Shown here: one piece after another, positions 1 through 64,000 of the stretch | How positions within the stretch are numbered: the stretch's first letter is position 1 | Layout: each line of letters starts with the position of its first letter | Assembly: GCF_002138415.1 (NCBI RefSeq) | Contig: NZ_CP015612.1 | Coordinates: forward strand, 2,768,001 to 2,832,000 | Length of the DNA: 64,000 bases | Direction: 5' to 3' | Source: Stenotrophomonas maltophilia | GTDB taxonomy: Bacteria > Pseudomonadota > Gammaproteobacteria > Xanthomonadales > Xanthomonadaceae | Translations under genes and position numbers: made by a program | Notes under the pieces: generated by a model | Seen by the model: only the letters and a program-made list of their open reading frames with translations | What the model was told of the DNA's origin: nothing | Databases searched by the model: none

Positions 1-243
1 GGTGCCGTACCAGCTGCCGGCCTGTTCGCGGAACCGGCGCACGGCATCTTCCGGCGCGCCCTGCCCCTGTTCGGGCAGCAGCTGGCCCCACCAGTCGAAC
101 AGCCGCTTCCAGCTGCCGGGGTCGTCGCCAGCCGGCGCACCGGGCGTGGTCGCATGGCGCAGGGCATCGCCCCAGGCGCCGAAATACTGCCGGGCCAGCG
201 TCTCGAAATCGCTGCTGCCGGCGTCATGGGCCGAGCTGGTCAT
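1..243 (-). CDS. phaE: Class III poly(R)-hydroxyalkanoate synthase subunit PhaE (5' part, runs off the window)
   Basis: Only the first 81 codons are in the window; the gene continues past base 1. The start codon is ATG at 243-241. The N-terminus has the pattern FETLARQYFGAWGDALRH followed by a Trp-rich stretch (LFDWWGQLLPEQ), which resembles the PhaE subunit that pairs with PhaC in class III PHA synthases to polymerise 3-hydroxyacyl-CoA into storage granules. It follows pssA by 22 bases on the same strand, an arrangement I recall from xanthomonads. Identification rests on a short fragment and recall of the family; the presence of phaC next door would settle it. Confidence 0.6.
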   Translation of the reverse strand, partial: MTSSAHDAGSSDFETLARQYFGAWGDALRHATTPGAPAGDDPGSWKRLFDWWGQLLPEQGQGAPEDAVRRFREQAGSWYGT

Positions 244-265
244 CGCAGGCCTCCGCAGGGCTGGC

Positions 266-880
266 TCATGGCTTGGGGATGCGCAGGGTCTTGCTGATCA
301 TCAGCGACCCGGAGAGGGCGAACAGCAGCACCATCGGATGCAGCTGCCACGGACCGATCTGCCACTGGCCGAACCAGATGTCCCGACCGATGGCGCCGGT
401 GCCGGCAGCGATCGCCAGCACGATCACCAGCACCAGGCTGGTCGGGATCGGGGTGCCTTCGAAATACGTGACCTTGCCCTCGTCGCCGGCCAGTGCCTCG
501 GCAGTGACGTTGTAGCGCGCCAGGCGGCTGACGCCACAGCAGACGAAGTAGCTCAGCACCAGCCAGTCCCAGCCGCCCTGCATGCCACAGGCATAGGCCA
601 AGGCCGCCGGGGCCACACCGAAGGAGATCACGTCTGACAGCGAATCCAGCTCGCGGCCCAGGGTCGAACTGGACTTGCGCCAGCGCGCGATGCGCCCGTC
701 GAGGGCGTCGAAGATGAAGGCCAGCGGGATCAGCGCCATGCCGAACAGCAGGTACCCGCGCTCGCCGTCCTGCAGGAAGCGCATCGCGGCGAACACCGCA
801 CCGGTGCCGCAGAAAGCATTGGCCAGGGTGAACCAGTCGGCCAGCTGGAATTCGCGCAGCATCGAGAAGTGACGTTTCAT
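266..880 (-). CDS. pssA: CDP-diacylglycerol--serine O-phosphatidyltransferase
   Basis: A 204-residue integral membrane protein that makes phosphatidylserine from CDP-diacylglycerol and serine, the committed step towards phosphatidylethanolamine. The CDP-alcohol phosphatidyltransferase signature is complete: D58, D61-G62, A65-R66, G75, D79 and D83 follow the D-x2-DG-x2-AR-x8-G-x3-D-x3-D spacing. Several hydrophobic segments follow (for example around residues 46-60, 110-125 and 150-165). The ATG at 880 is the only sensible start, and the ribosome binding site is weak. Its stop lies 22 bases before phaE on the same strand, so the two are probably co-transcribed. Confidence 0.93.
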   Translation of the reverse strand: MKRHFSMLREFQLADWFTLANAFCGTGAVFAAMRFLQDGERGYLLFGMALIPLAFIFDALDGRIARWRKSSSTLGRELDSLSDVISFGVAPAALAYACGMQGGWDWLVLSYFVCCGVSRLARYNVTAEALAGDEGKVTYFEGTPIPTSLVLVIVLAIAAGTGAIGRDIWFGQWQIGPWQLHPMVLLFALSGSLMISKTLRIPKP

Positions 881-890
881 GGGGTCTCAC

Positions 891-1173
891 GGAGCATCAA
901 GGCCCACAGGTTACCGCGAGCGCCGCCGCCGGCGACAGCGCCGACAGAGCTGATTCTTCACCGCTCCCTCACCCACCCTCACCAGCGGTGAATTTTTCGC
1001 CACCCATCTTGACACCCTAGGGGGGTGGCGCCTGTCACGGCTTATCCACAAAGTTGCCCACGCGTAATCCACACCCCCTGTGGACAACCAGATCTCACCG
1101 ACTGCGACGGTGGACATTTCCTCATCACCCTGCTGCGGGGTTTCCCTACTTCCCAAGCCACAAGGTCGGCGCT
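891..1173. other. Intergenic region with DnaA-box-like cluster
   Basis: The divergent gap between pssA and the methyltransferase gene. No convincing coding sequence. It carries three 9-mers matching or nearly matching the DnaA box within 46 bases (1042-1050, 1065-1073, 1079-1087), described separately, and a GC-rich stretch with a run of six G at about 1020-1025 preceded by TTGACA. Confidence 0.6.
1042..1087. promoter_or_regulatory. Cluster of three DnaA-box-like sites
   Basis: TTATCCACA at 1042-1050 is a perfect DnaA box. TAATCCACA at 1065-1073 has one mismatch. TGTGGACAA at 1079-1087 is TTGTCCACA on the other strand, one change from consensus. Three sites in 46 bases is far above chance in GC-rich DNA. 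No dnaA, dnaN or AT-rich unwinding element is nearby, so this does not look like oriC; a DnaA-titration site or a DnaA-regulated promoter is more likely. Function is inferred from sequence only. Confidence 0.55.
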
Positions 1174-1224
1174 ATGGTCACCGGCGGACCCGCCGCCGCC
1201 ACGTCCGAAACTCTGCAACGGACG

Positions 1225-1875
1225 ATGATGATGCTGGATGCTCCCACCCTGGCCGCGCAGCTGCGGCAGCCCCATGGCGACGCCGCGCTGGCGGTCGCCG
1301 ACTCGATGAACCGCAGCAACGGCGCACTCAACCTGGCCGCGATCGGGCTGCTGGCCGTTGGCGCTGGCGAACGGATCCTGGAGGTCGGCCCGGGCAATGC
1401 GGCCTTCGCACCGCTGATGCTGCAGGCCGCCGGCAGCCACTATCTGGGTATCGAGCTGTCCACGGCCATGGTCGAGGCCGGCAACCGGCGGCTGGCCAGC
1501 GCCGGGTTGGCCGAGCGTGCGGCGATGCGTCATGGCGACGCCCATGCGCTGCCGGTCGCCGATGCCACGATGGATGCCGCGCTGGCGGTCAACACCCTGT
1601 ACTTCTGGCCGAACCTGGCCCCGGTGCTGGACGAGCTGGCGCGGGTGCTGCGCCGGGGCGGCCGCCTGTGCCTGGCCTTTGGCGATGCGGCCTTCATGCG
1701 CAGCCTGCCGTTCGCCGCCGACTTCCAGCTGCACGAACTGGACGCAGTGGAGCTGGCCCTGCGGGTAGCCGGCTTCCGCGTCTCGGCCTGGCGCAGCCAC
1801 CGCGAAACCGCAAGCGGCAATGACGGCCAGACCCGCGAAAAGCACTTCCATCTGCTGCTGGCGCAACGGCACTGA
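1225..1875 (+). CDS. Class I SAM-dependent methyltransferase
   Basis: About 216 residues from the ATG at 1225; an in-frame ATG at 1174 would add 17 residues and cannot be excluded. The SAM-binding motif I is ILEVGPGNAAFAPLM, followed by the acidic strand-2 end (LGIELSTAMVEAGNRR) and a later methyltransf_11-type segment LDELARVLRRGGRLCLAFGD. This is a Rossmann-fold methyltransferase of the UbiE/Methyltransf_11 group with unknown substrate. The gene ends just before a GTAG palindrome it shares with the convergent MATE gene. Its upstream region contains the DnaA-box cluster. Confidence 0.8.
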   Translation: MMMLDAPTLAAQLRQPHGDAALAVADSMNRSNGALNLAAIGLLAVGAGERILEVGPGNAAFAPLMLQAAGSHYLGIELSTAMVEAGNRRLASAGLAERAAMRHGDAHALPVADATMDAALAVNTLYFWPNLAPVLDELARVLRRGGRLCLAFGDAAFMRSLPFAADFQLHELDAVELALRVAGFRVSAWRSHRETASGNDGQTREKHFHLLLAQRH

Positions 1876-1879
1876 AGTG

Positions 1880-1943
1880 GTAGAGCCGGCCGCTGGCCGG
1901 CTGCCCCGGCCATTCCGGGTTGCCGGCCAGCGGCCGGCACTAC
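1880..1943. repeat. GTAG-type REP dimer (SMAG-like)
   Basis: Head GTAG at 1880-1883 and tail CTAC at 1940-1943 enclose two GC-rich palindromic arms (AGCCGGCCGCTGGCCGGCT and its partner GCCGGCCAGCGGCCGGC). This matches the S. maltophilia GTAG family of repetitive extragenic palindromes arranged as an inverted dimer. It sits between two convergent genes and could act as a bidirectional terminator. The CTA at 1940-1942 is read on the minus strand as the TAG stop codon of the MATE gene. Confidence 0.85.
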
Positions 1944-3301
1944 CCACCCTGCACCCGCCGCCAGCGAGCAAAACAGAGCACCTGCATCACCAGCATGGCC
2001 ACCAGTCCCAACGGCCACGCCCACCACAGCCCCGGCAGACCGTGCCGCGCCTGCAGCCACATCGCCAGCGGCAGCTCCAGCAGCAGTACCGCCGCCATGC
2101 CCAGCAACGCGGGCAGCAAAACCGTGCCACTGCCACGCATCACCCCGACCAGCACGGTGCTGCCTCCCATCGCCAGCACGCCCCACGCCACCGTACGCAA
2201 CTGCAGCGTGGCCAGTTCGCGCGCTTCGGTCGCCACCAGGATCAGCCCAGTCAGCCAGGGCGCCAGCGCCATCACCAGCAGCACCACCGCGCTCAGCATC
2301 GCCAGTCCAAGCAGCACGCCGGTGCGGGCGATGGCGGGCAGCCGTGCCGTACGCCCCGCGCCCATCGCATGCGCCGCGAGGATGGTGGCGGTGATCCCCA
2401 GTGACATCGCCGGCAGCTGCACCCAGCTCATCAACTGGTTGACCGCACCGTAGGCGGCCGTGGCCGTGTAACCGTAGCGGTTGATCCAGCCCAGCAGCAC
2501 GATCTCGGCAATGGCCAGGCTGAGCATCTGCAACGAAGACGGCACGCCGATGCGCAGCATCGCGCGGATGATCGCGCCATCGAAACGGATGGCGCGCAGC
2601 AGCTCACGTCCCAGTGCCAGAGGATGTCCTACCCGATGCCAGCGCCACAGCAACCAGGCCAGGGCCAACAGCGAGGCAAACGCCGCCGATACAGCCGCAC
2701 TGGCCGAACCCAGCCGCGGCAGGCCGGCCCCGCCCAGGATCAGCAGCGGCGTGCACAGCAGGCCGACCGCCGTGGCCAGCAGCAGCGCATGCAGCGGCGA
2801 CGTTGCGTCACCCACTGCACGGCTCACGGCGGTGGCCAGCCACAGCAGGAAGAACGCCGGTGTCGCCAGCAACAGCACGCGTGCATAGACGGTGGACTCA
2901 GTGAGGACCGCTGCCGGCGTACCCAGCGCCACCAGCAACTGTGGCGCGAAACCGCCGCCCAGGACCATCACCAGCACCGACAACAGCAGGATCAGCGCCA
3001 CCGCGCTGCCAGCCACCGCGCGTGCCTGCTGGGGGCGGCCCGCGCCCCAGGCCTGGCCGATCAACACCATTGCGCCCGTGGCCAGGCCCATCACCAGGGC
3101 CAGCAACAGGAAGAAGACCGGGAAGAACGCGGCGGCCGCAGCCACCGCCTGTGTGCCAAGCAGGTGGCCGAGGTAGATGTTGTCCAGCGTGCCTGCGGCC
3201 AGTTGCAGCGCATTGGTCAGCAGCATCGGCAGCAGCAGTGTCAGGTAGGTGCGCCACAGCGGTGGTGCGGTCGGAGGTGTCGGATGTACAGGGGTGCTCA
3301 T
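1940..3301 (-). CDS. MATE family efflux transporter
   Basis: About 453 residues from the ATG at 3301; an upstream in-frame ATG exists but the extra residues are not membrane-like. The protein is almost wholly hydrophobic with roughly 12 transmembrane segments and the duplicated MatE architecture: first half TLLLPMLLTNALQLAAGTLD, second half MLRIGVPSSLQMLSLAIAEI. Members of this family expel cationic drugs and other toxic compounds using Na+ or H+ gradients; the substrate here cannot be read from sequence. The stop codon TAG is formed by the GTAG end of a REP palindrome, so the last residues may have been changed when that element inserted. Confidence 0.9.
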   Translation of the reverse strand: MSTPVHPTPPTAPPLWRTYLTLLLPMLLTNALQLAAGTLDNIYLGHLLGTQAVAAAAAFFPVFFLLLALVMGLATGAMVLIGQAWGAGRPQQARAVAGSAVALILLLSVLVMVLGGGFAPQLLVALGTPAAVLTESTVYARVLLLATPAFFLLWLATAVSRAVGDATSPLHALLLATAVGLLCTPLLILGGAGLPRLGSASAAVSAAFASLLALAWLLWRWHRVGHPLALGRELLRAIRFDGAIIRAMLRIGVPSSLQMLSLAIAEIVLLGWINRYGYTATAAYGAVNQLMSWVQLPAMSLGITATILAAHAMGAGRTARLPAIARTGVLLGLAMLSAVVLLVMALAPWLTGLILVATEARELATLQLRTVAWGVLAMGGSTVLVGVMRGSGTVLLPALLGMAAVLLLELPLAMWLQARHGLPGLWWAWPLGLVAMLVMQVLCFARWRRVQGG

Positions 3302-3419
3302 GGGATTCTCTGGGCGAGGCACCGCCCTGCCCGGCGTTTCCGCCAGCAAAGCAAGCACAGGGGAAGCGGGCCGCGGCCCGCAATCAGATGACGCCGTCGC
3401 TCAGCAACGGCGCGATGGC

Positions 3420-4037
3420 TCAGCCGTCAGCGTCTTCGAAGGCCAAGCGCAGGGTGTGGTCACGCACGTCCTCGGGCCAGGAATGCAGCGCCGCTTCCAG
3501 GCCCGCGCGGTCGTGCGCGAACAGCACACGGATGGCCTCCTCGAAACCCGGCAGGTCACCGGCGATGGTCTGCAGGAAGTGATAGGCACGCTCGCTGTGG
3601 CGGCGCTGCCGGTCCTTGTCGGCACCGGCACGGCTGGCCGCTTCCACCAGCCTGCGCAGCACCACGGAGGCCCCACCCGGCTGTTCGGCCAGCCACGCCC
3701 AATGGCGCGGCAACAGAGTCACTTCGCGGGCGACCACGCCCAGCTTTGGGCGGCCACGGCCACGCGGGGTTGCGGGTACATCTTCGGCAGTGGCGTCGGC
3801 CTCCGCCTCCATGGCGGCGGGAAACGCTTCGGTCACCCGCGCCAGCAGTTCTGCGTCGCTGCCGCGCGTGTCGAAATCGCGGGTTCGGCCGCTGGCGTTG
3901 TCGAACACCAGCAGCGGACCGGCGGCGTTGTCGGCACGTAGTTGTTTCAACGCCAGGGCCGCAACGTCCGGGGTACCGGAAGCGACTAGGCGATGGCCGT
4001 CGAAACAGCTGAAGGGAGGAAGTCGGGACACAGGCAT
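3420..4037 (-). CDS. DUF2239 family protein
   Basis: 205 residues. The central and C-terminal parts carry the family's typical sequence GRPKLGVVAREVTLLPRHW followed by EQPGGASVVLRRLVEAA and a C-terminal block on AYHFLQTIAGDLPGFEEA. No biochemical role is established for DUF2239 proteins as far as I know. No signal peptide; likely cytoplasmic. It has no operon partner and its promoter carries a striking direct repeat (4064-4108), so it is probably controlled by a dedicated regulator encoded elsewhere. Confidence 0.85.
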   Translation of the reverse strand: MPVSRLPPFSCFDGHRLVASGTPDVAALALKQLRADNAAGPLLVFDNASGRTRDFDTRGSDAELLARVTEAFPAAMEAEADATAEDVPATPRGRGRPKLGVVAREVTLLPRHWAWLAEQPGGASVVLRRLVEAASRAGADKDRQRRHSERAYHFLQTIAGDLPGFEEAIRVLFAHDRAGLEAALHSWPEDVRDHTLRLAFEDADG

Positions 4038-4063
4038 GGCAATGGCATCAGAGGCGATGCGCG

Positions 4064-4108
4064 AATATTGCCCGGGTAATTTGCGAGAGTCAATATTGCC
4101 CGGGTATT
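4064..4108 (-). promoter_or_regulatory. Promoter of the DUF2239 gene with two direct operator repeats
   Basis: On the minus strand TTGACT (4093-4088) and CAATAT (4070-4065) are separated by 17 bases, a plausible sigma-70 promoter ending about 28 bases before the ATG. Two copies of AATATTGCCCGGGTA (4064-4078 and 4092-4106, plus-strand reading) repeat with a 28-base period, each built around a near-palindromic CCCGGG core; one covers the -10 and the other lies at the -35. This layout suggests a repressor binding two sites. Confidence 0.6.
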
Positions 4109-4180
4109 AATTAACCAGGAGAGCGTGCCAACCAAGGGTGGCAGCTATCCGAAAGGTTGGCTCCCACCCGATTCGTCGGG

Positions 4181-4669
4181 TCACAGTCGACTGTAGGACC
4201 AGCTCACCATGCGGCCATCCTTGTACGGCATCACGCCGTGGAACGGGCGCGGATCGGCGTCGAACACCAGCGGCAGGAAGTTGCGGTCGCCCTCCCACAT
4301 CGGCAGCGTGTCCAGCTTGTCCAGGTCCGCCCACTCCAGCGTGCCTTCGTGGTTGCCACCATGTGGAGTGCCCTCGAATCCATCGATGACGAACACGAAG
4401 CCCAGCCAGTCTTCGCCGTGCTTGCCGAAACCCGGCCAGCTGATGGTGCCGCGCAGGCGCATGCCGGTGCATTCGATGCCGGCTTCCTCGGCGATTTCGC
4501 GGCGCATGCCTGCCGCGACGTCTTCGGTCGGTTCGATCTTGCCGCCCAGCCCGTTGTACTTGCCCAGGTGGTGGTCACCGGGCCGGGTGTTGCGGTGGAT
4601 CATCAGCACCTGGCGACGATCGGGCGACAGCACGTAGCCCAGGGTGGCGACGATCGGGGTATACGGCAT
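4181..4669 (-). CDS. NUDIX hydrolase (8-oxo-dGTP diphosphatase-like)
   Basis: 162 residues with a complete Nudix box: G43-x5-E49-x7-R57-E58-I-x-E61-E62-x-G64-I. The overall length and the GKYNGLGGKIEPTED segment resemble the MutT/MTH1-like group that hydrolyses oxidised purine nucleoside triphosphates, but Nudix specificity cannot be assigned from the box alone. It is followed upstream on the same strand by the DUF1249 gene with about 42 bases between them, the same neighbourhood that links a Nudix gene and yqiB in enterobacteria. Confidence 0.88.
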   Translation of the reverse strand: MPYTPIVATLGYVLSPDRRQVLMIHRNTRPGDHHLGKYNGLGGKIEPTEDVAAGMRREIAEEAGIECTGMRLRGTISWPGFGKHGEDWLGFVFVIDGFEGTPHGGNHEGTLEWADLDKLDTLPMWEGDRNFLPLVFDADPRPFHGVMPYKDGRMVSWSYSRL

Positions 4670-4711
4670 GGGGCAGCATCCAGCGGCAGGTCAGCCGTGG
4701 ATTATGGCCGA

Positions 4712-5221
4712 TCAGCGCACCAGCGAAAGGCGGCGCTCGGCAGCCGCACCGGCGCCATCGGGATCGCGGCGCAGGGTGGCCACACCGTGGCCGCGCTCGG
4801 CCAGATATTCCAGCCACTTGCCGAGGAAGGTATTCATCCGCATGCGGTGGCTGATCAGCTCCGCCGGCGGCGGGTACAGGCCCATGGTGTCCTGCCAGCG
4901 ACGGCCCACGTAGCAGTGGGTGGTCTCGGCCTGGCGCGCGTCACGGTACAGGCGCACATAGGCCGAGGGATCCGGCTCACCGGTAACCGGGTCGGCCAGA
5001 TCGTAGGTCAGGCGCAGTTCCACCGTGTAGCGATGGCACTCGATCACGTCCAGGCGAACATCCAGGCCGTCGCCGATCGAGGAGATGTAGCTGCCCGCCA
5101 CCAGCCCGGCCGGTTCGAACAGGCGCACCAGGTGGCGGTAGTTTTCCGCGTACAGGCCCATGAGCCAGCTCAGCCGGCTCAGGCGGGGAATGCGTTCGGT
5201 GCGGGGCAAGGCTTGGGCCAT
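4712..5221 (-). CDS. DUF1249 family protein (YqiB-like)
   Basis: 169 residues. The N-terminal segment [20 protein letters not shown] and the middle motif [19 protein letters not shown] with [11 protein letters not shown] are typical of DUF1249/YqiB proteins, whose function is unknown. The C-terminus has the conserved [14 protein letters not shown]. It lies just upstream of the Nudix gene on the same strand and is probably co-transcribed with it. The upstream spacer towards ppsR is packed with small palindromes. Confidence 0.85.
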
Positions 5222-5230
5222 GGGTCGATC

Positions 5231-5365
5231 CTACACGTTGGTGCTTCAACGTGGGGGCGGGATCGTCCCGACCAAAGGGGCTCGGTATCGACCAACGGTC
5301 GATACCCACCGCGGAGGAGGGGCAACGCCCGCCCCCCCAGGTAGGCCACGACCGTTGGTCGTGGC
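5231..5365. repeat. Cluster of three REP-like palindromes
   Basis: Three hairpins fill the gap between the DUF1249 start and the ppsR stop: CACGTTG/CAACGTG (5234-5253), GTATCGACC/GGTCGATAC (5285-5305), and GTAG followed by GCCACGACC/GGTCGTGGC (5341-5365). The last has the GTAG head of the Stenotrophomonas REP family, and the middle one has the same ACC-AAC-GGT loop style. They lie in the leader of the DUF1249-Nudix unit and just after ppsR, where they could end or attenuate transcription. Confidence 0.7.
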
Positions 5366-5372
5366 GCACGGA

Positions 5373-6194
5373 TCAATACAGCTCGCGCTGCAGCCCCAGC
5401 GTGGCCAGCACCTTGCTGGAAATCTCCTCGATCGAGGTATGGGTGGTGCTCAGGGTCGGGATCCGCTCCATCTGAAACATCACCTCGGCCGCAGCCACCT
5501 CGCGCTTGCAGGTGTCCAGGTTTGCGTAGCGCGAGTTCGGGCGGCGCTCCTGGCGGATCTGCTGCAGCCGGTCCGGGTCGATGGTCAGGCCGAACAGCTT
5601 GCGCCGGTAGTTGCGCAGGCGCGGCGGCAGGCGGTCGCTTTCCAGGTCTTCGTCGGTCAGCGGGTAGTTGGCCGCGCGTACCCCGTAATGCAGGGCCAGG
5701 TAGATGCAGGTGGGCGTCTTGCCGGCGCGCGACACCGCCACCAGGATCACGTCGGCATCGTCGTAGTTCACCGCGATGCCGTCGTCATGGGTCAGCGCGA
5801 AGTTCATCGCGTTGATGCGGCGGTGGTAGGTGTCGAAATCGACCATGCCGTGGGCCTGGCCGACCCGGGCCAGGCGCGGGCTGGCCAGTTCACGCTCCAG
5901 CGGCTCGATGAACGGCGCGAACACATCCAGCATCAGCGCCCCGCTGTCGGCAAGGATCAGGCTCAGGCTCTGGTCCACGCAGGAGTTCACCACGATTGGC
6001 CGGACCTGGTACCGCTCCCCCGCCGCCTGGATCCGGGCACAGGCTTCACGCGCTTTTTCGGGGTCGTCGACAAACGACATGCGGTCGGTAATGAAGCTGA
6101 ACCCGGAGAACTGGGTAAGCAGGCTATGCCCAATGGTTTCAGCGGTGATACCGGTTCCATCGGAAACGTAGAACACCGGACGGATGGTCGACAT
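5373..6194 (-). CDS. ppsR: Phosphoenolpyruvate synthase regulatory protein (bifunctional kinase/pyrophosphorylase)
   Basis: 273 residues, full length for the DUF299 (PSRP) family. These enzymes inactivate PEP synthase by ADP-dependent phosphorylation of a threonine and reactivate it by phosphate-dependent dephosphorylation. The start [20 protein letters not shown] and the P-loop AVSRAGKT (153-160) are diagnostic. It is divergently arranged with ppsA, its target, separated by 144 bases that include a 14-base perfect palindrome. ATG at 6194 is the natural start. Confidence 0.95.
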
Positions 6195-6233
6195 GCGCGC
6201 TTTTACCCCCTACGAAGCTTAAAAAGGCCGCCA

Positions 6234-6247
6234 GCACAAGCTTGTGC
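6234..6247. promoter_or_regulatory. Perfect 14-bp palindrome in the ppsR-ppsA intergenic region
   Basis: GCACAAGCTTGTGC reads the same on both strands. It is midway between two divergent starts (39 bases before the ppsR ATG, 91 bases before the ppsA start), a good position for an operator acting on both genes. No regulator is assigned. Confidence 0.45.
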
Positions 6248-6338
6248 CGACGGTGCTCTGCCCGGCATCATATCGGCTTCTTCCTACGGACGCGGCCACT
6301 CAGCCCGCCTCGGGCGATGGCCAAACGGAGCATCGCGC

Positions 6339-8717
<2,379 letters not shown>

Positions 8718-8778
8718 TGCCGTGAAGGCCGTAGGCTGACGTCGTGTTCATCGGCGTCAGCCGATACTGCTGCTGCAC

Positions 8779-8804
8779 GCAAGCCCCGCCTCTGCGGGGC
8801 TTGC
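8779..8804 (+). terminator. Rho-independent terminator after ppsA
   Basis: GCAAGCCCCGC (8779-8789) pairs perfectly with GCGGGGCTTGC (8794-8804) across a 4-base loop and is followed by TGTTTC. It lies 62 bases after the ppsA stop and before the mscS-like gene. Confidence 0.85.
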
Positions 8805-8871
8805 TGTTTCTGGCGTCCTTGCACGCCACACCTACCTCGCACCTGCCCCGCAGCAGCAAAGGAATTCCCGC

Positions 8872-9765
8872 ATGATCGCCGCCGCACCGCCCTCGCCCGC
8901 CGCAACGCCCTGGTTCCACTCGCTCGACTGGGAACGCCTGCTGGAAACCTATGGTGTGCCCTTGCTGGCCGCCATCGTGGTGCTGCTGGTCGGCATGTGG
9001 GTGGCACGACGCCTGTCCAATGCGATGCCGCGCGCCACTGCGCGCATGGGCGTGGATCCGATGCTCGGCAGCTTTCTGCGCAACGTGGTGTATGCCGCAT
9101 CGCTTGTGATCGTAGTGGTGCTGGCGATCGGCACGCTGGGCGTGCAGATCACCCCGCTGCTGGCCGTGCTCGGCACCGCTGGCCTGGCGGTCGGTCTGGC
9201 ATTGAAGGATTCGCTGTCCAACATCGCCTCGGGCGTGATGCTGGTGACGCTGCGACCGTTCCGCGTGGGCGATGTGGTCACCGTGGCCGGCCAGACCGGC
9301 ACCGTGCGCGAAGTGCGCATCTTCCAGACCGTGCTTACCGGCGCCGACAACCAGCACACCACCATTCCGAACACACTGATCACCGCCGCGCCGATCATCA
9401 ACCTCACCGCCGAACCGACCCGTCGCGTCGAACTGGTGATCGGCATCGGCTACGAAGACAACATCCAGCTGGCACGCGACACCGCGCTGGCGCTGATGAA
9501 GGCCGACCCGCGCGTGCTGCAGACGCCAGCACCGGACGTGGTGGTATACGAACTCGGCGCGCACGCGATCAACCTCGGCATCCGCTGCTACGTGAAGTCG
9601 GCCGACTGGTTCGGTACCAAAGTCACGTTGCTGGAACAGCTGAAGCTGGGCTATGACAAGGCCGGCATCAACATCCCGTACCCGCAGCAGGACATGCACC
9701 TGTACCTGCATGGCAAGGATGGCGGCGTGGTCGAAGCGGACGCGCTGGTGCGCGACAAGCCCTGA
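8872..9765 (+). CDS. MscS family small-conductance mechanosensitive channel
   Basis: 297 residues. Three N-terminal hydrophobic segments (about 28-47, 72-92, 98-118) lead into the pore helix GTAGLAVGLALKDSLSNIAS, which matches the MscS TM3 pattern, then the cytoplasmic beta domain with PFRVGDVVTVAGQTGTV and IPNTLI. Such channels open under membrane tension and release solutes during osmotic downshock. AAAGGAAT precedes the ATG. Slightly longer than the 286-residue E. coli MscS. It converges on the OYE gene across a short REP-like hairpin. Confidence 0.93.
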   Translation: MIAAAPPSPAATPWFHSLDWERLLETYGVPLLAAIVVLLVGMWVARRLSNAMPRATARMGVDPMLGSFLRNVVYAASLVIVVVLAIGTLGVQITPLLAVLGTAGLAVGLALKDSLSNIASGVMLVTLRPFRVGDVVTVAGQTGTVREVRIFQTVLTGADNQHTTIPNTLITAAPIINLTAEPTRRVELVIGIGYEDNIQLARDTALALMKADPRVLQTPAPDVVVYELGAHAINLGIRCYVKSADWFGTKVTLLEQLKLGYDKAGINIPYPQQDMHLYLHGKDGGVVEADALVRDKP

Positions 9766-9777
9766 TCCAACCCGGGA

Positions 9778-9798
9778 GTGCCGACCAACGGTCGGCAC
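9778..9798. repeat. REP-like palindrome between convergent genes
   Basis: GTGCCGACC and GGTCGGCAC form a perfect 9-bp stem with loop AAC. The arm and loop resemble other Stenotrophomonas palindromes in this window, though the head is GGAG rather than GTAG. Probably terminates both the mscS-like and the reductase transcripts. Confidence 0.65.
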
Positions 9799-9811
9799 CC
9801 ACCGATGGGAA

Positions 9812-10936
9812 TCAGGCCTCGGCGGCCTCTTCCAGCGCCGGGTAATCGGTGAAACCCTTCGCACCACCACCGAAAAATGTGGCGCGATCCGGCGGATTCA
9901 GTTCTGCACCCGTACGCAGGCGCTCAGGCAGGTCCGGGTTGGCAATGAACGGCCGGCCGAAACCGATCAGATCGGCCCAGCCTTCGGCCAGCGCCTGCCT
10001 GGCGCGCTCGGCGGTGTACTTGCCGGCGTAGATCAGCGTGCCCGGGTAGACCATGCGTAGCGCCTGCTTGAACGCCACCGGCATCAGCGGCGCATCATCC
10101 CAATCCGCTTCGGCAATGTGCAGGTAGCCCACCCCCATCTCACCGAGCAGGTGTGCGGCAGCCAGATAGGTCGCCTGCGGCGTATCGTCCACCGCCCCCT
10201 GCAGCGTGGTCAGCGGCGCCAGGCGCACGCCCACACGCTCGCCACCGGCAACCTCGACCACCGCCTGCACGACCTCGCGCAGGAAGCGCAGCCGGTTCTG
10301 CAGCGAACCGCCATAGCCATCGGTACGCTGGTTGGCCTGCGAGTCGATGAACTGGTTGATCAGGTAGCCATTGGCGCCATGCAGTTCGACGCCGTCGAAG
10401 CCCGCCTCCAGCGCATTGCGGGCGGCCTGCGCGTAATCGGCGACGATGCCCGGAATCTCGTCTTCGCGCAGCGCACGCGGCATCGAATGCTGGATCATCT
10501 CGCCGACGCCGGCTTCGGGACCTGCCCCTGTCGGGTCGACGAACACTTTCACGCCATCGGCCAGCAATGCCGAGGAAGACACCGGCGCAGCGCCATCGGG
10601 CTGCAGGGCCACATGCGAGACGCGGCCGACGTGCCACAACTGCGCGTAGATGCGGCCACCGGCGGCGTGCACCGCATCGGTCACCTGCCGCCAGCCCTTT
10701 ACCTGTTCGGGGCTATGGATGCCCGGCGTCCAGGCATAGCCCTGGCCCTGCGGGCTGATCTGGGTGCCTTCGCTGACAATCAGGCCGGCACCGGCACGCT
10801 GCGCGTAGTAGGTCGCCATCTCGGCGGTAGCAACGTTGCCGGCAGCCGCACGCGAGCGGGTCATCGGCGGTATCACGATGCGGTTGGGCAGGGTCAGCAG
10901 GCCCAGACGGTGGGAGGTGAACAACATGGCGGACAT
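9812..10936 (-). CDS. NADH:flavin oxidoreductase / alkene reductase (old yellow enzyme family)
   Basis: About 374 residues from the ATG at 10936 (protein start SAMLFTSHRLGLLTLPNRIV). An FMN-dependent TIM-barrel ene-reductase: IVIPPMTRSRA at the N-terminus, AQLWHVGRVSH, the catalytic-site H-x2-N in GVELHGANGYLINQFI, then RTDGYGGSLQNRLRFL and the C-terminal phosphate-binding LIGFGRPFIANPDL. This is the NemA/OYE group that reduces activated C=C bonds, nitrate esters or quinones with NADPH. It is a single-gene unit. A second, more distant OYE-family gene lies at 39921. Confidence 0.93.
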   Translation of the reverse strand: MSAMLFTSHRLGLLTLPNRIVIPPMTRSRAAAGNVATAEMATYYAQRAGAGLIVSEGTQISPQGQGYAWTPGIHSPEQVKGWRQVTDAVHAAGGRIYAQLWHVGRVSHVALQPDGAAPVSSSALLADGVKVFVDPTGAGPEAGVGEMIQHSMPRALREDEIPGIVADYAQAARNALEAGFDGVELHGANGYLINQFIDSQANQRTDGYGGSLQNRLRFLREVVQAVVEVAGGERVGVRLAPLTTLQGAVDDTPQATYLAAAHLLGEMGVGYLHIAEADWDDAPLMPVAFKQALRMVYPGTLIYAGKYTAERARQALAEGWADLIGFGRPFIANPDLPERLRTGAELNPPDRATFFGGGAKGFTDYPALEEAAEA

Positions 10937-11046
10937 CTCTTGCGGGGGGAGTGCCAGCAAGAATGGGGACCGCCTGCGAAAGGCAACAGGCGTGTTGTGG
11001 CAAAACAGTTGTGCCCGGCAGGCAAGGATGGCCCGGCATGAAGGCT

Positions 11047-11070
11047 CATCCACGCATGGCGTGGATCTAC
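11047..11070 (-). repeat. GTAG-type REP (SMAG) hairpin
   Basis: A 24-base element reading GTAGATCCACGCC... on the minus strand, with arms ATCCACGC and GCGTGGAT around a short centre. This is the commonest form of the S. maltophilia GTAG palindrome as I remember it. Its GTAG head provides the TAG stop codon (11069-11067) of the EcsC gene. Confidence 0.9.
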
Positions 11071-11942
11071 TCCAGGCGGGGTTCGATCTTTACCACGCCA
11101 TGCGCCACGCGGTCATAGCAGGTGCGCACCACGTCTTCCCCGTACTTCAGCTCCAGCCGGCGCACGATGAAGTGACCGCGCGCCATATCCTGGTAGTAGT
11201 CGGTGAACATGGTATTGAGCGTTGCACCTGCAGCGGCACCGACAATCGGCACCGCCTGCGCGGCGAATTTCTCGGTGACCACCACGCCGAAACGCGCCGC
11301 CACTTTCTCCACCATCTTCGCCAGCAGCTTGCCGGCTTCCTTCGGTGCCACGCCCAGGGTCAGGTCACGGCCGGTCACCACACGCCCGGCCAGTTCAGCC
11401 GACAGATGCCGCATCACGTCAGTGGTGAAGCCACGGGCCAGGTAATAGCCGGTCTCACTGGCGTCATCGCGCGGCGAGTTGCCACCCAGCGCGAACACCT
11501 CCAGGCAGGCCTGGCGGGTGCTGAACTCGGACAGGTCAAAGCCCTCGCTGCGGGCCACGTCGGCCACCGCGCGCATCATGATGGTGGTCGACACCGGCAG
11601 CTCGATGAACAAGGCCGCAAAGCCGAATGCCCCGCCGACCGCGCCGGAGGTGGCCGCCGCCAATTTGTGCCAGCGGGTGGAGGCCCCCTTGCCCGGGGTG
11701 TTGTCCATGCTCCACAGCGCGGCCTGCGCCGATTTGCTCAGCGCCGCCTGCACCGCACCGTGGATGCGGTTGGAGACCGAACTGGGCAGTGCTTTCACCG
11801 CGAACTCCAGCGGCGTGCCAACCAGGTTGGCCATGCGCGCGGTCAGGGTCGGCGCTTCCAGCAGCGCCACCGCCCGCTGCAGGTCGGACCAGTCGCGGGC
11901 GTCGTGGGCGATGTCGCGGGGGAGCAGGATGGGCTCGTTCAT
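11067..11942 (-). CDS. EcsC family protein
   Basis: About 291 residues from the ATG at 11942. The EcsC domain is recognised by the segments WHKLAAATSGAVGGAFG, FIELPVSTTIMMRAVADVAR and the C-terminal FAAQAVPIVGAAAGATLNT. EcsC proteins are membrane-associated and of unclear role. The gene stands alone. Its stop codon is taken from the GTAG head of a REP element, so the native C-terminus may originally have been different. Confidence 0.85.
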   Translation of the reverse strand: MNEPILLPRDIAHDARDWSDLQRAVALLEAPTLTARMANLVGTPLEFAVKALPSSVSNRIHGAVQAALSKSAQAALWSMDNTPGKGASTRWHKLAAATSGAVGGAFGFAALFIELPVSTTIMMRAVADVARSEGFDLSEFSTRQACLEVFALGGNSPRDDASETGYYLARGFTTDVMRHLSAELAGRVVTGRDLTLGVAPKEAGKLLAKMVEKVAARFGVVVTEKFAAQAVPIVGAAAGATLNTMFTDYYQDMARGHFIVRRLELKYGEDVVRTCYDRVAHGVVKIEPRLE

Positions 11943-12063
11943 GGCGCCGATCTTAGCGCCAGGGAGTTGAACGGAGGGTGGTAGCGCCCTCGGCACCGGT
12001 CTATGATCCCAGTAGCGGCCCCGCTTGCATGGGGTCATGGAACAACCCAGGCAAGGACGCCCC

Positions 12064-12618
12064 ATGCTCGCCCGACTACTGCTGATCTGCCCTCTTTTCC
12101 TGGCTGCTCTCGGCCTGCCTCACATCGTCAAGGCCGAAGGTCGATGCCCACCGGGTTCCTACCCCATTGGCGGGCAAGGCGTGTTGGGTTGTGCGCCGAT
12201 TCCCGGAGGCGGTGGTGGCGACGCCGGACTTTCTCCGTCCGCACCAACCACCCGAGTAAAGATGGGCTCCGAATGGGTTGCATTTGCCCGTTCGCCGAAT
12301 GGCACACTCCTCGGCTGGAGCGTTCGCCAACACAAACAGAAGGCTGCCGAGAAACAGGCATTGAAGACCTGTAACAAGCGCAGCGGAACACAGTGCGAGA
12401 TCATTGCCTCGTTCACTGAAAGATGCGCCTACGCATTGCAGCACTACGACACCGGCCGGTTTGAAGTGGTCTTCCGCAGCGACAATGAATTGGCGCTCGG
12501 CACCGAAGTCGCACGCCAGACCTGCCCCAACGGTTGCCGATCGGTTCATTTCACTTGCGCCCGGGCAGTCAACCTGTATGGCAGGGGTCCCGACCCGGGA
12601 CCCAACTGGTCTCCTTGA
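12064..12618 (+). CDS. DUF4189 domain secreted protein
   Basis: 184 residues. AAGGA sits 6 bases before the ATG at 12064. A signal peptide (LARLLLICPLFLAALGL, cleavage near KAEG) is followed by a Cys-containing segment EGRCPPGSYPIGGQG and GCAPIPGG, then a DUF4189 domain with a Cys-rich core (WSVRQHKQKAAEKQALKTC). Periplasmic or secreted, function unknown. The same N-terminal signature occurs in two genes at the end of the T4SS locus (22961 and 23896), making this a third, dispersed paralogue about 10 kb from them. Confidence 0.82.
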   Translation: MLARLLLICPLFLAALGLPHIVKAEGRCPPGSYPIGGQGVLGCAPIPGGGGGDAGLSPSAPTTRVKMGSEWVAFARSPNGTLLGWSVRQHKQKAAEKQALKTCNKRSGTQCEIIASFTERCAYALQHYDTGRFEVVFRSDNELALGTEVARQTCPNGCRSVHFTCARAVNLYGRGPDPGPNWSP

Positions 12619-12623
12619 GAGTG

Positions 12624-12654
12624 GAAACCGGGGGAGCGGTTCTACCCCCGTTTC
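12624..12654. terminator. Hairpin between the DUF4189 gene and orn
   Basis: AAACCGGGGG pairs with CCCCCGTTT (one bulged base) around an approximately 10-base loop, followed by CTC on the plus strand and preceded by A-rich sequence that would be U-rich in the opposite transcript. It lies between two convergent genes and may serve both. Confidence 0.6.
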
Positions 12655-12711
12655 TCAGCACCGGTGGTGTCCATTTGATTGGTAGTGCCTGCCGCTGATT
12701 GGCACCACCAA

Positions 12712-13284
12712 TCAGGCTGTCGGCAACCCCGACAGCGCCCCCATGAACTGGCGGTAGTGGCGCAGCTCGGCGATCGAGTCGTGCACGTCGCTCAGCGCGG
12801 TGTGGTTGCTGTTCTTGCCGACGCCGGCGGCCACGGTCGGCGCCCATCGCTTGGCCAGTTCCTTCATCGTGGACACGTCCAGGTTGCGGTAGTGGAAATA
12901 CTTCTCCAGGCGGGGCATCTGGCGGTGCAGGAAGCGGCGGTCCTGGCAGATCGAGTTGCCGCACATCGGCGACAGGCCGGCCGGAATCCATTGTGCCAGG
13001 AAGTTCACGGTCTGCGCCTCGGCCTGGGCCAGTGTGGTGGTGCTGTCCACCACGCGCTGCCACAGGCCCGAACGACGATGCTGGTTGCGGTTCCACTCGT
13101 CCATCGCTTCCAGCGTTTCCAGCGGATGATGGATGGCGAATTCAGGGCCCTCGGCCAGCACGTTGAGCTGGGCATCGGTGACCACGGTGGCGATCTCGAT
13201 GATCGAATCGTTGTCGGTGTCCAACCCGGTCATTTCCAGGTCGATCCAGATCAGTCGTTCGTTGGCCGCGCCGGTGTCCGCCAT
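12712..13284 (-). CDS. orn: Oligoribonuclease
   Basis: 190 residues, close to the usual 181. It degrades 2-5 nucleotide RNAs, including pGpG from cyclic-di-GMP turnover. DEDDh exonuclease motifs are present: Exo[13 protein letters not shown] (D15, E17), ExoII around [15 protein letters not shown], and Exo[21 protein letters not shown] with the catalytic His and Asp. ATG at 13284. Cytoplasmic and probably essential in related bacteria. Confidence 0.97.
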
Positions 13285-13359
13285 TGTGTCGCCTCGTTGC
13301 TGGGCAGGCGCGCGGCCTACCGGTAATGAAAAGAGGCGCCCATCATACCCGTTCGCCCC

Positions 13360-13884
13360 TCAGCCCTCGCCGGCGTGGTCTTCCAGCAGCAGCGGCGGCT
13401 TGCCACGCTTTGCGCGGAAATAATTGGTCAGGCGTGTACTGGCTTCCTTGGCCAGCACCCCGCCGTGAATCTCGACGCGATGGTTGTGGCGGGCGTCGCC
13501 AATGAGGTCGAACACGCTGCCGCAGGCGCCCGTCTTGGGGTCACTGGCGCCGTAGACCAGACGGGCGACGCGTGCATGCACGATCGCCATCGCGCACATC
13601 GCGCACGGCTCCAGGGTCACATACAGCGTGCTGCCGAGCAGGCGGTGGTTCGCCAGCAGCTTTCCGCCGGCCCGCATCGCCACGATCTCGGCGTGCGCGC
13701 TGGGGTCGTGCGAGGCGATGTTGAGGTTCCAGCCCTCCCCCAGCAGCTGGCCATCGGCACCCACCAGCACAGCTCCGACCGGAATTTCGTCGAACTCGCG
13801 CTGCGCGCGCTCGGCCAGCGCCAGCGCGTGGCGCATCCAGTGTTCATCGGTGTCGTGCACCGGCACGCCCAGGGCGTCGGTCAT
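13360..13884 (-). CDS. tadA: tRNA-specific adenosine(34) deaminase
   Basis: 174 residues from the ATG at 13884. It converts A34 of tRNA-Arg(ACG) to inosine. The zinc site is complete: H64-A-E66 and P93-C94-A-M-C97, with IPVGAVLV preceding. The last part FDLIGDARHNHRVEIHGGVL fits TadA rather than cytosine deaminases or GuaD. Lies between orn and an HxlR-type regulator, all on the minus strand. Confidence 0.95.
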   Translation of the reverse strand: MTDALGVPVHDTDEHWMRHALALAERAQREFDEIPVGAVLVGADGQLLGEGWNLNIASHDPSAHAEIVAMRAGGKLLANHRLLGSTLYVTLEPCAMCAMAIVHARVARLVYGASDPKTGACGSVFDLIGDARHNHRVEIHGGVLAKEASTRLTNYFRAKRGKPPLLLEDHAGEG

Positions 13885-13959
13885 GGCGGTTCTCGCGTGT
13901 GTGCAGGGCCAGGATGGCCGCCGGGGCCGCATTGTACGCTCCGGGCCGTGCAGGCGCCG

Positions 13960-14319
13960 CTAGCGCGCGTCGAAGCGCTCGCGGGCCGCATCCAGCGTCG
14001 GGAAATTGTGCTCCGCCCAGCGGTCCAGGGCGGACAACGTCTCGACCAGACCGTGCGCGACCTCGGTCAGGCGGTACTCGACATGCAGCGGTTTGCTGCC
14101 CCGGTCACACCGCTCGACCAGCCCATTGCGCTCCAGCTGTCGCAGAGTCTGGGTCAGCACCTTCTGCGAGATGCCTTCGATCTTCCGCAGCAACGCGCCG
14201 TTGCGAAGCGGGCCCTGCGCCAATGCCGGCAGCAGCAGCATCACCCACTTGCCGGAGATCAGCGCCAGCGCATCGCGCGCCGAGCAATCGGCGGCATAGA
14301 CATCGCCCGGATAGGCCAT
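13960..14319 (-). CDS. HxlR family winged-helix transcriptional regulator
   Basis: 119 residues from the ATG at 14319. The HxlR pattern is clear: CSARDALALISGKWVMLLLPAL at the N-terminus, the recognition-helix region ISQKVLTQTLRQLERNGLVER, and the wing VEYRLTEVAHGLVETL. It is divergent from a flavodoxin-fold reductase gene 77 bases away, the usual arrangement for a regulator responding to electrophiles or quinones. A possible operator lies at 14322-14339. Confidence 0.9.
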   Translation of the reverse strand: MAYPGDVYAADCSARDALALISGKWVMLLLPALAQGPLRNGALLRKIEGISQKVLTQTLRQLERNGLVERCDRGSKPLHVEYRLTEVAHGLVETLSALDRWAEHNFPTLDAARERFDAR

Positions 14320-14321
14320 GG

Positions 14322-14339
14322 TTACCTCAAGGTGCGTAA
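14322..14339. promoter_or_regulatory. Possible HxlR operator
   Basis: TTACCTCAAGGTGCGTAA has complementary ends TTAC/GTAA and an inner ACCT/AGGT pair, offset. It starts 3 bases upstream of the regulator's ATG in the divergent spacer. Imperfect, so tentative. Confidence 0.35.
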
Positions 14340-14396
14340 TTGCCGGGGCATGCCGGCACCGCGAGGATGGTCGCACACTCCTCGAACACCTCGCCC

Positions 14397-15164
14397 ATGC
14401 GCGCCCTGATCCTGCTGGCCCACCCCGAACCCCGCTCCTTCAATGCCCACCTCGCCGCGCAGGCGGCCGAGCAGCTGAGGCACGACCACTCGCAGGTGGA
14501 TGTGGTCGACCTGTATGCGGAAGGCTTCGATCCGCTGGAAGCGGCCTGGCACCATCCACGGCGCCTGCAGCCCGAGCGCTTCGATGCCCAGCCCGAACAA
14601 CGCCACAGCGCCGAACTGGAGCATTTACCCGCCGTTGTGCAACGTCACCTGCACCTGCTGCGGGTCGCAGACCTGGTGATCCTGCAGTTCCCGCTGTGGT
14701 GGTTCGCGGCGCCAGCCATCCTCAAGGGCTGGCTGGACCGCGTGCTGGTGTATGGACCGATGTACAACAGCCGTCAGCGCCACGAACTTGGCGTGATGCA
14801 GGGCAAGCGTGCATTGCTGAGCGTCACCACCGGTTCATCGGCACGGGCATGCGCGGTGGACGGCCGCGAAGGCGACACCCGATTGCTGCTGTGGCCGTTG
14901 ATGTACAGCCTGCGCTACGTCGGCTTCGAGGTGATGGAGCCATGCGTGGTGCATGGCGTGCGTTCCGGGCTTGCAGCGGAACGCGTGCAGGCCCACGACG
15001 AAGCACTGGTTGCAGCCACCCTTTCCTACCGCGAGCGACTGACGCACTGGCGGCAGTGGCCAATCGTGCCCTTCAACGACAGCGATGACTTCGAGGATGG
15101 GGTGGTACTGCGCGCGGACGCGACTGCGCACAGCCCCTTCATCCGCCACCGCGACGCGGGATGA
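14397..15164 (+). CDS. NAD(P)H-dependent oxidoreductase, flavodoxin-like fold (MdaB/KefF/NQO group)
   Basis: 255 residues from the ATG at 14397. Begins RALILLAHPEPRSFNAHLA, the FMN phosphate-binding loop of the Flavodoxin_2 family, then LQFPLWWFAAPAILKGWLDR with the classic P-x-WW pattern, and GKRALLSVTTGS. Members reduce quinones by two electrons and protect against redox stress. Divergent from the HxlR regulator, which probably controls it. The C-terminal 30 residues are rich in Asp/Glu and not conserved. Confidence 0.9.
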   Translation: MRALILLAHPEPRSFNAHLAAQAAEQLRHDHSQVDVVDLYAEGFDPLEAAWHHPRRLQPERFDAQPEQRHSAELEHLPAVVQRHLHLLRVADLVILQFPLWWFAAPAILKGWLDRVLVYGPMYNSRQRHELGVMQGKRALLSVTTGSSARACAVDGREGDTRLLLWPLMYSLRYVGFEVMEPCVVHGVRSGLAAERVQAHDEALVAATLSYRERLTHWRQWPIVPFNDSDDFEDGVVLRADATAHSPFIRHRDAG

Positions 15165-15232
15165 ATCTTCGCCTGCAGGCGCTACCGGAAAGCCTCATAC
15201 TTCGCACTCTTCCGAAGCACCTTGGTGAACCC

Positions 15233-15670
15233 ATGACCACCCTGCGCCCCTCTCGCGCCGACGACGGCGCCGCCCTTGTCGACCTCTGGCGTCGCGCCGT
15301 CGACGCCACCCACGACTTCCTCAGCGCCGACGACCGCCAGGCGATCGATGCCGAAGTCGCCGGTTTCCTGCCGCAGGCGCCGATGACCGTTGCTGTCGAT
15401 GCACAGGATCGGCCGCTGGGCTTCATGCTGATCGACGGCACGCACATGGAAGCGCTGTTCATCGATCCGGACGTACGTGGCACCGGCATCGGCCGGCAAC
15501 TGCTGCAGCACGCTCTGACCCAGCATCCGCAGCTGAGCACTGACGTCAACGAACAGAACGCACAGGCCGTCGGCTTCTACCTGCGCATGGGCTTCGTCGA
15601 AAGCGGCCGCTCACCGCTCGATTCGCAAGGCCGTCCGTATCCGCTCATCCATCTTCGGCATAACGGCTGA
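15233..15670 (+). CDS. GNAT family N-acetyltransferase (YjaB-like)
   Basis: 145 residues from the ATG at 15233, where the GNAT fold begins (TTLRPSRADDGAALVDLWRR). The acetyl-CoA pyrophosphate loop is ALFIDPDVRGTGIGRQLLQHA, and motif B is VNEQNAQAVGFYLRMGFVE. Substrate unknown; the sequence resembles the YjaB group. It follows the reductase gene by 68 bases on the same strand and could be in the same transcript. Confidence 0.88.
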   Translation: MTTLRPSRADDGAALVDLWRRAVDATHDFLSADDRQAIDAEVAGFLPQAPMTVAVDAQDRPLGFMLIDGTHMEALFIDPDVRGTGIGRQLLQHALTQHPQLSTDVNEQNAQAVGFYLRMGFVESGRSPLDSQGRPYPLIHLRHNG

Positions 15671-15728
15671 CATCCGTCGGCAGCGGCCACGTGCTAGCGT
15701 GGCTGCTTTCGACCAAAGAACGCCGTGC

Positions 15729-15935
15729 ATGGATGGTGCAAAAGCCCTGCTGACCCTGTTTGCGCTGGGCATCAGCCTGGTCTGGATCCTGGTGCCGTTC
15801 GCCATCTTCGCCGTGCGCAACCTGCTGCGTGAGGTACTGGTCGAGCAGCGCCGTACCAACGAACTGCTTGAACACATCGGCGGCTACCGCATTCCGAAGC
15901 CGCAACCCGAACCGACTGTCTGGCGGGCGCCCTGA
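15729..15935 (+). CDS. Small single-pass membrane protein
   Basis: 68 residues from the ATG at 15729. One strong transmembrane segment (TLFALGISLVWILVPFAIFA) then a basic/coiled stretch RNLLREVLVEQRRTNELLEH, followed by a proline-rich tail. This layout is common in small xanthomonad envelope proteins. No function known to me. Confidence 0.65.
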   Translation: MDGAKALLTLFALGISLVWILVPFAIFAVRNLLREVLVEQRRTNELLEHIGGYRIPKPQPEPTVWRAP

Positions 15936-15957
15936 GCCGGAACGTGCCAGGCCCGGA

Positions 15958-16464
15958 TCAGGCCGTCGCCTCGAAGGCCGGAGAGTACTGCACCTCGCCC
16001 TGTGCCAGCGGAGGCTGCAGGCAAAGTGCCTGGAAGTACTCTGCAGGCACACCCGGCAGGACCAGGCCCGGCTCGGCACGGAAGCCGAAGCGACCGTAAT
16101 AGGCCGGCTCGCCCAGCAATACACAGCCATGTCCACCCTGCTGACGCAGCGCTTCAAGTGCGGCGTGCATCAGGGCCGCACCGATGCCCTGCCCCTGCCA
16201 CGCGGGCACTACCGAGATCGGGCCCAGACCAAACCAGCCCGTGCTGCCATCGCTGATCGTCACCGGCGACACCGCCACATGGCCGATCACCTTGCCGTCC
16301 ATCTCGGCCACCAGCGAAACGTTCAGCTCCCCGCGTGCGCGCAGGGCGTCGACGATGAACTGCTCGGTATGGCTGCTGTGCGCAGCGTCCCGGAATGCGG
16401 CCTCGGTGAGCGCATGGAGAGGGGCCTGATCATCAATGGCTTCGGCACGGATGGTGTAGTTCAT
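15958..16464 (-). CDS. GNAT family N-acetyltransferase
   Basis: 168 residues from the ATG at 16464. The acetyl-CoA loop GLGPISVVPAWQGQGIGAAL and the following GCVLLGEPAYYGRFGF match the YhbS-like acetyltransferases. Starts NYTIRAEAIDDQAPLHALTE. Substrate unknown. The reading frame extends upstream but lacks GNAT features there. Confidence 0.88.
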   Translation of the reverse strand: MNYTIRAEAIDDQAPLHALTEAAFRDAAHSSHTEQFIVDALRARGELNVSLVAEMDGKVIGHVAVSPVTISDGSTGWFGLGPISVVPAWQGQGIGAALMHAALEALRQQGGHGCVLLGEPAYYGRFGFRAEPGLVLPGVPAEYFQALCLQPPLAQGEVQYSPAFEATA

Positions 16465-16738
16465 GGCGTAATGTTGGCTTGCGTGAGAGTTGCGTGAATT
16501 AGCGACCGATGTCACAAATTTTCGGCGAAATGTCGAACGCGAAGCGCAACCGCCCCGCGAACCTCGAATCGCCTGTGCCGCAATCGATTCGGCGATGCCG
16601 CCGAACGCTGAATGCGTCAAAATTCCGTCGCCGACGCCTTGCCGTAGCTGGCGCCAGGTTTCCAGAACACTCCATAATCGATAAACCTGTCACCAGGGAA
16701 GGATATATGGACACGGACGCACGATGCAGGATGCCGCC

Positions 16739-17395
16739 ATGGATGTAGCCATGCCGACACGCAAGGGACGCCATCTGGTACCGATGGGCCTGTTGCTGGC
16801 GCTGACGGCCTGCTCGCCTTACGCGGATGCAGAGCGTGACGTCGCCGCTGGTGGGCGCGGCCTGGCCAAACTCAACCCGTCACCGCAGCAGGGCTACGAG
16901 CTGGTACTGACACTGAAGGATGCCCCCGGCCCCTTCGCGGTGGTCGAGGGCGTTGCCCAGTACGACGCACGCAACTACGCAGCATGCGGGCAGATCGTGC
17001 CTGTAACGGGCACTGCGGGCCGCATCACCAGCCAAGAGCCCGTCACCCTGCACAAGGTCGGCGAGAACGAATACCGCGGCACGTTCTATCTCGACCGCAT
17101 GCAGGACGAGGACTATTACGGGCGTGGCGTCTGCCATTGGTCGCTGACAGGTGTCGGTGCGATGTTGCGCGCCACGAATGGCAAGGCGGACACGCGATTC
17201 CTGACGTTCATCGACAAGAAGCGCATGGACGCGGGGAGCCAATTGACACGGTACTACCCACGCGCCGACTACCCGCGGATCGAAGAGATCACCGGATACG
17301 GAGCGAGCGGCAAGGAAGATCCTTCCAGCTATCGCGCCGATCTGCGCGACGCGCTGTTCTCAACCACCACCACTGTGCAGAAGCTTGTGCCATGA
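16739..17395 (+). CDS. Lipoprotein, candidate immunity protein for the adjacent lipase effector (copy 1)
   Basis: 218 residues if started at the ATG at 16739, which has AGGA 7 bases upstream. Signal peptide with lipobox LTAC, then a domain running from GGRGLAKLNPSP through DAPGPFAVVEGVAQYD to YYPRADYPRIEEI. It is a paralogue of the next gene (many identical blocks: RGLAKLNPSP, VVEGVAQYD, ITSQEP, DEDYYGRGVC). A lipoprotein encoded directly before an XVIPCD lipase effector fits the X-T4SS immunity (X-Tfi) pattern. A 13-codon open frame with a Shine-Dalgarno (16707-16748) overlaps its start and could couple translation or be a vestige. Confidence 0.75.
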   Translation: MDVAMPTRKGRHLVPMGLLLALTACSPYADAERDVAAGGRGLAKLNPSPQQGYELVLTLKDAPGPFAVVEGVAQYDARNYAACGQIVPVTGTAGRITSQEPVTLHKVGENEYRGTFYLDRMQDEDYYGRGVCHWSLTGVGAMLRATNGKADTRFLTFIDKKRMDAGSQLTRYYPRADYPRIEEITGYGASGKEDPSSYRADLRDALFSTTTTVQKLVP

Positions 17396-17438
17396 ACTGC
17401 CAGTGTCACATTTACCTCTACCCCCAAGGAGGCCGACA

Positions 17439-18092
17439 TTGCGCCACAAGATGATTCCGTGCCTTGCTCTGCTTCTGTTGACCGCCTGCCATCCGGAGAC
17501 CGCCATGAACCAGGAACGTGCCGCTGCTGAAGCCGATGTCGCCCAGGGTGGGCGTGGCCTCGCCAAGCTCAACCCCAGCCCGCGCAAGGCCTATGAACTG
17601 GTGCTGCGCCTGAAGGATGCCCCCGGTGATTTCGCGGTGGTCGAGGGAGTCGCGCAGTACGACGTGACCAACGAAGACCAGTGCGGCCACATCGAGCCGG
17701 CCACCGGTACCGCCGCGCGCATCACCAGCCAGGAGCCGGTGGAGCTGCGCAAGGTCGCTGATGGTGAGTACCGGGGCACTGTATACATCGACCGCATGCT
17801 GGACGAGGATTACTACGGTCGTGGCGTCTGCAAGTGGGAATTCAGCGGCGCCGGTGCGATGCTGAAAGCCACTGGCGCCGAGGGTGAAACGCGCTTCCTG
17901 TCGTTCATTGAGGCAGCGCCGTTCGTCAAAGGCGAGACCGAAACTCGCCACTATCCTCGTGCAGACTATCCGCGCGTGAACGAGATTCCTGACTACGGCG
18001 CAAGCGGGCAGGAAGATCCCACCAAATTCCGCCCTGAACTTCAGAATGCGCTGTTCTCGGCTTCACTTGAAGCCAGTGAGGTGCGCCAATGA
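17439..18092 (+). CDS. Lipoprotein, candidate immunity protein for the adjacent lipase effector (copy 2)
   Basis: 217 residues. The start is TTG at 17439: AAGGAGG ends 6 bases before it, whereas the ATG at 17451 would be too far. Signal peptide and lipobox LTAC, then the same domain as the preceding gene (RGLAKLNPSPRKAYELVLRL, DEDYYGRGVCKWEFSGAGAM). It overlaps the lipase gene by four bases (ATGA), so production of toxin and protector is translationally coupled. Probably binds the incoming lipase in the periplasm of the producer and its kin. The function is inferred from position and lipoprotein nature. Confidence 0.78.
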   Translation: MRHKMIPCLALLLLTACHPETAMNQERAAAEADVAQGGRGLAKLNPSPRKAYELVLRLKDAPGDFAVVEGVAQYDVTNEDQCGHIEPATGTAARITSQEPVELRKVADGEYRGTVYIDRMLDEDYYGRGVCKWEFSGAGAMLKATGAEGETRFLSFIEAAPFVKGETETRHYPRADYPRVNEIPDYGASGQEDPTKFRPELQNALFSASLEASEVRQ

Positions 18093-19417
18093 GCCTCAAC
18101 AGCCAGGACTATGCTGCACTATCCGAAGATGCATACAAGGATTATGCGGTCGGTCGTCGTGCACCTGGTCAAGAAGAGATCGTCCCGATCAACGGCCACA
18201 AGTACAAGATTCTTGAGCATGTTGATAATCGACTGAACGGCTATCAGGGAACGATCTACCAGCGAGTCGACACCAATGAAATTGTCGTCGCACATCGCGG
18301 CACCGAACAGATCGCACGCGATGCAATTCTGACCGACGGTGGCATGGTCGTTGCCCGCACCAACGTGCAGGCTCCGGACGCCATCGCGCTGACTCAACGC
18401 GCCCTCGCCTACGCCAAGAAGGAAGGGCAGGATCTCGGACAACGTCCGCCCGAAGTTACCGTCACCGGCCACTCCCTCGGCGGCGCTCTGGCCCAGATCA
18501 CCTCGCACCACTTCAACGTCAAGGGCGAGACCTTCAATGCCTACGGCGCGGTCAGCCTCAGCTATCGCATTCCGGAAGGCGGCAACACCATGATCAACCA
18601 CGTCATGGCCTCCGACCCGGTCAGCGCCGCGTCACCGCATTTCGGCCAGGTCCGCATCTACGCCAAGCCCGATGAGATCAAGACGCTGGCCGCAAACGGC
18701 TTCAGCAATCACGCCCTGCGTGATCTGATTCCGGACCGCCCGATCATCGCGGCCACCAGCTCGTTCGGTGCGCACAAGCTGGGCAACTTCCTCAACGAAG
18801 GCTCGGTGCTGAAGCACCCGGAAACGCAGAAGCTGGCGAAAGACAACGCCAAGATGATCGAGGAGTATCGCGACGACGTCGAGTCACTGCGTCGCGGTGT
18901 CACCCGCGCCGCACGCGGCATCCCGGGCGGCGCCATCGATCTGTACGATCACATCCGCGGCCCACTGCAGCCCGGTGAACCGGCACGCCGCGAAGCGGAG
19001 AAGAACGGCCATCACACCAGCATGCTGCGCATGGACGATGCCAACCACCTGGGCAACCCACTGTTCAACGACGCGATCCGCGGCGTGCACGCACAGGACG
19101 TGCGGGTCGGTCGCGTGCCGGATGTGATGAGCACGCAGCTGGCGGGCAGCCTGGCGGCCGAAATGCACGCGGCTGGCGGCAAGCGCATCGACGAGGTAAT
19201 GATGAATGCCGATGCCTCGCGCAGCTTCGCCGTCCAGGGCCAGGGCGGTGACCCCGCTCACCTTCGCGTGTCGGTGGATACGGCAGTGGCGATGAACACA
19301 CCGCTGGAACAGAGCAGCCAGCGCATCGACCAGCAGGCCACAGGTCAGCGCCTTGCACTGGAGCGCGACCAACATCTGGAACAGCAGCAGAATCAGACCC
19401 GCAGCATGCAGGCCTGA
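18089..19417 (+). CDS. X-T4SS antibacterial effector: class 3 lipase fold with C-terminal XVIPCD
   Basis: 442 residues. The N-terminal half is an alpha/beta-hydrolase of the class 3 lipase type: VVAHRGT, nucleophile elbow GHSLGG (127-132, Ser129), probable Asp176 in ASDPVSAAS and His208 in SNHALRD. The C-terminal 120 residues carry the VirD4-recruitment domain seen in Xanthomonas-type effectors (XVIPCD): RIDEVMMNADASRSFAVQGQ, DPAHLRVSVDTAVAMNTPLE, then a Gln-rich tail. It should be secreted by the VirB/VirD4 machine into rival bacteria and attack membrane phospholipids. Two tandem lipoprotein genes upstream are its likely protectors. I recall a homologous lipase effector next to the K279a locus. 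Confidence 0.87.
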   Translation: MSLNSQDYAALSEDAYKDYAVGRRAPGQEEIVPINGHKYKILEHVDNRLNGYQGTIYQRVDTNEIVVAHRGTEQIARDAILTDGGMVVARTNVQAPDAIALTQRALAYAKKEGQDLGQRPPEVTVTGHSLGGALAQITSHHFNVKGETFNAYGAVSLSYRIPEGGNTMINHVMASDPVSAASPHFGQVRIYAKPDEIKTLAANGFSNHALRDLIPDRPIIAATSSFGAHKLGNFLNEGSVLKHPETQKLAKDNAKMIEEYRDDVESLRRGVTRAARGIPGGAIDLYDHIRGPLQPGEPARREAEKNGHHTSMLRMDDANHLGNPLFNDAIRGVHAQDVRVGRVPDVMSTQLAGSLAAEMHAAGGKRIDEVMMNADASRSFAVQGQGGDPAHLRVSVDTAVAMNTPLEQSSQRIDQQATGQRLALERDQHLEQQQNQTRSMQA

Positions 19418-19425
19418 TGGCGAGC

Positions 19426-19452
19426 GCGGGAGCCGATCATTCCGGCTCCCGC
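19426..19452. terminator. Terminator after the lipase effector
   Basis: GCGGGAGCC (19426-19434) pairs with GGCTCCCGC (19444-19452) across a 9-base loop and is followed by TTTAC. It sits between the convergent lipase effector and the 357-residue secreted-protein gene. Confidence 0.8.
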
Positions 19453-19471
19453 TTTACTTCAGCATCGCGCC

Positions 19472-20545
19472 TCAGGGGCTGGTGGCCGCGACCGGTGCAG
19501 ATGCACTGGCGGTCACGAACAGATCCGGCCCGGAATCCGGGAAGCCCCCACAGGCCCGATCCCCCGGCGCGACCGGATCACACGGCCACTGGCTGCGCGG
19601 GACCTTGTCGCGCAATTCGAAGCGATCTCCGGTCCAGACCACGAATGCCAGGTGCTCACGGTTCCAGTCACTGAACGCACGCGGGCCACCCTTCTGCGCC
19701 GCCTGCGGGTACTGCACGAACCAACGCATGGCAGGCCCGTACTGCAGCTTGCTGTGATCCAGCGTGATCCTGCCCTCACGCGCCAGCTGGCGAGCGCGAT
19801 CCGCATCGGTCTCCTGCGGCATGGCCGGCATCGCCTCGGCGGTGACATCCCTCGGCGCCGCATCGCCACGTACCTGGTAGACACGCTGGCTGACATAGGC
19901 CTCGCGGCAGTCACCGGCCGGCACGCGCACCGGCTCCTGTGCCTCCACAGTTATTCCGGTCGCCTGGTCGCTGCAGAGAAACGGTGCCGACACCAGGTAG
20001 AACGTGCTGTCGGCGTCCCGTCCTTCCAGCGAGCGCACCCATATGTCGCCCATCCGCACGATGAAGTCCGGGCGCTGGCCGTAGCCGGGCACCGCCTTGA
20101 ACCAGGCCTTCTGCCGCACCTCACGCTCGCGCCAGCTGCGCGGCAGGTGGATGTCCTGCTCAGGCACTGCCACCAGCAGAGCCGCCAGATGCGCCGGCAT
20201 CAGCCCCTCGCAGGCACCGATCAACAGATCGCCCTGGGTCGCCAGGCGCCCGGCCAGATCCACCGGACAACGGGCACCGAGCGCACGCTCGGTGGCCTGC
20301 TCCGGCGGCAATGGGACGACAGCCAGGGCGACTGGTGCCGGAGGCGCGCTTTCGACGGGCGGCACGGGTACGGGTGCCAGAGCTGGGGCTGGCATCGTCG
20401 CGGGTGTGGCAGCTGGCCCGGCCTCCTGAGCCTGTGCCACCGCAGCAACGAGGTTGAATGACAGCAGCCAGAGCGGCAGCAGTCGGCGTGTGGACGAAGT
20501 ACAGCGGGCAACGACATACCGGGAATTCGGGAGAGCGATTCGCAT
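19472..20545 (-). CDS. Secreted proline-rich protein, candidate immunity protein for the GH19 effector
   Basis: 357 residues. GTAAGGA lies 7 bases before the ATG at 20545. Signal peptide (LLPLWLLSFNLVAAVAQAQ), then a Pro/Ala-rich spacer of about 50 residues, then a domain with conserved-looking Cys residues (RCPVDLAG, LIGACEG, FLCSDQATG, WPCDPVAPGDRACGG). No known family recognised. It follows the GH19 effector on the same strand after 99 bases. A periplasmic product beside a peptidoglycan-attacking effector is the expected form of an X-T4SS immunity protein, but this is inference. Confidence 0.65.
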   Translation of the reverse strand: MRIALPNSRYVVARCTSSTRRLLPLWLLSFNLVAAVAQAQEAGPAATPATMPAPALAPVPVPPVESAPPAPVALAVVPLPPEQATERALGARCPVDLAGRLATQGDLLIGACEGLMPAHLAALLVAVPEQDIHLPRSWREREVRQKAWFKAVPGYGQRPDFIVRMGDIWVRSLEGRDADSTFYLVSAPFLCSDQATGITVEAQEPVRVPAGDCREAYVSQRVYQVRGDAAPRDVTAEAMPAMPQETDADRARQLAREGRITLDHSKLQYGPAMRWFVQYPQAAQKGGPRAFSDWNREHLAFVVWTGDRFELRDKVPRSQWPCDPVAPGDRACGGFPDSGPDLFVTASASAPVAATSP

Positions 20546-20644
20546 GTGGTGTCCTTACGTTGGGTTTCCATGTCGGCGCCAGAAGGCGCCACGCGTCTTG
20601 CGTCCAGCACCTGCGAGCCTCCACCCCGCAAGCACCCCCGTGGG

Positions 20645-21649
20645 TCAGATCGAACGTGAACGCTGCTCCTGCTCGCGGGCAACGGCAGCAGACTGATCCT
20701 GCTGAGAAACACTGGCCGCCAACTGCTGGCTGCTCTGCGCCAGTGGCTGCTGGGCGGCCTGCTCCCGGTCAACGGACGCACGCAGCATCGCCGGATCACC
20801 CAGCGCGCCCTGCACTGCAAACAGCGTGCGGCCGTCGTTGCCCGCCAGCAGATGATCGATGCGCGACAGGCCGGCCTTCTGCGCCCCCAGCGCCAATGCG
20901 CCAGCGGTATTGTCGAGCTCCTGTGCATTGCGCAGTCCACTTTGTGGTCCCATCTGCTGCAGGTGCCGGCGCGCATCCTCGAACAACGCGTTGCCGGGCT
21001 CACCGGCATGTGACATATCGCGTGTAACGGTCTGCGCCGGCGCACCGACTTCGCCTCGATTCAGTCGCGCCATCACGTCCGGCGTCAATTTCTGCTGCCA
21101 GCCCTCGAAGCGCTGCTGGCGTGCCTCGATGCCGTTGAGCGCGCCATTGATCGCCCGCGTCGCTTCGCGCACATCCTCGCGCGCGGCTTCCGGCACACGT
21201 GTCTGCCACTGCCACACCGCAATACGGCCCGCATGCTCGGGCAGCGCCGCCAGTTCCGGCTGATTCACCAGATCCAGATCCAGCGCCTTGCCGGCACGCT
21301 CGTAATTCTCCTTGCCGACCAATGGCAGATAGCCGCGGCCGTGATACTTCAGTGCGTCGCCAGGCGCGTCGTTGCCCATGCGCCCGCCGTACATCAGCTC
21401 GGCCAGATTCTCCGGCCGCCCACGAAGCGCCTCCTGGCGGGCGCTCTCCAGCGCACCATTACCATTACGCCACGCGGCTTCCACCGGGATCTGCGAGATG
21501 CCCCGGGTGAAGTTGAAGCTCTCGTTGAGTCGACTCAAGCCACGGGATTCGTGCCCGGCCTGGGCCATGAAATTGGCCAGTTCCCGGGACGAGGTGATGC
21601 CAGCCTCCGTGGCCTGTCGCAACAACTGCGACTCTCTATCCTGCGACAC
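20645..21649 (-). CDS. X-T4SS antibacterial effector: GH19 lysozyme/chitinase-like domain with C-terminal XVIPCD
   Basis: 334 residues. GTG start at 21649 preceded by AGGAG at 7 bases. The N-terminal 200 residues are a GH19-type muramidase: ANFMAQAGHESRGLSRLNES with catalytic Glu34 in HES, LMYGGRMGN, and KYHGRGYLPLVGKENYERAG. The last 110 residues are an XVIPCD: GLSRIDHLLAGNDGRTLFAV, GALGDPAMLRASVDREQAAQ, then a Gln/Ser-rich tail. It has no signal peptide, as expected for a substrate recruited by VirD4. The predicted action is hydrolysis of target-cell peptidoglycan. It resembles the XAC2609 class of X. citri effectors and is flanked by two candidate immunity genes. Confidence 0.88.
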   Translation of the reverse strand: MSQDRESQLLRQATEAGITSSRELANFMAQAGHESRGLSRLNESFNFTRGISQIPVEAAWRNGNGALESARQEALRGRPENLAELMYGGRMGNDAPGDALKYHGRGYLPLVGKENYERAGKALDLDLVNQPELAALPEHAGRIAVWQWQTRVPEAAREDVREATRAINGALNGIEARQQRFEGWQQKLTPDVMARLNRGEVGAPAQTVTRDMSHAGEPGNALFEDARRHLQQMGPQSGLRNAQELDNTAGALALGAQKAGLSRIDHLLAGNDGRTLFAVQGALGDPAMLRASVDREQAAQQPLAQSSQQLAASVSQQDQSAAVAREQEQRSRSI

Positions 21650-21706
21650 GGTGGAACTCCTGCTCGATCATCGTGGGGTACTCCTGCCTCCTCACAGGCG
21701 CGGCAC

Positions 21707-22243
21707 TCAAGGCAGGCTCACGTCGGCAACTGCGGACGGATCGAAATCCTCGAATCGCACCCTGCCCAGCTCGGCTGCCGAGAACTCACGCGTATGGGTC
21801 GCCTCGGTCTCGGTATCAACCACCCTGCGCTGTACGCCCTGCACCCAGCAGGCCCGCTCCAGTGGTGCGTAACGGAACGTGTAAATGCTGCTCCAGCGTT
21901 CCCTGCTGCCGCCATTGGTGATCACGCTGAAAGCACCATCCTCGATCGTCACGTAGGCGAAGGGATCGCCGGCGATCCCGCCGCGGGTGGAGCACGGCAC
22001 CAGCTTGTCGTTGCGCGCGGCCAGCTGCCAGCGTCCCGCCGCATCACCCAGCAGCAGCAACAGCACCCGGTTGGGACCGTGCTCGCCGGGCACCAGGCCA
22101 TCGGGCGCCGGTTGATCGATCACCAGCAACTGGTCGTCGATGCCATTGCCGGTGAGATCGCCGCGTACGGCTTCCAGCAGGTTCGCGCCGGACGGAACGA
22201 ACGCCAGGGCATTGTCCATGTGCGTGCCACTCCCCTTTTCCAT
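21707..22243 (-). CDS. FG-GAP-like protein upstream of the GH19 effector
   Basis: 178 residues from the ATG at 22243 (AAGGAG 9 bases upstream; a second ATG at 22219 also has a good GGGGAG site). The segment AVRGDLTGNGIDDQLLVID resembles an FG-GAP/VCBS repeat and is followed by beta-strand-rich sequence (GRWQLAARNDKLVP, GDPFAYVTIEDGAFSVITNG). X. citri XAC2610, the immunity partner of a GH19 effector, is also a beta-propeller-like protein, so this may be related to it; however no signal peptide is visible at either start, which argues against a periplasmic inhibitor. It lies 57 bases before the effector gene on the same strand. Confidence 0.6.
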   Translation of the reverse strand: MEKGSGTHMDNALAFVPSGANLLEAVRGDLTGNGIDDQLLVIDQPAPDGLVPGEHGPNRVLLLLLGDAAGRWQLAARNDKLVPCSTRGGIAGDPFAYVTIEDGAFSVITNGGSRERWSSIYTFRYAPLERACWVQGVQRRVVDTETEATHTREFSAAELGRVRFEDFDPSAVADVSLP

Positions 22244-22960
22244 CCCCTGCAACTCCTTCCAAGCCGTCTTGCCAGTATCCATGCAACGGCCGGGATACCG
22301 CGCAATACGCAACATGTCCCGATGTCCGCCAAAGCGGATGATAGCCCTGGCCCTGCGAGGACTTCGGTGGTCACGAGCGTCGCCCGTACGGTGGGTCGTC
22401 AGAGTCCTCATGGACGGAAAAGCTCCTGCGCTCGATTGCACCGATGCGTCGGAATTTTGACGCGCACGCAGCTTACTTCGAGGAAGCACCGTTCGTCGAA
22501 GGGGGCCCCAAAAGAAAAGCGCAACTGATCACACAAAAAGCGGGGCTATCGTGAACAGTCACCAACCCGCTGGAACCACATCACCTGAATTCGATGGACG
22601 CATCATCGTTGCCCCGGCCTCATTCAAGGACAGCGCCCCTCAGGGCAGTTCTGCCGCGCCACGCTGACCTGGAATCTCTGAACCCAGGCCTCCGCACAGC
22701 ATGCCCAACGCAATCGATACTGTCGCCACCAGAACCGCAACGGGAACATCGTGCCTGTGCCGTAGAACAACTACCTTTGAACAGCTGCTTGGCCTAGGCA
22801 AACAGCAGACAGAAAATGAACAGCGACCGCAAGTCGATGAACGAGGACAAAGGGACCTCGTACAGCAGGCGCTCTGAATGTTGGCTTGGTCAACATTCCC
22901 TGACAACCCGTAATGCGACCTCTAGCAACTCATGCCTGCAGGCCCCGCCCCCCCCTTCGC
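22244..22960. other. Gap with promoter region and virB6 debris
   Basis: About 717 bases without an intact gene. The right part (22700-22880) holds a decayed virB6 fragment, described separately. The left part (22244-22600) is the presumed promoter region of the FG-GAP/GH19 unit and has lower GC around 22510-22550 (AAAAGAAAAG, ACACAAAAAG). No other feature recognised. Confidence 0.55.
22700..22880 (-). pseudogene. Decayed virB6 fragment (second copy)
   Basis: Bases here align by eye with the virB6 region around 24893-25065: shared strings include CCAACGCAATCGA, GCCGTAGAA, GAACAGCTGCTTGG, AAACAGCAG and TCGTACAGCAG in the same order. Indels and stops prevent reading as VirB6. It is shorter and more diverged than the other fragment at 23487, so it is probably the older duplicate. 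Confidence 0.72.
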
Positions 22961-23470
22961 TCAATAAGACTTGAAGAGCGGCTCAGTGCAATCGGTATAG
23001 AGCACCTTGCATTGCCCGATGCTCTCCTTACTGCACGCTGCCAGCACATTCTGGGTTGCACTTTCGCGCGATGCTCCCGTGTTCGTCCTTACCTTCCGTC
23101 CTTCCTGCGCGGTCGCGTAGGCAACGCACTGGTTCTTGTAAGTTGTCAGGACTTTGCAGTCGGTCGCCCCATGCTGCGCACATCGCTCTTGGGCTTCTGC
23201 CTCGGCTGCCGACTTATCCTTATGATCCTTGGATGCCCCCATGTCACCGGACGCCGGTGACAGAGAGATGGCACCCCACGTCTTGATCCAACGGCCGTCG
23301 GGCCTGGGCGCAGATGTGCCACTCTCCCCCCCGGTTGGAATCGGGGCGCACCCACCGACACCCGGGCCACCGATTGGATACTGACCTGGCGGGCAGCGCC
23401 CTTCTGCAAATGCTTGGCCGGCAGCTACCAACGTAATCATCAGAAGAATCACGCGCGAAGCCAAAGACAT
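22961..23470 (-). CDS. DUF4189 domain secreted protein (T4SS-linked copy 2)
   Basis: 169 residues. AAGAGG lies 5 bases before the ATG at 23470. Signal peptide (LASRVILLMITLVAAGQAFA), then the shared segment EGRCPPGQYPIGGPGVGGC followed by APIPTGGE, and a DUF4189 domain with WGAISLSPASGDMGASKDHK and paired cysteines (ERCAQHGATDCKV, KNQCVAYA, QCKVLYTDC). Periplasmic or secreted, role unknown. It sits between two virB6 remnants, so it arose by duplication with the end of virB6. Its position inside the killing locus suggests a role linked to the T4SS or to protection. Confidence 0.8.
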   Translation of the reverse strand: MSLASRVILLMITLVAAGQAFAEGRCPPGQYPIGGPGVGGCAPIPTGGESGTSAPRPDGRWIKTWGAISLSPASGDMGASKDHKDKSAAEAEAQERCAQHGATDCKVLTTYKNQCVAYATAQEGRKVRTNTGASRESATQNVLAACSKESIGQCKVLYTDCTEPLFKSY

Positions 23471-23486
23471 ATTTACCTCTTCATCA

Positions 23487-23850
23487 GAAGAACATGGCCG
23501 CCATTGGGGGCGCAGTCAGAATCAAGGTCGTCAGGATCAGGCCCATGCCGCCCTGCTACATTGCCTGACTGGTCATGCCGTCGCTGGAGGCGCCGGCCAG
23601 CAGATACTTGTTCACCAATGCCGTGGTTCAGAAGGTGGCCACTACACGTTCCACCATGTCAAGCGCGATGGAGACCATCGCTGCAAGTACGGCCATCGAG
23701 AACATCGTGCCGATGCCTTAAACAGCCAGCGCTGGAACAACTGCTTGGTCTGCTCGAACAGCAGGCACGGAGTAGACAGTGGCAAAACCCACCAGAGAAC
23801 ATCAATGCCAGCTCGAACCGGAGCGGTATCGAGCCCGCGAGAAATCACGG
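23487..23850 (-). pseudogene. Decayed virB6 fragment (first copy)
   Basis: Very similar to virB6 bases 24727-25080: the strings CCATTGGGGGCGCAGTCAG, CCCATGCCGCCCTGCT and TGGTCATGCCGTCGCTGGAG are shared in order and spacing. Read on the minus strand, a Gln codon of VirB6 has become TAG in the MTSQAM-stop region, and later a TAA occurs in place of the tyrosine region. It therefore cannot encode VirB6. The similarity extends more weakly to about 23850. Confidence 0.85.
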
Positions 23851-23895
23851 CAAATTGCAACGAGCGGCAGAGCTCTATTGCCGCTAGACCTCACA

Positions 23896-24444
23896 TCAGC
23901 GGAATGACTTGAACTCAGACATGCTGCAGGCGGAATAGGCAATCTCGCAAGTCGCCCCCGTATTGAGGGTGGAACACTGAGTCAAAGCCAAGCTCTTAGC
24001 CTTCTCCAAAGTCTCTGCACTTACTGCAGTTGACTTTCCGGCAGCCATACTCCCACTAAGAACAACGTCCGCTATTGCAGCACATTGATTGTAGTAGGCC
24101 ATTCGAACGTAGCACTTTTTCCCACCACTTCGTTCACATCGCTCAAGCGCTATCGCCTCTGCGGCCCGCTTCGACTTCTGGCCTATTACAGCCCCAGTAG
24201 ACATCGGACTACCCGGCTCAGCCTCCCGATCTTCAGCAACCGCACCCCAACGAGTTTCCCACTTCCCAGTTGGCACAGGGGCAGATGTTTCACCCGTCCC
24301 CGCAGCCCCTCCAGGGATTGGAGCACAACCCAGCACTCCTTGCTCACTACCCACAGGGTATTGCCCTGGCGGGCACCGCCCTTCCGCCAGAGCTGTAAGC
24401 GGGGCCAAGAAGAATGCAACCGCCAGAAGAAGAACTCGACTCAT
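23896..24444 (-). CDS. DUF4189 domain secreted protein (T4SS-linked copy 1)
   Basis: 182 residues from the ATG at 24444, preceded by GGGAG at 9 bases; the frame extends further upstream but overlaps virB6 and is not signal-like. Signal peptide SRVLLLAVAFFLAPLTALA, then EGRCPPGQYPVGSEQGVLGC and APIPGG, then the DUF4189 domain (KRAAEAIALERCERSGGKKC, YYNQCAAIAD, CEIAYSACS). It starts 49 bases after the virB6 stop, on the same strand, and is most likely the last or near-last gene of the virB transcript. Lower GC than neighbours in parts (for example 23990-24180). Confidence 0.82.
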   Translation of the reverse strand: MSRVLLLAVAFFLAPLTALAEGRCPPGQYPVGSEQGVLGCAPIPGGAAGTGETSAPVPTGKWETRWGAVAEDREAEPGSPMSTGAVIGQKSKRAAEAIALERCERSGGKKCYVRMAYYNQCAAIADVVLSGSMAAGKSTAVSAETLEKAKSLALTQCSTLNTGATCEIAYSACSMSEFKSFR

Positions 24445-24493
24445 GCAAAAAACTCCCAAGAAACTACCGGGCAATGCCCTTGGAGGGAAGTTG

Positions 24494-25639
24494 CTAGCCT
24501 GAGAACTTTCCATATGTCCCCGGGCCAACTCCGCTGCTCGATCCGCCGTCATCTATTTTCCGACCACCAGCCGCCTGAGCAACGGGAGCGTGCTGATGCG
24601 TTGCCGTATTTATTGTCTGCGCAGGTGTATAGCTGCCCGGCGGCTGTCCATTCGGACCAGGCGCCGCCGCAGGGCTGCCACCTATCTGCGAATATGCCAT
24701 GAAGCCGCCCAGCGTGCCCTGGAAGAACATCGCGGCCATTGGGGGCGCAGTCAGGATCAGCGTCGTCAGAATCAATCCCATGCCGCCCTGCTGCATCGCC
24801 TGGCTGGTCATGCCGTCGCTGGAGGCGCCATTAAGCAAGTAACGATTTACCAGCGCAGTCGTCCAGAACGATGCCGATACACGGATCACCATATCCAACG
24901 CAATCGACACCATGGCCGCAAGCACCCCCATCGAGAACATGGTGCCTATACCGTAGAAGAGCCACTTCTGGAACAGCTGCTTGGTCTGTTCAAACAGCAG
25001 GCACAGTATGAACAAGGGCCCCAGCCCGATGAACAGCGCCATCGCAACTTCGTACAGCAGCAGCATCGAGCCTGCCGTGACTGCGGGACCGCCGGCGCCC
25101 AATCCGATGAACCACTGTGCGCGGGTCTTGTCAGCCTGCAACCCCGGATCATCCAACACCTTGATGGCATCAATGCTCGACAACGCCACCTGCATCCAAG
25201 CCAAGCTCTTGTCGATCTGATCCTCAGGCTTTTCATCCTTGCCAGTCACGACATGGGTGATGACACCTTTGACGTCACTGGTCAGGAACTTCTGCAGATT
25301 GGTACCAAACATCGCCATGCTGGTAGCGACACTGACAATCAGCGCAGCGCGAGCCATGTTGGTAACAAGCACCATCATCGAGTCACGGCTTCGGCCGGTG
25401 ACAATTCGATAGCCCTGAATCAGCACCCACAGGGTCATGAGAATGAGGGCCATGGCGCCAACCCACTTCATCATGTTGCCCATCAGTTCGATGCCAAACT
25501 TCCCGATACGGTCGTGCAGGAAGTCCAGGATCAGGCGGAAGAACACGAAATCGCCGATCGACTGGATACGCACCGCGTAACCCAGAAGATCCTGCAACCC
25601 GCCTGAAAAATTGAAATTGAAAATCGAGCTGATCGACAT
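24494..25639 (-). CDS. virB6: T4SS inner-membrane protein VirB6
   Basis: 381 residues. Start chosen at the ATG at 25639 because AAGGGA lies 8 bases upstream; a GTG at 25645 is too close to it. Polytopic membrane protein with about five to six hydrophobic segments (for example WVGAMALILMTLWVLIQGYR, LLLYEVAMALFIGLGPLFIL, LVLTTLILTAPPMAAMFFQG region) and the TrbL/VirB6 motif GLGPLFILCLLFEQTKQLFQ. A Pro/Gly-rich hydrophilic tail of about 60 residues ends the protein. VirB6 forms part of the inner-membrane complex. It is the last core component in this locus, and its 3' half has been duplicated twice downstream. Confidence 0.92.
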   Translation of the reverse strand: MSISSIFNFNFSGGLQDLLGYAVRIQSIGDFVFFRLILDFLHDRIGKFGIELMGNMMKWVGAMALILMTLWVLIQGYRIVTGRSRDSMMVLVTNMARAALIVSVATSMAMFGTNLQKFLTSDVKGVITHVVTGKDEKPEDQIDKSLAWMQVALSSIDAIKVLDDPGLQADKTRAQWFIGLGAGGPAVTAGSMLLLYEVAMALFIGLGPLFILCLLFEQTKQLFQKWLFYGIGTMFSMGVLAAMVSIALDMVIRVSASFWTTALVNRYLLNGASSDGMTSQAMQQGGMGLILTTLILTAPPMAAMFFQGTLGGFMAYSQIGGSPAAAPGPNGQPPGSYTPAQTINTATHQHAPVAQAAGGRKIDDGGSSSGVGPGTYGKFSG

Positions 25640-25718
25640 TTCCACAATCCCTTGGTAGTTCCGCTACCGCTCTAGTCGCCGCAATGCGATGCAGCGTCCA
25701 TGTGCCCGGTTGACGCGG

Positions 25719-26516
25719 TTATTTGATGCTCAACGCGGCCTTGAGCGAAACAGTCTTTACTAGATCACTTGCCAGGCGAATCGCCGTTGGATCACCCTTC
25801 AATGCCGCCTGGGCAACGATCTTCTGGTTGGCTTCCATGACCTCGATGTACGCGTCGTAAGCCTTCATTCGCGCCTGCCAGGACTGCGACTGCACCGCCA
25901 GCTCGTTGGCCGTCCGCAACGAATCACTGTCAACGCCGGTCACAGTACCCGCGCGGTTGTCGCGCTTGCGGTTCGCGTTGATCTTCGTGATCAGATCGTC
26001 CATCTGCGGGATTGTCTGCTGAATGAAGTCAACTGAATCGTTGTACTTGCGATTCTGCATCATCCGGATATTGACGCAGATCTGACGCTGCTGCTGCTTG
26101 ACGTCACCCTTTGGGTTGAAGACAAAGTACGAGAAAAGCATGTCCACGGGATCGCCACTTCCGCCATTGCCACAGGCCTCGGTCACCATGTAATCATCCG
26201 GCACACGCGTCAGGATGGCGCCTGGCGGAAGACCGAACGACTTGAAGATGCTCTGGACATCGATGATTGCTTCGCGCACCTGGTTGAGCATTTCACTCCA
26301 GCGCTTGGCGTTCTCACCGAATTCGATGCCGTTGGAAATGCGATCCAGCATGGCCTGGAGCCAATTGGCACCGTCATACACGGGGATTGCATTTACAGAG
26401 GACACACCGCCCAGCGACAGCGCCACCCCAAGCGTCAACGCCGCAAGGCGCGATCGCAGGAGGCCACGCTTTCCAGTGCTGGCATTCATCGACGCGTTCT
26501 TCATGATCATCTCCAT
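25719..26516 (-). CDS. virB5: T4SS minor pilin VirB5
   Basis: 265 residues from the ATG at 26516, with GGAG 6 bases upstream. Signal peptide with LAALTLGVALSLGGVSSVNA, then a helical domain (WLQAMLDRISNGIEFGENAK, MLNQVREAIIDVQSIFKSFG) typical of VirB5 proteins, and a C-terminal amphipathic helix region (ANELAVQSQSWQARMKAYDA). VirB5 caps the T4SS pilus. Identity is supported mainly by position between virB4 and virB6. Confidence 0.88.
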   Translation of the reverse strand: MEMIMKNASMNASTGKRGLLRSRLAALTLGVALSLGGVSSVNAIPVYDGANWLQAMLDRISNGIEFGENAKRWSEMLNQVREAIIDVQSIFKSFGLPPGAILTRVPDDYMVTEACGNGGSGDPVDMLFSYFVFNPKGDVKQQQRQICVNIRMMQNRKYNDSVDFIQQTIPQMDDLITKINANRKRDNRAGTVTGVDSDSLRTANELAVQSQSWQARMKAYDAYIEVMEANQKIVAQAALKGDPTAIRLASDLVKTVSLKAALSIK

Positions 26517-26549
26517 TGTCTTCTCCTTCACTCCGCGAAGGCGCCTTGT

Positions 26550-28994
26550 TCAGGCGACCTCATCGCGGCTGACTGCGGTTTTCCCCGAGCCTTTCCGATT
26601 CCTATAGAACTCTTCCAGCCACTGCTCCGGGCTGAGCTCGTCCACTGTCACGCGCGCACGTACTGCGGCCGTCTGCAACACCCGATGCATGATGTCGATA
26701 TTGTCGGTCGAGGCCGAAATCACTGAAAGAATGTCGTCCATGCCACGCAGGTTGAGCTGGCAGACACTGGAAGCATGGCCCTGCTTCACCAGGAAGCAGC
26801 GCGAGCGCTCGTCCAGTGCGGTCACCACCCTGAACTCGGCCTCGGTCAGCTTCAGGCCATCCATGTAGTCGCTCTTGCTGGCATTCGGGTTCGGCAGCAG
26901 GATCAGCGTAGCGGTCTGCTCGATCAGGGCGGCAGAGATATCGCTCTTCAGCGCATCCTCCGGACTCTGCGTAGCGAAGATGCCCAGACCATTCTGCTTA
27001 CGGATGGTCTTCTGCTTGTTCTTCGCGAACTCCTTCAGGCCACCCTCGCCGTCCAGGATCTTCCAGAACTCGTCCATCACATAGATCAGCGGACGACCAT
27101 CGATCAGCGACTCGAGGCGATGCAGCAGGTAATTGATGACCGGCACGCGCACTTCGGGGTTGTCAATGATGTCGGTGTAGTCGAAGCCGATGATGTTGGC
27201 CTTGCTCAGGTCAACGGTATCCACCGGATTGTCAAACACCCAACCCAGCGAATTACCGGAGGTCCAACGACGCATGCGCGCATAGAGGCCGTCGTCGCCC
27301 ATGTTGGGCAGGCTCTTCTGGAAGTTGGTCATGCTGCGCAGGTGCATCGGCGTATCCAGCATGCTCTCCACCGCGCGGTAGATATCCTCTTCCTCGCGCG
27401 CGCTGTACTCGCGCTTGCCAGCCAGCACCTTGATCAGATCGGCCAGGAACTGCACGTTGGCTTCGTTGTTTTCGCACTGGAACGGGTTGAAACCGGTGGG
27501 CGCGCCGTTCTCCAGGGCCAGATAATTGCCGCCGCAGGCACGCACGAAGATCTCCGCACCGCGATCCTTGTCGAAAAAGAAGATCGTCGGCGACGGCTCG
27601 TACTTCTGCACCTGACTGAGCAGGAAGTTGATCAGCGCGGTCTTACCGGTACCGGACTTGCCGATCACCATGGTGTTGGCGATCGCCTTCTCACCGAGTG
27701 AATTCTCGGATGGATGGGTAGCGTGGAAATTGAAATAGTACGGCTGACCGTTGGTGGTCTGCAGCGTGGTCACGCAATCGCCCCACGGGTTGTTGTGCTG
27801 CTTGCCGGTGGCGAAGTTGTGCAGCGGCGAAAGGCCCAGGAAATTCAGCGAGCTGACATTGGCCAAACGCGTACGGTAGCGCCAGTTGCCCGGCAGCTGC
27901 GAGTAGAAGGACGAGGTGACCGCGAGGTCTTCCTTGGTCGACACGAATCCAGCATTGGACAGTTCGGCGCGGGTCGAGGCCACGTTCTGCGAAAGCTTTG
28001 CCTGGCTATCGCCGTAGACCGCCATGATGAAGTGGTACTCACCCAGCACGAAATTGCCGGATGACAGCTGATCCATCGCCTGATCGAGCTCCACGATCTG
28101 GCTGACGGCCTTGTCGCCAGACGAGATCATCATGCCCTTGGTCCGGTCGAGCACCTTCAGCGCGTCCTGGCGCCCCATCGGGCTGAAGGAATGGGTGATG
28201 ACGTACTCATAGTCCAGGTACTTCAGACCGTTCAGAATGCCCGGGTAGGTACCCTCGGCATACTCCTTGATGTTCAAGATGGCGCCGAAGTGGTTGGCGC
28301 CATTTGGGGTATTGATGACGAAGTCCCCGGTCTTGGCCGAGAACATGTGCCGGCTGACCGGCAGGTAGTCCTTGATCGGCGCGGGCAACACCGGCACCGG
28401 CTCGTCGATGCGGTTGATCAGATAGCCGAACAACTCCAGCGTCTCGGAGAACACGACCCCATTCTTCGCTTCGTACATGCCCAAACGGTACGGCGCATAA
28501 TCACGGATGACGGCCTCGACGTTGCCCGCAAGCTCCATCAGCTTCTCAACCGCCTGCTCCTGCTCGGCGCGCAGCTTATCGACGTTCGCCGACTTCTCGA
28601 CAAAGCGCTTACCCGCCACCACCGGGCGGTAGATCATGGTCAGGTACAACTCGTTCTGCATGATGCGCTGCGAGGACAGCATGCCCATGTACTGGTCGGA
28701 CACGTCCTGGTTGAAGCGCTGCTTGAAGCTGCTCTTCCCTTTCAGCGTGCGACGACGACGGATGTCGTGCACCCAGAAAGCAACGTTGACGAAGTCGGGC
28801 GCACGCAGCGTCTGCAGCAGGCGGTTGAAGGTGTTGTGACGATGCTCGAGCTCCCACTCCTCGCGGCCGACGAACGGCAGCCCTTCCAGGTGCCAGGTCA
28901 GCAGATAGTCGCCGCCCGTGGTCTTGACCACGTTCGGAGCAACATGTGACGACAACGGGATGAACTCACTGATGGAGGTGTCAGGGCTGAACAT
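26550..28994 (-). CDS. virB4: T4SS ATPase VirB4
   Basis: 814 residues. The N-terminal CagE/TrbE domain (IPLSSHVAPNVVKTTGGDYL, EWELEHRHNTFNRLLQTLR) precedes the ATPase domain with Walker A VIGKSGTGKTALINFLL and Walker B LIYVMDEFWKIL, and the conserved FATQSPEDALKS. It powers pilus assembly and substrate passage at the inner membrane. Located 33 bases before virB5 and 81 bases after virB3. Confidence 0.97.
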   Translation of the reverse strand: MFSPDTSISEFIPLSSHVAPNVVKTTGGDYLLTWHLEGLPFVGREEWELEHRHNTFNRLLQTLRAPDFVNVAFWVHDIRRRRTLKGKSSFKQRFNQDVSDQYMGMLSSQRIMQNELYLTMIYRPVVAGKRFVEKSANVDKLRAEQEQAVEKLMELAGNVEAVIRDYAPYRLGMYEAKNGVVFSETLELFGYLINRIDEPVPVLPAPIKDYLPVSRHMFSAKTGDFVINTPNGANHFGAILNIKEYAEGTYPGILNGLKYLDYEYVITHSFSPMGRQDALKVLDRTKGMMISSGDKAVSQIVELDQAMDQLSSGNFVLGEYHFIMAVYGDSQAKLSQNVASTRAELSNAGFVSTKEDLAVTSSFYSQLPGNWRYRTRLANVSSLNFLGLSPLHNFATGKQHNNPWGDCVTTLQTTNGQPYYFNFHATHPSENSLGEKAIANTMVIGKSGTGKTALINFLLSQVQKYEPSPTIFFFDKDRGAEIFVRACGGNYLALENGAPTGFNPFQCENNEANVQFLADLIKVLAGKREYSAREEEDIYRAVESMLDTPMHLRSMTNFQKSLPNMGDDGLYARMRRWTSGNSLGWVFDNPVDTVDLSKANIIGFDYTDIIDNPEVRVPVINYLLHRLESLIDGRPLIYVMDEFWKILDGEGGLKEFAKNKQKTIRKQNGLGIFATQSPEDALKSDISAALIEQTATLILLPNPNASKSDYMDGLKLTEAEFRVVTALDERSRCFLVKQGHASSVCQLNLRGMDDILSVISASTDNIDIMHRVLQTAAVRARVTVDELSPEQWLEEFYRNRKGSGKTAVSRDEVA

Positions 28995-29075
28995 ACGACT
29001 GCTTCCAAAGAGGTATTGCCAAGGAGTTTCAAAGGACCCGGCGGGCGCAAAGGCCCGCCAGGTCGGTTCCGGACC

Positions 29076-29384
29076 TCAATCCATTCGGGCCGGCTTGTCA
29101 CGGTAATGATTCGGGTTGAACACCCACATGCCATCGTGCTCGCGCACATTGCGTACCCGCAGCTTGAACATCAGGCGCAGGCCCATCAGCCGGAAGATCA
29201 TTTCGTCACGCTTGGCCATCTGCCGCATGATGAAAACCGCCACGGGAATGGTGAGCAGGAACCAGAAGTTCGTATACATGCTCAGCAGCAACAACCCACC
29301 CGCCACCAGGAAGAATGGCAGGTAGGGCACGCCCAGAAACATCGCCGGGCGCGTGCAGCCACGGAACAGGACGTTCTTATGCAC
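29076..29384 (-). CDS. virB3: T4SS protein VirB3
   Basis: 102 residues. Typical VirB3: N-terminal NVLFRGCTRPAMFLGVPYLP leading into two hydrophobic segments (FFLVAGGLLLLSMYTNFWFL and LLTIPVAVFIMRQM), then a basic C-terminal half with FNPNHYRDKP. An inner-membrane component that works with VirB4. Its start overlaps the virB2 stop by 8 bases, so translation is coupled. Confidence 0.93.
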   Translation of the reverse strand: MHKNVLFRGCTRPAMFLGVPYLPFFLVAGGLLLLSMYTNFWFLLTIPVAVFIMRQMAKRDEMIFRLMGLRLMFKLRVRNVREHDGMWVFNPNHYRDKPARMD

Positions 29385-29787
29385 TGTAGTACTGGATGGC
29401 GTTGTTGATCAGGTAGTAGGTGGTGCCGCTGCCGCCGCACTTGCCGTCGCTGCCGTCACCCAGCAGCATGCGGGCGATCTGGCCGGCGGCGCCGATCAGC
29501 ACACCACCAATCAGGATCGGCGCGACGTCGGCGATACGCTTGTGCGCGAACGCAATCTGGTAGCCGGCGAAGATCACCGCGATGGTGACAACTGCAATCG
29601 AGGCGATATTCAGCAGCCCCTTGATGTTGTTGAAGAAGCCGCAGACCTTGTCGTCGGTGCCGCCAAAGTCGGTCGAGCCTGTGGCGAATGCCTGCGGAGC
29701 AAACACTGCACCAACGAAGAGAGTGGCCATCAGCAGGGTCTTCAGCGTGCGCTGGGCCTGGACGAGGTCGAGATTGGATCGCTTCAT
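29377..29787 (-). CDS. virB2: T4SS major pilin VirB2
   Basis: 136 residues from the ATG at 29787. Long signal region (LKTLLMATLFVGAVFAPQAFA) followed by the mature pilin with two hydrophobic helices (LNIASIAVVTIAVIFAGYQI and VAPILIGGVLIGAAGQIARM) joined by a basic loop AFAHKRIAD, the TrbC/VirB2 architecture. An unusual C-terminal part, LLGDGSDGKCGGSGTTYYLI, extends beyond the typical pilin and contains a cysteine. Position between virB1 and virB3 confirms identity. Confidence 0.93.
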   Translation of the reverse strand: MKRSNLDLVQAQRTLKTLLMATLFVGAVFAPQAFATGSTDFGGTDDKVCGFFNNIKGLLNIASIAVVTIAVIFAGYQIAFAHKRIADVAPILIGGVLIGAAGQIARMLLGDGSDGKCGGSGTTYYLINNAIQYYSA

Positions 29788-29859
29788 GGATTGATTTCCT
29801 TGTTGATGGACTAACACAACTGAATGGCCTGGCGGTTGCCGGGCCGAACCACGACTTCG

Positions 29860-30843
29860 TCAGAACACGAAGGCCGCATCCCCTGCGGGAATCCGCTGCG
29901 CCGGTGGAGCCTGTACCGGCACGTTGTACGCATTGTCGCTACCGGCCACCGGCTGGTTGCGTTCATTCCAGGGCCGCAGCATCACTGGGCCCTCGCTGTT
30001 GGCGCCCGCAGCACCCGGCAACTGCTGCGGCATGGCCATCCCCTGCGGGTTGCCCTGCCGCGGCAGCTGCTGCGGCATGCCTGCGGGCTGCTGCTGCGGA
30101 TATGCGGCGCCTTGGGCCGGCTGCGCCTGCGGCTGCATCACCCGGTCCACCGAACCCAGCACTACCTTGGAAAGGGCCTGGTCAGCGATGTTCAGCAAGC
30201 TGCCACGTGCCATCGCGCCGGTGGAGGGATACACGACGTAGGCACGCGCCGGATCTTCAGACGGCACGTACACCGGATTGCTGGCCTGGGCAACGATCCG
30301 CGCCTGCGCCGGGGAGGCCAGCTGAGGATGGTGCTCGACTTTCACGCTGCGGCGCTCGCCGCGGCTGATCACATCGATCGGCGCAACGCCGTTGCTCGCG
30401 ACCTGCTGGCCGCGACGGATCGAGTCGTAGACCTTCTGCACATAGCCATGGCGGAAGCCGGTCTCGAAGTTGCCGGAGTAGTAGCAACTGAACGACTTGC
30501 CCCAGTCACCGCCAGAACGCTTGTAGCACTCGGCCAGGATGCGCGAGCCAGCCTGCAGGTTTGGACACTGCTGGAACGCCTTCTCATACGAGTCAAGCCC
30601 GTACTTACCCAGGTTGTAGCGGTTGACTTGAGCCAACCCGATGGAGAAGTTGTAGCCCTTCTCCTCCAGCATGCGCACCGTAGCCAACGCCTCGTCCAGC
30701 GCCTTGGGTTGTCGCGCCAGCGCGCCACCAACCACGCCGATGGCATAAGGGTTGCGCGACGATTCAACGTTGATGACGTGCTGCATCACGTCCATCGACA
30801 CCGCCATCTCCGGGCATGCCATCATTTCAAGTCCTGGCAGCAT
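29860..30843 (-). CDS. virB1: T4SS lytic transglycosylase VirB1
   Basis: 327 residues. The first 160 form the SLT-like transglycosylase with the catalytic Glu27 in VINVESSRNPYAIGVVGG, FSIGLAQVNRYN and the conserved CYYSGNFETG. It locally opens peptidoglycan for machine assembly. The C-terminal half is low-complexity, rich in Gln/Pro (QPAQGAAYPQQQPAGMPQQL), of unknown purpose. No clear signal peptide at this start. It begins three bases after the virB11 stop. Confidence 0.92.
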   Translation of the reverse strand: MLPGLEMMACPEMAVSMDVMQHVINVESSRNPYAIGVVGGALARQPKALDEALATVRMLEEKGYNFSIGLAQVNRYNLGKYGLDSYEKAFQQCPNLQAGSRILAECYKRSGGDWGKSFSCYYSGNFETGFRHGYVQKVYDSIRRGQQVASNGVAPIDVISRGERRSVKVEHHPQLASPAQARIVAQASNPVYVPSEDPARAYVVYPSTGAMARGSLLNIADQALSKVVLGSVDRVMQPQAQPAQGAAYPQQQPAGMPQQLPRQGNPQGMAMPQQLPGAAGANSEGPVMLRPWNERNQPVAGSDNAYNVPVQAPPAQRIPAGDAAFVF

Positions 30844-30846
30844 CCT

Positions 30847-31890
30847 TCAGCCCTCCTGCCCCTGGGCGCGCCCGGGATTGAAATCGATACCGGTGATGTA
30901 GCGCGAACCAGCGTGCGCCTTGATATGCACAACGATGTCGATGGTCATCATCAACAGTCGCTTGATCACGTTGAACTCCAGGCCCGAACCTTCGGCGGAG
31001 GCCTTCACCATCAATGCCAGCTGGTCCCAGGTCTGCTCCGGGCTACCGGCATGGCAACTCGTGATCGAGCCTGGATGGCCCGATGCGCAGTTGCGGATGA
31101 AGTAGAACGCCTCATCACCACGCAGCTCGGCGAGGATGATGCGCTCGGGCTTCATGCGCAGGCAGGCTTCCATGCAGCTCTTTGCGCTGACATTGCTGGT
31201 GCTCTGCCCACCCTTGGAGTACAGCAGGTGCACCACATTGGGTTGGGTCAGAAACAGCTCGCGCGCGTCCTCGATCGTGACCAGACGCTCGTTGTCCGGA
31301 ATATGATTGACCAGCGCCTTCATGAAGGTGGTCTTGCCGCTACCGGTCGCGCCGGACACCACGATGTTCTTGCGGTACATCACAGCACGCCGGAAGAACT
31401 CGGCGTACTCGCGCGAATGGCGCAACTCCAGCAGCTCGCGATCCTGCTCGCTGATGCTGCCATCGCTTTCCAGGATCTGGTTGAAGAAGCCATCTTCGTG
31501 ATACTGGCTGAGTGACTTGGTGTGCTTGGACGGCAGGCGGATGGTGATCGAAACCTTGCCGGCATCGCAGGCAGGCGGAATCACGAACTGCGCACGCTGC
31601 CCGGTCGGGAAGGTCAGCGAGACGACCGGATCAGCATCGGTGATGCGCTGGCCGGTATTACTCTCATTGACTACGGCCGTGCAGAACTGCCGGGCCCGCT
31701 CGAAGGTCAGGCCCGGCACATCCACTCGCTGCCACCCGGCCCGGGTTTCCAGGTACAGCTCGCCAGGACGGTTGATGCAGATTTCCGTCACCTCCGGCGA
31801 GGTCATGTACTCGGCAATACCCAGCACTTCGTACTGATAGCGCAGGAAATCGCTGGAGACGAGGGCGAGGGGTGACACTTCGGCGTCCAT
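30847..31890 (-). CDS. virB11: T4SS traffic ATPase VirB11
   Basis: 347 residues. N-terminal domain (FLRYQYEVLGIAEYMTSPEV, INRPGELYLETRAGW), then the RecA-like ATPase with Walker A VSGATGSGKTTFMKAL, Asp box LVTIEDARELFL, Walker B-like RIILAELRGDEAFYFIRNC and the His box SCHAGSPEQTWDQL. A hexameric ATPase that, with VirB4 and VirD4, energises secretion. Confidence 0.97.
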   Translation of the reverse strand: MDAEVSPLALVSSDFLRYQYEVLGIAEYMTSPEVTEICINRPGELYLETRAGWQRVDVPGLTFERARQFCTAVVNESNTGQRITDADPVVSLTFPTGQRAQFVIPPACDAGKVSITIRLPSKHTKSLSQYHEDGFFNQILESDGSISEQDRELLELRHSREYAEFFRRAVMYRKNIVVSGATGSGKTTFMKALVNHIPDNERLVTIEDARELFLTQPNVVHLLYSKGGQSTSNVSAKSCMEACLRMKPERIILAELRGDEAFYFIRNCASGHPGSITSCHAGSPEQTWDQLALMVKASAEGSGLEFNVIKRLLMMTIDIVVHIKAHAGSRYITGIDFNPGRAQGQEG

Positions 31891-31903
31891 GATCGTTCGT
31901 TGT

Positions 31904-33154
31904 TTACCGGCGGGGGTGCAGCACGTTGGTGAAATCGACGTCCTTGGCGACGTAGACGTTCACGATCGTGCCCTGGTTGATGGTGACGGTCGGCGGCCTG
32001 CGTTCGCTCATTGCCTCATTGGCCAGGCGCTCCATGGTGCGGGCGGTCGCGCTTTCATAGGGCGAGCGCACGGCGAAACCGTTGCTGGAGACGGTGGTCG
32101 ATTCCGGACCGTGTTCGGCGGCGGCGTACTTGAACGCGTCAGCAATCAGGCTGATCATCAGCGCCGATGCGATACGACTGCCCCAGTGCGCACTGTACTG
32201 ACCCGGGTGGCCCGCGCCACCGAGACCATCGGTACCTGGGCTGGACATGGCAACGTCGATGCCATTCGGCGTGGTGATGCGGTCCCAGATCACTTCCACG
32301 CGCTTTCCGGTCGGGCCGCCACCGTAAGCACCGTAGATCTTGGAACCCTTCGGCAACAGCAGATTGCGGCCATTGATCGAGTACACCGGCTCGGTCACCA
32401 GGCACGAGGTATAGCCCGCGATGTCAGTGATGATGCGCGTTTCCAGCACGCAGCGCAGATACGTGCCGCGTACCAGCAGTGCATCTGGACTGCGGATGAA
32501 ACTGGCACTGGATACATCATCGACATCGGGGCCGCGGCGCGTACGCGTCGGCTCAGGCGCTTTCTCACCGTTGGCCATCTGGGCCAACATGGCCTTGGTG
32601 TAGTCATCCAGTGGCGGCTGTCCAGGCGTGCCGGACTGGCCATCTCCATTGCCGACCATGCCCGCGTTGCCGCCCATGCGACGTTCGGCCAACGTTGGCC
32701 CGCGCGGACCCGCGTCATGGTCCATCGACAGCGACGACCGTGCGGGCATCGGCTCCGGTGGTGGCAGCATTGGAATCGGCGCAGGTTGGGCGACCGGCGG
32801 TGCCGGCTCGGGCGTGGAAACGTTGGGAAGCTCGGGAGTGCTGGATCGCGCCACTTCCGGCGCAGTGGAAGCAGCCTCCTTGTCATCCTGGCCCTTTCGG
32901 AACAGCAGGAAGCCCATGGCCACCAGCAGCACCACGATGCCGCCGAGGAACAGAAGCGCCTTGCGATTCAACCGCTGCTCTTCTGCCGAGCGCAGCTGTG
33001 GCGCGGCCGCATCGAGGTCCGGCGCAGGCTCGGCCTGGGACGTGCCGAAGTATGGATTCGACTGCGCGTCCGAGGCGCCCTGTGCACCGTACGGGCTCTG
33101 GCTCTCGTCGCGTCCGCTGTTCGGGTCGTTTCCGGGAGTGTTCTGCTGGCTCAT
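31904..33154 (-). CDS. virB10: T4SS core complex protein VirB10
   Basis: 416 residues. A cytoplasmic N-terminus (to about residue 65), a transmembrane helix (ALLFLGGIVVLLVAMGFLLF), a Pro-rich periplasmic linker (about 100-150) and the C-terminal VirB10/TrbI beta-barrel domain with LVRGTYLRCVLETRIITDIA, LLPKGSKIYGAYGGG and VEVIWDRITTPNGIDVAMSS. It spans both membranes and forms the outer-membrane channel with VirB7 and VirB9. Overlaps the virB9 stop by four bases. Confidence 0.96.
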   Translation of the reverse strand: MSQQNTPGNDPNSGRDESQSPYGAQGASDAQSNPYFGTSQAEPAPDLDAAAPQLRSAEEQRLNRKALLFLGGIVVLLVAMGFLLFRKGQDDKEAASTAPEVARSSTPELPNVSTPEPAPPVAQPAPIPMLPPPEPMPARSSLSMDHDAGPRGPTLAERRMGGNAGMVGNGDGQSGTPGQPPLDDYTKAMLAQMANGEKAPEPTRTRRGPDVDDVSSASFIRSPDALLVRGTYLRCVLETRIITDIAGYTSCLVTEPVYSINGRNLLLPKGSKIYGAYGGGPTGKRVEVIWDRITTPNGIDVAMSSPGTDGLGGAGHPGQYSAHWGSRIASALMISLIADAFKYAAAEHGPESTTVSSNGFAVRSPYESATARTMERLANEAMSERRPPTVTINQGTIVNVYVAKDVDFTNVLHPRR

Positions 33155-33930
33155 TTCTTCACGTTCCTTCGCAGGCCGACGACGAAGTCGCCGTGGCGGA
33201 TGACCAGGTACGGGTAGGTCCCGTGCACGATCAGCGTATTGCCTTCAACCGTGGTGTTGACTACGAAGTCTTCACCGTATTCCGTTTCCCGGCCGAACAC
33301 GGCCGGGAAGATGCCGGTCTTGTATTCCGGCGAGTTCGGCAGTTTCAGATAGGTGAAGCGGCCATCGTCGTAGGCGTTGACCGGGATCAACCACCCCATC
33401 TTTTTCGCCTTGCTGGTCGAATAGGAGTAGTTGAAGTTGTATTGGCGGTCCTTGGCCAACTCCGAGCTCAACAGCGGCTGCGCCTCTTCTTCCACCGCTT
33501 CCTGGGCGACACCGAACACGGTGTCGTTCGGGTAGGTGAAGGCGATCTTGTATTGCACGCCTGCACGACGCGCCTGTTCCAGCTGGCGCCAGTCAGTGGC
33601 CACTACCTTCAGCTCAAAGATGTAGGAATGGGTCTCGGTACGCACCATCATGTTGGTGTCGACGTCGACGTTCTTCGGCTTGAGATAGAACACATTCTCG
33701 CGACGGGTCAGTTCCCAGCCGCTGCTGAAACCGGTGCTGTAGTCGAGGATCTTCTCGTTCGGGCTCAACTCGATCTGGGTGGTCAGACCCAGTCCGGTGC
33801 GAACCGGATAGATGCGGTCCTTCTCGTACTCGTAGTGGTCCACCGCCTGCGCCATCGCTGCTGCTGAAAACAACAGCGACAACATCGACAGCAGCGCCAG
33901 CGCGCTTCCCCTGATATTTCGACTACTCAT
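33151..33930 (-). CDS. virB9: T4SS core complex protein VirB9
   Basis: 259 residues. Signal peptide SALALLSMLSLLFSAAAMAQ, N-terminal domain with YEKDRIYPVRTGLGLTTQIE and the family motif ELTRRENVFYLKPKNVDVDT, and a C-terminal domain (NYSYSTSKAKKMGWLIPVNA, FTYLKLPNSPE, HGTYPYLVIRHGDFVVGLRR) that binds VirB7. Overlaps virB8 by four bases (ATGA) and virB10 by four bases, a tightly coupled assembly cassette. Confidence 0.96.
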   Translation of the reverse strand: MSSRNIRGSALALLSMLSLLFSAAAMAQAVDHYEYEKDRIYPVRTGLGLTTQIELSPNEKILDYSTGFSSGWELTRRENVFYLKPKNVDVDTNMMVRTETHSYIFELKVVATDWRQLEQARRAGVQYKIAFTYPNDTVFGVAQEAVEEEAQPLLSSELAKDRQYNFNYSYSTSKAKKMGWLIPVNAYDDGRFTYLKLPNSPEYKTGIFPAVFGRETEYGEDFVVNTTVEGNTLIVHGTYPYLVIRHGDFVVGLRRNVKK

Positions 33931-34952
33931 CGGTTGCTTGCTCCATCAGCAGTTCCGGTGGAATTATTCTGCGCCGGCCTCATTGCCGGCTGTCCGGGCA
34001 TGGTTTGCCCCGGTACTACCTGCCCCTGCACCGGCTGACCCGGCATTGGTTGGCCCGGCATCTGGCCATTGGCCGGAGCCGCAATCGGCTGGCCCGTGGC
34101 CGGATCGATCATCGTGGCTGCGGCGGGGTTGTTCGGATCGTAGACACCCTGCGCCTGCTGCGCGGCCTGTGCAGCCTGCTGCGCCTGCGCCTGCATGGCG
34201 CCGTCATCCGGCACCGGGACGCCACGGGAATAGTCGTTGTCGACGCGGTACTCGGTGACCTGGAAGGCCAGTGGATTAAGGATGCGATCCTGCTCGGACA
34301 GCGCGAGGTTCTGCTTGTACTCGAAGCGCATCGTCACCAGCTGGTTGTCCAGATAACTGGACGCACCCGAGCGCTTGTCCAGCAAACTGCGCTGGATGCG
34401 CACCGATGCGCCGCGGAAACTGCCATTCGACTCGGCGCCTAGTGGGGTGATACTGAGGATCTTGACCCGGATGGCACGCTCGCGGCCGTACATCACGAAC
34501 GGATTCTGCGGGTTGTTGCCGGCGTAGCGCTGCCGCATCGATTGCGCTACCGGACTGCTGGACATCACAAATACCAGTTCCCAATCGCGCAGGCCCATCA
34601 CCGCCGAGTCATAGGATTCGCGCGCCAGTACGTACTGGGCCACGTTGCTGCGGTTGATGGCTTCACTGGAGGTGATCGTCTCGCCCTGGAAGGTCCCGCG
34701 CAGGCGCGCCACCGTAGCGGTACCCGTATACGCATCGGCCATCACCAGGAACGGCACCTTCTCCTTCAGCGGCAACATGTAGTAATAGCCACCCGCCAGT
34801 GCGAGCGACATCAGCAATGAGCCGGTGGCCACCCACCACGCACGTCGCTCGCTGCGACGCGCCATGTCGGCCACGGTGATCTCGTAGCTGACCGCCTTGG
34901 CGACCGACTGCTCGACCTTGGGACTATTGCCGGGATCCTTCTTGCGGAACAT
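33927..34952 (-). CDS. virB8: T4SS protein VirB8 with long Gln/Pro-rich tail
   Basis: 341 residues against roughly 230-240 for most VirB8 proteins. N-terminal cytoplasmic part, a transmembrane helix (WVATGSLLMSLALAGGYYYM), then the NTF2-like periplasmic domain (ESYDSAVMGLRDWELVFVMS, IRVKILSITPL, VTMRFEYKQNLALSE). The extra C-terminal 90 residues are low-complexity (AQAQQAAQAAQQAQGVYDPN, then repeated GQxxPGQ units). I recall X. citri VirB8 also having a C-terminal extension of this kind, so it may be a feature of X-T4SSs. Confidence 0.94.
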   Translation of the reverse strand: MFRKKDPGNSPKVEQSVAKAVSYEITVADMARRSERRAWWVATGSLLMSLALAGGYYYMLPLKEKVPFLVMADAYTGTATVARLRGTFQGETITSSEAINRSNVAQYVLARESYDSAVMGLRDWELVFVMSSSPVAQSMRQRYAGNNPQNPFVMYGRERAIRVKILSITPLGAESNGSFRGASVRIQRSLLDKRSGASSYLDNQLVTMRFEYKQNLALSEQDRILNPLAFQVTEYRVDNDYSRGVPVPDDGAMQAQAQQAAQAAQQAQGVYDPNNPAAATMIDPATGQPIAAPANGQMPGQPMPGQPVQGQVVPGQTMPGQPAMRPAQNNSTGTADGASNR

Positions 34953-35041
34953 GGATTCTTCCGTACTGCTGAAACATCAATGGGCATGGAGCCCCTGCGA
35001 CAGGCGCGGGGAGCGGCACGTTCGATGATTTCGAGGTGGAC

Positions 35042-35488
35042 TCAGGTGCCGCTGTTGGAATCAGCGCTCTGCGCCGACGCGGTGGGCGTCGAGCCAGCGC
35101 TCTGCACAACGATCTGGTTGCCTACGATGGAGACGGAGATGCCCTGTGCCGCATAGGCCGCCGTGAGATCGATCACGGCCTGCTGTGCGTTGGTGGTGTC
35201 GATACTCGAGACCGCGCCGTACAGGGTGAAGTCCGAGCTCAGGCGGTAATCCAGCGTGCGTCCGGAATCCTTGGCCCAGCGCTCGAGCATGGCTTTGAGC
35301 GTGCCATCCATCGGCGAGGCCTGGTAGACGTAGCTGGAGTACAGCGGGATTTCGGTCGTTGCCGCCGCAAAGCGGTTGACCGGCTTCCAGCGGCCGCCGA
35401 AATCGGGAGCGGACTTGGTGGCACAACCTGCCACCATCAGCGCCGCAGCTGCGGCGATGGAGATTTTCGCGATAAACGCCTGATTCAT
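35042..35488 (-). CDS. virB7: T4SS lipoprotein VirB7 with C-terminal N0 domain
   Basis: 148 residues from the ATG at 35488. Signal peptide with lipobox VAGC, then a linker containing TTEIPLYSSYVY, matching the [T/S]EIPL VirB9-binding motif described for X. citri, and then a folded domain (LKAMLERWAKDSGRTLDYRL, AQQAVIDLTAAYAAQGISVS) like the N0 domain of secretin-type proteins. Classical VirB7 is only 40-60 residues; the extra N0 domain is a hallmark of X-T4SS machines. First gene of the virB7-virB11 run. Confidence 0.93.
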   Translation of the reverse strand: MNQAFIAKISIAAAAALMVAGCATKSAPDFGGRWKPVNRFAAATTEIPLYSSYVYQASPMDGTLKAMLERWAKDSGRTLDYRLSSDFTLYGAVSSIDTTNAQQAVIDLTAAYAAQGISVSIVGNQIVVQSAGSTPTASAQSADSNSGT

Positions 35489-35915
35489 ACGGGCTTCACT
35501 TTGACGTACGAAAAAGCAGTCCCGAGCGTTGGCTCCCTGGTCGTCCGGCGCTGCATGGCGCACGCCGGAATCGGGGAGACGCGCTGGCATGCAGCACACC
35601 TGCCCCGGCTCCCCTGCAGCCCGAGAGCTGCCAACCAGGTCGCGGGGCCGCCAGACACTTCCGACGACACACCCGCACACCCTCACCAACGTCGAAACCA
35701 TCCTTGTTTCCATGGCACAAACTCCTGGCCACCCTGCGTTACAACTTTTGCCATCCAGCACACACTTCTGGATGACGAACACAGAGTTACACAACCACGC
35801 GTCAATTCCATGTCAGACAAGTCTGAAAATCTATGAACGGATGCCGAATTTTTGACTCAGCTCACGGTTTCACGTCAATGAATATGAATCTACGTCACAA
35901 ATTTAGCGACGTGAA
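35489..35915 (-). promoter_or_regulatory. virD4-virB7 intergenic region, presumed virB promoter
   Basis: 427 bases between the virD4 stop and the virB7 start, lower in GC than neighbouring genes (especially 35750-35915). TCAGAC-AA-GTCTGA (35813-35826) is a perfect 6-bp inverted repeat. TTCACGTC (35869-35876) and GACGTGAA (35908-35915) form a second, widely spaced inverted pair, with TACGTCAC between them, so an ACGTC core occurs repeatedly. These are candidate operator sites for the virB7-virB6 transcript. No clear single -35/-10 pair could be chosen. Confidence 0.5.
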
Positions 35916-37595
35916 TTAGACGTTAAGCATAGGAACGTCGACTTTCGGCAGCAGCCTCGACGTGAAGTAGCGATCCTTGTAGTAGCGGATCTTGTCGCAC
36001 TTCACCGGATGCGGTATGCCCTCGTACAGGAACACTTCCTTGTCCGGCCCCATTGCTTTCAGCTCCTGCGGCAGCATCAGCGCGCGCCGCTCATCAGTGA
36101 AGCTGTGGGTCTTCTCGCGGGCGTGGGTGACGTTCTTCTTGCGGATGGTGGTGTAGCCCAGCATGTCCGAGTAGTCGTTGGCATCCTGCTGCTCGCGCGG
36201 CGCATACAGAATCTGCAGCGCGTGGTTGGTGATGATCGTGCGCGACACCTCGCGCCCGTAGGTGGCATCGAGCTGCGACATGCTCTGGATGATCGGCAGC
36301 AGGCGGATGTTGTAGCCCGCCATGTAGGACACCGCCGAGGCGATGATCTCGACCTTGCCGATCGAGGTGAATTCGTCCATCAACAGCAGGCACTGGTACT
36401 TCAGGTCCGGGTTGGACTTGGGCAGTTCCTTCGTATTGAGGTTGATCAGCTGGCTGAAGAACAGATTGATGATCAGCCGGCTCTCGGCCAGCTTGTTCGG
36501 CTGGATGCCGATGTAGATGGTCATCTTCTTCTTGCGCACGTCGGTCAGCAGGAAGTCGTTGCTGCTGGTGGCCTTGTCCAGCACCGGATTGATCCAGGGA
36601 TTGAGCGGTTCCTTGAAGGTGCCCAGGATCGAGGCGAAGGTCTCGTCGGCCTGGGACAGCATGTTGGCGAACGCTGAACGCGCGTTGGCGCTGAGGAACG
36701 ACCGCTCTGACAAGGCCTTGAGGTACTTCTTCAGATCGGTGCCGTCGCCCGATGACAACCGGTAGACAGCGCCCAGCGTCGGTGTGCCCGAGCCGCCCGG
36801 GAAACCGCTGCTGCGCTCGTCGTCCCAGTTTTCGAACAGATACAGGGTGAAGGCCATGAACGCGTTGCGCGCCTGGCTGACCCAGAATTTCTGGTCCTCG
36901 GCCCCATCCGGATACAGCATCGCTGCAATGCTCATCAGGTCCGAAACCCGGAACGCCGGGTCATCGGACACGTAACTGAGCGGGTTCCAGCGGTGCGTGC
37001 GCCGATCTTCGGCGAAAGGATTGAACAGGTAGATTTCCTGTCCCTGGCTCGCACGCCAGCCACTGGTCAGGTCGAAGTTCTCCTGCTTGATATCCAGTAC
37101 CACCAACGATTCACCGTACTCCAGCAGGTTCGGGATGACGACGCCCACGCCCTTGCCTGAACGGGTGGGTGCCGCAAGAATCACGAACTGCTGGCCGTCC
37201 AGCCGCACCAGCTTGCCGCCATGGCTGCCGACCACGATGCTCTGGCCGGTCTTCTTGAACATGCCGTGCTTGGACAGGTCGGCGCCGGTGGCAAAGCGCG
37301 CGTCGCCATGCAGCGAGCGCTTGTCCTTCTTCAGCAGCAGCACCAGACCGGTCACCACCAGTACCAGCAACGGCAGGCCGAAGCCAACGTAGCCGGCCCA
37401 CTTGATCTTGCCCACGAAGGGCGCGACCTGCGGCTGGTCCAGTGCATTGAAGTACTGGTAATAGGTGTTCCAGGTGAACAGCTTGGTATCCAGGCCCAGG
37501 AACAACAACGTCAGGTAGCCGGAAAACACGAAACCAAGCAGCAGGGTCGCCAGCGTGATGATGGCGATGAGCAGATACTTCTTACTGGGCAACAC
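35916..37595 (-). CDS. virD4: T4SS coupling protein VirD4
   Basis: 559 residues. GTG start at 37595 with GGAGG 6 bases upstream. Two N-terminal transmembrane segments (YLLIAIITLATLLLGFVFSG and VGFGLPLLVLVVTGLVLLLK), then the nucleotide-binding domain: Walker A AAPTRSGKGVGVVIPNLL, Walker B LLLMDEFTSIGKVE, and GYNIRLLPIIQSMSQLDATY. In X-T4SSs the all-alpha domain of VirD4 recognises the XVIPCD of effectors, three of which are encoded in this window. First core gene of the locus, followed downstream by a separate virB7 promoter region. Confidence 0.97.
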   Translation of the reverse strand: MLPSKKYLLIAIITLATLLLGFVFSGYLTLLFLGLDTKLFTWNTYYQYFNALDQPQVAPFVGKIKWAGYVGFGLPLLVLVVTGLVLLLKKDKRSLHGDARFATGADLSKHGMFKKTGQSIVVGSHGGKLVRLDGQQFVILAAPTRSGKGVGVVIPNLLEYGESLVVLDIKQENFDLTSGWRASQGQEIYLFNPFAEDRRTHRWNPLSYVSDDPAFRVSDLMSIAAMLYPDGAEDQKFWVSQARNAFMAFTLYLFENWDDERSSGFPGGSGTPTLGAVYRLSSGDGTDLKKYLKALSERSFLSANARSAFANMLSQADETFASILGTFKEPLNPWINPVLDKATSSNDFLLTDVRKKKMTIYIGIQPNKLAESRLIINLFFSQLINLNTKELPKSNPDLKYQCLLLMDEFTSIGKVEIIASAVSYMAGYNIRLLPIIQSMSQLDATYGREVSRTIITNHALQILYAPREQQDANDYSDMLGYTTIRKKNVTHAREKTHSFTDERRALMLPQELKAMGPDKEVFLYEGIPHPVKCDKIRYYKDRYFTSRLLPKVDVPMLNV

Positions 37596-37631
37596 CCGAA
37601 TCCTCCATGATGCGCACGAGGGCGCGACGGC

Positions 37632-37889
37632 CTAGCGGCGGCGCCAGCGCGACGCCTTCTTCCGCAGGTGGTTTTCGTTCTCCAGCCCGGGCTCTTCGCC
37701 CTCTTCACGCACCCGTTGCAACAGCAGTTGACGCGCTTCGGCCAGTGACACCAGGTCGGTCAGACGATCCCCATCGTCGGCGACGACCGCATGGCCGACC
37801 ACATTGCCCGGAGCGTACACCGGCGCGTAGGACACCGCTACCAGCTGATAGCGGCCGCGCGTCTCCAGCACATGCCTGAACTCCTGCAT
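37632..37889 (-). CDS. Small conserved-position protein upstream of virD4
   Basis: 85 residues from the ATG at 37889: AAGGAGG ends 6 bases before it, while the ATG at 37895 abuts the Shine-Dalgarno and is unlikely. Begins QEFRHVLETRGRYQLVAVSY, then VYAPGNVVGHAVVADDGDRL and a strongly basic tail (LRKKASRWRRR). No signal peptide or membrane segment. Located 36 bases before virD4 on the same strand, so it is probably the first gene of the T4SS transcript. Family not recognised. Confidence 0.72.
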   Translation of the reverse strand: MQEFRHVLETRGRYQLVAVSYAPVYAPGNVVGHAVVADDGDRLTDLVSLAEARQLLLQRVREEGEEPGLENENHLRKKASRWRRR

Positions 37890-38123
37890 CGACATCCTCC
37901 TTGTTCCAGCATTCCACAGCCCCTGCACGTCCATCATGCCGACCACCGTGTCGTGATCACATGCAGGACGCCGGCAACCGTGGGCCGCACGCGCTGCAGC
38001 ACCGAGTCCACGCCCGGCATACCGCAATCCCATTGATCAAACACTGATTTACCCCCGGCGTGGCTGCTGCTGTTGCGGTGCAGCAGTACAATGCCCGGCT
38101 CCCCGCCCCCATCGCGCCCCCGC

Positions 38124-39335
38124 ATGAGCCCCAACTCTTCCCTGGCTGCGCGGCTGACGCCCCGTCAGCGCACCCTGATCATTCTTGCCCTGTCCCTGGG
38201 CGGCTTCGCCATCGGCACCAGTGAATTCGCCAGCATGGGCCTGATGCTGGAGATCAGCCGCGGCCTGTCGATTTCCGAAACCCAGGTCGGCCACCTGATC
38301 AGCGCTTACGCCATCGGCGTGGTGGTCGGTGCGCCGATCCTCGCCTTCGTCGGCGCCAGCTTCCCACGCCGCAAGCTGCTGCTGGCGCTGATGGGTTTCT
38401 ACGCCATTGGCAATCTGGCCAGTGCGCTGGCCCCGAACTACGGCACGATGCTGGTGGCACGTTTCGTCGCCGGCCTGCCGCATGGCGCCTACTTCGGGGT
38501 GGCGATGCTGGTGGCGGCGGCGATCAGCCCGGCCGGCCAGCGTGGCCAGGCGATGTCGCGGGTGCTGCTGGGCCTGTCGATCGCGATCCTGGTCGGCAAT
38601 CCGCTTACCACCTGGCTGGGCCAGCAGTTGAGTTGGCGCACCGCCTTTGCCCTGGTCAGCGTGCTGGCCATCGCCACCGTGGCGATGATCGCACGCTTCC
38701 TGCTGCCGGACCCGGACGAAGTGCGCACCTCGCCGATGCGCGAACTGCGCGCCTTCAACACCACACAGGTGTGGCTGGCACTGGCGATCGGCGCCGTTGG
38801 CTTCGCCGGCATGTTCTGCGTGTTCACCTACCTGGCACCGACCCTGGTGCAGGTCACCGGCGTGGCCGAATCGTGGATGCCGCTGGCGGTGGGCGTGTTC
38901 GGCATCGGCGCGATCATCGGCAACATCGCCGGTGGCTGGCTGGTCGACAGGTTCCACTTCAAGGCTGCCGCCGTGGTGCTGCTGTGGTCGATCGTGATGT
39001 TGCTGCTGTATCCGCTGGCCGCGCAGTCGGTGTGGACCATCGGCCCGATGATCATCACCGTCGGCACCATGGGCGCGCTGGCGGCGGTGCTGCAGACGCG
39101 CCTGATGGACGTGGCCGGTGAAGCGCAAACGCTGGCAGCGGCCTCCAACCATGCCGCCTTCAATACCGCCAATGCCCTGGGCCCGTGGTTGGGCGGCATG
39201 GCGATCAGTGCCGGCTTCAGCCCGGCCAGCACCGGCTACGTCGGTGCGGCCACTGCAATCGGCGGCCTGCTGCTGTGGTGCGTGGCGGTGATGCTGGACA
39301 AGAAGCGCAAGACCGCCGCCGCCGGTAGCCACTGA
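38124..39335 (+). CDS. MFS transporter (AraJ/YdhP-like, DHA1 type)
   Basis: 403 residues from the ATG at 38124. Twelve transmembrane segments; first TLIILALSLGGFAIGTSEFA, with the DHA1-type GTSEF motif, GAPILAFVGASFPRRKLLLA (motif A region), and RFVAGLPHGAYFGVAMLVAA. Resembles sugar-efflux/arabinose-polymer exporters such as AraJ and NepI-type proteins; substrate not predictable. Divergent from the T4SS locus and convergent with the MerR gene. Confidence 0.9.
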   Translation: MSPNSSLAARLTPRQRTLIILALSLGGFAIGTSEFASMGLMLEISRGLSISETQVGHLISAYAIGVVVGAPILAFVGASFPRRKLLLALMGFYAIGNLASALAPNYGTMLVARFVAGLPHGAYFGVAMLVAAAISPAGQRGQAMSRVLLGLSIAILVGNPLTTWLGQQLSWRTAFALVSVLAIATVAMIARFLLPDPDEVRTSPMRELRAFNTTQVWLALAIGAVGFAGMFCVFTYLAPTLVQVTGVAESWMPLAVGVFGIGAIIGNIAGGWLVDRFHFKAAAVVLLWSIVMLLLYPLAAQSVWTIGPMIITVGTMGALAAVLQTRLMDVAGEAQTLAAASNHAAFNTANALGPWLGGMAISAGFSPASTGYVGAATAIGGLLLWCVAVMLDKKRKTAAAGSH

Positions 39336-39351
39336 ACATCGCGCCGGATCG

Positions 39352-39831
39352 TCAGTCGCTGCCCGTGCGGCGGCGGCGATCCGGACGCAACAACGCGGTA
39401 TCGCCGGCCGCCAGCGTCGGTCGCGCCAGCTCACCGCGCTGCACGCGGTCCAGCACCCGCCGCGAGTTGGCCGCGCAGTCGATGCCCTCCGGCCGTGCCT
39501 GGATGTCCTCGATCAGGGCCAGCAGATGCGCCCGGCTCTGTGCCAGCCGCAACTGCAACGCCTCGATGTCGGCCACCTTCTGTTGCAGCATCATGATCAA
39601 CGCGTCGTGCTGCCACTGGCCCATGTCCGGTGGCAGCAAGGCGCGTATCTCCTCCAGGCTGAAGCCGGCGCGCTGCGCACCGGTAATCAGCTCCAGCAGC
39701 AGCACCGCCTGCTCGGGATAGTCGCGGTAGCCGTTGGCCCGCCGCTGGACGACCAGCAACCCGGCCTCCTCGTAGAAGCGGATGCGCGACGCTGCCAGGC
39801 CCGTGCGGCGGGCCAGCTCACCGATCCTCAT
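39352..39831 (-). CDS. MerR family transcriptional regulator
   Basis: 159 residues. Helix-turn-helix at the N-terminus (MRIGELARRTGLAASRIRFY, then EEAGLL and YRDYPEQAVLLLELI), a coiled dimerisation helix (VADIEALQLRLAQSRAHLLA) and a C-terminal part with a single cysteine (GIDCAANSRR). Divergent from an OYE-family oxidoreductase; the 89-base spacer contains a textbook MerR operator. Possible cues are quinones or electrophiles. Confidence 0.93.
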   Translation of the reverse strand: MRIGELARRTGLAASRIRFYEEAGLLVVQRRANGYRDYPEQAVLLLELITGAQRAGFSLEEIRALLPPDMGQWQHDALIMMLQQKVADIEALQLRLAQSRAHLLALIEDIQARPEGIDCAANSRRVLDRVQRGELARPTLAAGDTALLRPDRRRRTGSD

Positions 39832-39859
39832 CTACCTGAATCCTCGACATCGAAGCCTG

Positions 39860-39890
39860 TTGACCTTCAATCAAACTTGAAGGTTAGCGT
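39860..39890 (+). promoter_or_regulatory. MerR-type promoter/operator of the OYE-family gene
   Basis: TTGACC (39860-39865) and TAGCGT (39885-39890) are separated by 19 bases, the overlong spacer that MerR regulators untwist. The spacer is filled by the inverted repeat ACCTTCAA-6-TTGAAGGT (39863-39884). The promoter faces the oxidoreductase, 31 bases before its ATG; the regulator likely represses and activates here, and may control its own divergent promoter. Confidence 0.82.
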
Positions 39891-39920
39891 AGCGCCATTC
39901 CCCTGTCCTGGAGCTGTCCG

Positions 39921-41159
39921 ATGTCGCTGTTCTCGCCCCTGGCACTACCCTCCGGTGCCGTCATCCGCAATCGCATCGCCAAGGCGGCGATGGAAGAAAA
40001 CATGGCCGACGCCGATCACGCCCCCTCCGAAGCGCTGCTGCAGTTGTACCAGCGCTGGGCCGACGGTGGCACCGGACTGATCATCACCGGCAACGTGATG
40101 GTCGATGGGCGCGCCATGACCGGGCCGGGCGGCGTGGTACTGGAGGACGACCGCCACCTCGACCGCTTCACCGCCTGGGCGGACACTGCCCGCTCGCGGG
40201 GCGCGCAGATGTGGATGCAGATCAATCACCCCGGGCGGCAGATGCCGGCCGCACTCGGCCAACCCGCGCTCGCGCCGTCAGCCGTTGCATTGCAGATGGG
40301 CGCGCTGTCCAAGCAGTTCGCACCGCCGAAGGCGATGACCGAGAACGACATCGACGCGGTGATCGCGCGCTTCATCCGCAGTGCCGAGCTGGCCGAGCGC
40401 GCCGGTTTCAGCGGGGTGGAGATCCATGCCGCGCACGGCTACCTGCTCAGCCAGTTCCTGTCGCCGCTGTCGAACCAGCGCAATGACCGCTGGGGTGGCA
40501 GCCTGCAGAACCGTGCGCGCCTGCTGCTGGAGATCGTGCAGGGTGTACGCGCGGCCGTGGCGCCCACATTCGTGGTGGCGGTGAAGCTCAACTCCGCCGA
40601 CTTCCAGCGGGGTGGATTCTCGCCCGAGGACGCGCGCGAAGTGGTGGAGATGCTGGCCCCTCTCGGCGTGGATCTGGTCGAACTGTCCGGCGGCAGCTAT
40701 GAAGCACCGGCCATGACCGGCGCCGCACGCGACGAACGCAGCGTGGCCCGCGAAGCGTACTTCCTCGAATTCGCACGCGAGATCGCCACGGTGGCAACGA
40801 TGCCGTTGATGGTCACCGGTGGCATCCGCCGCCGCGAGGTGGCAGAACAGGTGCTGGCCAGCGGCGTGGCCATGGTCGGCATCGCCACCGCGCTGGCCAT
40901 CGAGCCGGATCTGCCACAGCACTGGCAGCAGGGCCGCGACCCGGTGCCGACGCTGCGCAACATCGACTGGCGCAGCAAGCCGCTGGCGGCCAGTGCGCAC
41001 ATGGCCGCAGTGAAGTATCAGCTGGGCCGGTTGAGCCGGCGCCGCCCCACAGCGCCCACTGTTTCACCGGTATGGGCACTGCTGCTTGCACAGGCGGCCG
41101 CAAAGTGCCGGACCCGCCGCTACCGGCGCTGGATCGGTGCGCGCACCATCACACGCTGA
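39921..41159 (+). CDS. NADH:flavin oxidoreductase (old yellow enzyme family)
   Basis: 412 residues. FMN TIM-barrel protein: IRNRIAKAAMEENMADADHA, MWMQINHPGRQMP, GVEIHAAHGYLLSQFLSPLS (catalytic H-x2-H type), NDRWGGSLQNRARLLLEIV and LMVTGGIRRREVAEQVLASG. More like the 2,4-dienoyl-CoA reductase/bile-acid-type OYE subgroup than the classical one at 9812. The C-terminal 40 residues are basic and poorly conserved. Regulated by the divergent MerR protein. Confidence 0.9.
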   Translation: MSLFSPLALPSGAVIRNRIAKAAMEENMADADHAPSEALLQLYQRWADGGTGLIITGNVMVDGRAMTGPGGVVLEDDRHLDRFTAWADTARSRGAQMWMQINHPGRQMPAALGQPALAPSAVALQMGALSKQFAPPKAMTENDIDAVIARFIRSAELAERAGFSGVEIHAAHGYLLSQFLSPLSNQRNDRWGGSLQNRARLLLEIVQGVRAAVAPTFVVAVKLNSADFQRGGFSPEDAREVVEMLAPLGVDLVELSGGSYEAPAMTGAARDERSVAREAYFLEFAREIATVATMPLMVTGGIRRREVAEQVLASGVAMVGIATALAIEPDLPQHWQQGRDPVPTLRNIDWRSKPLAASAHMAAVKYQLGRLSRRRPTAPTVSPVWALLLAQAAAKCRTRRYRRWIGARTITR

Positions 41160-41253
41160 GCCGCGCGGTCTTCTCATCGCTGCGGCGATGCTCCACCATC
41201 TGCAGGATCTGCGGCAGTTCCGCCGCCGGTCGCAGCACGGAGATGGAACCCAC

Positions 41254-41730
41254 GTGGCAGCAGGATCGACCAAGAACCGCGAGAAGCTGCTCGACGACCT
41301 GCTCTCGCTGGGCCGCAACTGGGCACTTGCCATCGCCATCGCCGGTGCCGGCGCGGCCGTCCACTACAACGAATCGGTCTACGAGGCCGGGCTCTGGCGT
41401 GGCCTGCTGCCCACGCTCTGCTTCCTGGTCGCGATCATCTGGATCGTGCTCAGCATCATCCGCTTCGACCTGACCATCCAGCAGCACTTCGAGCGCAAAC
41501 TGTCACGCTGGCTCAGCCGCCTGCTCTATGTGGTGCTGCTCGGTACCGGCATCACCGCCGTGTTCTTCGTGACCGAACTGGCCTCCAACAACCACATCGC
41601 AAGAATGTGCGACGCCGTGGCCAACGAACCGGCCAGCCGGATCCACAGGTCCGCCGAGTGCCAACGCCTGTACCAGCATCGGGCGGCGTACCGGCAGCGG
41701 CTGGAATCGGCCGAGGGCGAGTTCGACTGA
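41254..41730 (+). CDS. Hypothetical inner-membrane protein
   Basis: 158 residues from a GTG at 41254 with GGAG 11 bases upstream; an ATG at 41188 is in frame but lacks a ribosome binding site, so the start is uncertain. Three hydrophobic segments (NWALAIAIAGAGAAVHY, LLPTLCFLVAIIWIVLSIIR, LLYVVLLGTGITAVFFVTEL) and a hydrophilic C-terminus with two cysteines (RMCDAVANE, SAECQRLYQH). No family recognised. Confidence 0.62.
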   Translation: MAAGSTKNREKLLDDLLSLGRNWALAIAIAGAGAAVHYNESVYEAGLWRGLLPTLCFLVAIIWIVLSIIRFDLTIQQHFERKLSRWLSRLLYVVLLGTGITAVFFVTELASNNHIARMCDAVANEPASRIHRSAECQRLYQHRAAYRQRLESAEGEFD

Positions 41731-41818
41731 AGCCTGCGCCGGCTGCGCATCGCGTGCGCGAAAAACACATGGCGTGGATACGCGGTCGGGCACAGTGGCT
41801 GCGCCTCCCCTGCAGCGA

Positions 41819-42103
41819 ATGAACGCCGCCACCATGCACCCCCCGCCCGCCCCTGCCCGTCACGATGCCATCGCCCTGCAGGCAGGCGTGCTCGGCAGTG
41901 TGCTGGGCGTGACGCTGTTCAAGGCGATCGCACTGTCCGCACTGGCGAGTGGATCCTTGATGGTGATCGGGCTGTGGCTGCTGGCCTGCGCGCTGCTGGG
42001 CGCCTGGTCGCTGGCCGCCTGCCTGGCCTGCCTTGCACTGAGCCGACGCGTGTTCGTGCTGATGCTGGTGCTGTGCACGGTGCTGATGATCTGTGCCGCC
42101 TGA
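41819..42103 (+). CDS. Small hypothetical membrane protein
   Basis: 94 residues from the ATG at 41819 (another ATG at 41834). Two or three hydrophobic helices cover most of its length (LGVTLFKAIALSALASGSLM, VIGLWLLACALLGAWSLAAC, VFVLMLVLCTVLMICAA). No ribosome binding site of note. No family recognised; retained because of its clean membrane-protein character. Confidence 0.5.
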   Translation: MNAATMHPPPAPARHDAIALQAGVLGSVLGVTLFKAIALSALASGSLMVIGLWLLACALLGAWSLAACLACLALSRRVFVLMLVLCTVLMICAA

Positions 42104-42228
42104 TCCCAACAGGCGCCGGACTATCGCGCATCTGTTACAGAATAACAAGTGCGGTTGGTCCGATTGTGCGTGCCCGGTGTCACGGATTTGAATTCCATGG
42201 CCAGCCCGGCACCACCCGAGACCTCCCC

Positions 42229-42474
42229 ATGAACCTGCAGCCCCTGCTTCGCGCCTCCCTCACCGCTGTTGCCCTGGCCTCGCTCAGCGCTTGTGCCACC
42301 TATGACGACAGCAACATGCATCAGGCCTGCCAGGAGTCGCCGCATCTGAAGGACCTGCCGCGCGAAGTGGCTGCCCGCGAGAGCCGCTGCAACAAGAGCA
42401 TGGAAGTGTGGTCGAGCGAGCGCAAAGGCAGTGACAGGCCGATCGACCTGAGCGGCAAGAAGAAGGATCTGTAA
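42229..42474 (+). CDS. Small lipoprotein
   Basis: 81 residues from the ATG at 42229. Signal peptide (LLRASLTAVALASLSAC) with lipobox LSAC, then a short charged domain with two further cysteines (NMHQACQESPHLKD and RESRCNKSMEVW). Ends with a basic tail. Presumably anchored to a membrane; function unknown. Confidence 0.72.
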   Translation: MNLQPLLRASLTAVALASLSACATYDDSNMHQACQESPHLKDLPREVAARESRCNKSMEVWSSERKGSDRPIDLSGKKKDL

Positions 42475-42519
42475 CCGCACCAGGCGCAGCCCACGTCGGC
42501 TGCGCCTTCGCCCTGTGCG

Positions 42520-44049
42520 TCAGCCTGCTTCCGGCAGTCCGAACCCGCGCTGCAACGCCTGGTGCAACCCTGCCACTTCGCCTCCCGCATCGCAGGCCCA
42601 CGCGACAATTCCATCGGGTCTCACCAATACCGCTCCCAGCCCAAGCGCATCGTCTACCGTCGAGACAACTCGGGTGAACGGCTGCCGCCAACGGTCGGCA
42701 AGGTCGCGCGAAGCGCAGTTCTCATCGAGCACAAGCAACACCCATTGCCCGGTCCTCAGCACCTCCCCCATGCGGCGACCATCGGCCAGCAGGAAGTCCG
42801 GCACGCTGCGACCAACCAGTGGATGGCCATCGCCCAGATCGAGCTGGTGCGACACGCCCCATACCCGTTCGGCCAGATAGGTGGCACCATCGCGGGTATC
42901 GGCCAGATCCGCCATGACCGCCGCCAGCGCGCGCGAACCGGCTCCAGGACGCATCAATGCAACCTGCGCGCGCGACCAGTCCAGTACTTTGGCGCCCATC
43001 GGATGTCGTTCCGCGTGATAGCTGTCCAGCAGCGCCACGCCAGCGTCACCGCGTATCACGCTGGCCAGTTTCCAGCCCAGGTTCATCGCATCACCGATGC
43101 CCAGATTCAGGCCCTGCCCTCCCAACGGGGAATGCACGTGCGCAGCGTCGCCGGCCAGCAGCACGCGGCCGTTGCGATAGGCGCTGGCCTGTCGCGCGCC
43201 ATCGGTCCAGGTGCTGTGCAGATGCAGCGCAGTGAGGGTCACGTCGCGGGCAGACACACGCCGCAGCAGCGACTGCGCTTGGTCCAGCGCGAGAGGCTTT
43301 CGATGCCCGGCACCGCCATCGAAATCGGCAAGCGCAAGCACACCGGGTGGATTGAAATTGCACATGCCCTGCGCGGTGTACTGACGGCCAGGGGTCAGCG
43401 CTCCGGGATCTTCCAGATCGACCAGCAGCGAATGACCGGTGAATTCGGGATCCGTGCCGATGAAACTGAAACCGCATTGCTTGCGCACCGTGCTGCGGCC
43501 TCCGTCACAACCTACCAGCCAGCGACCACGTACCGCTCCGTCAACGGTGTCGATCTCCACTTCGGTCGCACCGGCGCGCACCGCCTGTACCGCACGCCCG
43601 CGTTCGATGTGCACGCCCAGCGCAATCGCACGTTCGGCCAACACCGTTTCCAGGGCCTGCAGCTCCACCGCCATCTGGGTGCCCACCGGCGTCGGCAGGC
43701 GCCAGTTCCAGCGCGTGCGGTCCACGTCGTCCAGCGCAAACGGAATGCCGGCGAAGTGGCCGCCCAGCGCCCGCGGTTGCGCGAGCCAATGGGCGGTGCC
43801 GGGCGGCGGCGCCCCCTTGTCGGGCTTGAGCACCTGTGTCGCGGCGACCGCGTCCAACAGGCCGCGCCGATCCAGTGCCTCCAGCGTGGGGGCGTTCAGG
43901 CCGCGCAGCCCGAATGGCAGGCGCTTCAACGGCGAATCAGCGGCCCCGGACTGTTCCAGCACCAGCACCGAACAGCCGGCCAGGGCCAGCTCGCAGGACA
44001 GGGACAGGCCGACCGGGCCAGCCCCGGCAATGACGACGTCGTACAGCAT
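42520..44049 (-). CDS. FAD-dependent aromatic monooxygenase (rifampicin/tetracycline monooxygenase-like family)
   Basis: About 509 residues from the ATG at 44049, with AAGGAA 5 bases upstream. Class A flavoprotein hydroxylase: dinucleotide-binding DVVIAGAGPVGLSLSCELAL, second motif LVGCDGGRSTVRKQCGFSF, and the FAD ribityl motif VLLAGDAAHVHSPLGGQGLN. It oxidises aromatic substrates with NAD(P)H and O2; some relatives inactivate rifampicin or tetracycline, but that cannot be claimed here. Divergent from a TetR regulator across an operator-like repeat, so probably inducible by its substrate. Confidence 0.9.
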   Translation of the reverse strand: MLYDVVIAGAGPVGLSLSCELALAGCSVLVLEQSGAADSPLKRLPFGLRGLNAPTLEALDRRGLLDAVAATQVLKPDKGAPPPGTAHWLAQPRALGGHFAGIPFALDDVDRTRWNWRLPTPVGTQMAVELQALETVLAERAIALGVHIERGRAVQAVRAGATEVEIDTVDGAVRGRWLVGCDGGRSTVRKQCGFSFIGTDPEFTGHSLLVDLEDPGALTPGRQYTAQGMCNFNPPGVLALADFDGGAGHRKPLALDQAQSLLRRVSARDVTLTALHLHSTWTDGARQASAYRNGRVLLAGDAAHVHSPLGGQGLNLGIGDAMNLGWKLASVIRGDAGVALLDSYHAERHPMGAKVLDWSRAQVALMRPGAGSRALAAVMADLADTRDGATYLAERVWGVSHQLDLGDGHPLVGRSVPDFLLADGRRMGEVLRTGQWVLLVLDENCASRDLADRWRQPFTRVVSTVDDALGLGAVLVRPDGIVAWACDAGGEVAGLHQALQRGFGLPEAG

Positions 44050-44096
44050 CGGAATTCCTTGTGAGCGCCGGGTCGGCGCTCTGGCGAAGCGAATGT

Positions 44097-44109
44097 TACA
44101 CTCGGTGTA
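44097..44109. promoter_or_regulatory. TetR-type operator between monooxygenase and regulator
   Basis: TACAC-TCG-GTGTA is a perfect 5-bp inverted repeat with a 3-base centre; the outer flanks GT and CG do not pair further. It lies 23 bases before the TetR ATG and 48 before the monooxygenase ATG, a fitting place to repress both. Confidence 0.65.
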
Positions 44110-44131
44110 CGTTTTCAGAAGTGAACCACCC

Positions 44132-44776
44132 ATGACCCCGCCTCCTGGCCGTCGTGAACAACGCAAGGTCGAAACTCGACAAGCGATTTCGGATGTCGCC
44201 ACCGAGCTGATCATCCGGCGTGGCTTCGAGGCCGTCTCCATGTCCGAGATCGCCGAAGCCGCGGGCGTCTCACGCAAGACGGTCTTCAACTACTTCGCCA
44301 GCAAGGAAGACCTGGTGTTCGACCGGGATGAGGAGGCGCGCATGCTGCTGCGGGAGGGCATGATGGTGCGCAGCGGCCTGACCCCGCTGGCGGCCTTCCA
44401 GTCACTCGTGCGCGAGTTGCTGGAGGCTGGCCATCCGCTGCTGCGCATCAATGCCGGCGCTGCCGCCTTCTGGGGCACCGTGGCGGAGAGCCCGGTACTG
44501 GTCGCGCACGCGCGACGGCTGCAGGCGCAGTTGACTGACGACCTGGCGGGATTGATGGCCGACGCTGCCGGCCGGCCCGAACATGACGCCGAAGCGCGAT
44601 TGGGCGCGGCCATGCTGCTGGCGTCGATGGTGGCGGCCTATGAGAAAGGATTGGCAAGCCGACTGCAGGGCGAGGACCCGCGTGAGGCCATGCTGCAGCT
44701 GATCGTGCGTGGAGCCACCGGGGTTCTGGTGGCCTTGGCGGGCACCCCGTATACGGACCCCGGCGCGCGTCCATAG
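44132..44776 (+). CDS. TetR family transcriptional regulator
   Basis: 214 residues from the ATG at 44132. N-terminal HTH: TRQAISDVATELIIRRGFEA, VSMSEIAEAAGVSRKTVFNY and FASKEDLVFD. The C-terminal ligand domain is helical and has no family assignment. Divergent from the FAD monooxygenase gene and most probably its repressor. Confidence 0.93.
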   Translation: MTPPPGRREQRKVETRQAISDVATELIIRRGFEAVSMSEIAEAAGVSRKTVFNYFASKEDLVFDRDEEARMLLREGMMVRSGLTPLAAFQSLVRELLEAGHPLLRINAGAAAFWGTVAESPVLVAHARRLQAQLTDDLAGLMADAAGRPEHDAEARLGAAMLLASMVAAYEKGLASRLQGEDPREAMLQLIVRGATGVLVALAGTPYTDPGARP

Positions 44777-44808
44777 CGCATTCGGGGGATAGGTTGCGAA
44801 GTGTTGCA

Positions 44809-44827
44809 AATGCTAATCTTTCTCATT
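44809..44827 (+). promoter_or_regulatory. Fur box upstream of the TonB-dependent receptor
   Basis: AATGCTAATCTTTCTCATT matches 16 of 19 positions of AATGATAATGATTCTCATT, the usual Fur site, and is flanked by GC/GC completing the outer repeat GCAAATG...CATTTGC. It ends 22 bases before the receptor's ATG. Predicts repression by Fe-bound Fur. Confidence 0.8.
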
Positions 44828-44849
44828 TGCAGCCACATCCTCTCCCCCA

Positions 44850-46991
44850 ATGCCCCTTCACACACGCCTGCAATGCACCCTCTGCCTGGCACTGGCCCTG
44901 CCCCTGGCAACCCTTGCCCATGCTGCCGAATCCTCGACTGCCGCGCCCAAGGATCTGGACAAGGTGGAGGTTCGCGGACGTGCACAGACCCTGTATCGGG
45001 TGGACGATGCCGCGGTCGGCACCCGCACGGATACACCGCTGGAGCTGGTCCCACAGTCGATCCAGGTCATCCCGCGCGAACTGATCGACGACCAGGCCGC
45101 GCGTCAGGTGACCGACCTCTATCGCAGCATCAGCGGCATCAGCTACTTCAGCTATGCCGGGGTGACCCTGCGCGGCTTCCGCCAGGAGAACGTGCTGTAT
45201 GACGGTCTGCGTGGCGACCTGTATGCAGGATTTTCGGTGCCGCAGCTGTTCAACATCGAGCGCGTGGAAGTGCTGAAGGGGCCGGCAGGTGCGCTGTATG
45301 GCGGTGGTGATGCGGGTGGTGTCATCAACTACGTGACGCGCAAGCCGAAAGCCAGCGCCGAACGCCGCATCGAGGTCCAGCTGGGCGACAAGGACTTCCG
45401 TGCCGGATCGATCGAGGGTACCGGGCCGTTGAATGCCGCCGGCAGCCTACGCTATCGCGCCGGGCTCTATGCCGACAGTGAAAAGGGCGTGCGCTGGAAC
45501 ACCGACAGCGAGAGCGTGATCGGCGACGCCTCGCTGGCCTTCGACGTCGGCCAGACCGGCGAACTGGTGCTGCAGTTCACCGACATCACCCAGAACCTTG
45601 GCGGCAACCGTCTGCGCGGCGTGCCGGTCAACGATGCAGGCACGTTCCTGACCGACCGCCGCTGGAACCACAACGAGGCCAGCGACTTCCTCGACATGCG
45701 CGCCAAAGTGGCGCTGGCGCAGTACCGCTTCGCACCACGCGACAATCTGGATGTGGACTTCGCCGCTCGCTGGTTCAGCAACAACGAGCATCAGATGTAC
45801 CACGAGCCGATGGGCCTGATCGATCGTGACCGCGATGGCGTGGCCGAGTGGATGACCCGCCAGCTGCGCAACCAGATCCGCGACAACGAAGCATTCACTG
45901 CCAATGGCAATGCAGTCTGGCGGGCGACCACCGGCGCGGTTGAGCACAAGGTGTTGTTCGGTGCCGATGTGTACCAGCTGGATGCGGATTTCACTGCACA
46001 GACCGCCAACAGCGCTGACCTTGCGCGTGGCGCCGGGCCGGTGCGCGGCATCGACCTGTTCAATCCCGTGTACGGCGCCAGTACCTGGCACGACTACAAC
46101 CTGGCGGCCCTGCCCTGGCGCAGCACGTCCACCCGCAGCAAGCGCTATGGCGGCTACCTGCAGGACGAACTGGCACTGGGCACGCGCTGGCATGTACTGG
46201 CCGGGCTGCGCTGGGATGGCTTCAAGGATGAGGATCGCATTACTGGCAGCAGTGTGGACGGAAACGATCTCAGCTGGCGGCTGGGCAGCACGTTCACCGT
46301 GCGCGAGGGCCTGAATGTCTACGCCAACGTCGCCAGTGGTTTCGTGCCGCAGAGTGCCGCCAACCAGAATCCGGCCGCTGGCGGACCGTTCGATGCCGAA
46401 CGCAGCAAACAGTGGGAAGTGGGCATGAAGTCCCTGCTGGCCGACCGTGTGACCTTGAACATGGCGGCCTACCGGATCGATCGCAGCAACATCGTGCAGG
46501 CCACCGGCGAGGCGATTGGTGGCGTGAACCAGTTGGCCGCGCTGGGCCTGGTGCGCAGTACCGGCATGGAGCTGGACCTTCTGGCCGATCTCACCGAGCG
46601 CTGGGTGCTGAACCTGACCTACGCCTACAACGATGCGCGGGTGAAGGACGCCGGCCCGAATGGCATCACCAACGCCTCCGGCGACCGATTCGCCAATGCG
46701 CCGCGCAACAAGCTGGGATTGTGGACGCGTTATGATCTGCCGGCGATCAACTCCGCCATCGGCTTTGGCGCGGATCACGTTGGCGAGCGCGTCAGCCTGG
46801 ATGGGCAGACGGTCAAGGCCTACACCGTGTTCGACATGAGCTGGAAGACCACGTGGAAGCAATGGCAGTTCCAGGCCAACGTCAAGAACCTGTTCGACAA
46901 GGTGTACGCGGCCAGTGGCTTCATCGAACGCAACGGGCATTTCCCGGGTGAGCCGCGGCGGGTGTATGTGCAGGCAGCGTACAGTTTCTGA
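44850..46991 (+). CDS. TonB-dependent siderophore receptor
   Basis: 713 residues. Signal peptide (LCLALALPLATLAHAA), a TonB-box region near KDLDKVEVRGRAQ, the plug domain (ELVPQSIQVIPRELIDDQAA, RVEVLKGPAGALYGGGDAGG, VINYVTRKP) and a 22-strand barrel ending in the aromatic VYVQAAYSF. The plug pattern is that of the FhuA/FpvA-type siderophore subgroup. The ligand is not predictable. A Fur box lies directly upstream, and no siderophore synthesis genes are nearby, so it may take up foreign siderophores. Confidence 0.94.
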   Translation: MPLHTRLQCTLCLALALPLATLAHAAESSTAAPKDLDKVEVRGRAQTLYRVDDAAVGTRTDTPLELVPQSIQVIPRELIDDQAARQVTDLYRSISGISYFSYAGVTLRGFRQENVLYDGLRGDLYAGFSVPQLFNIERVEVLKGPAGALYGGGDAGGVINYVTRKPKASAERRIEVQLGDKDFRAGSIEGTGPLNAAGSLRYRAGLYADSEKGVRWNTDSESVIGDASLAFDVGQTGELVLQFTDITQNLGGNRLRGVPVNDAGTFLTDRRWNHNEASDFLDMRAKVALAQYRFAPRDNLDVDFAARWFSNNEHQMYHEPMGLIDRDRDGVAEWMTRQLRNQIRDNEAFTANGNAVWRATTGAVEHKVLFGADVYQLDADFTAQTANSADLARGAGPVRGIDLFNPVYGASTWHDYNLAALPWRSTSTRSKRYGGYLQDELALGTRWHVLAGLRWDGFKDEDRITGSSVDGNDLSWRLGSTFTVREGLNVYANVASGFVPQSAANQNPAAGGPFDAERSKQWEVGMKSLLADRVTLNMAAYRIDRSNIVQATGEAIGGVNQLAALGLVRSTGMELDLLADLTERWVLNLTYAYNDARVKDAGPNGITNASGDRFANAPRNKLGLWTRYDLPAINSAIGFGADHVGERVSLDGQTVKAYTVFDMSWKTTWKQWQFQANVKNLFDKVYAASGFIERNGHFPGEPRRVYVQAAYSF

Positions 46992-47088
46992 GCCGTCGTT
47001 CCGCAGTGCCAAGCCCGCGCTCGCAAGCCCGCCCTTGGCTGCACCTGGCGTGATCTAATGACCCGTCCCATGGATGAGGCCTGATGCA

Positions 47089-47763
47089 ATGACACGGATC
47101 CGCACCTTACTGCAGCGCGCCTTGCCATTGGCGCTGCTGCCCCTGCTTGCCGCCTGCCAGAACGAACAGGTCAGCGAGTTCTTCAATCCTCCGCAGGACG
47201 TGCAGGCCAGCAGCGAGTTCCGCATGAGCACCCCACCGGGGCTGGTGCACAACAACCTGCTGTCTTCGGCATCGGTGAAGGATGGCCAGGCTCGAGTGGA
47301 CGCGGGCGGGCCGGGTTACCTCGATATCCGCTTCTTCCCGATCACCCATGCCGATGCGCTGAACTCGGCGGGCCCGGATTGGCCCTCTTCGCGGCAATCG
47401 CGTGACAGCGCCCCCGATCTCTCGGGTGTCGACTTCAGCAGCCACTTCGTCTTCCTGGTCGCGCATCCGGAACTGACCGGCTACGCCGCGATGAGCAGCG
47501 GCCAGTACGCTACGTTCTTCAGTTCGGTGAAGGTTGCGTACCTGGATGACCGCGTGGTGATGCATCTGGATGCCTCGCGGTTAGGTGACATCAGCCCGAT
47601 GGTGCTGCTTGGCAGCCCGTGGGCCGGCAAGCTGTACACACTTGAACGGCGCGGCCGGAAGCAGTTGGAAGTAAAGCTGTACGAGAACCGCTACCAGTTC
47701 ACGCTGGTGCCGGAGGTCGTCCCGGAGGTAGCACCTGAAATCCCACCACCCATGGTGCGTTGA
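47089..47763 (+). CDS. Hypothetical lipoprotein
   Basis: 224 residues from the ATG at 47089 (an ATG at 47074 is also possible). Lipobox LLAAC after TLLQRALPLALLP. The body contains SSEFRMSTPPGLVHNNLLSS and DFSSHFVFLVAHPELTGYAA, and the tail is Pro/Glu-rich (VPEVVPEVAPEIPPP). No recognised family. Follows the receptor by about 97 bases on the same strand, without evidence of co-regulation. Confidence 0.75.
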   Translation: MTRIRTLLQRALPLALLPLLAACQNEQVSEFFNPPQDVQASSEFRMSTPPGLVHNNLLSSASVKDGQARVDAGGPGYLDIRFFPITHADALNSAGPDWPSSRQSRDSAPDLSGVDFSSHFVFLVAHPELTGYAAMSSGQYATFFSSVKVAYLDDRVVMHLDASRLGDISPMVLLGSPWAGKLYTLERRGRKQLEVKLYENRYQFTLVPEVVPEVAPEIPPPMVR

Positions 47764-47793
47764 CCACTGCAGCAAGATGCCGTTGGGCCGCGG

Positions 47794-48006
47794 TCAGCGC
47801 CAGGCAGCAACCCGCAGCCGTCCGCTCTCGCAGGCATAAGCCCGATTGCCCTGGTAACGCGCACCCGCCTGGAAGCCGGTTTGAGCGATGGGGATGCCAG
47901 ATAGCAGGCCGCCCCGATTCAGGTATCCTTGCGCGCAGTCAGCCACGCCTTCATGCGACCGCTGAAGCGCAGCATCGACGTTGCGGACGAAAACACGATT
48001 CACCAT
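47794..48006 (-). CDS. Possible small protein
   Basis: A 70-codon open frame on the minus strand in an otherwise empty gap. Two cysteines (VADCAQGYLNRGG and NRAYACESGRLRV) and a plausible globular composition, but no signal peptide, ribosome binding site or recognised family. It may be a gene remnant. Kept at low confidence because the codon use is not typical of a shadow frame. Confidence 0.3.
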   Translation of the reverse strand: MVNRVFVRNVDAALQRSHEGVADCAQGYLNRGGLLSGIPIAQTGFQAGARYQGNRAYACESGRLRVAAWR

Positions 48007-48038
48007 GGATGTTTCAACGTAATCACAGGGGAAAATGG

Positions 48039-48605
48039 ATGAAGAAGTTCCTGTTCGCAGCGATCCTCGCTGCGTCGCTGGCGGGTTGCACCACCAATCC
48101 TCCGCTCAATTTTTCGGTTCCCAACGTCGGGGTCAGCAGCAAGAAGATCGACGGTGAGCTGAAGTCGCTGACGGTTACCCTGGCGCGCCCGGACGAGGCC
48201 AAGGGCAAGATTCCGGCGCAGGCCCAGCACGAAGTGCCGCAGATGTGGCAGAACGCGCTGACCGAAGCGCTGAACAAGATGGCGGTCTTCCGCGACGACG
48301 CGCCGGTGAAGCTGAGCCTTTCGGTGAAGATCCTGGCTATCGACATTCCGAATTTCGGCGCATCGATGACCACCAAGACGATCGCCCGCTATGAGCTGAT
48401 CGATCGCGCCACCGGCAGCATCGTATACACCCAGGATGTCAGCGCCTCCGGCGAAGTACCGTTCAACTATGCCTTTGCCGGTGTCATTCGCGCTCGCGAG
48501 TCGATCAGCCGCTCGGCGCAGAACAACATCGCCCAGTTCCTGCAAGCGCTGGAGACCGTGGACATCACCAAGCCGATGTTCCCGAACAAGCAGGAAGCGC
48601 CGTGA
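48039..48605 (+). CDS. YajG-type lipoprotein
   Basis: 188 residues from the ATG at 48039, with AGGGGAAA upstream. Signal peptide KKFLFAAILAASLAGC with lipobox LAGC, then the beta-rich domain (VSSKKIDGELKSLTVTLARP, APVKLSLSVKILAIDIP, TGSIVYTQDVSASGEVPF) resembling YajG family lipoproteins, and a C-terminal helical stretch (RARESISRSAQNNIAQFLQA). Overlaps the following lipoprotein gene by four bases, so the two are one operon. Confidence 0.7.
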   Translation: MKKFLFAAILAASLAGCTTNPPLNFSVPNVGVSSKKIDGELKSLTVTLARPDEAKGKIPAQAQHEVPQMWQNALTEALNKMAVFRDDAPVKLSLSVKILAIDIPNFGASMTTKTIARYELIDRATGSIVYTQDVSASGEVPFNYAFAGVIRARESISRSAQNNIAQFLQALETVDITKPMFPNKQEAP

Positions 48606-49072
48606 AGCGCCTGCTGCTGGGCGCATCTGTTGCCGCGATGCTGACGGCCTGCGCGCCCAACGTGCGAACCGACAGTTACTCCATCGGTTCGGTGGGACAG
48701 GTCAATCGGACTGTCGGCGGCACGGTCATCAGTGTTCGCCCGGTAAGTATCGACGGCAGCCAAGGCGGCGGTGCCGTTGCAGGCGCAGCTGCTGGCGGCG
48801 TCGCCGGCTCGACCATTGGCGGCAGCGATCAGGCGGCCGCCATTGGCGCCATCGGTGGCCTGGTTGTGGGCGCGATTGCCGGTGCCGCTTCCGAACGCGC
48901 ACTTTCCAGAACCCAAGGTCTGGAGTACGTGGTGCAGACGGAGAACGGTAACCTGATGACGGTTGTGCAGGGTCCCGATCCGGTGTTCAGCACCGGCATG
49001 CGGGTCCTGGTGCTGTATGGATCGCCCTCGCGCATCATTGCCGATCCGCGCCAGGCGAAGACAACGCCGTAA
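48602..49072 (+). CDS. Glycine-zipper lipoprotein (SlyB/Pcp-like)
   Basis: 156 residues starting with GTG at 48602, inside the end of the previous gene. Lipobox LTAC, then YSIGSVGQVNRTVGGTVISV and a Gly/Ala-rich double glycine zipper (GAVAGAAAGGVAGSTIGGSD, AIGAIGGLVVGAIAGAASER), followed by a small beta domain (LEYVVQTENGNLMTVVQGPD). Typical of SlyB-type outer-membrane lipoproteins involved in envelope integrity. A strong hairpin follows. Confidence 0.87.
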   Translation: MKRLLLGASVAAMLTACAPNVRTDSYSIGSVGQVNRTVGGTVISVRPVSIDGSQGGGAVAGAAAGGVAGSTIGGSDQAAAIGAIGGLVVGAIAGAASERALSRTQGLEYVVQTENGNLMTVVQGPDPVFSTGMRVLVLYGSPSRIIADPRQAKTTP

Positions 49073-49076
49073 GCCC

Positions 49077-49106
49077 CAACGATGCCCCTTCCGAGGGGCA
49101 TCGTTG
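49077..49106 (+). terminator. Terminator after the glycine-zipper lipoprotein
   Basis: CAACGATGCCCCT and AGGGGCATCGTTG form a 13-bp perfect stem with a 4-base loop; the downstream TATT is T-poor, so efficiency is uncertain. It begins 4 bases after the stop codon. Confidence 0.75.
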
Positions 49107-49431
49107 TATTGGACACCGAGGGGAGATGGCAACTCAGCCCTTGCCGGCGTCAGTGCAAGCGGGACAGCAGCATCGAGCGGGGGCCATCTGGGTGGAGGTG
49201 AAGCCGTTCCTGTTGCCCACCGCGATGGCGCTCCCTTCATCGCCATCCTTGCTGAAGACAACATGGCTACCGGGGCACATCTGCCCAGCCTTTTCGTAGC
49301 AGCCACTCCAGGAACTGGAGCCACACCGGCAGGCTCTGAAGGCACGCCATGTTCACGCAATGTTCCTGTAATACGGTGCCGGCGCGTGCCGAACCGCCCC
49401 GCCACGCCCCCTTCCTGCGCAAGCCCTGCCG
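49107..49431 (+). other. Promoter region of the two-component system
   Basis: A 325-base gap without a convincing gene. Its right part carries the direct repeat GTTCACGCAAT/GTTCCTGTAAT (49351-49372) followed by TAATAC, a -10-like hexamer at 49370-49375, about 60-80 bases before the response regulator ATG. The rest shows no recognisable feature. Confidence 0.55.
49351..49372 (+). promoter_or_regulatory. PhoP-like direct repeat, site 1 (response regulator promoter)
   Basis: GTTCACGCAAT (49351-49361) directly followed by GTTCCTGTAAT (49362-49372): an 11-base period direct repeat equivalent to TGTTCA-N5-TGTTCC, the style of PhoP/OmpR family sites. Suggests autoregulation of the operon. Confidence 0.6.
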
Positions 49432-50106
49432 ATGCACATCCTGCTGATCGAAGACGAAGCCGAACTGGCCGCTACCCTGAAGTCCGCTCTGCAGCGCGAG
49501 CGCTACGTGGTGGACCTTGCCAATACCCTGGCCCTGGCGCGCGAAGCCGCCCTCTCCGGGTCGCACGATCTTGTGCTGCTGGATCGCACTCTGCCCGATG
49601 GTGACGGGCTGGGCCTGATTCCCGTGCTGCGAGGGCGCAACCCGGGCGTCCCGATCATTGTGCTCAGCGCGCTGGGACAGTTGCCGGACCGCATCACCGG
49701 CCTGGATGAGGGCGCCGACGACTACCTGGCCAAGCCCTTCGCACTGGAAGAGCTGTTCGCGCGGATCCGGGCGGCCGCGCGCCGGCCCAGTGGCATGCAG
49801 GTGGAGCCAATGAGCATCGGCCGGCTGCTGTTCGACCCCGCCTCGGGCGAAGCCAGCGTGGGTGGACAGCGACTGGAGCTTCCGCGCCGCGAGATCCGGG
49901 TGCTGGCCGCCCTCGCCCGCCGGCTGGGCCGTACCGTGCTGCGCGAGTCCATCGAAATGGCGGTGTATGGCTTCGATGACGGCATCCACTCCAACACGCT
50001 CGACTCGCATGTCTCACGCCTGAGACGCAAGCTGGCTGACGCCGATGCCGGGGTGGAAATCCATGCCATCCGCGGTGTCGGCTATCTGATGCGGGAAACG
50101 AAGTAA
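49432..50106 (+). CDS. OmpR/PhoB family response regulator
   Basis: 224 residues. Receiver domain with the acidic pair E7-D8 in LLIEDEAEL, phosphoacceptor Asp51 in LVLLDRTLPDGDG, and Lys in DDYLAKPFALEELF. C-terminal winged helix: LPRREIRVLAALARRLGRTV, LDSHVSRLRRKL and IHAIRGVGYLMR. The last base is shared with the start of the kinase gene. It probably binds the GTTCRCGCAAT repeats found upstream of its own gene and three neighbours. Confidence 0.95.
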   Translation: MHILLIEDEAELAATLKSALQRERYVVDLANTLALAREAALSGSHDLVLLDRTLPDGDGLGLIPVLRGRNPGVPIIVLSALGQLPDRITGLDEGADDYLAKPFALEELFARIRAAARRPSGMQVEPMSIGRLLFDPASGEASVGGQRLELPRREIRVLAALARRLGRTVLRESIEMAVYGFDDGIHSNTLDSHVSRLRRKLADADAGVEIHAIRGVGYLMRETK

Positions 50107-51455
50107 TGGCGCTTCGTCCCTCACTGAAGCGCCCGCTGATCGTCAAAACGCTGATCTACCAGCTGCTCGCGCTGCTGGTGGCGTTCTTTGCCTTGCTGAT
50201 GGTGCTGGTGCGTGTCGACAGCGGCGGCTACTTCACCATCCAGACCTTTGCGCCGGTGGCGGCAGAGGCCGTTCACCGCGACAGCAAGGGCGAACTGTAT
50301 GTGGAACGCACGCCGGAGCTGGCAGAGCTGCTGAAGATCGTCCCCGGCGCGTGGTTCATTGCCGAGGATGACCAGGGTCACCATGTGACCTTCGGCAATG
50401 TCCCGCCCGCCTACGCATCACTGATCGGTGCCCTCGACGGCATTCCCTATGGCGACCTGCGCGGGCGCGGCCGTAGCGACGGCCTGGCCGTGGTGATACG
50501 CCAGCACAGCGGCCCAGCCGGCAAGCTGACCATCATGGCCCATGGCGAAACCGATTCGCTGACCTGGCAGATGGCGCTGGCCGCACACATCATCACCCTG
50601 CCGATCTTCCTTCTGCTGGGCCTGGCCACTCTCATCCTCACTCCGATCATCGTGCGTCGCGCCCTGGCCGGTGTGGAGCGCATCGCGCAGGAAGCCCGCA
50701 ACATCTCCGCCAGCCGCCGCGGTATCCGCCTGACCGAGACCGCGGTACCGGTAGAGATCGCCCCCCTGGTGTCCGCGGTGAACGAAGCGCTTGACCGCCT
50801 GGACGAAGGGCACGAACGGCAGCGCCGCTTCATCGCCGCTGCCGCCCACGAGCTGCGTACGCCGATTGCGATCCTGCGGGTGAAGATCGATGCGGCCGGC
50901 GACGCCACATCGCGCAGCCTGGGCGTGGAGGTCGCGCGATTGGCAACGCTGGCCGAGCAGCTTCTGGACCTGCATCGCATGGAAGCAGAGGGGCCGAAGG
51001 ACTCTCTCAACCTTGCCCGCCTGGCCAAGCGGGTCGTCGCTGATCTGGCGCCCCTGTTGATCCAGTCCGACAAGACGGTTGCCGTGACGGTGGAACCAAA
51101 CTTCCCGGTGCTGGGCGAGTCCGGCGCCATCGAACGGGTGCTTTCCAACCTGGTACTGAATGCCGCCGAGCACGGTGGACGCCACATCATCGTGCGCGTG
51201 CAGGGCAGTTGCCTTGAGGTGGAGGACGATGGCCCCGGCATTCCGGTCGACCAGCGCGAACGCGTGTTCGAACCCTTCCAGCGCCTGCGTCCCCGGCAGA
51301 CCGGCGCCGGATTGGGTCTGAACCTGGTGCGGCAGGTGATGGACCGCCACGGCGGCCACGTCACGATACTGGATGCTCCCGGTGGCGGTGCTTTGATCCG
51401 CGTCGAGTTCCCCTTGCATCCAGGCGTCACCGGCGCGTCGACGCAGGAGCACTGA
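50106..51455 (+). CDS. Sensor histidine kinase
   Basis: 449 residues. Two transmembrane helices (about 15-36 and 157-183) bracket a periplasmic sensor of about 120 residues containing AEAVHRDSKGELYVERTPEL; it lacks the acidic patch typical of PhoQ. HAMP-like region, then HisKA with phosphoacceptor His248 in AAAHELRTPIAILR, and HATPase motifs LSNLVLNAAEHGG (N box), EVEDDGPGIPVDQRERVF (G1) and TGAGLGLNLVRQVMDRHGG (G2). Partner of the preceding response regulator. The signal is unknown. Confidence 0.95.
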   Translation: MALRPSLKRPLIVKTLIYQLLALLVAFFALLMVLVRVDSGGYFTIQTFAPVAAEAVHRDSKGELYVERTPELAELLKIVPGAWFIAEDDQGHHVTFGNVPPAYASLIGALDGIPYGDLRGRGRSDGLAVVIRQHSGPAGKLTIMAHGETDSLTWQMALAAHIITLPIFLLLGLATLILTPIIVRRALAGVERIAQEARNISASRRGIRLTETAVPVEIAPLVSAVNEALDRLDEGHERQRRFIAAAAHELRTPIAILRVKIDAAGDATSRSLGVEVARLATLAEQLLDLHRMEAEGPKDSLNLARLAKRVVADLAPLLIQSDKTVAVTVEPNFPVLGESGAIERVLSNLVLNAAEHGGRHIIVRVQGSCLEVEDDGPGIPVDQRERVFEPFQRLRPRQTGAGLGLNLVRQVMDRHGGHVTILDAPGGGALIRVEFPLHPGVTGASTQEH

Positions 51456-51520
51456 GCGCATCTCCTCCACGTCGATGACTGTCGGCTGTCCACGCGCCGC
51501 GACCGCGGTTGATGCGCAAG

Positions 51521-51542
51521 GTTGCGGCAATGTTTGCTGCCC
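51521..51542 (+). promoter_or_regulatory. PhoP-like direct repeat, site 2
   Basis: GTTGCGGCAAT (51521-51531) then GTTTGCTGCCC (51532-51542): the same 11-base direct-repeat style, weaker than site 1. Located 66 bases after the kinase stop and about 206 bases before the next gene's chosen start. Confidence 0.4.
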
Positions 51543-51747
51543 AGCATCCAGATGAGTGGCACCCCTGCAGGTGCTGCGTCCGGATCTGACAGGAAGCCTG
51601 CATGTGACACAGGGAGCTTCTCCACCGCCCTCTTCCACGCCTACCCCGCCTCCTCGGAATGCGCCCAGCCTGACCGCCGCAGCGTGGAACTGCCGCGCGC
51701 ACACGGGCCGCGGGCGTGGGCTGGCACACTGGCCGCAGTGGCTGCGA

Positions 51748-52197
51748 ATGATTCCCGAACGAGAACGAGCGGACGTCCTGATCCACCTGTTCTCTGCGCT
51801 GTTCCTGCTGGTCCCAGGCATTGCACTGGTGGCTTCCGCGTATCGGCACGCGCACGCAACGGTCACCGCGGTGGTGGTGTTCGTCGTCGTGCATGCCGCA
51901 CTGCACATGCTGGCAGTTTGGCGGGGGGCTGCCTTGCACCCCGTTCCCCAGTTCCTGCGGACCCTGCATGCATATGCGGCCGCCGTGATGTTTGCTACTA
52001 CACTGCTGATCATCGCGATCAGTGCAGCTGCCGCGACACTTTCCGCTTCTGCATGTGCCGTGCTGCTGGCCGGCGCGATGTGCCAGCTTTCGAGCCTGCA
52101 CACGGCGGCACGACGCCTGCGCCACATGCTGCTGGCGCTCGGCAGCCTGCTCCAGTTCATCGCGATGGCACTGCTTACACTCGGCGTTGCCTACTGA
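51748..52197 (+). CDS. Hypothetical four-helix membrane protein
   Basis: 149 residues from the ATG at 51748; the frame is open further upstream but that part is Pro/Thr-rich and non-membrane, so the start is tentative. About four transmembrane segments (LIHLFSALFLLVPGIALVAS, ATVTAVVVFVVVHAALHMLA, AAAVMFATTLLIIAISAAAA, LLALGSLLQFIAMALLTLGV). Lies between the sensor kinase and the MacA-like gene, preceded by GTT-type repeats, so likely part of the two-component regulon. No family recognised. Confidence 0.6.
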   Translation: MIPERERADVLIHLFSALFLLVPGIALVASAYRHAHATVTAVVVFVVVHAALHMLAVWRGAALHPVPQFLRTLHAYAAAVMFATTLLIIAISAAAATLSASACAVLLAGAMCQLSSLHTAARRLRHMLLALGSLLQFIAMALLTLGVAY

Positions 52198-52217
52198 AAC
52201 ACCCGCACCACCGCAAG

Positions 52218-52228
52218 GTTCACGCAAT
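52218..52228 (+). promoter_or_regulatory. PhoP-like half-site, site 3 (MacA-type operon)
   Basis: GTTCACGCAAT, identical to the first half of site 1, 105 bases before the macA-like ATG. The second half (CCAGCGCACAG) is poorly conserved. Confidence 0.5.
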
Positions 52229-52332
52229 CCAGCGCACAGAGACTCGAAGGCCATCCACGCCTGCCCTGCCGGCGTGCAATCCCATCTGTCGCGAGGACTC
52301 CCGATGCCCTGCCTTTTCTGGATGCTGTGCCG

Positions 52333-53520
52333 ATGAGCACCGCACCGCGCCACCGCCGCCGCGTGCTGATCATTACTTCCGCAGTCCTCTGCACAATGAT
52401 GGCGCTCCTCGCGTGGCTCTGGCCCACACCACCACCGCAACTGCAGGTAGCACCGGTCACCCGCGGCAACATTGAGCGGGTCGTGGAAGCCACCGGAACG
52501 CTGAAGCCCTCACGGCTGGTAAGCGTGGGCGCGCAGGTCTCCGGCCGCATCGAGACCCTGTATGTGAAGTTGGGCGACAAGGTGAAAGCTGGCGATCCGA
52601 TTGCCGATATCGATTCGCGCACCCAGCGCAACGCGTTGCTGAGTGCACAGGCGGCACAGCGTACTGCGCGCGCCCACCGGGACGCGCTGGCCACCGACCT
52701 GCGCCAGTACCAACTGACCCTTCAGCGCCAACAGGCGCTGGTTTCGAGGCAACTGGTCGCGCTCGCGGACTACGATGCGGCCAAGGCCAAGGTCGATGCC
52801 ACCCGTGAACAGATCGCCGCACTCGATGGCGAGGTGGTGCAGCGGCAGACCGATGTGGATGTGGCACAGACCAACCTGGGTTACACCCGCATCACTGCGC
52901 CCACCGATGGCACCGTGCTGGCCGTGGTCGCGCGGCAGGGTCAGACCGTCAATGCTGTGCAGAGCGCACCGACCATCGTGATGCTCGGCAACCAGGACGT
53001 GATGACCGTCTACGCCGAGATCTCCGAGGCTGACGTGGTCCACACCGCACTGGGACAGGAGGCGTTCTTCACCATCCTGGGCGACAGCGACCGACGCTAC
53101 AGCAGCACGCTGCGCGACATCGCACCGGCACCCGACTCGATCACCAACGAAGATGCCTCCAGCTTCGCACCCGCAGGCACTTCGGCGGGCGCCAACCGCA
53201 CCGCCATGTACTACAACGGCCAGTTCGACGTGGACAACGCCGATGGCCGCCTGCGCAGCTACATGACCGCGCAGGTGCGCATCGTTCTGGGGCGTGCCAA
53301 GGGCGTGCTGACCATTCCCTCGGCTGCGCTGGGTGCGCGCGCCACCGACGGCAGCTACAGCGTGCAGGTACGCGGCGCGGATGGCCAGCCTGCCCCGCGA
53401 CGCATCACCACCGGGCTGGACGACCAGATCAACGTGGAAGTGCGCAGCGGCCTGCAGCAGGGCGAGCAGGTGGTACTGGTCCAGACCGGCGATGCCGCCG
53501 CTGCAGCCGCACAACCATGA
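52333..53520 (+). CDS. MacA-type periplasmic adaptor (membrane fusion protein)
   Basis: 395 residues from the ATG at 52333 (a GTG two codons earlier is also possible). An N-terminal anchor (VLIITSAVLCTMMALLAWLW), the lipoyl/barrel-sandwich half-motif RLVSVGAQVSGRIETLYVKL, a coiled-coil hairpin (about 95-160), the second lipoyl half TRITAPTDGTVLAVVARQGQ and a C-terminal MPP domain. It overlaps the MacB-like gene by four bases. Links the transporter to an outer-membrane TolC-type channel, which is not encoded next door. Confidence 0.9.
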   Translation: MSTAPRHRRRVLIITSAVLCTMMALLAWLWPTPPPQLQVAPVTRGNIERVVEATGTLKPSRLVSVGAQVSGRIETLYVKLGDKVKAGDPIADIDSRTQRNALLSAQAAQRTARAHRDALATDLRQYQLTLQRQQALVSRQLVALADYDAAKAKVDATREQIAALDGEVVQRQTDVDVAQTNLGYTRITAPTDGTVLAVVARQGQTVNAVQSAPTIVMLGNQDVMTVYAEISEADVVHTALGQEAFFTILGDSDRRYSSTLRDIAPAPDSITNEDASSFAPAGTSAGANRTAMYYNGQFDVDNADGRLRSYMTAQVRIVLGRAKGVLTIPSAALGARATDGSYSVQVRGADGQPAPRRITTGLDDQINVEVRSGLQQGEQVVLVQTGDAAAAAAQP

Positions 53521-55484
53521 CGGGCGCAGAGAAGGATGCACCGCTGCTGCGTGTGCGCGGCATCCGCCGCGAATTTGCAGCCGGCGAACAGACCCTGGTC
53601 GTGCTCGATGGCATCGACCTGGATATCCGTGCCGGTGAACTGGTGGCCATCGTCGGCCAGTCCGGTTCGGGCAAATCCACCCTGATGAACATTCTGGGCT
53701 GCCTGGATCGGCCCTCGTCCGGCGCGTATCAGATCGCCGGTCGCGAGACCGCGCAGATGGCACCGGACGAACTGGCCGAGCTGCGCCGCGAGCACTTCGG
53801 CTTCATCTTCCAGCGCTACCACCTGCTGACCGATCTGACCGCACTGGGCAATGTGGAAGTGCCGGCAATCTATGCGGGAATGCCTGCCACCATGCGCCAT
53901 GCCCGGGCGGGTGAGCTGTTGGCGCGACTGGGCCTGGGCGAACGCATGCTGCATCTGCCCGGTGAGCTGTCCGGTGGGCAGCAGCAGCGCGTGTCGATCG
54001 CGCGCGCGCTGATGAACGGCGGCGCAGTGATCTTCGCCGATGAGCCCACCGGCGCATTGGACACCCAGTCCGGCAAGGAGGTGATGAAGATCCTGGGCGA
54101 ACTGCACGCCGAAGGCCATACGGTGGTGCTGGTCACTCATGACATGGCCGTGGCCGAGCATGCACAGCGCATCATCGAAATCCGCGATGGGCGCATCGTC
54201 GATGATCGCCCTACCGCTGCCGCGACAGCGGCCGCTGGCCTCACCGCAGCCACCCTGCAGGCGCGCAGCGAAGGCACCGGCTGGCAAGCCCTGCGCGACC
54301 GTTTCAGCGAAGCCTTCCGCATGGCCCTGCGCGCAATGAACGCGCACCGCATGCGCACCTTCCTGACCATGCTCGGCATCATCATCGGCATTGCCTCGGT
54401 GGTGTCGGTGGTCGCCCTGGGCACGGGCGCACGTCAGGCCATCCTGTCCAACATCGCTTCGCTGGGCACCACCACCATCGAAGTCTATCCGGGCTCCGGC
54501 TTCGGCGATGTGCACGCCGCACAGGTCGAGACCCTGACGCCCGGCGACAGCACAGCGCTGGCCGGGCAACCGTTCGTGGACAGCGCCACACCCGGCGTCG
54601 CCAGCAGCGGCACCGCGCAGCGTGGCAACCGCTCGGCCAACGTGCAGATGCAGGGTGTGAGTGAGCAGTACTTCCGCGTGCACGGCCTGAAGCTGGGGCA
54701 AGGCCGCTTCTTCGACCAGCCCGCCGTCGCCAGCTACCAGCAGGTGGTGGTGATCGACGCCAACACGCGCGCACGGTTCTTCGCCGCACAGGAAAATCCG
54801 ATCGGCCAGACCCTGCTTGGCAATGTCCCGGTGCGGGTGGTGGGCGTGGTGAAGAAGGAAGCCGGCGCCGTCGGCGATGCCTCGTTGCTGCAGGTCTGGG
54901 TGCCCTACACCACCGCCATGGCGCGCATGTTGGGGCAGAGCCATGTATCCAGCATCACCGTGCGCGTGTCCGACACCGTGGGCATGCAGGCCGCGGAGGC
55001 CTCCATCCGCCGGCTGCTGGAGCGCCGCCACGGGCGGCAGGACTTCTACATGAGCAACAACGCGCAGATCCGCACTTCAATCGAGCAGACCACCCGCATC
55101 CTCACGCTGATGATCAGCTCCATTGCCGCCATCGCGTTGGTGGTGGGCGGCATCGGGGTGATGAACATCATGCTGGTGTCGGTAACCGAGCGTACGCGTG
55201 AGATCGGCGTGCGCATGGCGGTGGGCGCGCGCCGCAGCGACATCCTGCAGCAGTTCCTGATCGAATCGGTACTGGTCTGCCTGCTTGGTGGCGTGCTGGG
55301 TATCTGCATGGCGCTTGCGCTGGGGACAGTGCTGGCACTGGCCAACATCGGCTTTTCGCTTGTGTTCTCGACGACCTCGATTCTGGCAGCGTTTGCCTGC
55401 AGCAGCCTGATCGGTATTGGCTTCGGCTACCTGCCGGCACGCCGTGCGGCACAGCTGGACCCGGTGGAGGCGCTGGTGCGCTGA
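53517..55484 (+). CDS. MacB-type ABC transporter (ATPase-permease fusion)
   Basis: 655 residues. N-terminal ATPase: Walker A IVGQSGSGKSTLMNIL (47-62), signature LSGGQQQRVSIARAL and Walker B AVIFADEPTGALD. Then a transmembrane helix (TFLTMLGIIIGIASVVSVVA), a periplasmic domain and three C-terminal helices with the FtsX-type motif VTERTREIGVRMAVGARR. Expels macrolides, lipopeptides or toxins in relatives; substrate here unknown. Differs from the S. maltophilia macABC operon I recall by lacking a TolC gene. Confidence 0.93.
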   Translation: MTGAEKDAPLLRVRGIRREFAAGEQTLVVLDGIDLDIRAGELVAIVGQSGSGKSTLMNILGCLDRPSSGAYQIAGRETAQMAPDELAELRREHFGFIFQRYHLLTDLTALGNVEVPAIYAGMPATMRHARAGELLARLGLGERMLHLPGELSGGQQQRVSIARALMNGGAVIFADEPTGALDTQSGKEVMKILGELHAEGHTVVLVTHDMAVAEHAQRIIEIRDGRIVDDRPTAAATAAAGLTAATLQARSEGTGWQALRDRFSEAFRMALRAMNAHRMRTFLTMLGIIIGIASVVSVVALGTGARQAILSNIASLGTTTIEVYPGSGFGDVHAAQVETLTPGDSTALAGQPFVDSATPGVASSGTAQRGNRSANVQMQGVSEQYFRVHGLKLGQGRFFDQPAVASYQQVVVIDANTRARFFAAQENPIGQTLLGNVPVRVVGVVKKEAGAVGDASLLQVWVPYTTAMARMLGQSHVSSITVRVSDTVGMQAAEASIRRLLERRHGRQDFYMSNNAQIRTSIEQTTRILTLMISSIAAIALVVGGIGVMNIMLVSVTERTREIGVRMAVGARRSDILQQFLIESVLVCLLGGVLGICMALALGTVLALANIGFSLVFSTTSILAAFACSSLIGIGFGYLPARRAAQLDPVEALVR

Positions 55485-55513
55485 ACGACGGCGTCCAGCG
55501 CAGACGACTACAG

Positions 55514-55535
55514 GTTCGCGCAATGTCCGCGCGCT
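55514..55535 (+). promoter_or_regulatory. PhoP-like direct repeat, site 4
   Basis: GTTCGCGCAAT (55514-55524) followed by GTCCGCGCGCT (55525-55535). The first half differs from site 1 at one base. It lies 40 bases before the ATG of the following secreted-protein gene. Confidence 0.5.
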
Positions 55536-55574
55536 GTACTGGCACGACCGACACAGCCGCACAGGAGCGGAACG

Positions 55575-55961
55575 ATGTTTCAGAAGACAGGACGTACAGC
55601 AGTGCTGCTGGGTGCCGCACTGCAACTGCTGGTACTGCTGCCCTATGCGGGCCAGGCGCACGCGCAGTACCGGGATGGCTACCGCTCCGGCTGGGACCGG
55701 GGCTACCAGGACCGCCAGCGCGATGACTGGGAGCACCGCGAACGCGAACGTGAGCGCGACCGGCGCGACGATGCCAAGGCCAAGCGCGTAGTTGTGGGCG
55801 TGGTGGGCGCGGCGGTGGTAGCCGGCGTGATCGCCGCCGCGGCCAAGCGCGAGCGTGAGATCCGCGAGCGCGCCGACTACTGCATGAACCGCTACGGCAA
55901 CTACGACCGCCGCAGCGACACCTACCGAGGTTCGGATGGCTACAGCTATCCCTGCCGCTGA
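55575..55961 (+). CDS. Hypothetical secreted basic/charged protein
   Basis: 128 residues. Signal peptide (AVLLGAALQLLVLLPYAGQA), then a highly charged Arg/Asp/Glu-rich stretch (RDGYRSGWDRGYQDRQRDDW, ERERERDRRDDAKAKR), a hydrophobic segment (VVVGVVGAAVVAGVIAAAAK) and a C-terminal tail with two cysteines (DYCMNRYGNY, YSYPCR). AGGAGC precedes the ATG. No family recognised. Directly downstream of a PhoP-like repeat. Confidence 0.7.
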   Translation: MFQKTGRTAVLLGAALQLLVLLPYAGQAHAQYRDGYRSGWDRGYQDRQRDDWEHRERERERDRRDDAKAKRVVVGVVGAAVVAGVIAAAAKREREIRERADYCMNRYGNYDRRSDTYRGSDGYSYPCR

Positions 55962-55991
55962 CCTGCTCTGCATTCCGAAGGAACCGACCGC

Positions 55992-56369
55992 ATGAACAAG
56001 ACGCTACTGATCATCGCCCTGTGTGCCGCACCGCTGATCGGCCACGCCGCCAGCAGCGACCCGAAGCTGGCCTATATCGACTCCAGCTTCGCCGTTATGG
56101 ACAGCAACGGCGATGGTCGCATCGACAAGTCCGAGTACGCGAAGTACCAGCAGGCACGCTTCAGCAGGCAGGCCGACTCCATCGACGCCGCGTTCAAGGA
56201 AATGGATGCCGACAAAGACGGAAAGATCAGCAGGAAGGAAGCCGCGGTGGTGCCGGAAATCGCGAAGTATTTCGCGGGGCTGGATACTGATGGCGATGGC
56301 TATCTGTCGCTGAAGGAAATGCAGCAGGCCATGGTGGCCGCGCAGACGGCAGACACCCCGGCGAAGTAG
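55992..56369 (+). CDS. Secreted EF-hand calcium-binding protein
   Basis: 125 residues. Signal peptide (TLLIIALCAAPLIGHAA). Three canonical EF-hand loops at residues 37-48 (DSNGDGRIDKSE), 72-83 (DADKDGKISRKE) and 98-109 (DTDGDGYLSLKE). Periplasmic calcium-binding proteins of this kind are common in xanthomonads, with unknown roles. It follows the basic protein gene by 30 bases and is probably its operon partner. Confidence 0.88.
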   Translation: MNKTLLIIALCAAPLIGHAASSDPKLAYIDSSFAVMDSNGDGRIDKSEYAKYQQARFSRQADSIDAAFKEMDADKDGKISRKEAAVVPEIAKYFAGLDTDGDGYLSLKEMQQAMVAAQTADTPAK

Positions 56370-56408
56370 CATCCCGGTACGGGATGCCACGTCACATCGC
56401 GTTGGCAG

Positions 56409-56480
56409 GTGCCCACCCTGGTGGGCACAGCTCCATCACCACGCGCGGGCGCCAGAACGCCCACCAAGGTGGGCATCTAC
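56409..56480. repeat. GTAG-type REP dimer between convergent genes
   Basis: Two palindromic arms, GTGCCCACC/GGTGGGCAC (56409-56428) and GCCCAC/GTGGGC (56459-56474), the second ending in CTAC (56477-56480), an inverted GTAG head. Organised as an inverted pair with a 30-base centre, like the element at 1880. Lies between the EF-hand gene and the convergent small secreted protein. Confidence 0.8.
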
Positions 56481-56497
56481 CAGCCAGCGCGCGGCGC

Positions 56498-56953
56498 TCA
56501 GCGCACCTTGTACAGCACCGCCGCACCCGGGCGCGGCTCAAACGAGGGCACCGTCTGCTGGGTAAGCGCCGTGCCCTTCGCGTCCCACACCAGCGTCTCC
56601 ACCGGGTACTCATCCTTACGGGTCATCTGGTCGATCTTCGCCACGACCACCGTCGCAGCGGCCGGCACCTCCGGATTCCAGCCAAACACACCCACCCGGC
56701 CGTAGAACACAGCCGGCGCAGAAGCATCGAGGCGACGGTCCGGGCACATCACCAGGCCGCGGTCGAGCATGACGCGCAGCGCGCCCACCGGCACCTTCTT
56801 TACCGTAGGCGTAGTGCGCTCGGTGCTGTGGCCAGGGCAGACATTGGCTGCGCGGGTGACCATGTCCTCGGCCACCTGCCGGTCGGATTGGGCGAAGGCC
56901 AGGACCGAGGCCAGGCAGAGGCCAAGCAGGACAAGTGGGGACGTCCGGGTCAT
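56498..56953 (-). CDS. Hypothetical secreted protein
   Basis: 151 residues. Signal peptide (SPLVLLGLCLASVLAFAQ), then a domain with two cysteines (AANVCPGHSTERTTP and RGLVMCPDRRLDASA) and a C-terminal part with FYGRVGVFGWNPEV and YPVETLVWDAKGTALTQQTV. Likely periplasmic. No family recognised. Confidence 0.75.
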   Translation of the reverse strand: MTRTSPLVLLGLCLASVLAFAQSDRQVAEDMVTRAANVCPGHSTERTTPTVKKVPVGALRVMLDRGLVMCPDRRLDASAPAVFYGRVGVFGWNPEVPAAATVVVAKIDQMTRKDEYPVETLVWDAKGTALTQQTVPSFEPRPGAAVLYKVR

Positions 56954-57049
56954 TGCAGGTTCCTGTGATGGATGCCAAGCGAACTTAGCAATGCCGGCGC
57001 ACAGAGTTGCAAAGACCGCGTGAGGCAGGGGCTACGGCAGGCCGGGCCC

Positions 57050-58374
57050 CTAGCCCATGCGCATGGCCGGGGTGTCGCGTGCCTGCACATCGATTTCCTG
57101 CTGATGGCGCTGCGCATGTGCCTGTTCACGATCCGCACCGACGGCCTGCAGGGCCTGCAGTGACTGCTCGACCGGTGTCTGCACCGCCCTGTCCGTGGGC
57201 ATGGAGGCCCGCAGATGCGCCGGATCATTCAACTCGCCCTGCACCACAAACACATTGCGGCCGGCCGGGTGATCGGCGGTCTGGGTGCTCAGCAGCACAT
57301 GGTCGGCACGTTCGAGCTGGTTGTGGCGCGCCAATGCCATGACGCTCGCCACAACGCGCTCGCTGTTCTCATCATGGGTACGCCCAGCACTCGCATTGAT
57401 CGCGGCCACGCCTTCGCGCACCTGCTGCATCAATGCGTACTCACGGTGGCCAGGTCCAATGTCGGCCAGACGGGTCGGTGCCTGTGCGGGATCCGGCATG
57501 GCGTCCACCGCTGCGGTAAGCGGGCTGCGGGTAATGCTCCGGTACGGGTCGTCCGGGTTGAACTGGGTGCGCTTCTCCTGCCGCTCCAGACGAACCTCGC
57601 GGGCGTCGTTGAGTTCGGCGATACGGGCGGGATCGGTGATCTCGCGCAGCGACATGTGGCCGCCGCCCGCACTGACGCTGGCCCACTTCCTGTCCGCTTC
57701 GAAATACATCGCGTAATAGCTGTTGCCACCGATGACGTTCGGATCGACCGCTGAGCGCCCTTCCAGTGCCTGGGTGGCTTCCAGCACGCTCAACCGGGTC
57801 AGGTACTGGCCGCACCTCGCCCATCCCATCTGGCTGATGGCATCGACGCTGGTGTTGCCTACCCGCGGGCCACCGGCGTAGTCATTGTTGAGCATGTTGG
57901 TCCAGATCTGTTCCAGCTTCTCGGGGCCGCTCTTCTGCTCGGCCGCCTCCAGCAGCACGCGCGGCGTCCAGCAGTTGGGATCAAGCTCATGCCGTTCAAA
58001 TGCCGGTCATGGGCCAGCATCACATCCTTGCCGGGAAGATTCAGTGCCAGGTTGGGACGCCCCTGCTCCATCCAGTACAAGCGTCGTTCCAGGTCTTGCC
58101 GCAGAAGCGTCTGCCCAAACATCTCCCATTGGCGCTCGCTCAGCTGCGCGTCGGGAAAGCCGGAGCCCTTGCCCTCCTGGTGCCGGGCATAGTCCTGTGC
58201 GTAGCTGTTTGCAACGCGGCCTGGCAGGCTGTCATTGCGAACAACACCCAGCGCAAGCGTCCCGTAGCCATCCGCATCCGGCAGCTGCGACAGATAGTTC
58301 CAGTACAACTCGCGGTTTCCGGCCTTGGCATAGCTGGCCAGAATCTTGAGATTTTCTTGCGTCAATCCACCCAT
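57050..58374 (-). pseudogene. X-T4SS effector with XVIPCD, split by a one-base frameshift (Smlt3024-like)
   Basis: The ATG at 58374 (GGAG 6 bases upstream) opens a frame that begins GGLTQENLKILASYAKAGNR and would end prematurely; the rest continues in another frame from about 57998. Adding one base in the T-run at 57998-58000 restores a continuous product of about 441 residues (junction HDRH-FERHELDPNCWTPRV). The N-terminal 300 residues are an unrecognised toxin domain; the C-terminal part is a clear XVIPCD (LERADHVLLST, RNVFVVQGELNDPAHLRASM, RAVQTPVEQSLQAL). No signal peptide. With the lipoprotein just upstream, the pair recalls Smlt3024/Smlt3025 of K279a. Could be a sequencing error in a short homopolymer. 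Confidence 0.8.
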
Positions 58375-58393
58375 CGCCTGCTCCTGAATGCAC

Positions 58394-59260
58394 TCACTTC
58401 CGGACTCGGGAGCGCGCGAGGACATCCCGCACCGCATCTTCCATCCGCTTCCAGTCCGCCAGGAAGGCGCGCTTGTAGTTCAGCGAGATGGAAAGCATGT
58501 TCTCCACATCCGAGAAGTAGTGGAAGCAACCTGCCGCAGCTTGCCCTTGCTCACTGATGACCTGATCGCCCCGCAGGCGAACACCATCCCCCCGGAACGC
58601 CGTGCTTTCGCATTTGATGAATGTGGTCAGGCTGCCGTTGGGAGCGCGCGCGACGTACCAGTCATCTTCATACGCAGGATTTCGGATGGGCGGTTTTCCA
58701 TAGCGCGATTCGTACTCCTTCGAGAAAACCTCCATCCTCGTTTCATCGATGGCGTAAGGCGTCAGGCCCATGACGTCGGGCCGCGCAATCCGCAGATCGA
58801 GCCGATCCCGAGGATCCCCTCGCTCCACCGATCCTTCCTCGGTGGATGCCTGGTTGGAGGACAATCGCTCCAATGATGTTTCGATTGGCGCGCGATCGAT
58901 ATAATCGATCGCCACAGCAATCTCCTTCCGGAAATCATTCGTACGCGGATTGGCCCGGGCACCTGGCAGTGTCGGCTTCATGTCCGGCCACTCGATGACC
59001 AGCGTCACGCCCTCGCCAGGCCACGGTGCGATCTGGCTGTCCAGGTAGTTGGCCGGAATGCGGAAGGTGTTCGGCCCAAGCTTCACGTCCACGGGGGCAT
59101 CGGTATAGGTGTGGCCGTTGATCGTGCGGCCGGTCTGGGTTGCGCCGGACATGGCGGGATTCCTTTCGTGTTCGGTGGACGGCGGACGTGCACACGCGCC
59201 GGCACTCACTACGACGGCAAGCGCGAGCGTCAGGCAACGGCCGGGAGACATCACGTGCAT
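58394..59260 (-). CDS. Lipoprotein, candidate immunity protein for the XVIPCD effector
   Basis: About 288 residues from the ATG at 59260 (in-frame ATGs at 59266 and 59251 are alternatives). Signal peptide SPGRCLTLALAVVVSAGAC with a somewhat atypical lipobox AGAC. The body includes KLGPNTFRIPANYLDSQIAP and DVMGLTPYAIDETRMEVFSK. It ends 20 bases before the effector's start on the same strand, matching the toxin-immunity order expected of X-T4SS modules. Predicted to protect the producer in the periplasm; homologous in position to Smlt3025. Confidence 0.75.
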   Translation of the reverse strand: MHVMSPGRCLTLALAVVVSAGACARPPSTEHERNPAMSGATQTGRTINGHTYTDAPVDVKLGPNTFRIPANYLDSQIAPWPGEGVTLVIEWPDMKPTLPGARANPRTNDFRKEIAVAIDYIDRAPIETSLERLSSNQASTEEGSVERGDPRDRLDLRIARPDVMGLTPYAIDETRMEVFSKEYESRYGKPPIRNPAYEDDWYVARAPNGSLTTFIKCESTAFRGDGVRLRGDQVISEQGQAAAGCFHYFSDVENMLSISLNYKRAFLADWKRMEDAVRDVLARSRVRK

Positions 59261-59410
59261 GGGCATTCCATTGCAGGGTTCCGGCGCCACTATAGGCAAC
59301 CGGGCGTCAATGGAACAGGAACCGCATCGCAGCCCTTCATGGAACCAGGCGGCGCTCCACATGCGCCGCCTGCAGTGCTGCGGTATTGCTTCGGCGCTCC
59401 GCTTCAGGTC

Positions 59411-59758
59411 TCAGCCGTCGCTGTCCGTGCTTCTATGGCCGCGATAGGTTTCACCCCACTCGCGCATGGCCAGCAGCACCGGAACCAGCGTGCGCCCGAA
59501 CTCGGAAAGCTCGTACTCCACCTTCGGCGGTACTTCCGGGTACACGTGGCGGATCACCACCCCATCGGCTTCCAGTTCACGCAGCTGGCTGGTGAGCATG
59601 GACTGGGTGGCATTGGGCACCCGCCGCGTCAGTTCCATGAAACGCCGCTTGCCCGTCATCAGGTGAAAGAGGATGACAGGCTTCCACACGCCACCCATCA
59701 CCGACAGCGTGACCTCCACAGCGCACCCGCTCTTGCCGTCCCAACGCTTGCTACGCAT
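59411..59758 (-). CDS. HxlR family transcriptional regulator
   Basis: 115 residues. HxlR signature: SGCAVEVTLSVMGGVWKPVI, the recognition region ATQSMLTSQLRELEADGVVI and the wing VPPKVEYELSEFGRTLVPVL. A conserved cysteine (Cys12) near the N-terminus is in the place used for redox sensing by relatives such as HypR/QorR. Divergent from the YhdH/AcuI reductase; a direct-repeat operator lies between them. Confidence 0.92.
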   Translation of the reverse strand: MRSKRWDGKSGCAVEVTLSVMGGVWKPVILFHLMTGKRRFMELTRRVPNATQSMLTSQLRELEADGVVIRHVYPEVPPKVEYELSEFGRTLVPVLLAMREWGETYRGHRSTDSDG

Positions 59759-59766
59759 GAATACTC

Positions 59767-59799
59767 CGGAAAACCATAGTACCTACGGAAAATCATCGT
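59767..59799. promoter_or_regulatory. Direct-repeat operator of the HxlR-AcuI pair
   Basis: CGGAAAACCATAGT (59767-59780) and CGGAAAATCATCGT (59786-59799) differ at two of 14 positions, 19 bases apart (about two helical turns). The first lies 8 bases before the regulator's ATG. Presumably bound by the HxlR dimer to repress both genes. Confidence 0.72.
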
Positions 59800-59860
59800 T
59801 CTTGTTGCGATAACGGTGCGAGCCTAGCATGGGCTCATCCACTGAACTTGAGCCCCCACC

Positions 59861-60850
59861 ATGAGTTTCAAGGCACTGCTGACCCGCAAAACGAACGACG
59901 GCGTATCCACGGGACTGGTCGATTTCGATGACGCCAACCTGATGGACGGCGACGTGCTGGTGCAGGTTGAATATTCAACGCTGAACTACAAGGACGCACT
60001 GGCCCTCACCAATACGCGCCCGGTCATCCGCACCTTCCCGTTGATTCCCGGCATCGACCTTTCCGGCGTGGTGCTGGAGTCGAGCAATGCCGATTTCCAG
60101 CCCGGTGACCGTGTCGTGTTGAATGGCTGGGACCTGAGCATGGGCCACCATGGCGGTCTGGCGCAGCGCGCCCGCGTGCGTGGCGAATGGCTCAACAGGA
60201 TTCCCGACAACCTGAGCACCCGCGACGCCATGGCCATCGGCACCGCTGGCTATACCGCCATGCTGTGCGTACTGGCCCTGGAACAAGCCGGCGTGACGCC
60301 CGACAAGGGCGATGTGCTGGTGACCGGCGCCAACGGTGGCGTCGGCTCGATCGCGGTGGCGATCCTTTCAAAGCTGGGCTATCGCGTTGTGGCCGCCACC
60401 GGGCGCCCGGAACACGCCGAGTACCTGCACAGCCTGGGTGCCGCCGAGATCATCGATCGCGCGCAGCTTTCAGAACCGCGCGACCGTCCGGTGAGCGCCG
60501 AACGATGGGCCGGCGTGGTCGATGTGGCTGGCGGCCCTACCCTCGTCAACGCGATTGCCGAGACGAAATACCGCGGTGCCGTCACCGCCTGTGGACTGGC
60601 GCAGAGCGATGCACTGCACGGCTCGGTGCTGCCTTTCATCCTTCGCAACGTGACCCTTGCGGGCGTGGATTCGGTGAATGCGCCGCAGGACGTTCGCCAG
60701 CGTGCGTGGGACCGGCTTGCCGCCGACCTGGATCCGCAGAAGCTTGAAAGCACGGTGCAGCTGATTGGGCTTGCCGACGTACTTGAGGTTTACGAGCAGA
60801 TCATCCCGGGCAAGGTGCGTGGGCGGATTGTCGTGGATGTGAATGCCTGA
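59861..60850 (+). CDS. YhdH/AcuI family NADPH-dependent acryloyl-CoA reductase/quinone oxidoreductase
   Basis: 329 residues. A zinc-free MDR oxidoreductase: STLNYKDALALT, FPLIPGIDLSGVV, GWDLSMGHHGGLAQRARV, then the Rossmann motif DVLVTGANGGVGSIAVAIL and C-terminal VLEVYEQIIPGKVRGRIVVD. AcuI/YhdH enzymes reduce acryloyl-CoA and protect against toxic electrophiles. Divergent from the HxlR regulator and probably induced by electrophiles. Confidence 0.93.
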   Translation: MSFKALLTRKTNDGVSTGLVDFDDANLMDGDVLVQVEYSTLNYKDALALTNTRPVIRTFPLIPGIDLSGVVLESSNADFQPGDRVVLNGWDLSMGHHGGLAQRARVRGEWLNRIPDNLSTRDAMAIGTAGYTAMLCVLALEQAGVTPDKGDVLVTGANGGVGSIAVAILSKLGYRVVAATGRPEHAEYLHSLGAAEIIDRAQLSEPRDRPVSAERWAGVVDVAGGPTLVNAIAETKYRGAVTACGLAQSDALHGSVLPFILRNVTLAGVDSVNAPQDVRQRAWDRLAADLDPQKLESTVQLIGLADVLEVYEQIIPGKVRGRIVVDVNA

Positions 60851-60978
60851 GCAAGTCTCCCCAGCGGATTCCATCCGTCAGCGAATGGTGAACACGCCGT
60901 GAAACCATGCGAGCGGCAGTGGCCGCTTGCCGCTGCTGCTCGCATACGCTCAGGTTCCCGCCGACTGTGGACACCGCC

Positions 60979-61299
60979 ATGTCAATGACTGCACTCGCAC
61001 TTGCGACCGCTCTTTCCGGCCTGCCCGACATTGCCTGGGAGCGCGAGCGCGGTGAAGACGCGCACCAGCTGATGCTCTGCCAGATCCATCGCGATGCGTT
61101 GATGCAGGATGACGCGAAGAAGGATGCCTACCAGCGCGCCAAGGCGGTCTGCAATCTTCTGGGGCGTGAGTACAGGAATAAATGGGATTTCGATGCGCAG
61201 GAAGCATTGGCGGCATCGGCAGTGGATCTGGATGAGCTGATCCGGCGTGGCGACGCGGTTGAAGTCCCCCCTGCAAAGCGGGACCGTGCCTACGAGTGA
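60979..61299 (+). CDS. Hypothetical protein
   Basis: 106 residues from the ATG at 60979. Mostly hydrophilic and helical, no signal peptide (the first 15 residues are hydrophobic: TALALATALSGLPDIAW). Contains RGEDAHQLMLCQIHRDAL and RAKAVCNLLGREYRNKWD. No family recognised; likely real given its codon use. Confidence 0.6.
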   Translation: MSMTALALATALSGLPDIAWERERGEDAHQLMLCQIHRDALMQDDAKKDAYQRAKAVCNLLGREYRNKWDFDAQEALAASAVDLDELIRRGDAVEVPPAKRDRAYE

Positions 61300-61337
61300 T
61301 CAAGCAACTGCCACGGACGTTGCAGGTTTCCGAACGC

Positions 61338-61547
61338 TTAGGGAATCCGGCCCGGCGCGCGTGCCAAACGCAGGATCCCATCTGGCGGGATGACGGTGCC
61401 ATCGTCCATCACGATCAGCATGTCGGAGACTTCGCCCTCATGCCCTTGCGTCGCAGTGGTCACCAGAATCCTCAATGGATCCGTCCGGATATCGTAGCCG
61501 CCGCCGGTGTGCTTCAACGTTCCCATGCAGTTCCAGTCGATTTCCAT
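61338..61547 (-). CDS. Small hypothetical protein
   Basis: 69 residues. AGGAG 7 bases before the ATG at 61547 gives good support. Begins EIDWNCMGTLKHTGGGYDIR and has DMLIVMDDGTVIPPDGILRL. No signal peptide or membrane segment; function unknown. Confidence 0.65.
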   Translation of the reverse strand: MEIDWNCMGTLKHTGGGYDIRTDPLRILVTTATQGHEGEVSDMLIVMDDGTVIPPDGILRLARAPGRIP

Positions 61548-61729
61548 GGCCTGCTCCTGGATCCAGACGCGTCATGATGCCATGCGCCATACAATTGCGC
61601 GGGCCGCAATGGACGGCTCCCGGGCGCACCCTGCCCGCGTGTGAAAGGCCACATGCAACGTCAAGGCCCCTTATCATGCGGGCTTAGGGGCTCTACATGC
61701 CCGGTTGACGCTTGCAAGGCAGTACCTGG

Positions 61730-64000
61730 ATGTCTATGGAATGGCGCCCCTCGATCTGGGGCCAACGTGTGACTCGTTCTCCACACTGGTGGCTGCGGCT
61801 GGATGGCGAAAGCATCGAGCTGAACGTCGCCGGCCAGCAGTACCGGCAGCGAGTGGATGACGATCACAGCGTGCAGGTCATTCCAGGGCTTTTCTGGTCG
61901 CGGGTCGAGCTGCAGACAGGAAGCGCCGCGCGGCTGTCGGTGGACGGGCTTGCCAACGCGCAGGCGTCCCGGCTTGCGGCGGCGCTGCAGCAGATGCGCT
62001 TTGCGCGTACCACGCGAGGGCGCAAGGCCCTGTTTGACACGATCCTGGAGCAGATCCAGGCGTGGCTGAGCGCCGCGGACGCCCTCATCGACCGCGGCAG
62101 TGCCGGCCGCCGCTGGATCACCCACGAGCAGCAACAGGCATTGCTGGCCGAACGCTCCTCCCTGCCGCTGCAACCGGCGGAGCTGGAGCAACTGTTCCTT
62201 GATGAAAATGTGCATGGCGATCTGCATTCGCACAGCCATCGTGCTGCGCTGGATGCCCTGCACGACTGGCAGCTGGACTGGCCCGCCGCCTGGGCCGAGG
62301 CCAACGCCACAATGGCAACGCGTGAGCGGATGCTGGCCAAGGACTTCCTGGACAGGGTCGAGAGCAAACCACTGACCGAAGAACAGGCCCGCGCGGTCAT
62401 CTGCTTCGACAACCGCGTGCAGGTCGTGGCCGCGGCCGGCTCTGGCAAAACTTCCACGATGGTCGCCAAGGCCGCTTATGCCATCGATCGCGGCTTTGTC
62501 GATGCCGAACGGATCGTGATGCTCGCCTTCAACAAGGACGCCGCCAAGGAGCTGGAGGAGCGCGCGCGGCGATGCTTCGACCGGCTCGGCATGGGCGACA
62601 CCGTGGTCGAAGCGCGGACCTTCCACGCCCTCGGCCTGGCCATCATCGCCAAGGCGACAGGGCGCAAACCCGATATCCCGGAATGGGCGGTCGACGCGAC
62701 GCTGGGCTTCAACAAGCTGGCCGAACTGGTGGACGACCTGAAGGACCGCTCGACCCATTTCCGAACCCAGTGGGACATGTTCCGTCTGGTGTTCGGGCGC
62801 GATCTGCCGCCATTCGGCGCGGAAATGGAGGCCGAGGGCTACGACCGCGATGGCACGCCCTACATTCGCACCCTCCAAGGTGAGCGGGTGAAGAGCCTGG
62901 AAGAGTGCGTGATCGCCGACTGGCTCTTCTACAACGGCGTGGCGTACGACTACGAACGGCGCTATGAATTCGATACCGCGACAGACACCCACCGCCAGTA
63001 TCGTCCGGACTTCTACTATCCGGACGCTCAGCTGTATCACGAGCACTTTGCGCTGGATGCCGATGGCCAGCCGCCGAAGCACTTTGCCAACTACAGCGAG
63101 GGCATGCACTGGAAGCGCCAGCAGCATGTGGCGCGCGGCACCGCTCTGGTCGAGACGACGTCGTTTGGCCTGCGCAGCGGGCATGCCCTGCTGGACCTCG
63201 CAGAGAAGCTTGGCGCGTCTGACGTCGAACTGGACCCGAACCCGGACCGCGAACTGCCCGATCAGGGCGCCAAACCGATGCCCGATGCGGACCTGATCGG
63301 CTTGATGCGCACCTTCATTGCCCATGCCAAGAGCAACTGCCTGACGCTGGATGACATGGCCGCGCGCCTGCGGCAGATGCCCGAAGACCAGTTCAAGGAG
63401 CGTCACCGTCGCTTCCTGGAAATCGCCGGGCCGGTCTTCCAGGCCTGGGACAACGCGCTGGCTGACGAGCGTGGCATCGACTTCGAAGACATGCTCAACA
63501 TGGCCGCTGGACTGCTGGAACAGGGCCGCTACGAATCGCCTTACGATCTGGTGATGGCCGATGAATTCCAGGACGCTTCGCGCGCCCGCGCACGCCTCTG
63601 CCGTGCATTGGTCAGCCGCCCCGGCCGCTATCTGTTTGCGGTGGGCGATGACTGGCAGTCGATCAATCGCTTCGCCGGTGCCGACGTTTCGGTGATGACC
63701 GGATTCCGCGAGTGGATGGGCCATGGCCAGGTGCTGAAACTGGAGCAGACGTTCCGCTGCCCGCAGGCACTGTGCGATGTGTCCAGCCGCTTCATCAGCC
63801 GCAACCCCGCGCAGATCGCCAAAGCAGTTCGCTCTGCCGCACCGGCCATGGGCCCGGTGCTGCAGGCCTTCCAGATGAACCAGCGGGAGGAGGTGCAGGA
63901 TGGCGTTCGCCAGTACCTCGCCAAGCTGCATCAGCAGCTGCTGTCCGGAGCCGTTCCACAGGGCCGCAACGGGCGTGTGACGGTCTTTGTTCTGGGGCGG
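61730..64000 (+). CDS. UvrD/Rep-family DNA helicase with nuclease-like insert (3' end outside the window)
   Basis: 757 codons in the window; it runs off the right edge. Start chosen at the ATG at 61730 (another at 61736). Starts SMEWRPSIWGQRVTRSPHWW, resembling helicase IV. Motif I: VVAAAGSGKTSTMVAKAAYA; motif II: LVMADEFQDASRARARL; motif III: FAVGDDWQSINRFAGADVSV; then LKLEQTFRCPQALCDVSSRF. Between motifs Ia and II a segment of about 150 residues (YEFDTATDTHRQYRPDFYYP, QLYHEHFALD, GMHWKRQQHVARG) resembles a PD-(D/E)XK nuclease fold inserted in the helicase. Probably acts in repair or defence against foreign DNA. Confidence 0.88.
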   Translation, partial: MSMEWRPSIWGQRVTRSPHWWLRLDGESIELNVAGQQYRQRVDDDHSVQVIPGLFWSRVELQTGSAARLSVDGLANAQASRLAAALQQMRFARTTRGRKALFDTILEQIQAWLSAADALIDRGSAGRRWITHEQQQALLAERSSLPLQPAELEQLFLDENVHGDLHSHSHRAALDALHDWQLDWPAAWAEANATMATRERMLAKDFLDRVESKPLTEEQARAVICFDNRVQVVAAAGSGKTSTMVAKAAYAIDRGFVDAERIVMLAFNKDAAKELEERARRCFDRLGMGDTVVEARTFHALGLAIIAKATGRKPDIPEWAVDATLGFNKLAELVDDLKDRSTHFRTQWDMFRLVFGRDLPPFGAEMEAEGYDRDGTPYIRTLQGERVKSLEECVIADWLFYNGVAYDYERRYEFDTATDTHRQYRPDFYYPDAQLYHEHFALDADGQPPKHFANYSEGMHWKRQQHVARGTALVETTSFGLRSGHALLDLAEKLGASDVELDPNPDRELPDQGAKPMPDADLIGLMRTFIAHAKSNCLTLDDMAARLRQMPEDQFKERHRRFLEIAGPVFQAWDNALADERGIDFEDMLNMAAGLLEQGRYESPYDLVMADEFQDASRARARLCRALVSRPGRYLFAVGDDWQSINRFAGADVSVMTGFREWMGHGQVLKLEQTFRCPQALCDVSSRFISRNPAQIAKAVRSAAPAMGPVLQAFQMNQREEVQDGVRQYLAKLHQQLLSGAVPQGRNGRVTVFVLGR

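What the first reader, a model, noticed from the sequence alone, without database searches (positions are those of the whole stretch)
22700..25639. Tandem amplification of the virB6 end with a DUF4189 gene
Order on the minus strand: virB6, DUF4189, virB6 fragment, DUF4189, more decayed virB6 fragment. The fragments match the 3' half of virB6 in order, and the first has a Gln-to-TAG change. This indicates two rounds of duplication of a unit (virB6 3' half plus DUF4189) with selection keeping the DUF4189 copies intact while virB6 copies decay. A recombination-driven way of multiplying a locus-linked gene.
Basis: seen in the sequence. Interest (0 to 1): 0.75.

Follow-up and report, generated by a model that had tools for sequence, protein, structure and literature searches.

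The report
Stacked VirB6-tail and DUF4189 gene modules
Next to a bacteria-killing injection machine, this bacterium carries a stack of small, probably exported proteins' genes that were swapped in together with the variable end of a channel protein, leaving scraps of that channel gene behind; the small proteins may tell the machine which cells not to attack.

Summary
In detail: virB6, DUF4189, virB6 scrap, DUF4189, more decayed scrap. The 'tandem duplication of a unit' reading is not. In 37 gaps from 21 related loci, scraps are a median 90.8% identical in DNA to the resident virB6, but the DUF4189 genes beside them only 55.6% (37 of 37 gaps), so DUF4189 was not copied with the scrap. VirB6 has a conserved core and a hypervariable C-terminal tail of about 40-55 residues. 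Tail plus DUF4189 form one block swapped at the virB6 core: of 22 locus pairs with 97-100% identical cores, 15 have clearly different tails and DUF4189s. Modules current in one genome sit, in order, deeper in another genome's stack. Displaced DUF4189 copies stay under purifying selection (median dN/dS 0.14). This is sequential displacement, known for T6SS/Rhs toxin-immunity genes, built here on a T4SS channel subunit. Best functional guess, untested: DUF4189 is an exclusion or immunity factor reading the VirB6 tail, which would fit the unexplained resistance of X. citri to its own sister cells. Array mechanism about 0.9; function about 0.5.

The parts
24494..25639 (-). virB6, intact T4SS inner-membrane/stalk channel subunit
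   Evidence: PF04610 E 7.5e-28; ORF
24494..24628 (-). hypervariable C-terminal tail of VirB6 (after ...GQPPGSY), the swapped part of the gene
   Evidence: column entropy 0.44 bits at aa 300-320 rising to 2.5-2.9 at aa 340-389 over the full-length VirB6 set; nucleotide identity collapses here in same-core pairs
23896..24444 (-). DUF4189 gene no. 1 (182 aa, signal-peptide-like N-terminus), current partner of virB6
   Evidence: PF13827 E 1.1e-15
23487..23768 (-). virB6 remnant 1 (scar); its tail is missing here
   Evidence: 79.5% to own virB6, 87.4% to virB6 of L092; repeat D1; tail missing
22961..23470 (-). DUF4189 gene no. 2 (169 aa), displaced but intact copy
   Evidence: PF13827 E 3.7e-23; 42% aa identity to no. 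1
22695..22868 (-). virB6 remnant 2, older scar
   Evidence: 73% over 174 nt to own virB6, 77.7% to virB6 of L034; repeats D2-D4
21707..22489 (-). flanking gene, at the position of X. citri XAC2610 (X-Tfi immunity protein); not part of the array
   Evidence: ORF; no Pfam hit; label by gene order only (PMC7286519 passage)
20645..21649 (-). flanking X-Tfe effector with GH19 and XVIPCD domains; marks the locus as an X-T4SS
   Evidence: PF20410 E 7e-27, PF00182 E 4.3e-9

Best explanation
Evolution (well supported by the sequences): in this bacteria-killing T4SS the last ~50 residues of VirB6, the short spacer and the DUF4189 gene form one exchangeable block. Foreign blocks enter by recombination in the conserved virB6 core. 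The new tail and DUF4189 become current, and the old DUF4189 is pushed downstream behind a scrap of the old virB6 3' end. Repetition builds a stack, newest next to virB6. The ragged left ends of the scraps suggest homology at one end and illegitimate joining at the other (inferred). Function (inferred): DUF4189 is an exported, cysteine-rich protein that recognises the VirB6 tail of an attacking cell of the same type and stops or disarms delivery, that is, an entry-exclusion or apparatus-level immunity factor. Displaced copies are kept because neighbours still carry the older tail types.
For: Remnant versus DUF4189 identity, 37 of 37 gaps. Of 22 locus pairs with VirB6 cores of at least 97%, 15 have tail <=50% and D1 <=54%, 5 have tail >=64% and D1 >=76%, 2 are intermediate. 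In 16 of these pairs DNA identity is 92-99% in the last 130 nt of the core, falls to about 30-65% inside the tail and is 51-57% in DUF4189 (one pair 70%). Modules shared between genomes with only 60-67% identical VirB6 cores: L098 current = L047 second (tail 100%, DUF4189 97%), L103 current = L034 fifth (92%, 99%). Of 15 locus pairs sharing two or more DUF4189s at 80% or more, 13 keep order, 12 of them with an offset, e.g. L100 1,2 and L103 2,3 (97%, 88%), L039 4,5 and L095 1,2 (99%, 98%). DUF4189 follows virB6 in 28 of 28 loci found by virB6 alone and in 20 of 20 DUF4189 places that I fetched from 14 other genera. Displaced copies: 40 displaced-displaced pairs, 37 with finite values, median dN/dS 0.136, range 0.05-0.47. 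Literature passages: exclusion genes abut virB6 homologues, and TraS/Eex target the VirB6 homologue TraG (PMC11493245); X. citri does not kill sisters lacking immunity proteins, by an uncharacterised mechanism (PMC10933484).
Against: No functional data. Tail and DUF4189 are ~100 nt apart inside a non-homologous block, so their co-variation follows from linkage and does not prove binding. In 5 cross-genome pairs DUF4189 is >=70% alike while tails are <55% (L040.1/L037.3 94% and 45%; L084.2 with L091.1 and L102.3, 83% and 42-43%; L040.1/L080.1 72% and 40%; L100.1/L103.3 70% and 53%); in the first three the displaced tail looks shifted or cut by eye, the last two are unexplained. VirB6 C-termini were placed in the cytosol in A. 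tumefaciens and B. suis (PMC6536674 passage), and the known TraG/Eex determinants are cytoplasmic (PMC11493245 passage), while DUF4189 looks exported; R388 cryo-EM, in which only helices 1 and 2 insert in the membrane (PMC9259494 figure legend), makes a periplasmic tail possible but does not show it. One genome (G018, L111) has virB6 without DUF4189. 46 of 90 gaps carry no detectable virB6 scar. DUF4189 has no match to a known exclusion family. One locus pair (L084/L103) has reversed order and one (L091/L102) is ambiguous.
Confidence: 0.55

Rival explanations
1. Tandem duplication of a virB6-3'/DUF4189 unit with selection on DUF4189 and decay of virB6.
For: Right order and orientation; some within-array DUF4189 pairs are close (L059_2/L059_9 92%, L102_2/4 78%, L076_2/3/4 72-75%); 26 of 136 copies have their nearest relative in the same array.
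Against: Pseudogene scraps are more alike than the selected genes in 37 of 37 gaps; the scraps carry tails unlike the resident one; of 59 copies with a nearest relative of 80% or more in another genome, 42 have it at a different stack position. A variant with gene conversion keeping the scraps young does not explain this shuffling between genomes.
Confidence: 0.07
2. DUF4189 is a cis partner (chaperone, anchor or cap) that its own VirB6 tail needs for assembly; displaced copies are leftovers or interchangeable.
For: Directly behind virB6 in 28 of 28 loci found by virB6; in X. citri, virB6 and the next gene XAC2611 lie on one virB7-to-xac2609 transcript (PMC7286519 passage; whether XAC2611 is a DUF4189 protein was not tested).
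Against: Displaced copies are under about the same purifying selection (median 0.136) as current ones (0.12, only 4 pairs); stacks of up to 9 intact copies are hard to explain by a cis role alone; G044 keeps a strong DUF4189 gene without a match to this virB6 at E 1e-10.
Confidence: 0.25
3. The VirB6 tail is itself a toxin or carries one, and DUF4189 is its classical immunity protein, as in CDI/Rhs.
For: Same locus logic as T6SS and Rhs immunity arrays (PMC5361080 passages).
Against: Tails are ~50 residues, Gly/Pro/Ser/Gln-rich by eye; the only strong Pfam match of the window's VirB6 is TrbL, upstream of the tail.
Confidence: 0.08
4. The tail varies neutrally and DUF4189 is an unrelated cargo gene that hitch-hikes at a recombination hot spot.
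For: Linkage alone would give the tail-DUF4189 correlation.
Against: The gene behind virB6 is of the same family in 28 of 28 unbiased loci and DUF4189 sits behind virB6 in 20 of 20 fetched places of other genera; it is under purifying selection.
Confidence: 0.05

Closest known systems
T6SS immunity-gene arrays by sequential displacement (Vibrio cholerae, PMC5361080; passages read) and Rhs/CDI orphan modules (partly recalled)
   Same: Conserved upstream part, exchangeable effector end plus small downstream gene, displaced small genes kept in a stack, horizontal origin rather than duplication, homology-facilitated illegitimate recombination proposed.
   Different: The anchor is not an effector but a structural channel subunit of a T4SS; the exchanged end is a short low-complexity tail; DNA scars of the anchor persist in about half the gaps.
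Entry exclusion of conjugative T4SSs (TraS/TraG, Eex/TraG, ExcA/TraY; exclusion gene next to virB6 in IncP, IncW, IncN; PMC11493245, PMC12624023 passages)
   Same: Small protein encoded next to the virB6 homologue; in IncF and SXT/R391 the VirB6 homologue TraG is the target.
   Different: A bacteria-killing protein-delivery system; DUF4189 shows no match to an exclusion family; it looks exported while the TraG/Eex determinants are cytoplasmic; stacks of displaced copies; exclusion activity itself untested.
X-Tfi immunity proteins of the X-T4SS (XAC2610 type; PMC10933484)
   Same: Same locus; XAC2610 is also exported (signal peptide and lipobox, passage).
   Different: X-Tfis pair with an XVIPCD effector and act in cis; DUF4189 pairs with virB6, and the one effector query used found nothing in the arrays.

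Membership tests
Sequential-displacement orphan immunity array (T6SS/Rhs/CDI type) | Anchor gene with conserved front and exchangeable end that travels with a small downstream gene | tested here: met
Sequential-displacement orphan immunity array (T6SS/Rhs/CDI type) | Displaced small genes match current pairs of other genomes rather than each other | tested here: met
   110 of 136 nearest relatives in another genome; 12 order-keeping locus pairs with an offset
Sequential-displacement orphan immunity array (T6SS/Rhs/CDI type) | The exchangeable end is a toxin | tested here: inconclusive
   no toxin domain found in the window's VirB6; activity not testable
Sequential-displacement orphan immunity array (T6SS/Rhs/CDI type) | The small gene confers immunity | not testable with these tools
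   needs killing assays
Entry exclusion system | Gene abuts a virB6 homologue | tested here: met
   28 of 28 loci found by virB6; 20 of 20 fetched places in other genera
Entry exclusion system | Product is in the cell envelope | tested here: inconclusive
   136 of 136 copies have a hydrophobic signal-like N-terminus by a simple, lenient count with start codons that I chose; no localisation data
Entry exclusion system | Match to a known exclusion family (not strictly defining) | tested here: not met
   only PF13827 above its cut-off in Pfam; 0 NCBIfam matches for 4 DUF4189 proteins
Entry exclusion system | Blocks transfer into the cell that carries it, in a type-specific way | not testable with these tools
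   needs mating or killing assays
X-Tfi immunity protein | Paired with an XVIPCD effector gene | tested here: not met
   no hit of the window's X-Tfe at 40 bits in 33 arrays, 125,269 bases (one effector query only)
DUF4189 (PF13827) | Match above the curated cut-off | tested here: met
   58.4 and 82.4 bits, cut-off 25

The most novel reading that the evidence does not exclude
Bacteria-killing T4SSs carry their own self/non-self recognition at the level of the machine, not the toxin: the hypervariable VirB6 tail is an identity tag, DUF4189 is its reader in the target's envelope, and the stack of displaced DUF4189 genes is an inherited memory of former tags that keeps relatives from killing one another.
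Probability: 0.45. Interest if true: 0.92.

Novelty: new variant of a known kind. Interest (0 to 1): 0.8.

Why it matters
Oka et al. 2024 (PMC10933484, abstract and passages) showed that wild-type X. citri does not kill sister cells lacking eight X-T4SS effector-immunity pairs and named 'a still-to-be-characterized mechanism of protection'. The VirB6-tail/DUF4189 module is a concrete candidate, present in 28 of 28 loci found by virB6 alone, and it predicts which strains should tolerate each other. It would extend entry exclusion from conjugation to bacterial killing, suggest a first function for DUF4189 in these bacteria, and show displacement arrays forming on a structural subunit rather than a toxin.

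Tried and rejected
Tandem duplication was tested and rejected as the main route. Chance similarity was rejected with a reversed-query control: at E 1e-3 the control gave 36 spurious clusters, so the scrap counts reported use at least 40 bits, where it gives 0. A known RNA element was looked for in window 20000-27000 and not found (Rfam, 0 matches). Known anti-phage defence families: 0 matches for three DUF4189 proteins and VirB6. A solved structure of a relative of DUF4189 no. 2: none by sequence. Plasmid-borne relatives of DUF4189 no. 2: 6 records; the one I opened (CP041205) shows three DUF4189 genes in a row with no T4SS gene annotated in the 18.5-kb stretch, so no link to conjugation was found there. 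Using tail-DUF4189 co-variation as proof of binding was considered and rejected, because the whole block is non-homologous between types.

Literature negatives rest on PMC open-licence papers only, no preprints: DUF4189 (3 papers, search listing only, none on T4SS by title), XAC2611 (2 papers, passages read), X-T4SS/VirB6/Xanthomonas/orphan immunity (6 papers with three of four terms, none with 'orphan immunity'), X. citri fratricide exclusion since 2023 (1 paper, PMC10933484), X-T4SS entry exclusion (1 review), VirB6 hypervariable (0).

In one search, 31 of 90 modules were dropped: tail anchor not found, tail too short, loci of diverged groups excluded by list, or scrap too far from DUF4189; this includes all 8 modules of L059, whose anchor differs. 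The 20 places were chosen by me among the stronger out-of-genus matches and are not all of them (for example G124:C1:688528 was not fetched); 2 of the 20 (L121, L125) lie on the contigs of L060 and L052 and repeat them.
Full report
1. What is there. The window lies in a 4.67-Mb single-contig genome at 2768001-2832000. On its minus strand is a virB operon followed by the array in question and by a gene pair at the position of X. citri XAC2610/XAC2609, of which the last encodes a GH19-XVIPCD effector (PF20410 E 7e-27). That makes it a bacteria-killing X-T4SS. The two DUF4189 proteins are 42% identical. The scraps are 79.5% and 73% identical in DNA to the window's own virB6 and closer to virB6 of other genomes (87.4% to L092, 77.7% to L034).

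2. It is not a one-off. In 61 genomes of the genus, 46 have DUF4189 and 41 have this virB6 (E 1e-10). Of the 41, 40 also have DUF4189 (G018 does not); of the 20 without virB6, 6 have DUF4189, five of them only weakly and G044 strongly. I assembled 48 loci with full-length virB6: the window, 28 found by virB6 alone, and 19 found through DUF4189. Among the 28 unbiased loci, DUF4189 starts within 300 nt of the virB6 stop in 28; over all 48 it does so in 47 (exception L108). Stacks hold up to 9 intact copies (L059, Xanthomonas floridensis). I then fetched 20 DUF4189 places, not all there are, from 14 other genera of the family: 20 of 20 lie within 200 nt behind a virB6, and four of these loci (L115, L116, L117, L121) have virB6 scraps beside DUF4189 genes (L121 and L125 repeat L060 and L052).

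3. The scraps are of virB6. At 40 bits or more, 57 stretches occur in 26 of 48 loci, all 57 on the virB6 strand; reversed queries give 0. One of them (L049 17351-18709) is nearly full length. Nine of the 57 lie behind the last intact DUF4189. Eleven other query proteins of the window's T4SS region give no hit in 33 arrays, while virB6 gives 47 hits. Of 90 gaps between consecutive intact DUF4189 genes, 44 hold a scrap and 46 do not.

4. Duplication fails, displacement fits. In 37 gaps with at least 100 bp of own-virB6 scrap (21 loci), scrap identity has median 90.8% (72.9-96.5) while DUF4189 DNA identity to its neighbour or to the first copy (the higher) has median 55.6% (48.8-70.6); scrap exceeds gene in 37 of 37. 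A pseudogene should not look younger than the gene that was copied with it, unless it is being converted, and conversion does not explain what follows. The nearest relative of a DUF4189 copy is in another genome for 110 of 136 copies; of 59 copies whose relative there is at 80% or more, 42 have it at another stack position, counting intact copies only. Real tandem copies do occur: 15 of 210 within-array pairs are 65% or more identical.

5. VirB6 has an exchangeable tail. The VirB6 core is conserved, but the last ~50 residues are hypervariable: entropy rises from 0.44 bits (aa 300-320 of the window ORF) to 2.5-2.9 (aa 340-389). Similarity between scrap and resident virB6 ends 112-165 nt before the virB6 stop in 32 of 37 cases, at that boundary. 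Scraps carry tails different from the resident one, many still open to their own stop shortly before the next DUF4189, others cut or shifted. Among 22 locus pairs with VirB6 cores of at least 97%, 15 have tail <=50% and first DUF4189 <=54%, 5 have tail >=64% and DUF4189 >=76%, and 2 are intermediate (L040/L080 44% and 72%; L100/L103 55% and 69%). Along 16 of these pairs (the 15 and L100/L103) DNA identity is 81-100% in 130-nt bins of the core, 92-99% in the last of them, falls to about 30-65% within the tail, and is 41-61% in the spacer and 51-57% in DUF4189 (L100/L103 70%). Across 59 modules and 1675 between-genome pairs, tail and DUF4189 identity correlate (r 0.61, 0 of 2000 permutations); five pairs depart from this (DUF4189 70-94%, tail 40-53%), three of them with a displaced tail that looks shifted or cut. 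Because the block is non-homologous between types, this linkage is mechanical and is not by itself evidence of binding.

6. The stack is ordered. Modules current in one genome are displaced in another: L098.1 and L047.2 (tail 100%, DUF4189 97%), L103.1 and L034.5 (92%, 99%), L091.1 and L102.3 (92%, 98%). Of 15 locus pairs sharing two or more DUF4189s at 80% or more, 13 keep order, 12 with an offset (for example L039 4,5 and L095 1,2; L100 1,2 and L103 2,3; L047 2,3 and L098 1,2); L084/L103 is reversed and L091/L102 ambiguous; several of these loci are related, so the pairs are not independent. In L039 the stretch before DUF4189 no. 4 is 99.2% identical over 263 nt to the virB6 end and spacer of L095, although the two hosts' VirB6 cores are 78% identical. 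New modules therefore most likely enter next to virB6. Left ends of scraps are ragged (virB6 nt 250-944; 17 of 37 start within 150 nt of the preceding DUF4189 stop) and right ends are nearly fixed. That is what one-sided homology with illegitimate joining would leave; this step is inferred, following the model proposed for V. cholerae T6SS (PMC5361080 passages).

7. Displaced copies appear functional. Between genomes (pairs of at least 75% aa identity), displaced-displaced pairs have median dN/dS 0.136 (37 finite of 40; range 0.05-0.47), current-displaced 0.126 (22 pairs, up to 0.51), current-current 0.12 (4 pairs). The pairs are not independent. The set L046_3, L054_6, L072_2, L095_4, L101_4, L104_4 is the last intact copy in all six loci and has values 0.07-0.16, so the constraint probably acts after displacement. 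Not every copy survives: 188 DUF4189 pieces include 136 intact genes.

8. What DUF4189 may do. All 136 intact copies have a hydrophobic, signal-like N-terminus by a lenient count, and eight cysteines are conserved in 97-100%. The DUF4189 proteins tested match no NCBIfam or PADLOC family, and no. 2 no solved structure by sequence. In conjugation, exclusion factors are encoded next to their target, TraS and Eex act on the VirB6 homologue TraG, and in IncP, IncW and IncN the exclusion gene abuts virB6 (PMC11493245 passages). In X. citri, wild type does not kill sisters lacking eight effector-immunity pairs; the immunity proteins act in cis, and the authors call the protection still to be characterised (PMC10933484, outline and passages). 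X. citri has a gene of unknown function, XAC2611, just behind virB6 (XAC2612) on the same transcript (PMC7286519, PMC3953393 passages); I did not check whether it is a DUF4189 protein. Hence the favoured, untested reading: DUF4189 is the exclusion factor of the X-T4SS, tuned to the VirB6 tail, and the stack is a set of kept exclusion types. The strongest doubt is topology: the tail must be reachable from the target's envelope. Older work puts VirB6 C-termini in the cytosol (PMC6536674 passages), and the TraG/Eex determinants are cytoplasmic; in the R388 structure only two VirB6 helices insert in the membrane (PMC9259494 figure legend).

9. Verdict. Observation confirmed; duplication reading replaced by sequential displacement of tail/DUF4189 modules; function proposed and directly testable by gene removal.

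Noticed in passing
window 12025-12618 (+): A lone third DUF4189 gene (E 1.5e-11) about 10 kb from the array, with no T4SS gene noticed next to it (by eye); perhaps a stranded exclusion gene.
   Followed up: partly
window 16724-18092 and 18089-19417 (+): Two adjacent, similar-looking ~220-235 aa ORFs directly before a 442-aa lipase-like ORF: possibly two immunity genes for one effector (by eye).
   Followed up: no
L043 11803-13023, L045 11782-13050, L114 7231-8625: Proteins with two DUF4189 domains near virB6 and on the strand opposite to it.
   Followed up: no
L111 (G018): virB6 of this type in a genome with no PF13827 match; the next long ORF downstream on the same strand looks like comEC by eye.
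   Followed up: partly
L112 (G044): A strong DUF4189 gene in a genome without a match to this virB6: possibly defence without the weapon.
   Followed up: partly
L049 17351-18709; L118/L119, L127/L128, L121/L134: A second, nearly full-length virB6-like stretch far downstream in L049; three genomes (G066, G121, G072) carry two separate virB6-DUF4189 loci.
   Followed up: no
L117: A stack in which 6 of 8 scraps keep only the last 58-86 nt of virB6, so the exchange boundary may differ in this genus.
   Followed up: no
L110 8258-10040 (Rhizobium plasmid CP041205): Three DUF4189 genes in a row on a plasmid typed as conjugative, with no T4SS gene annotated in the 18.5-kb stretch.
   Followed up: no
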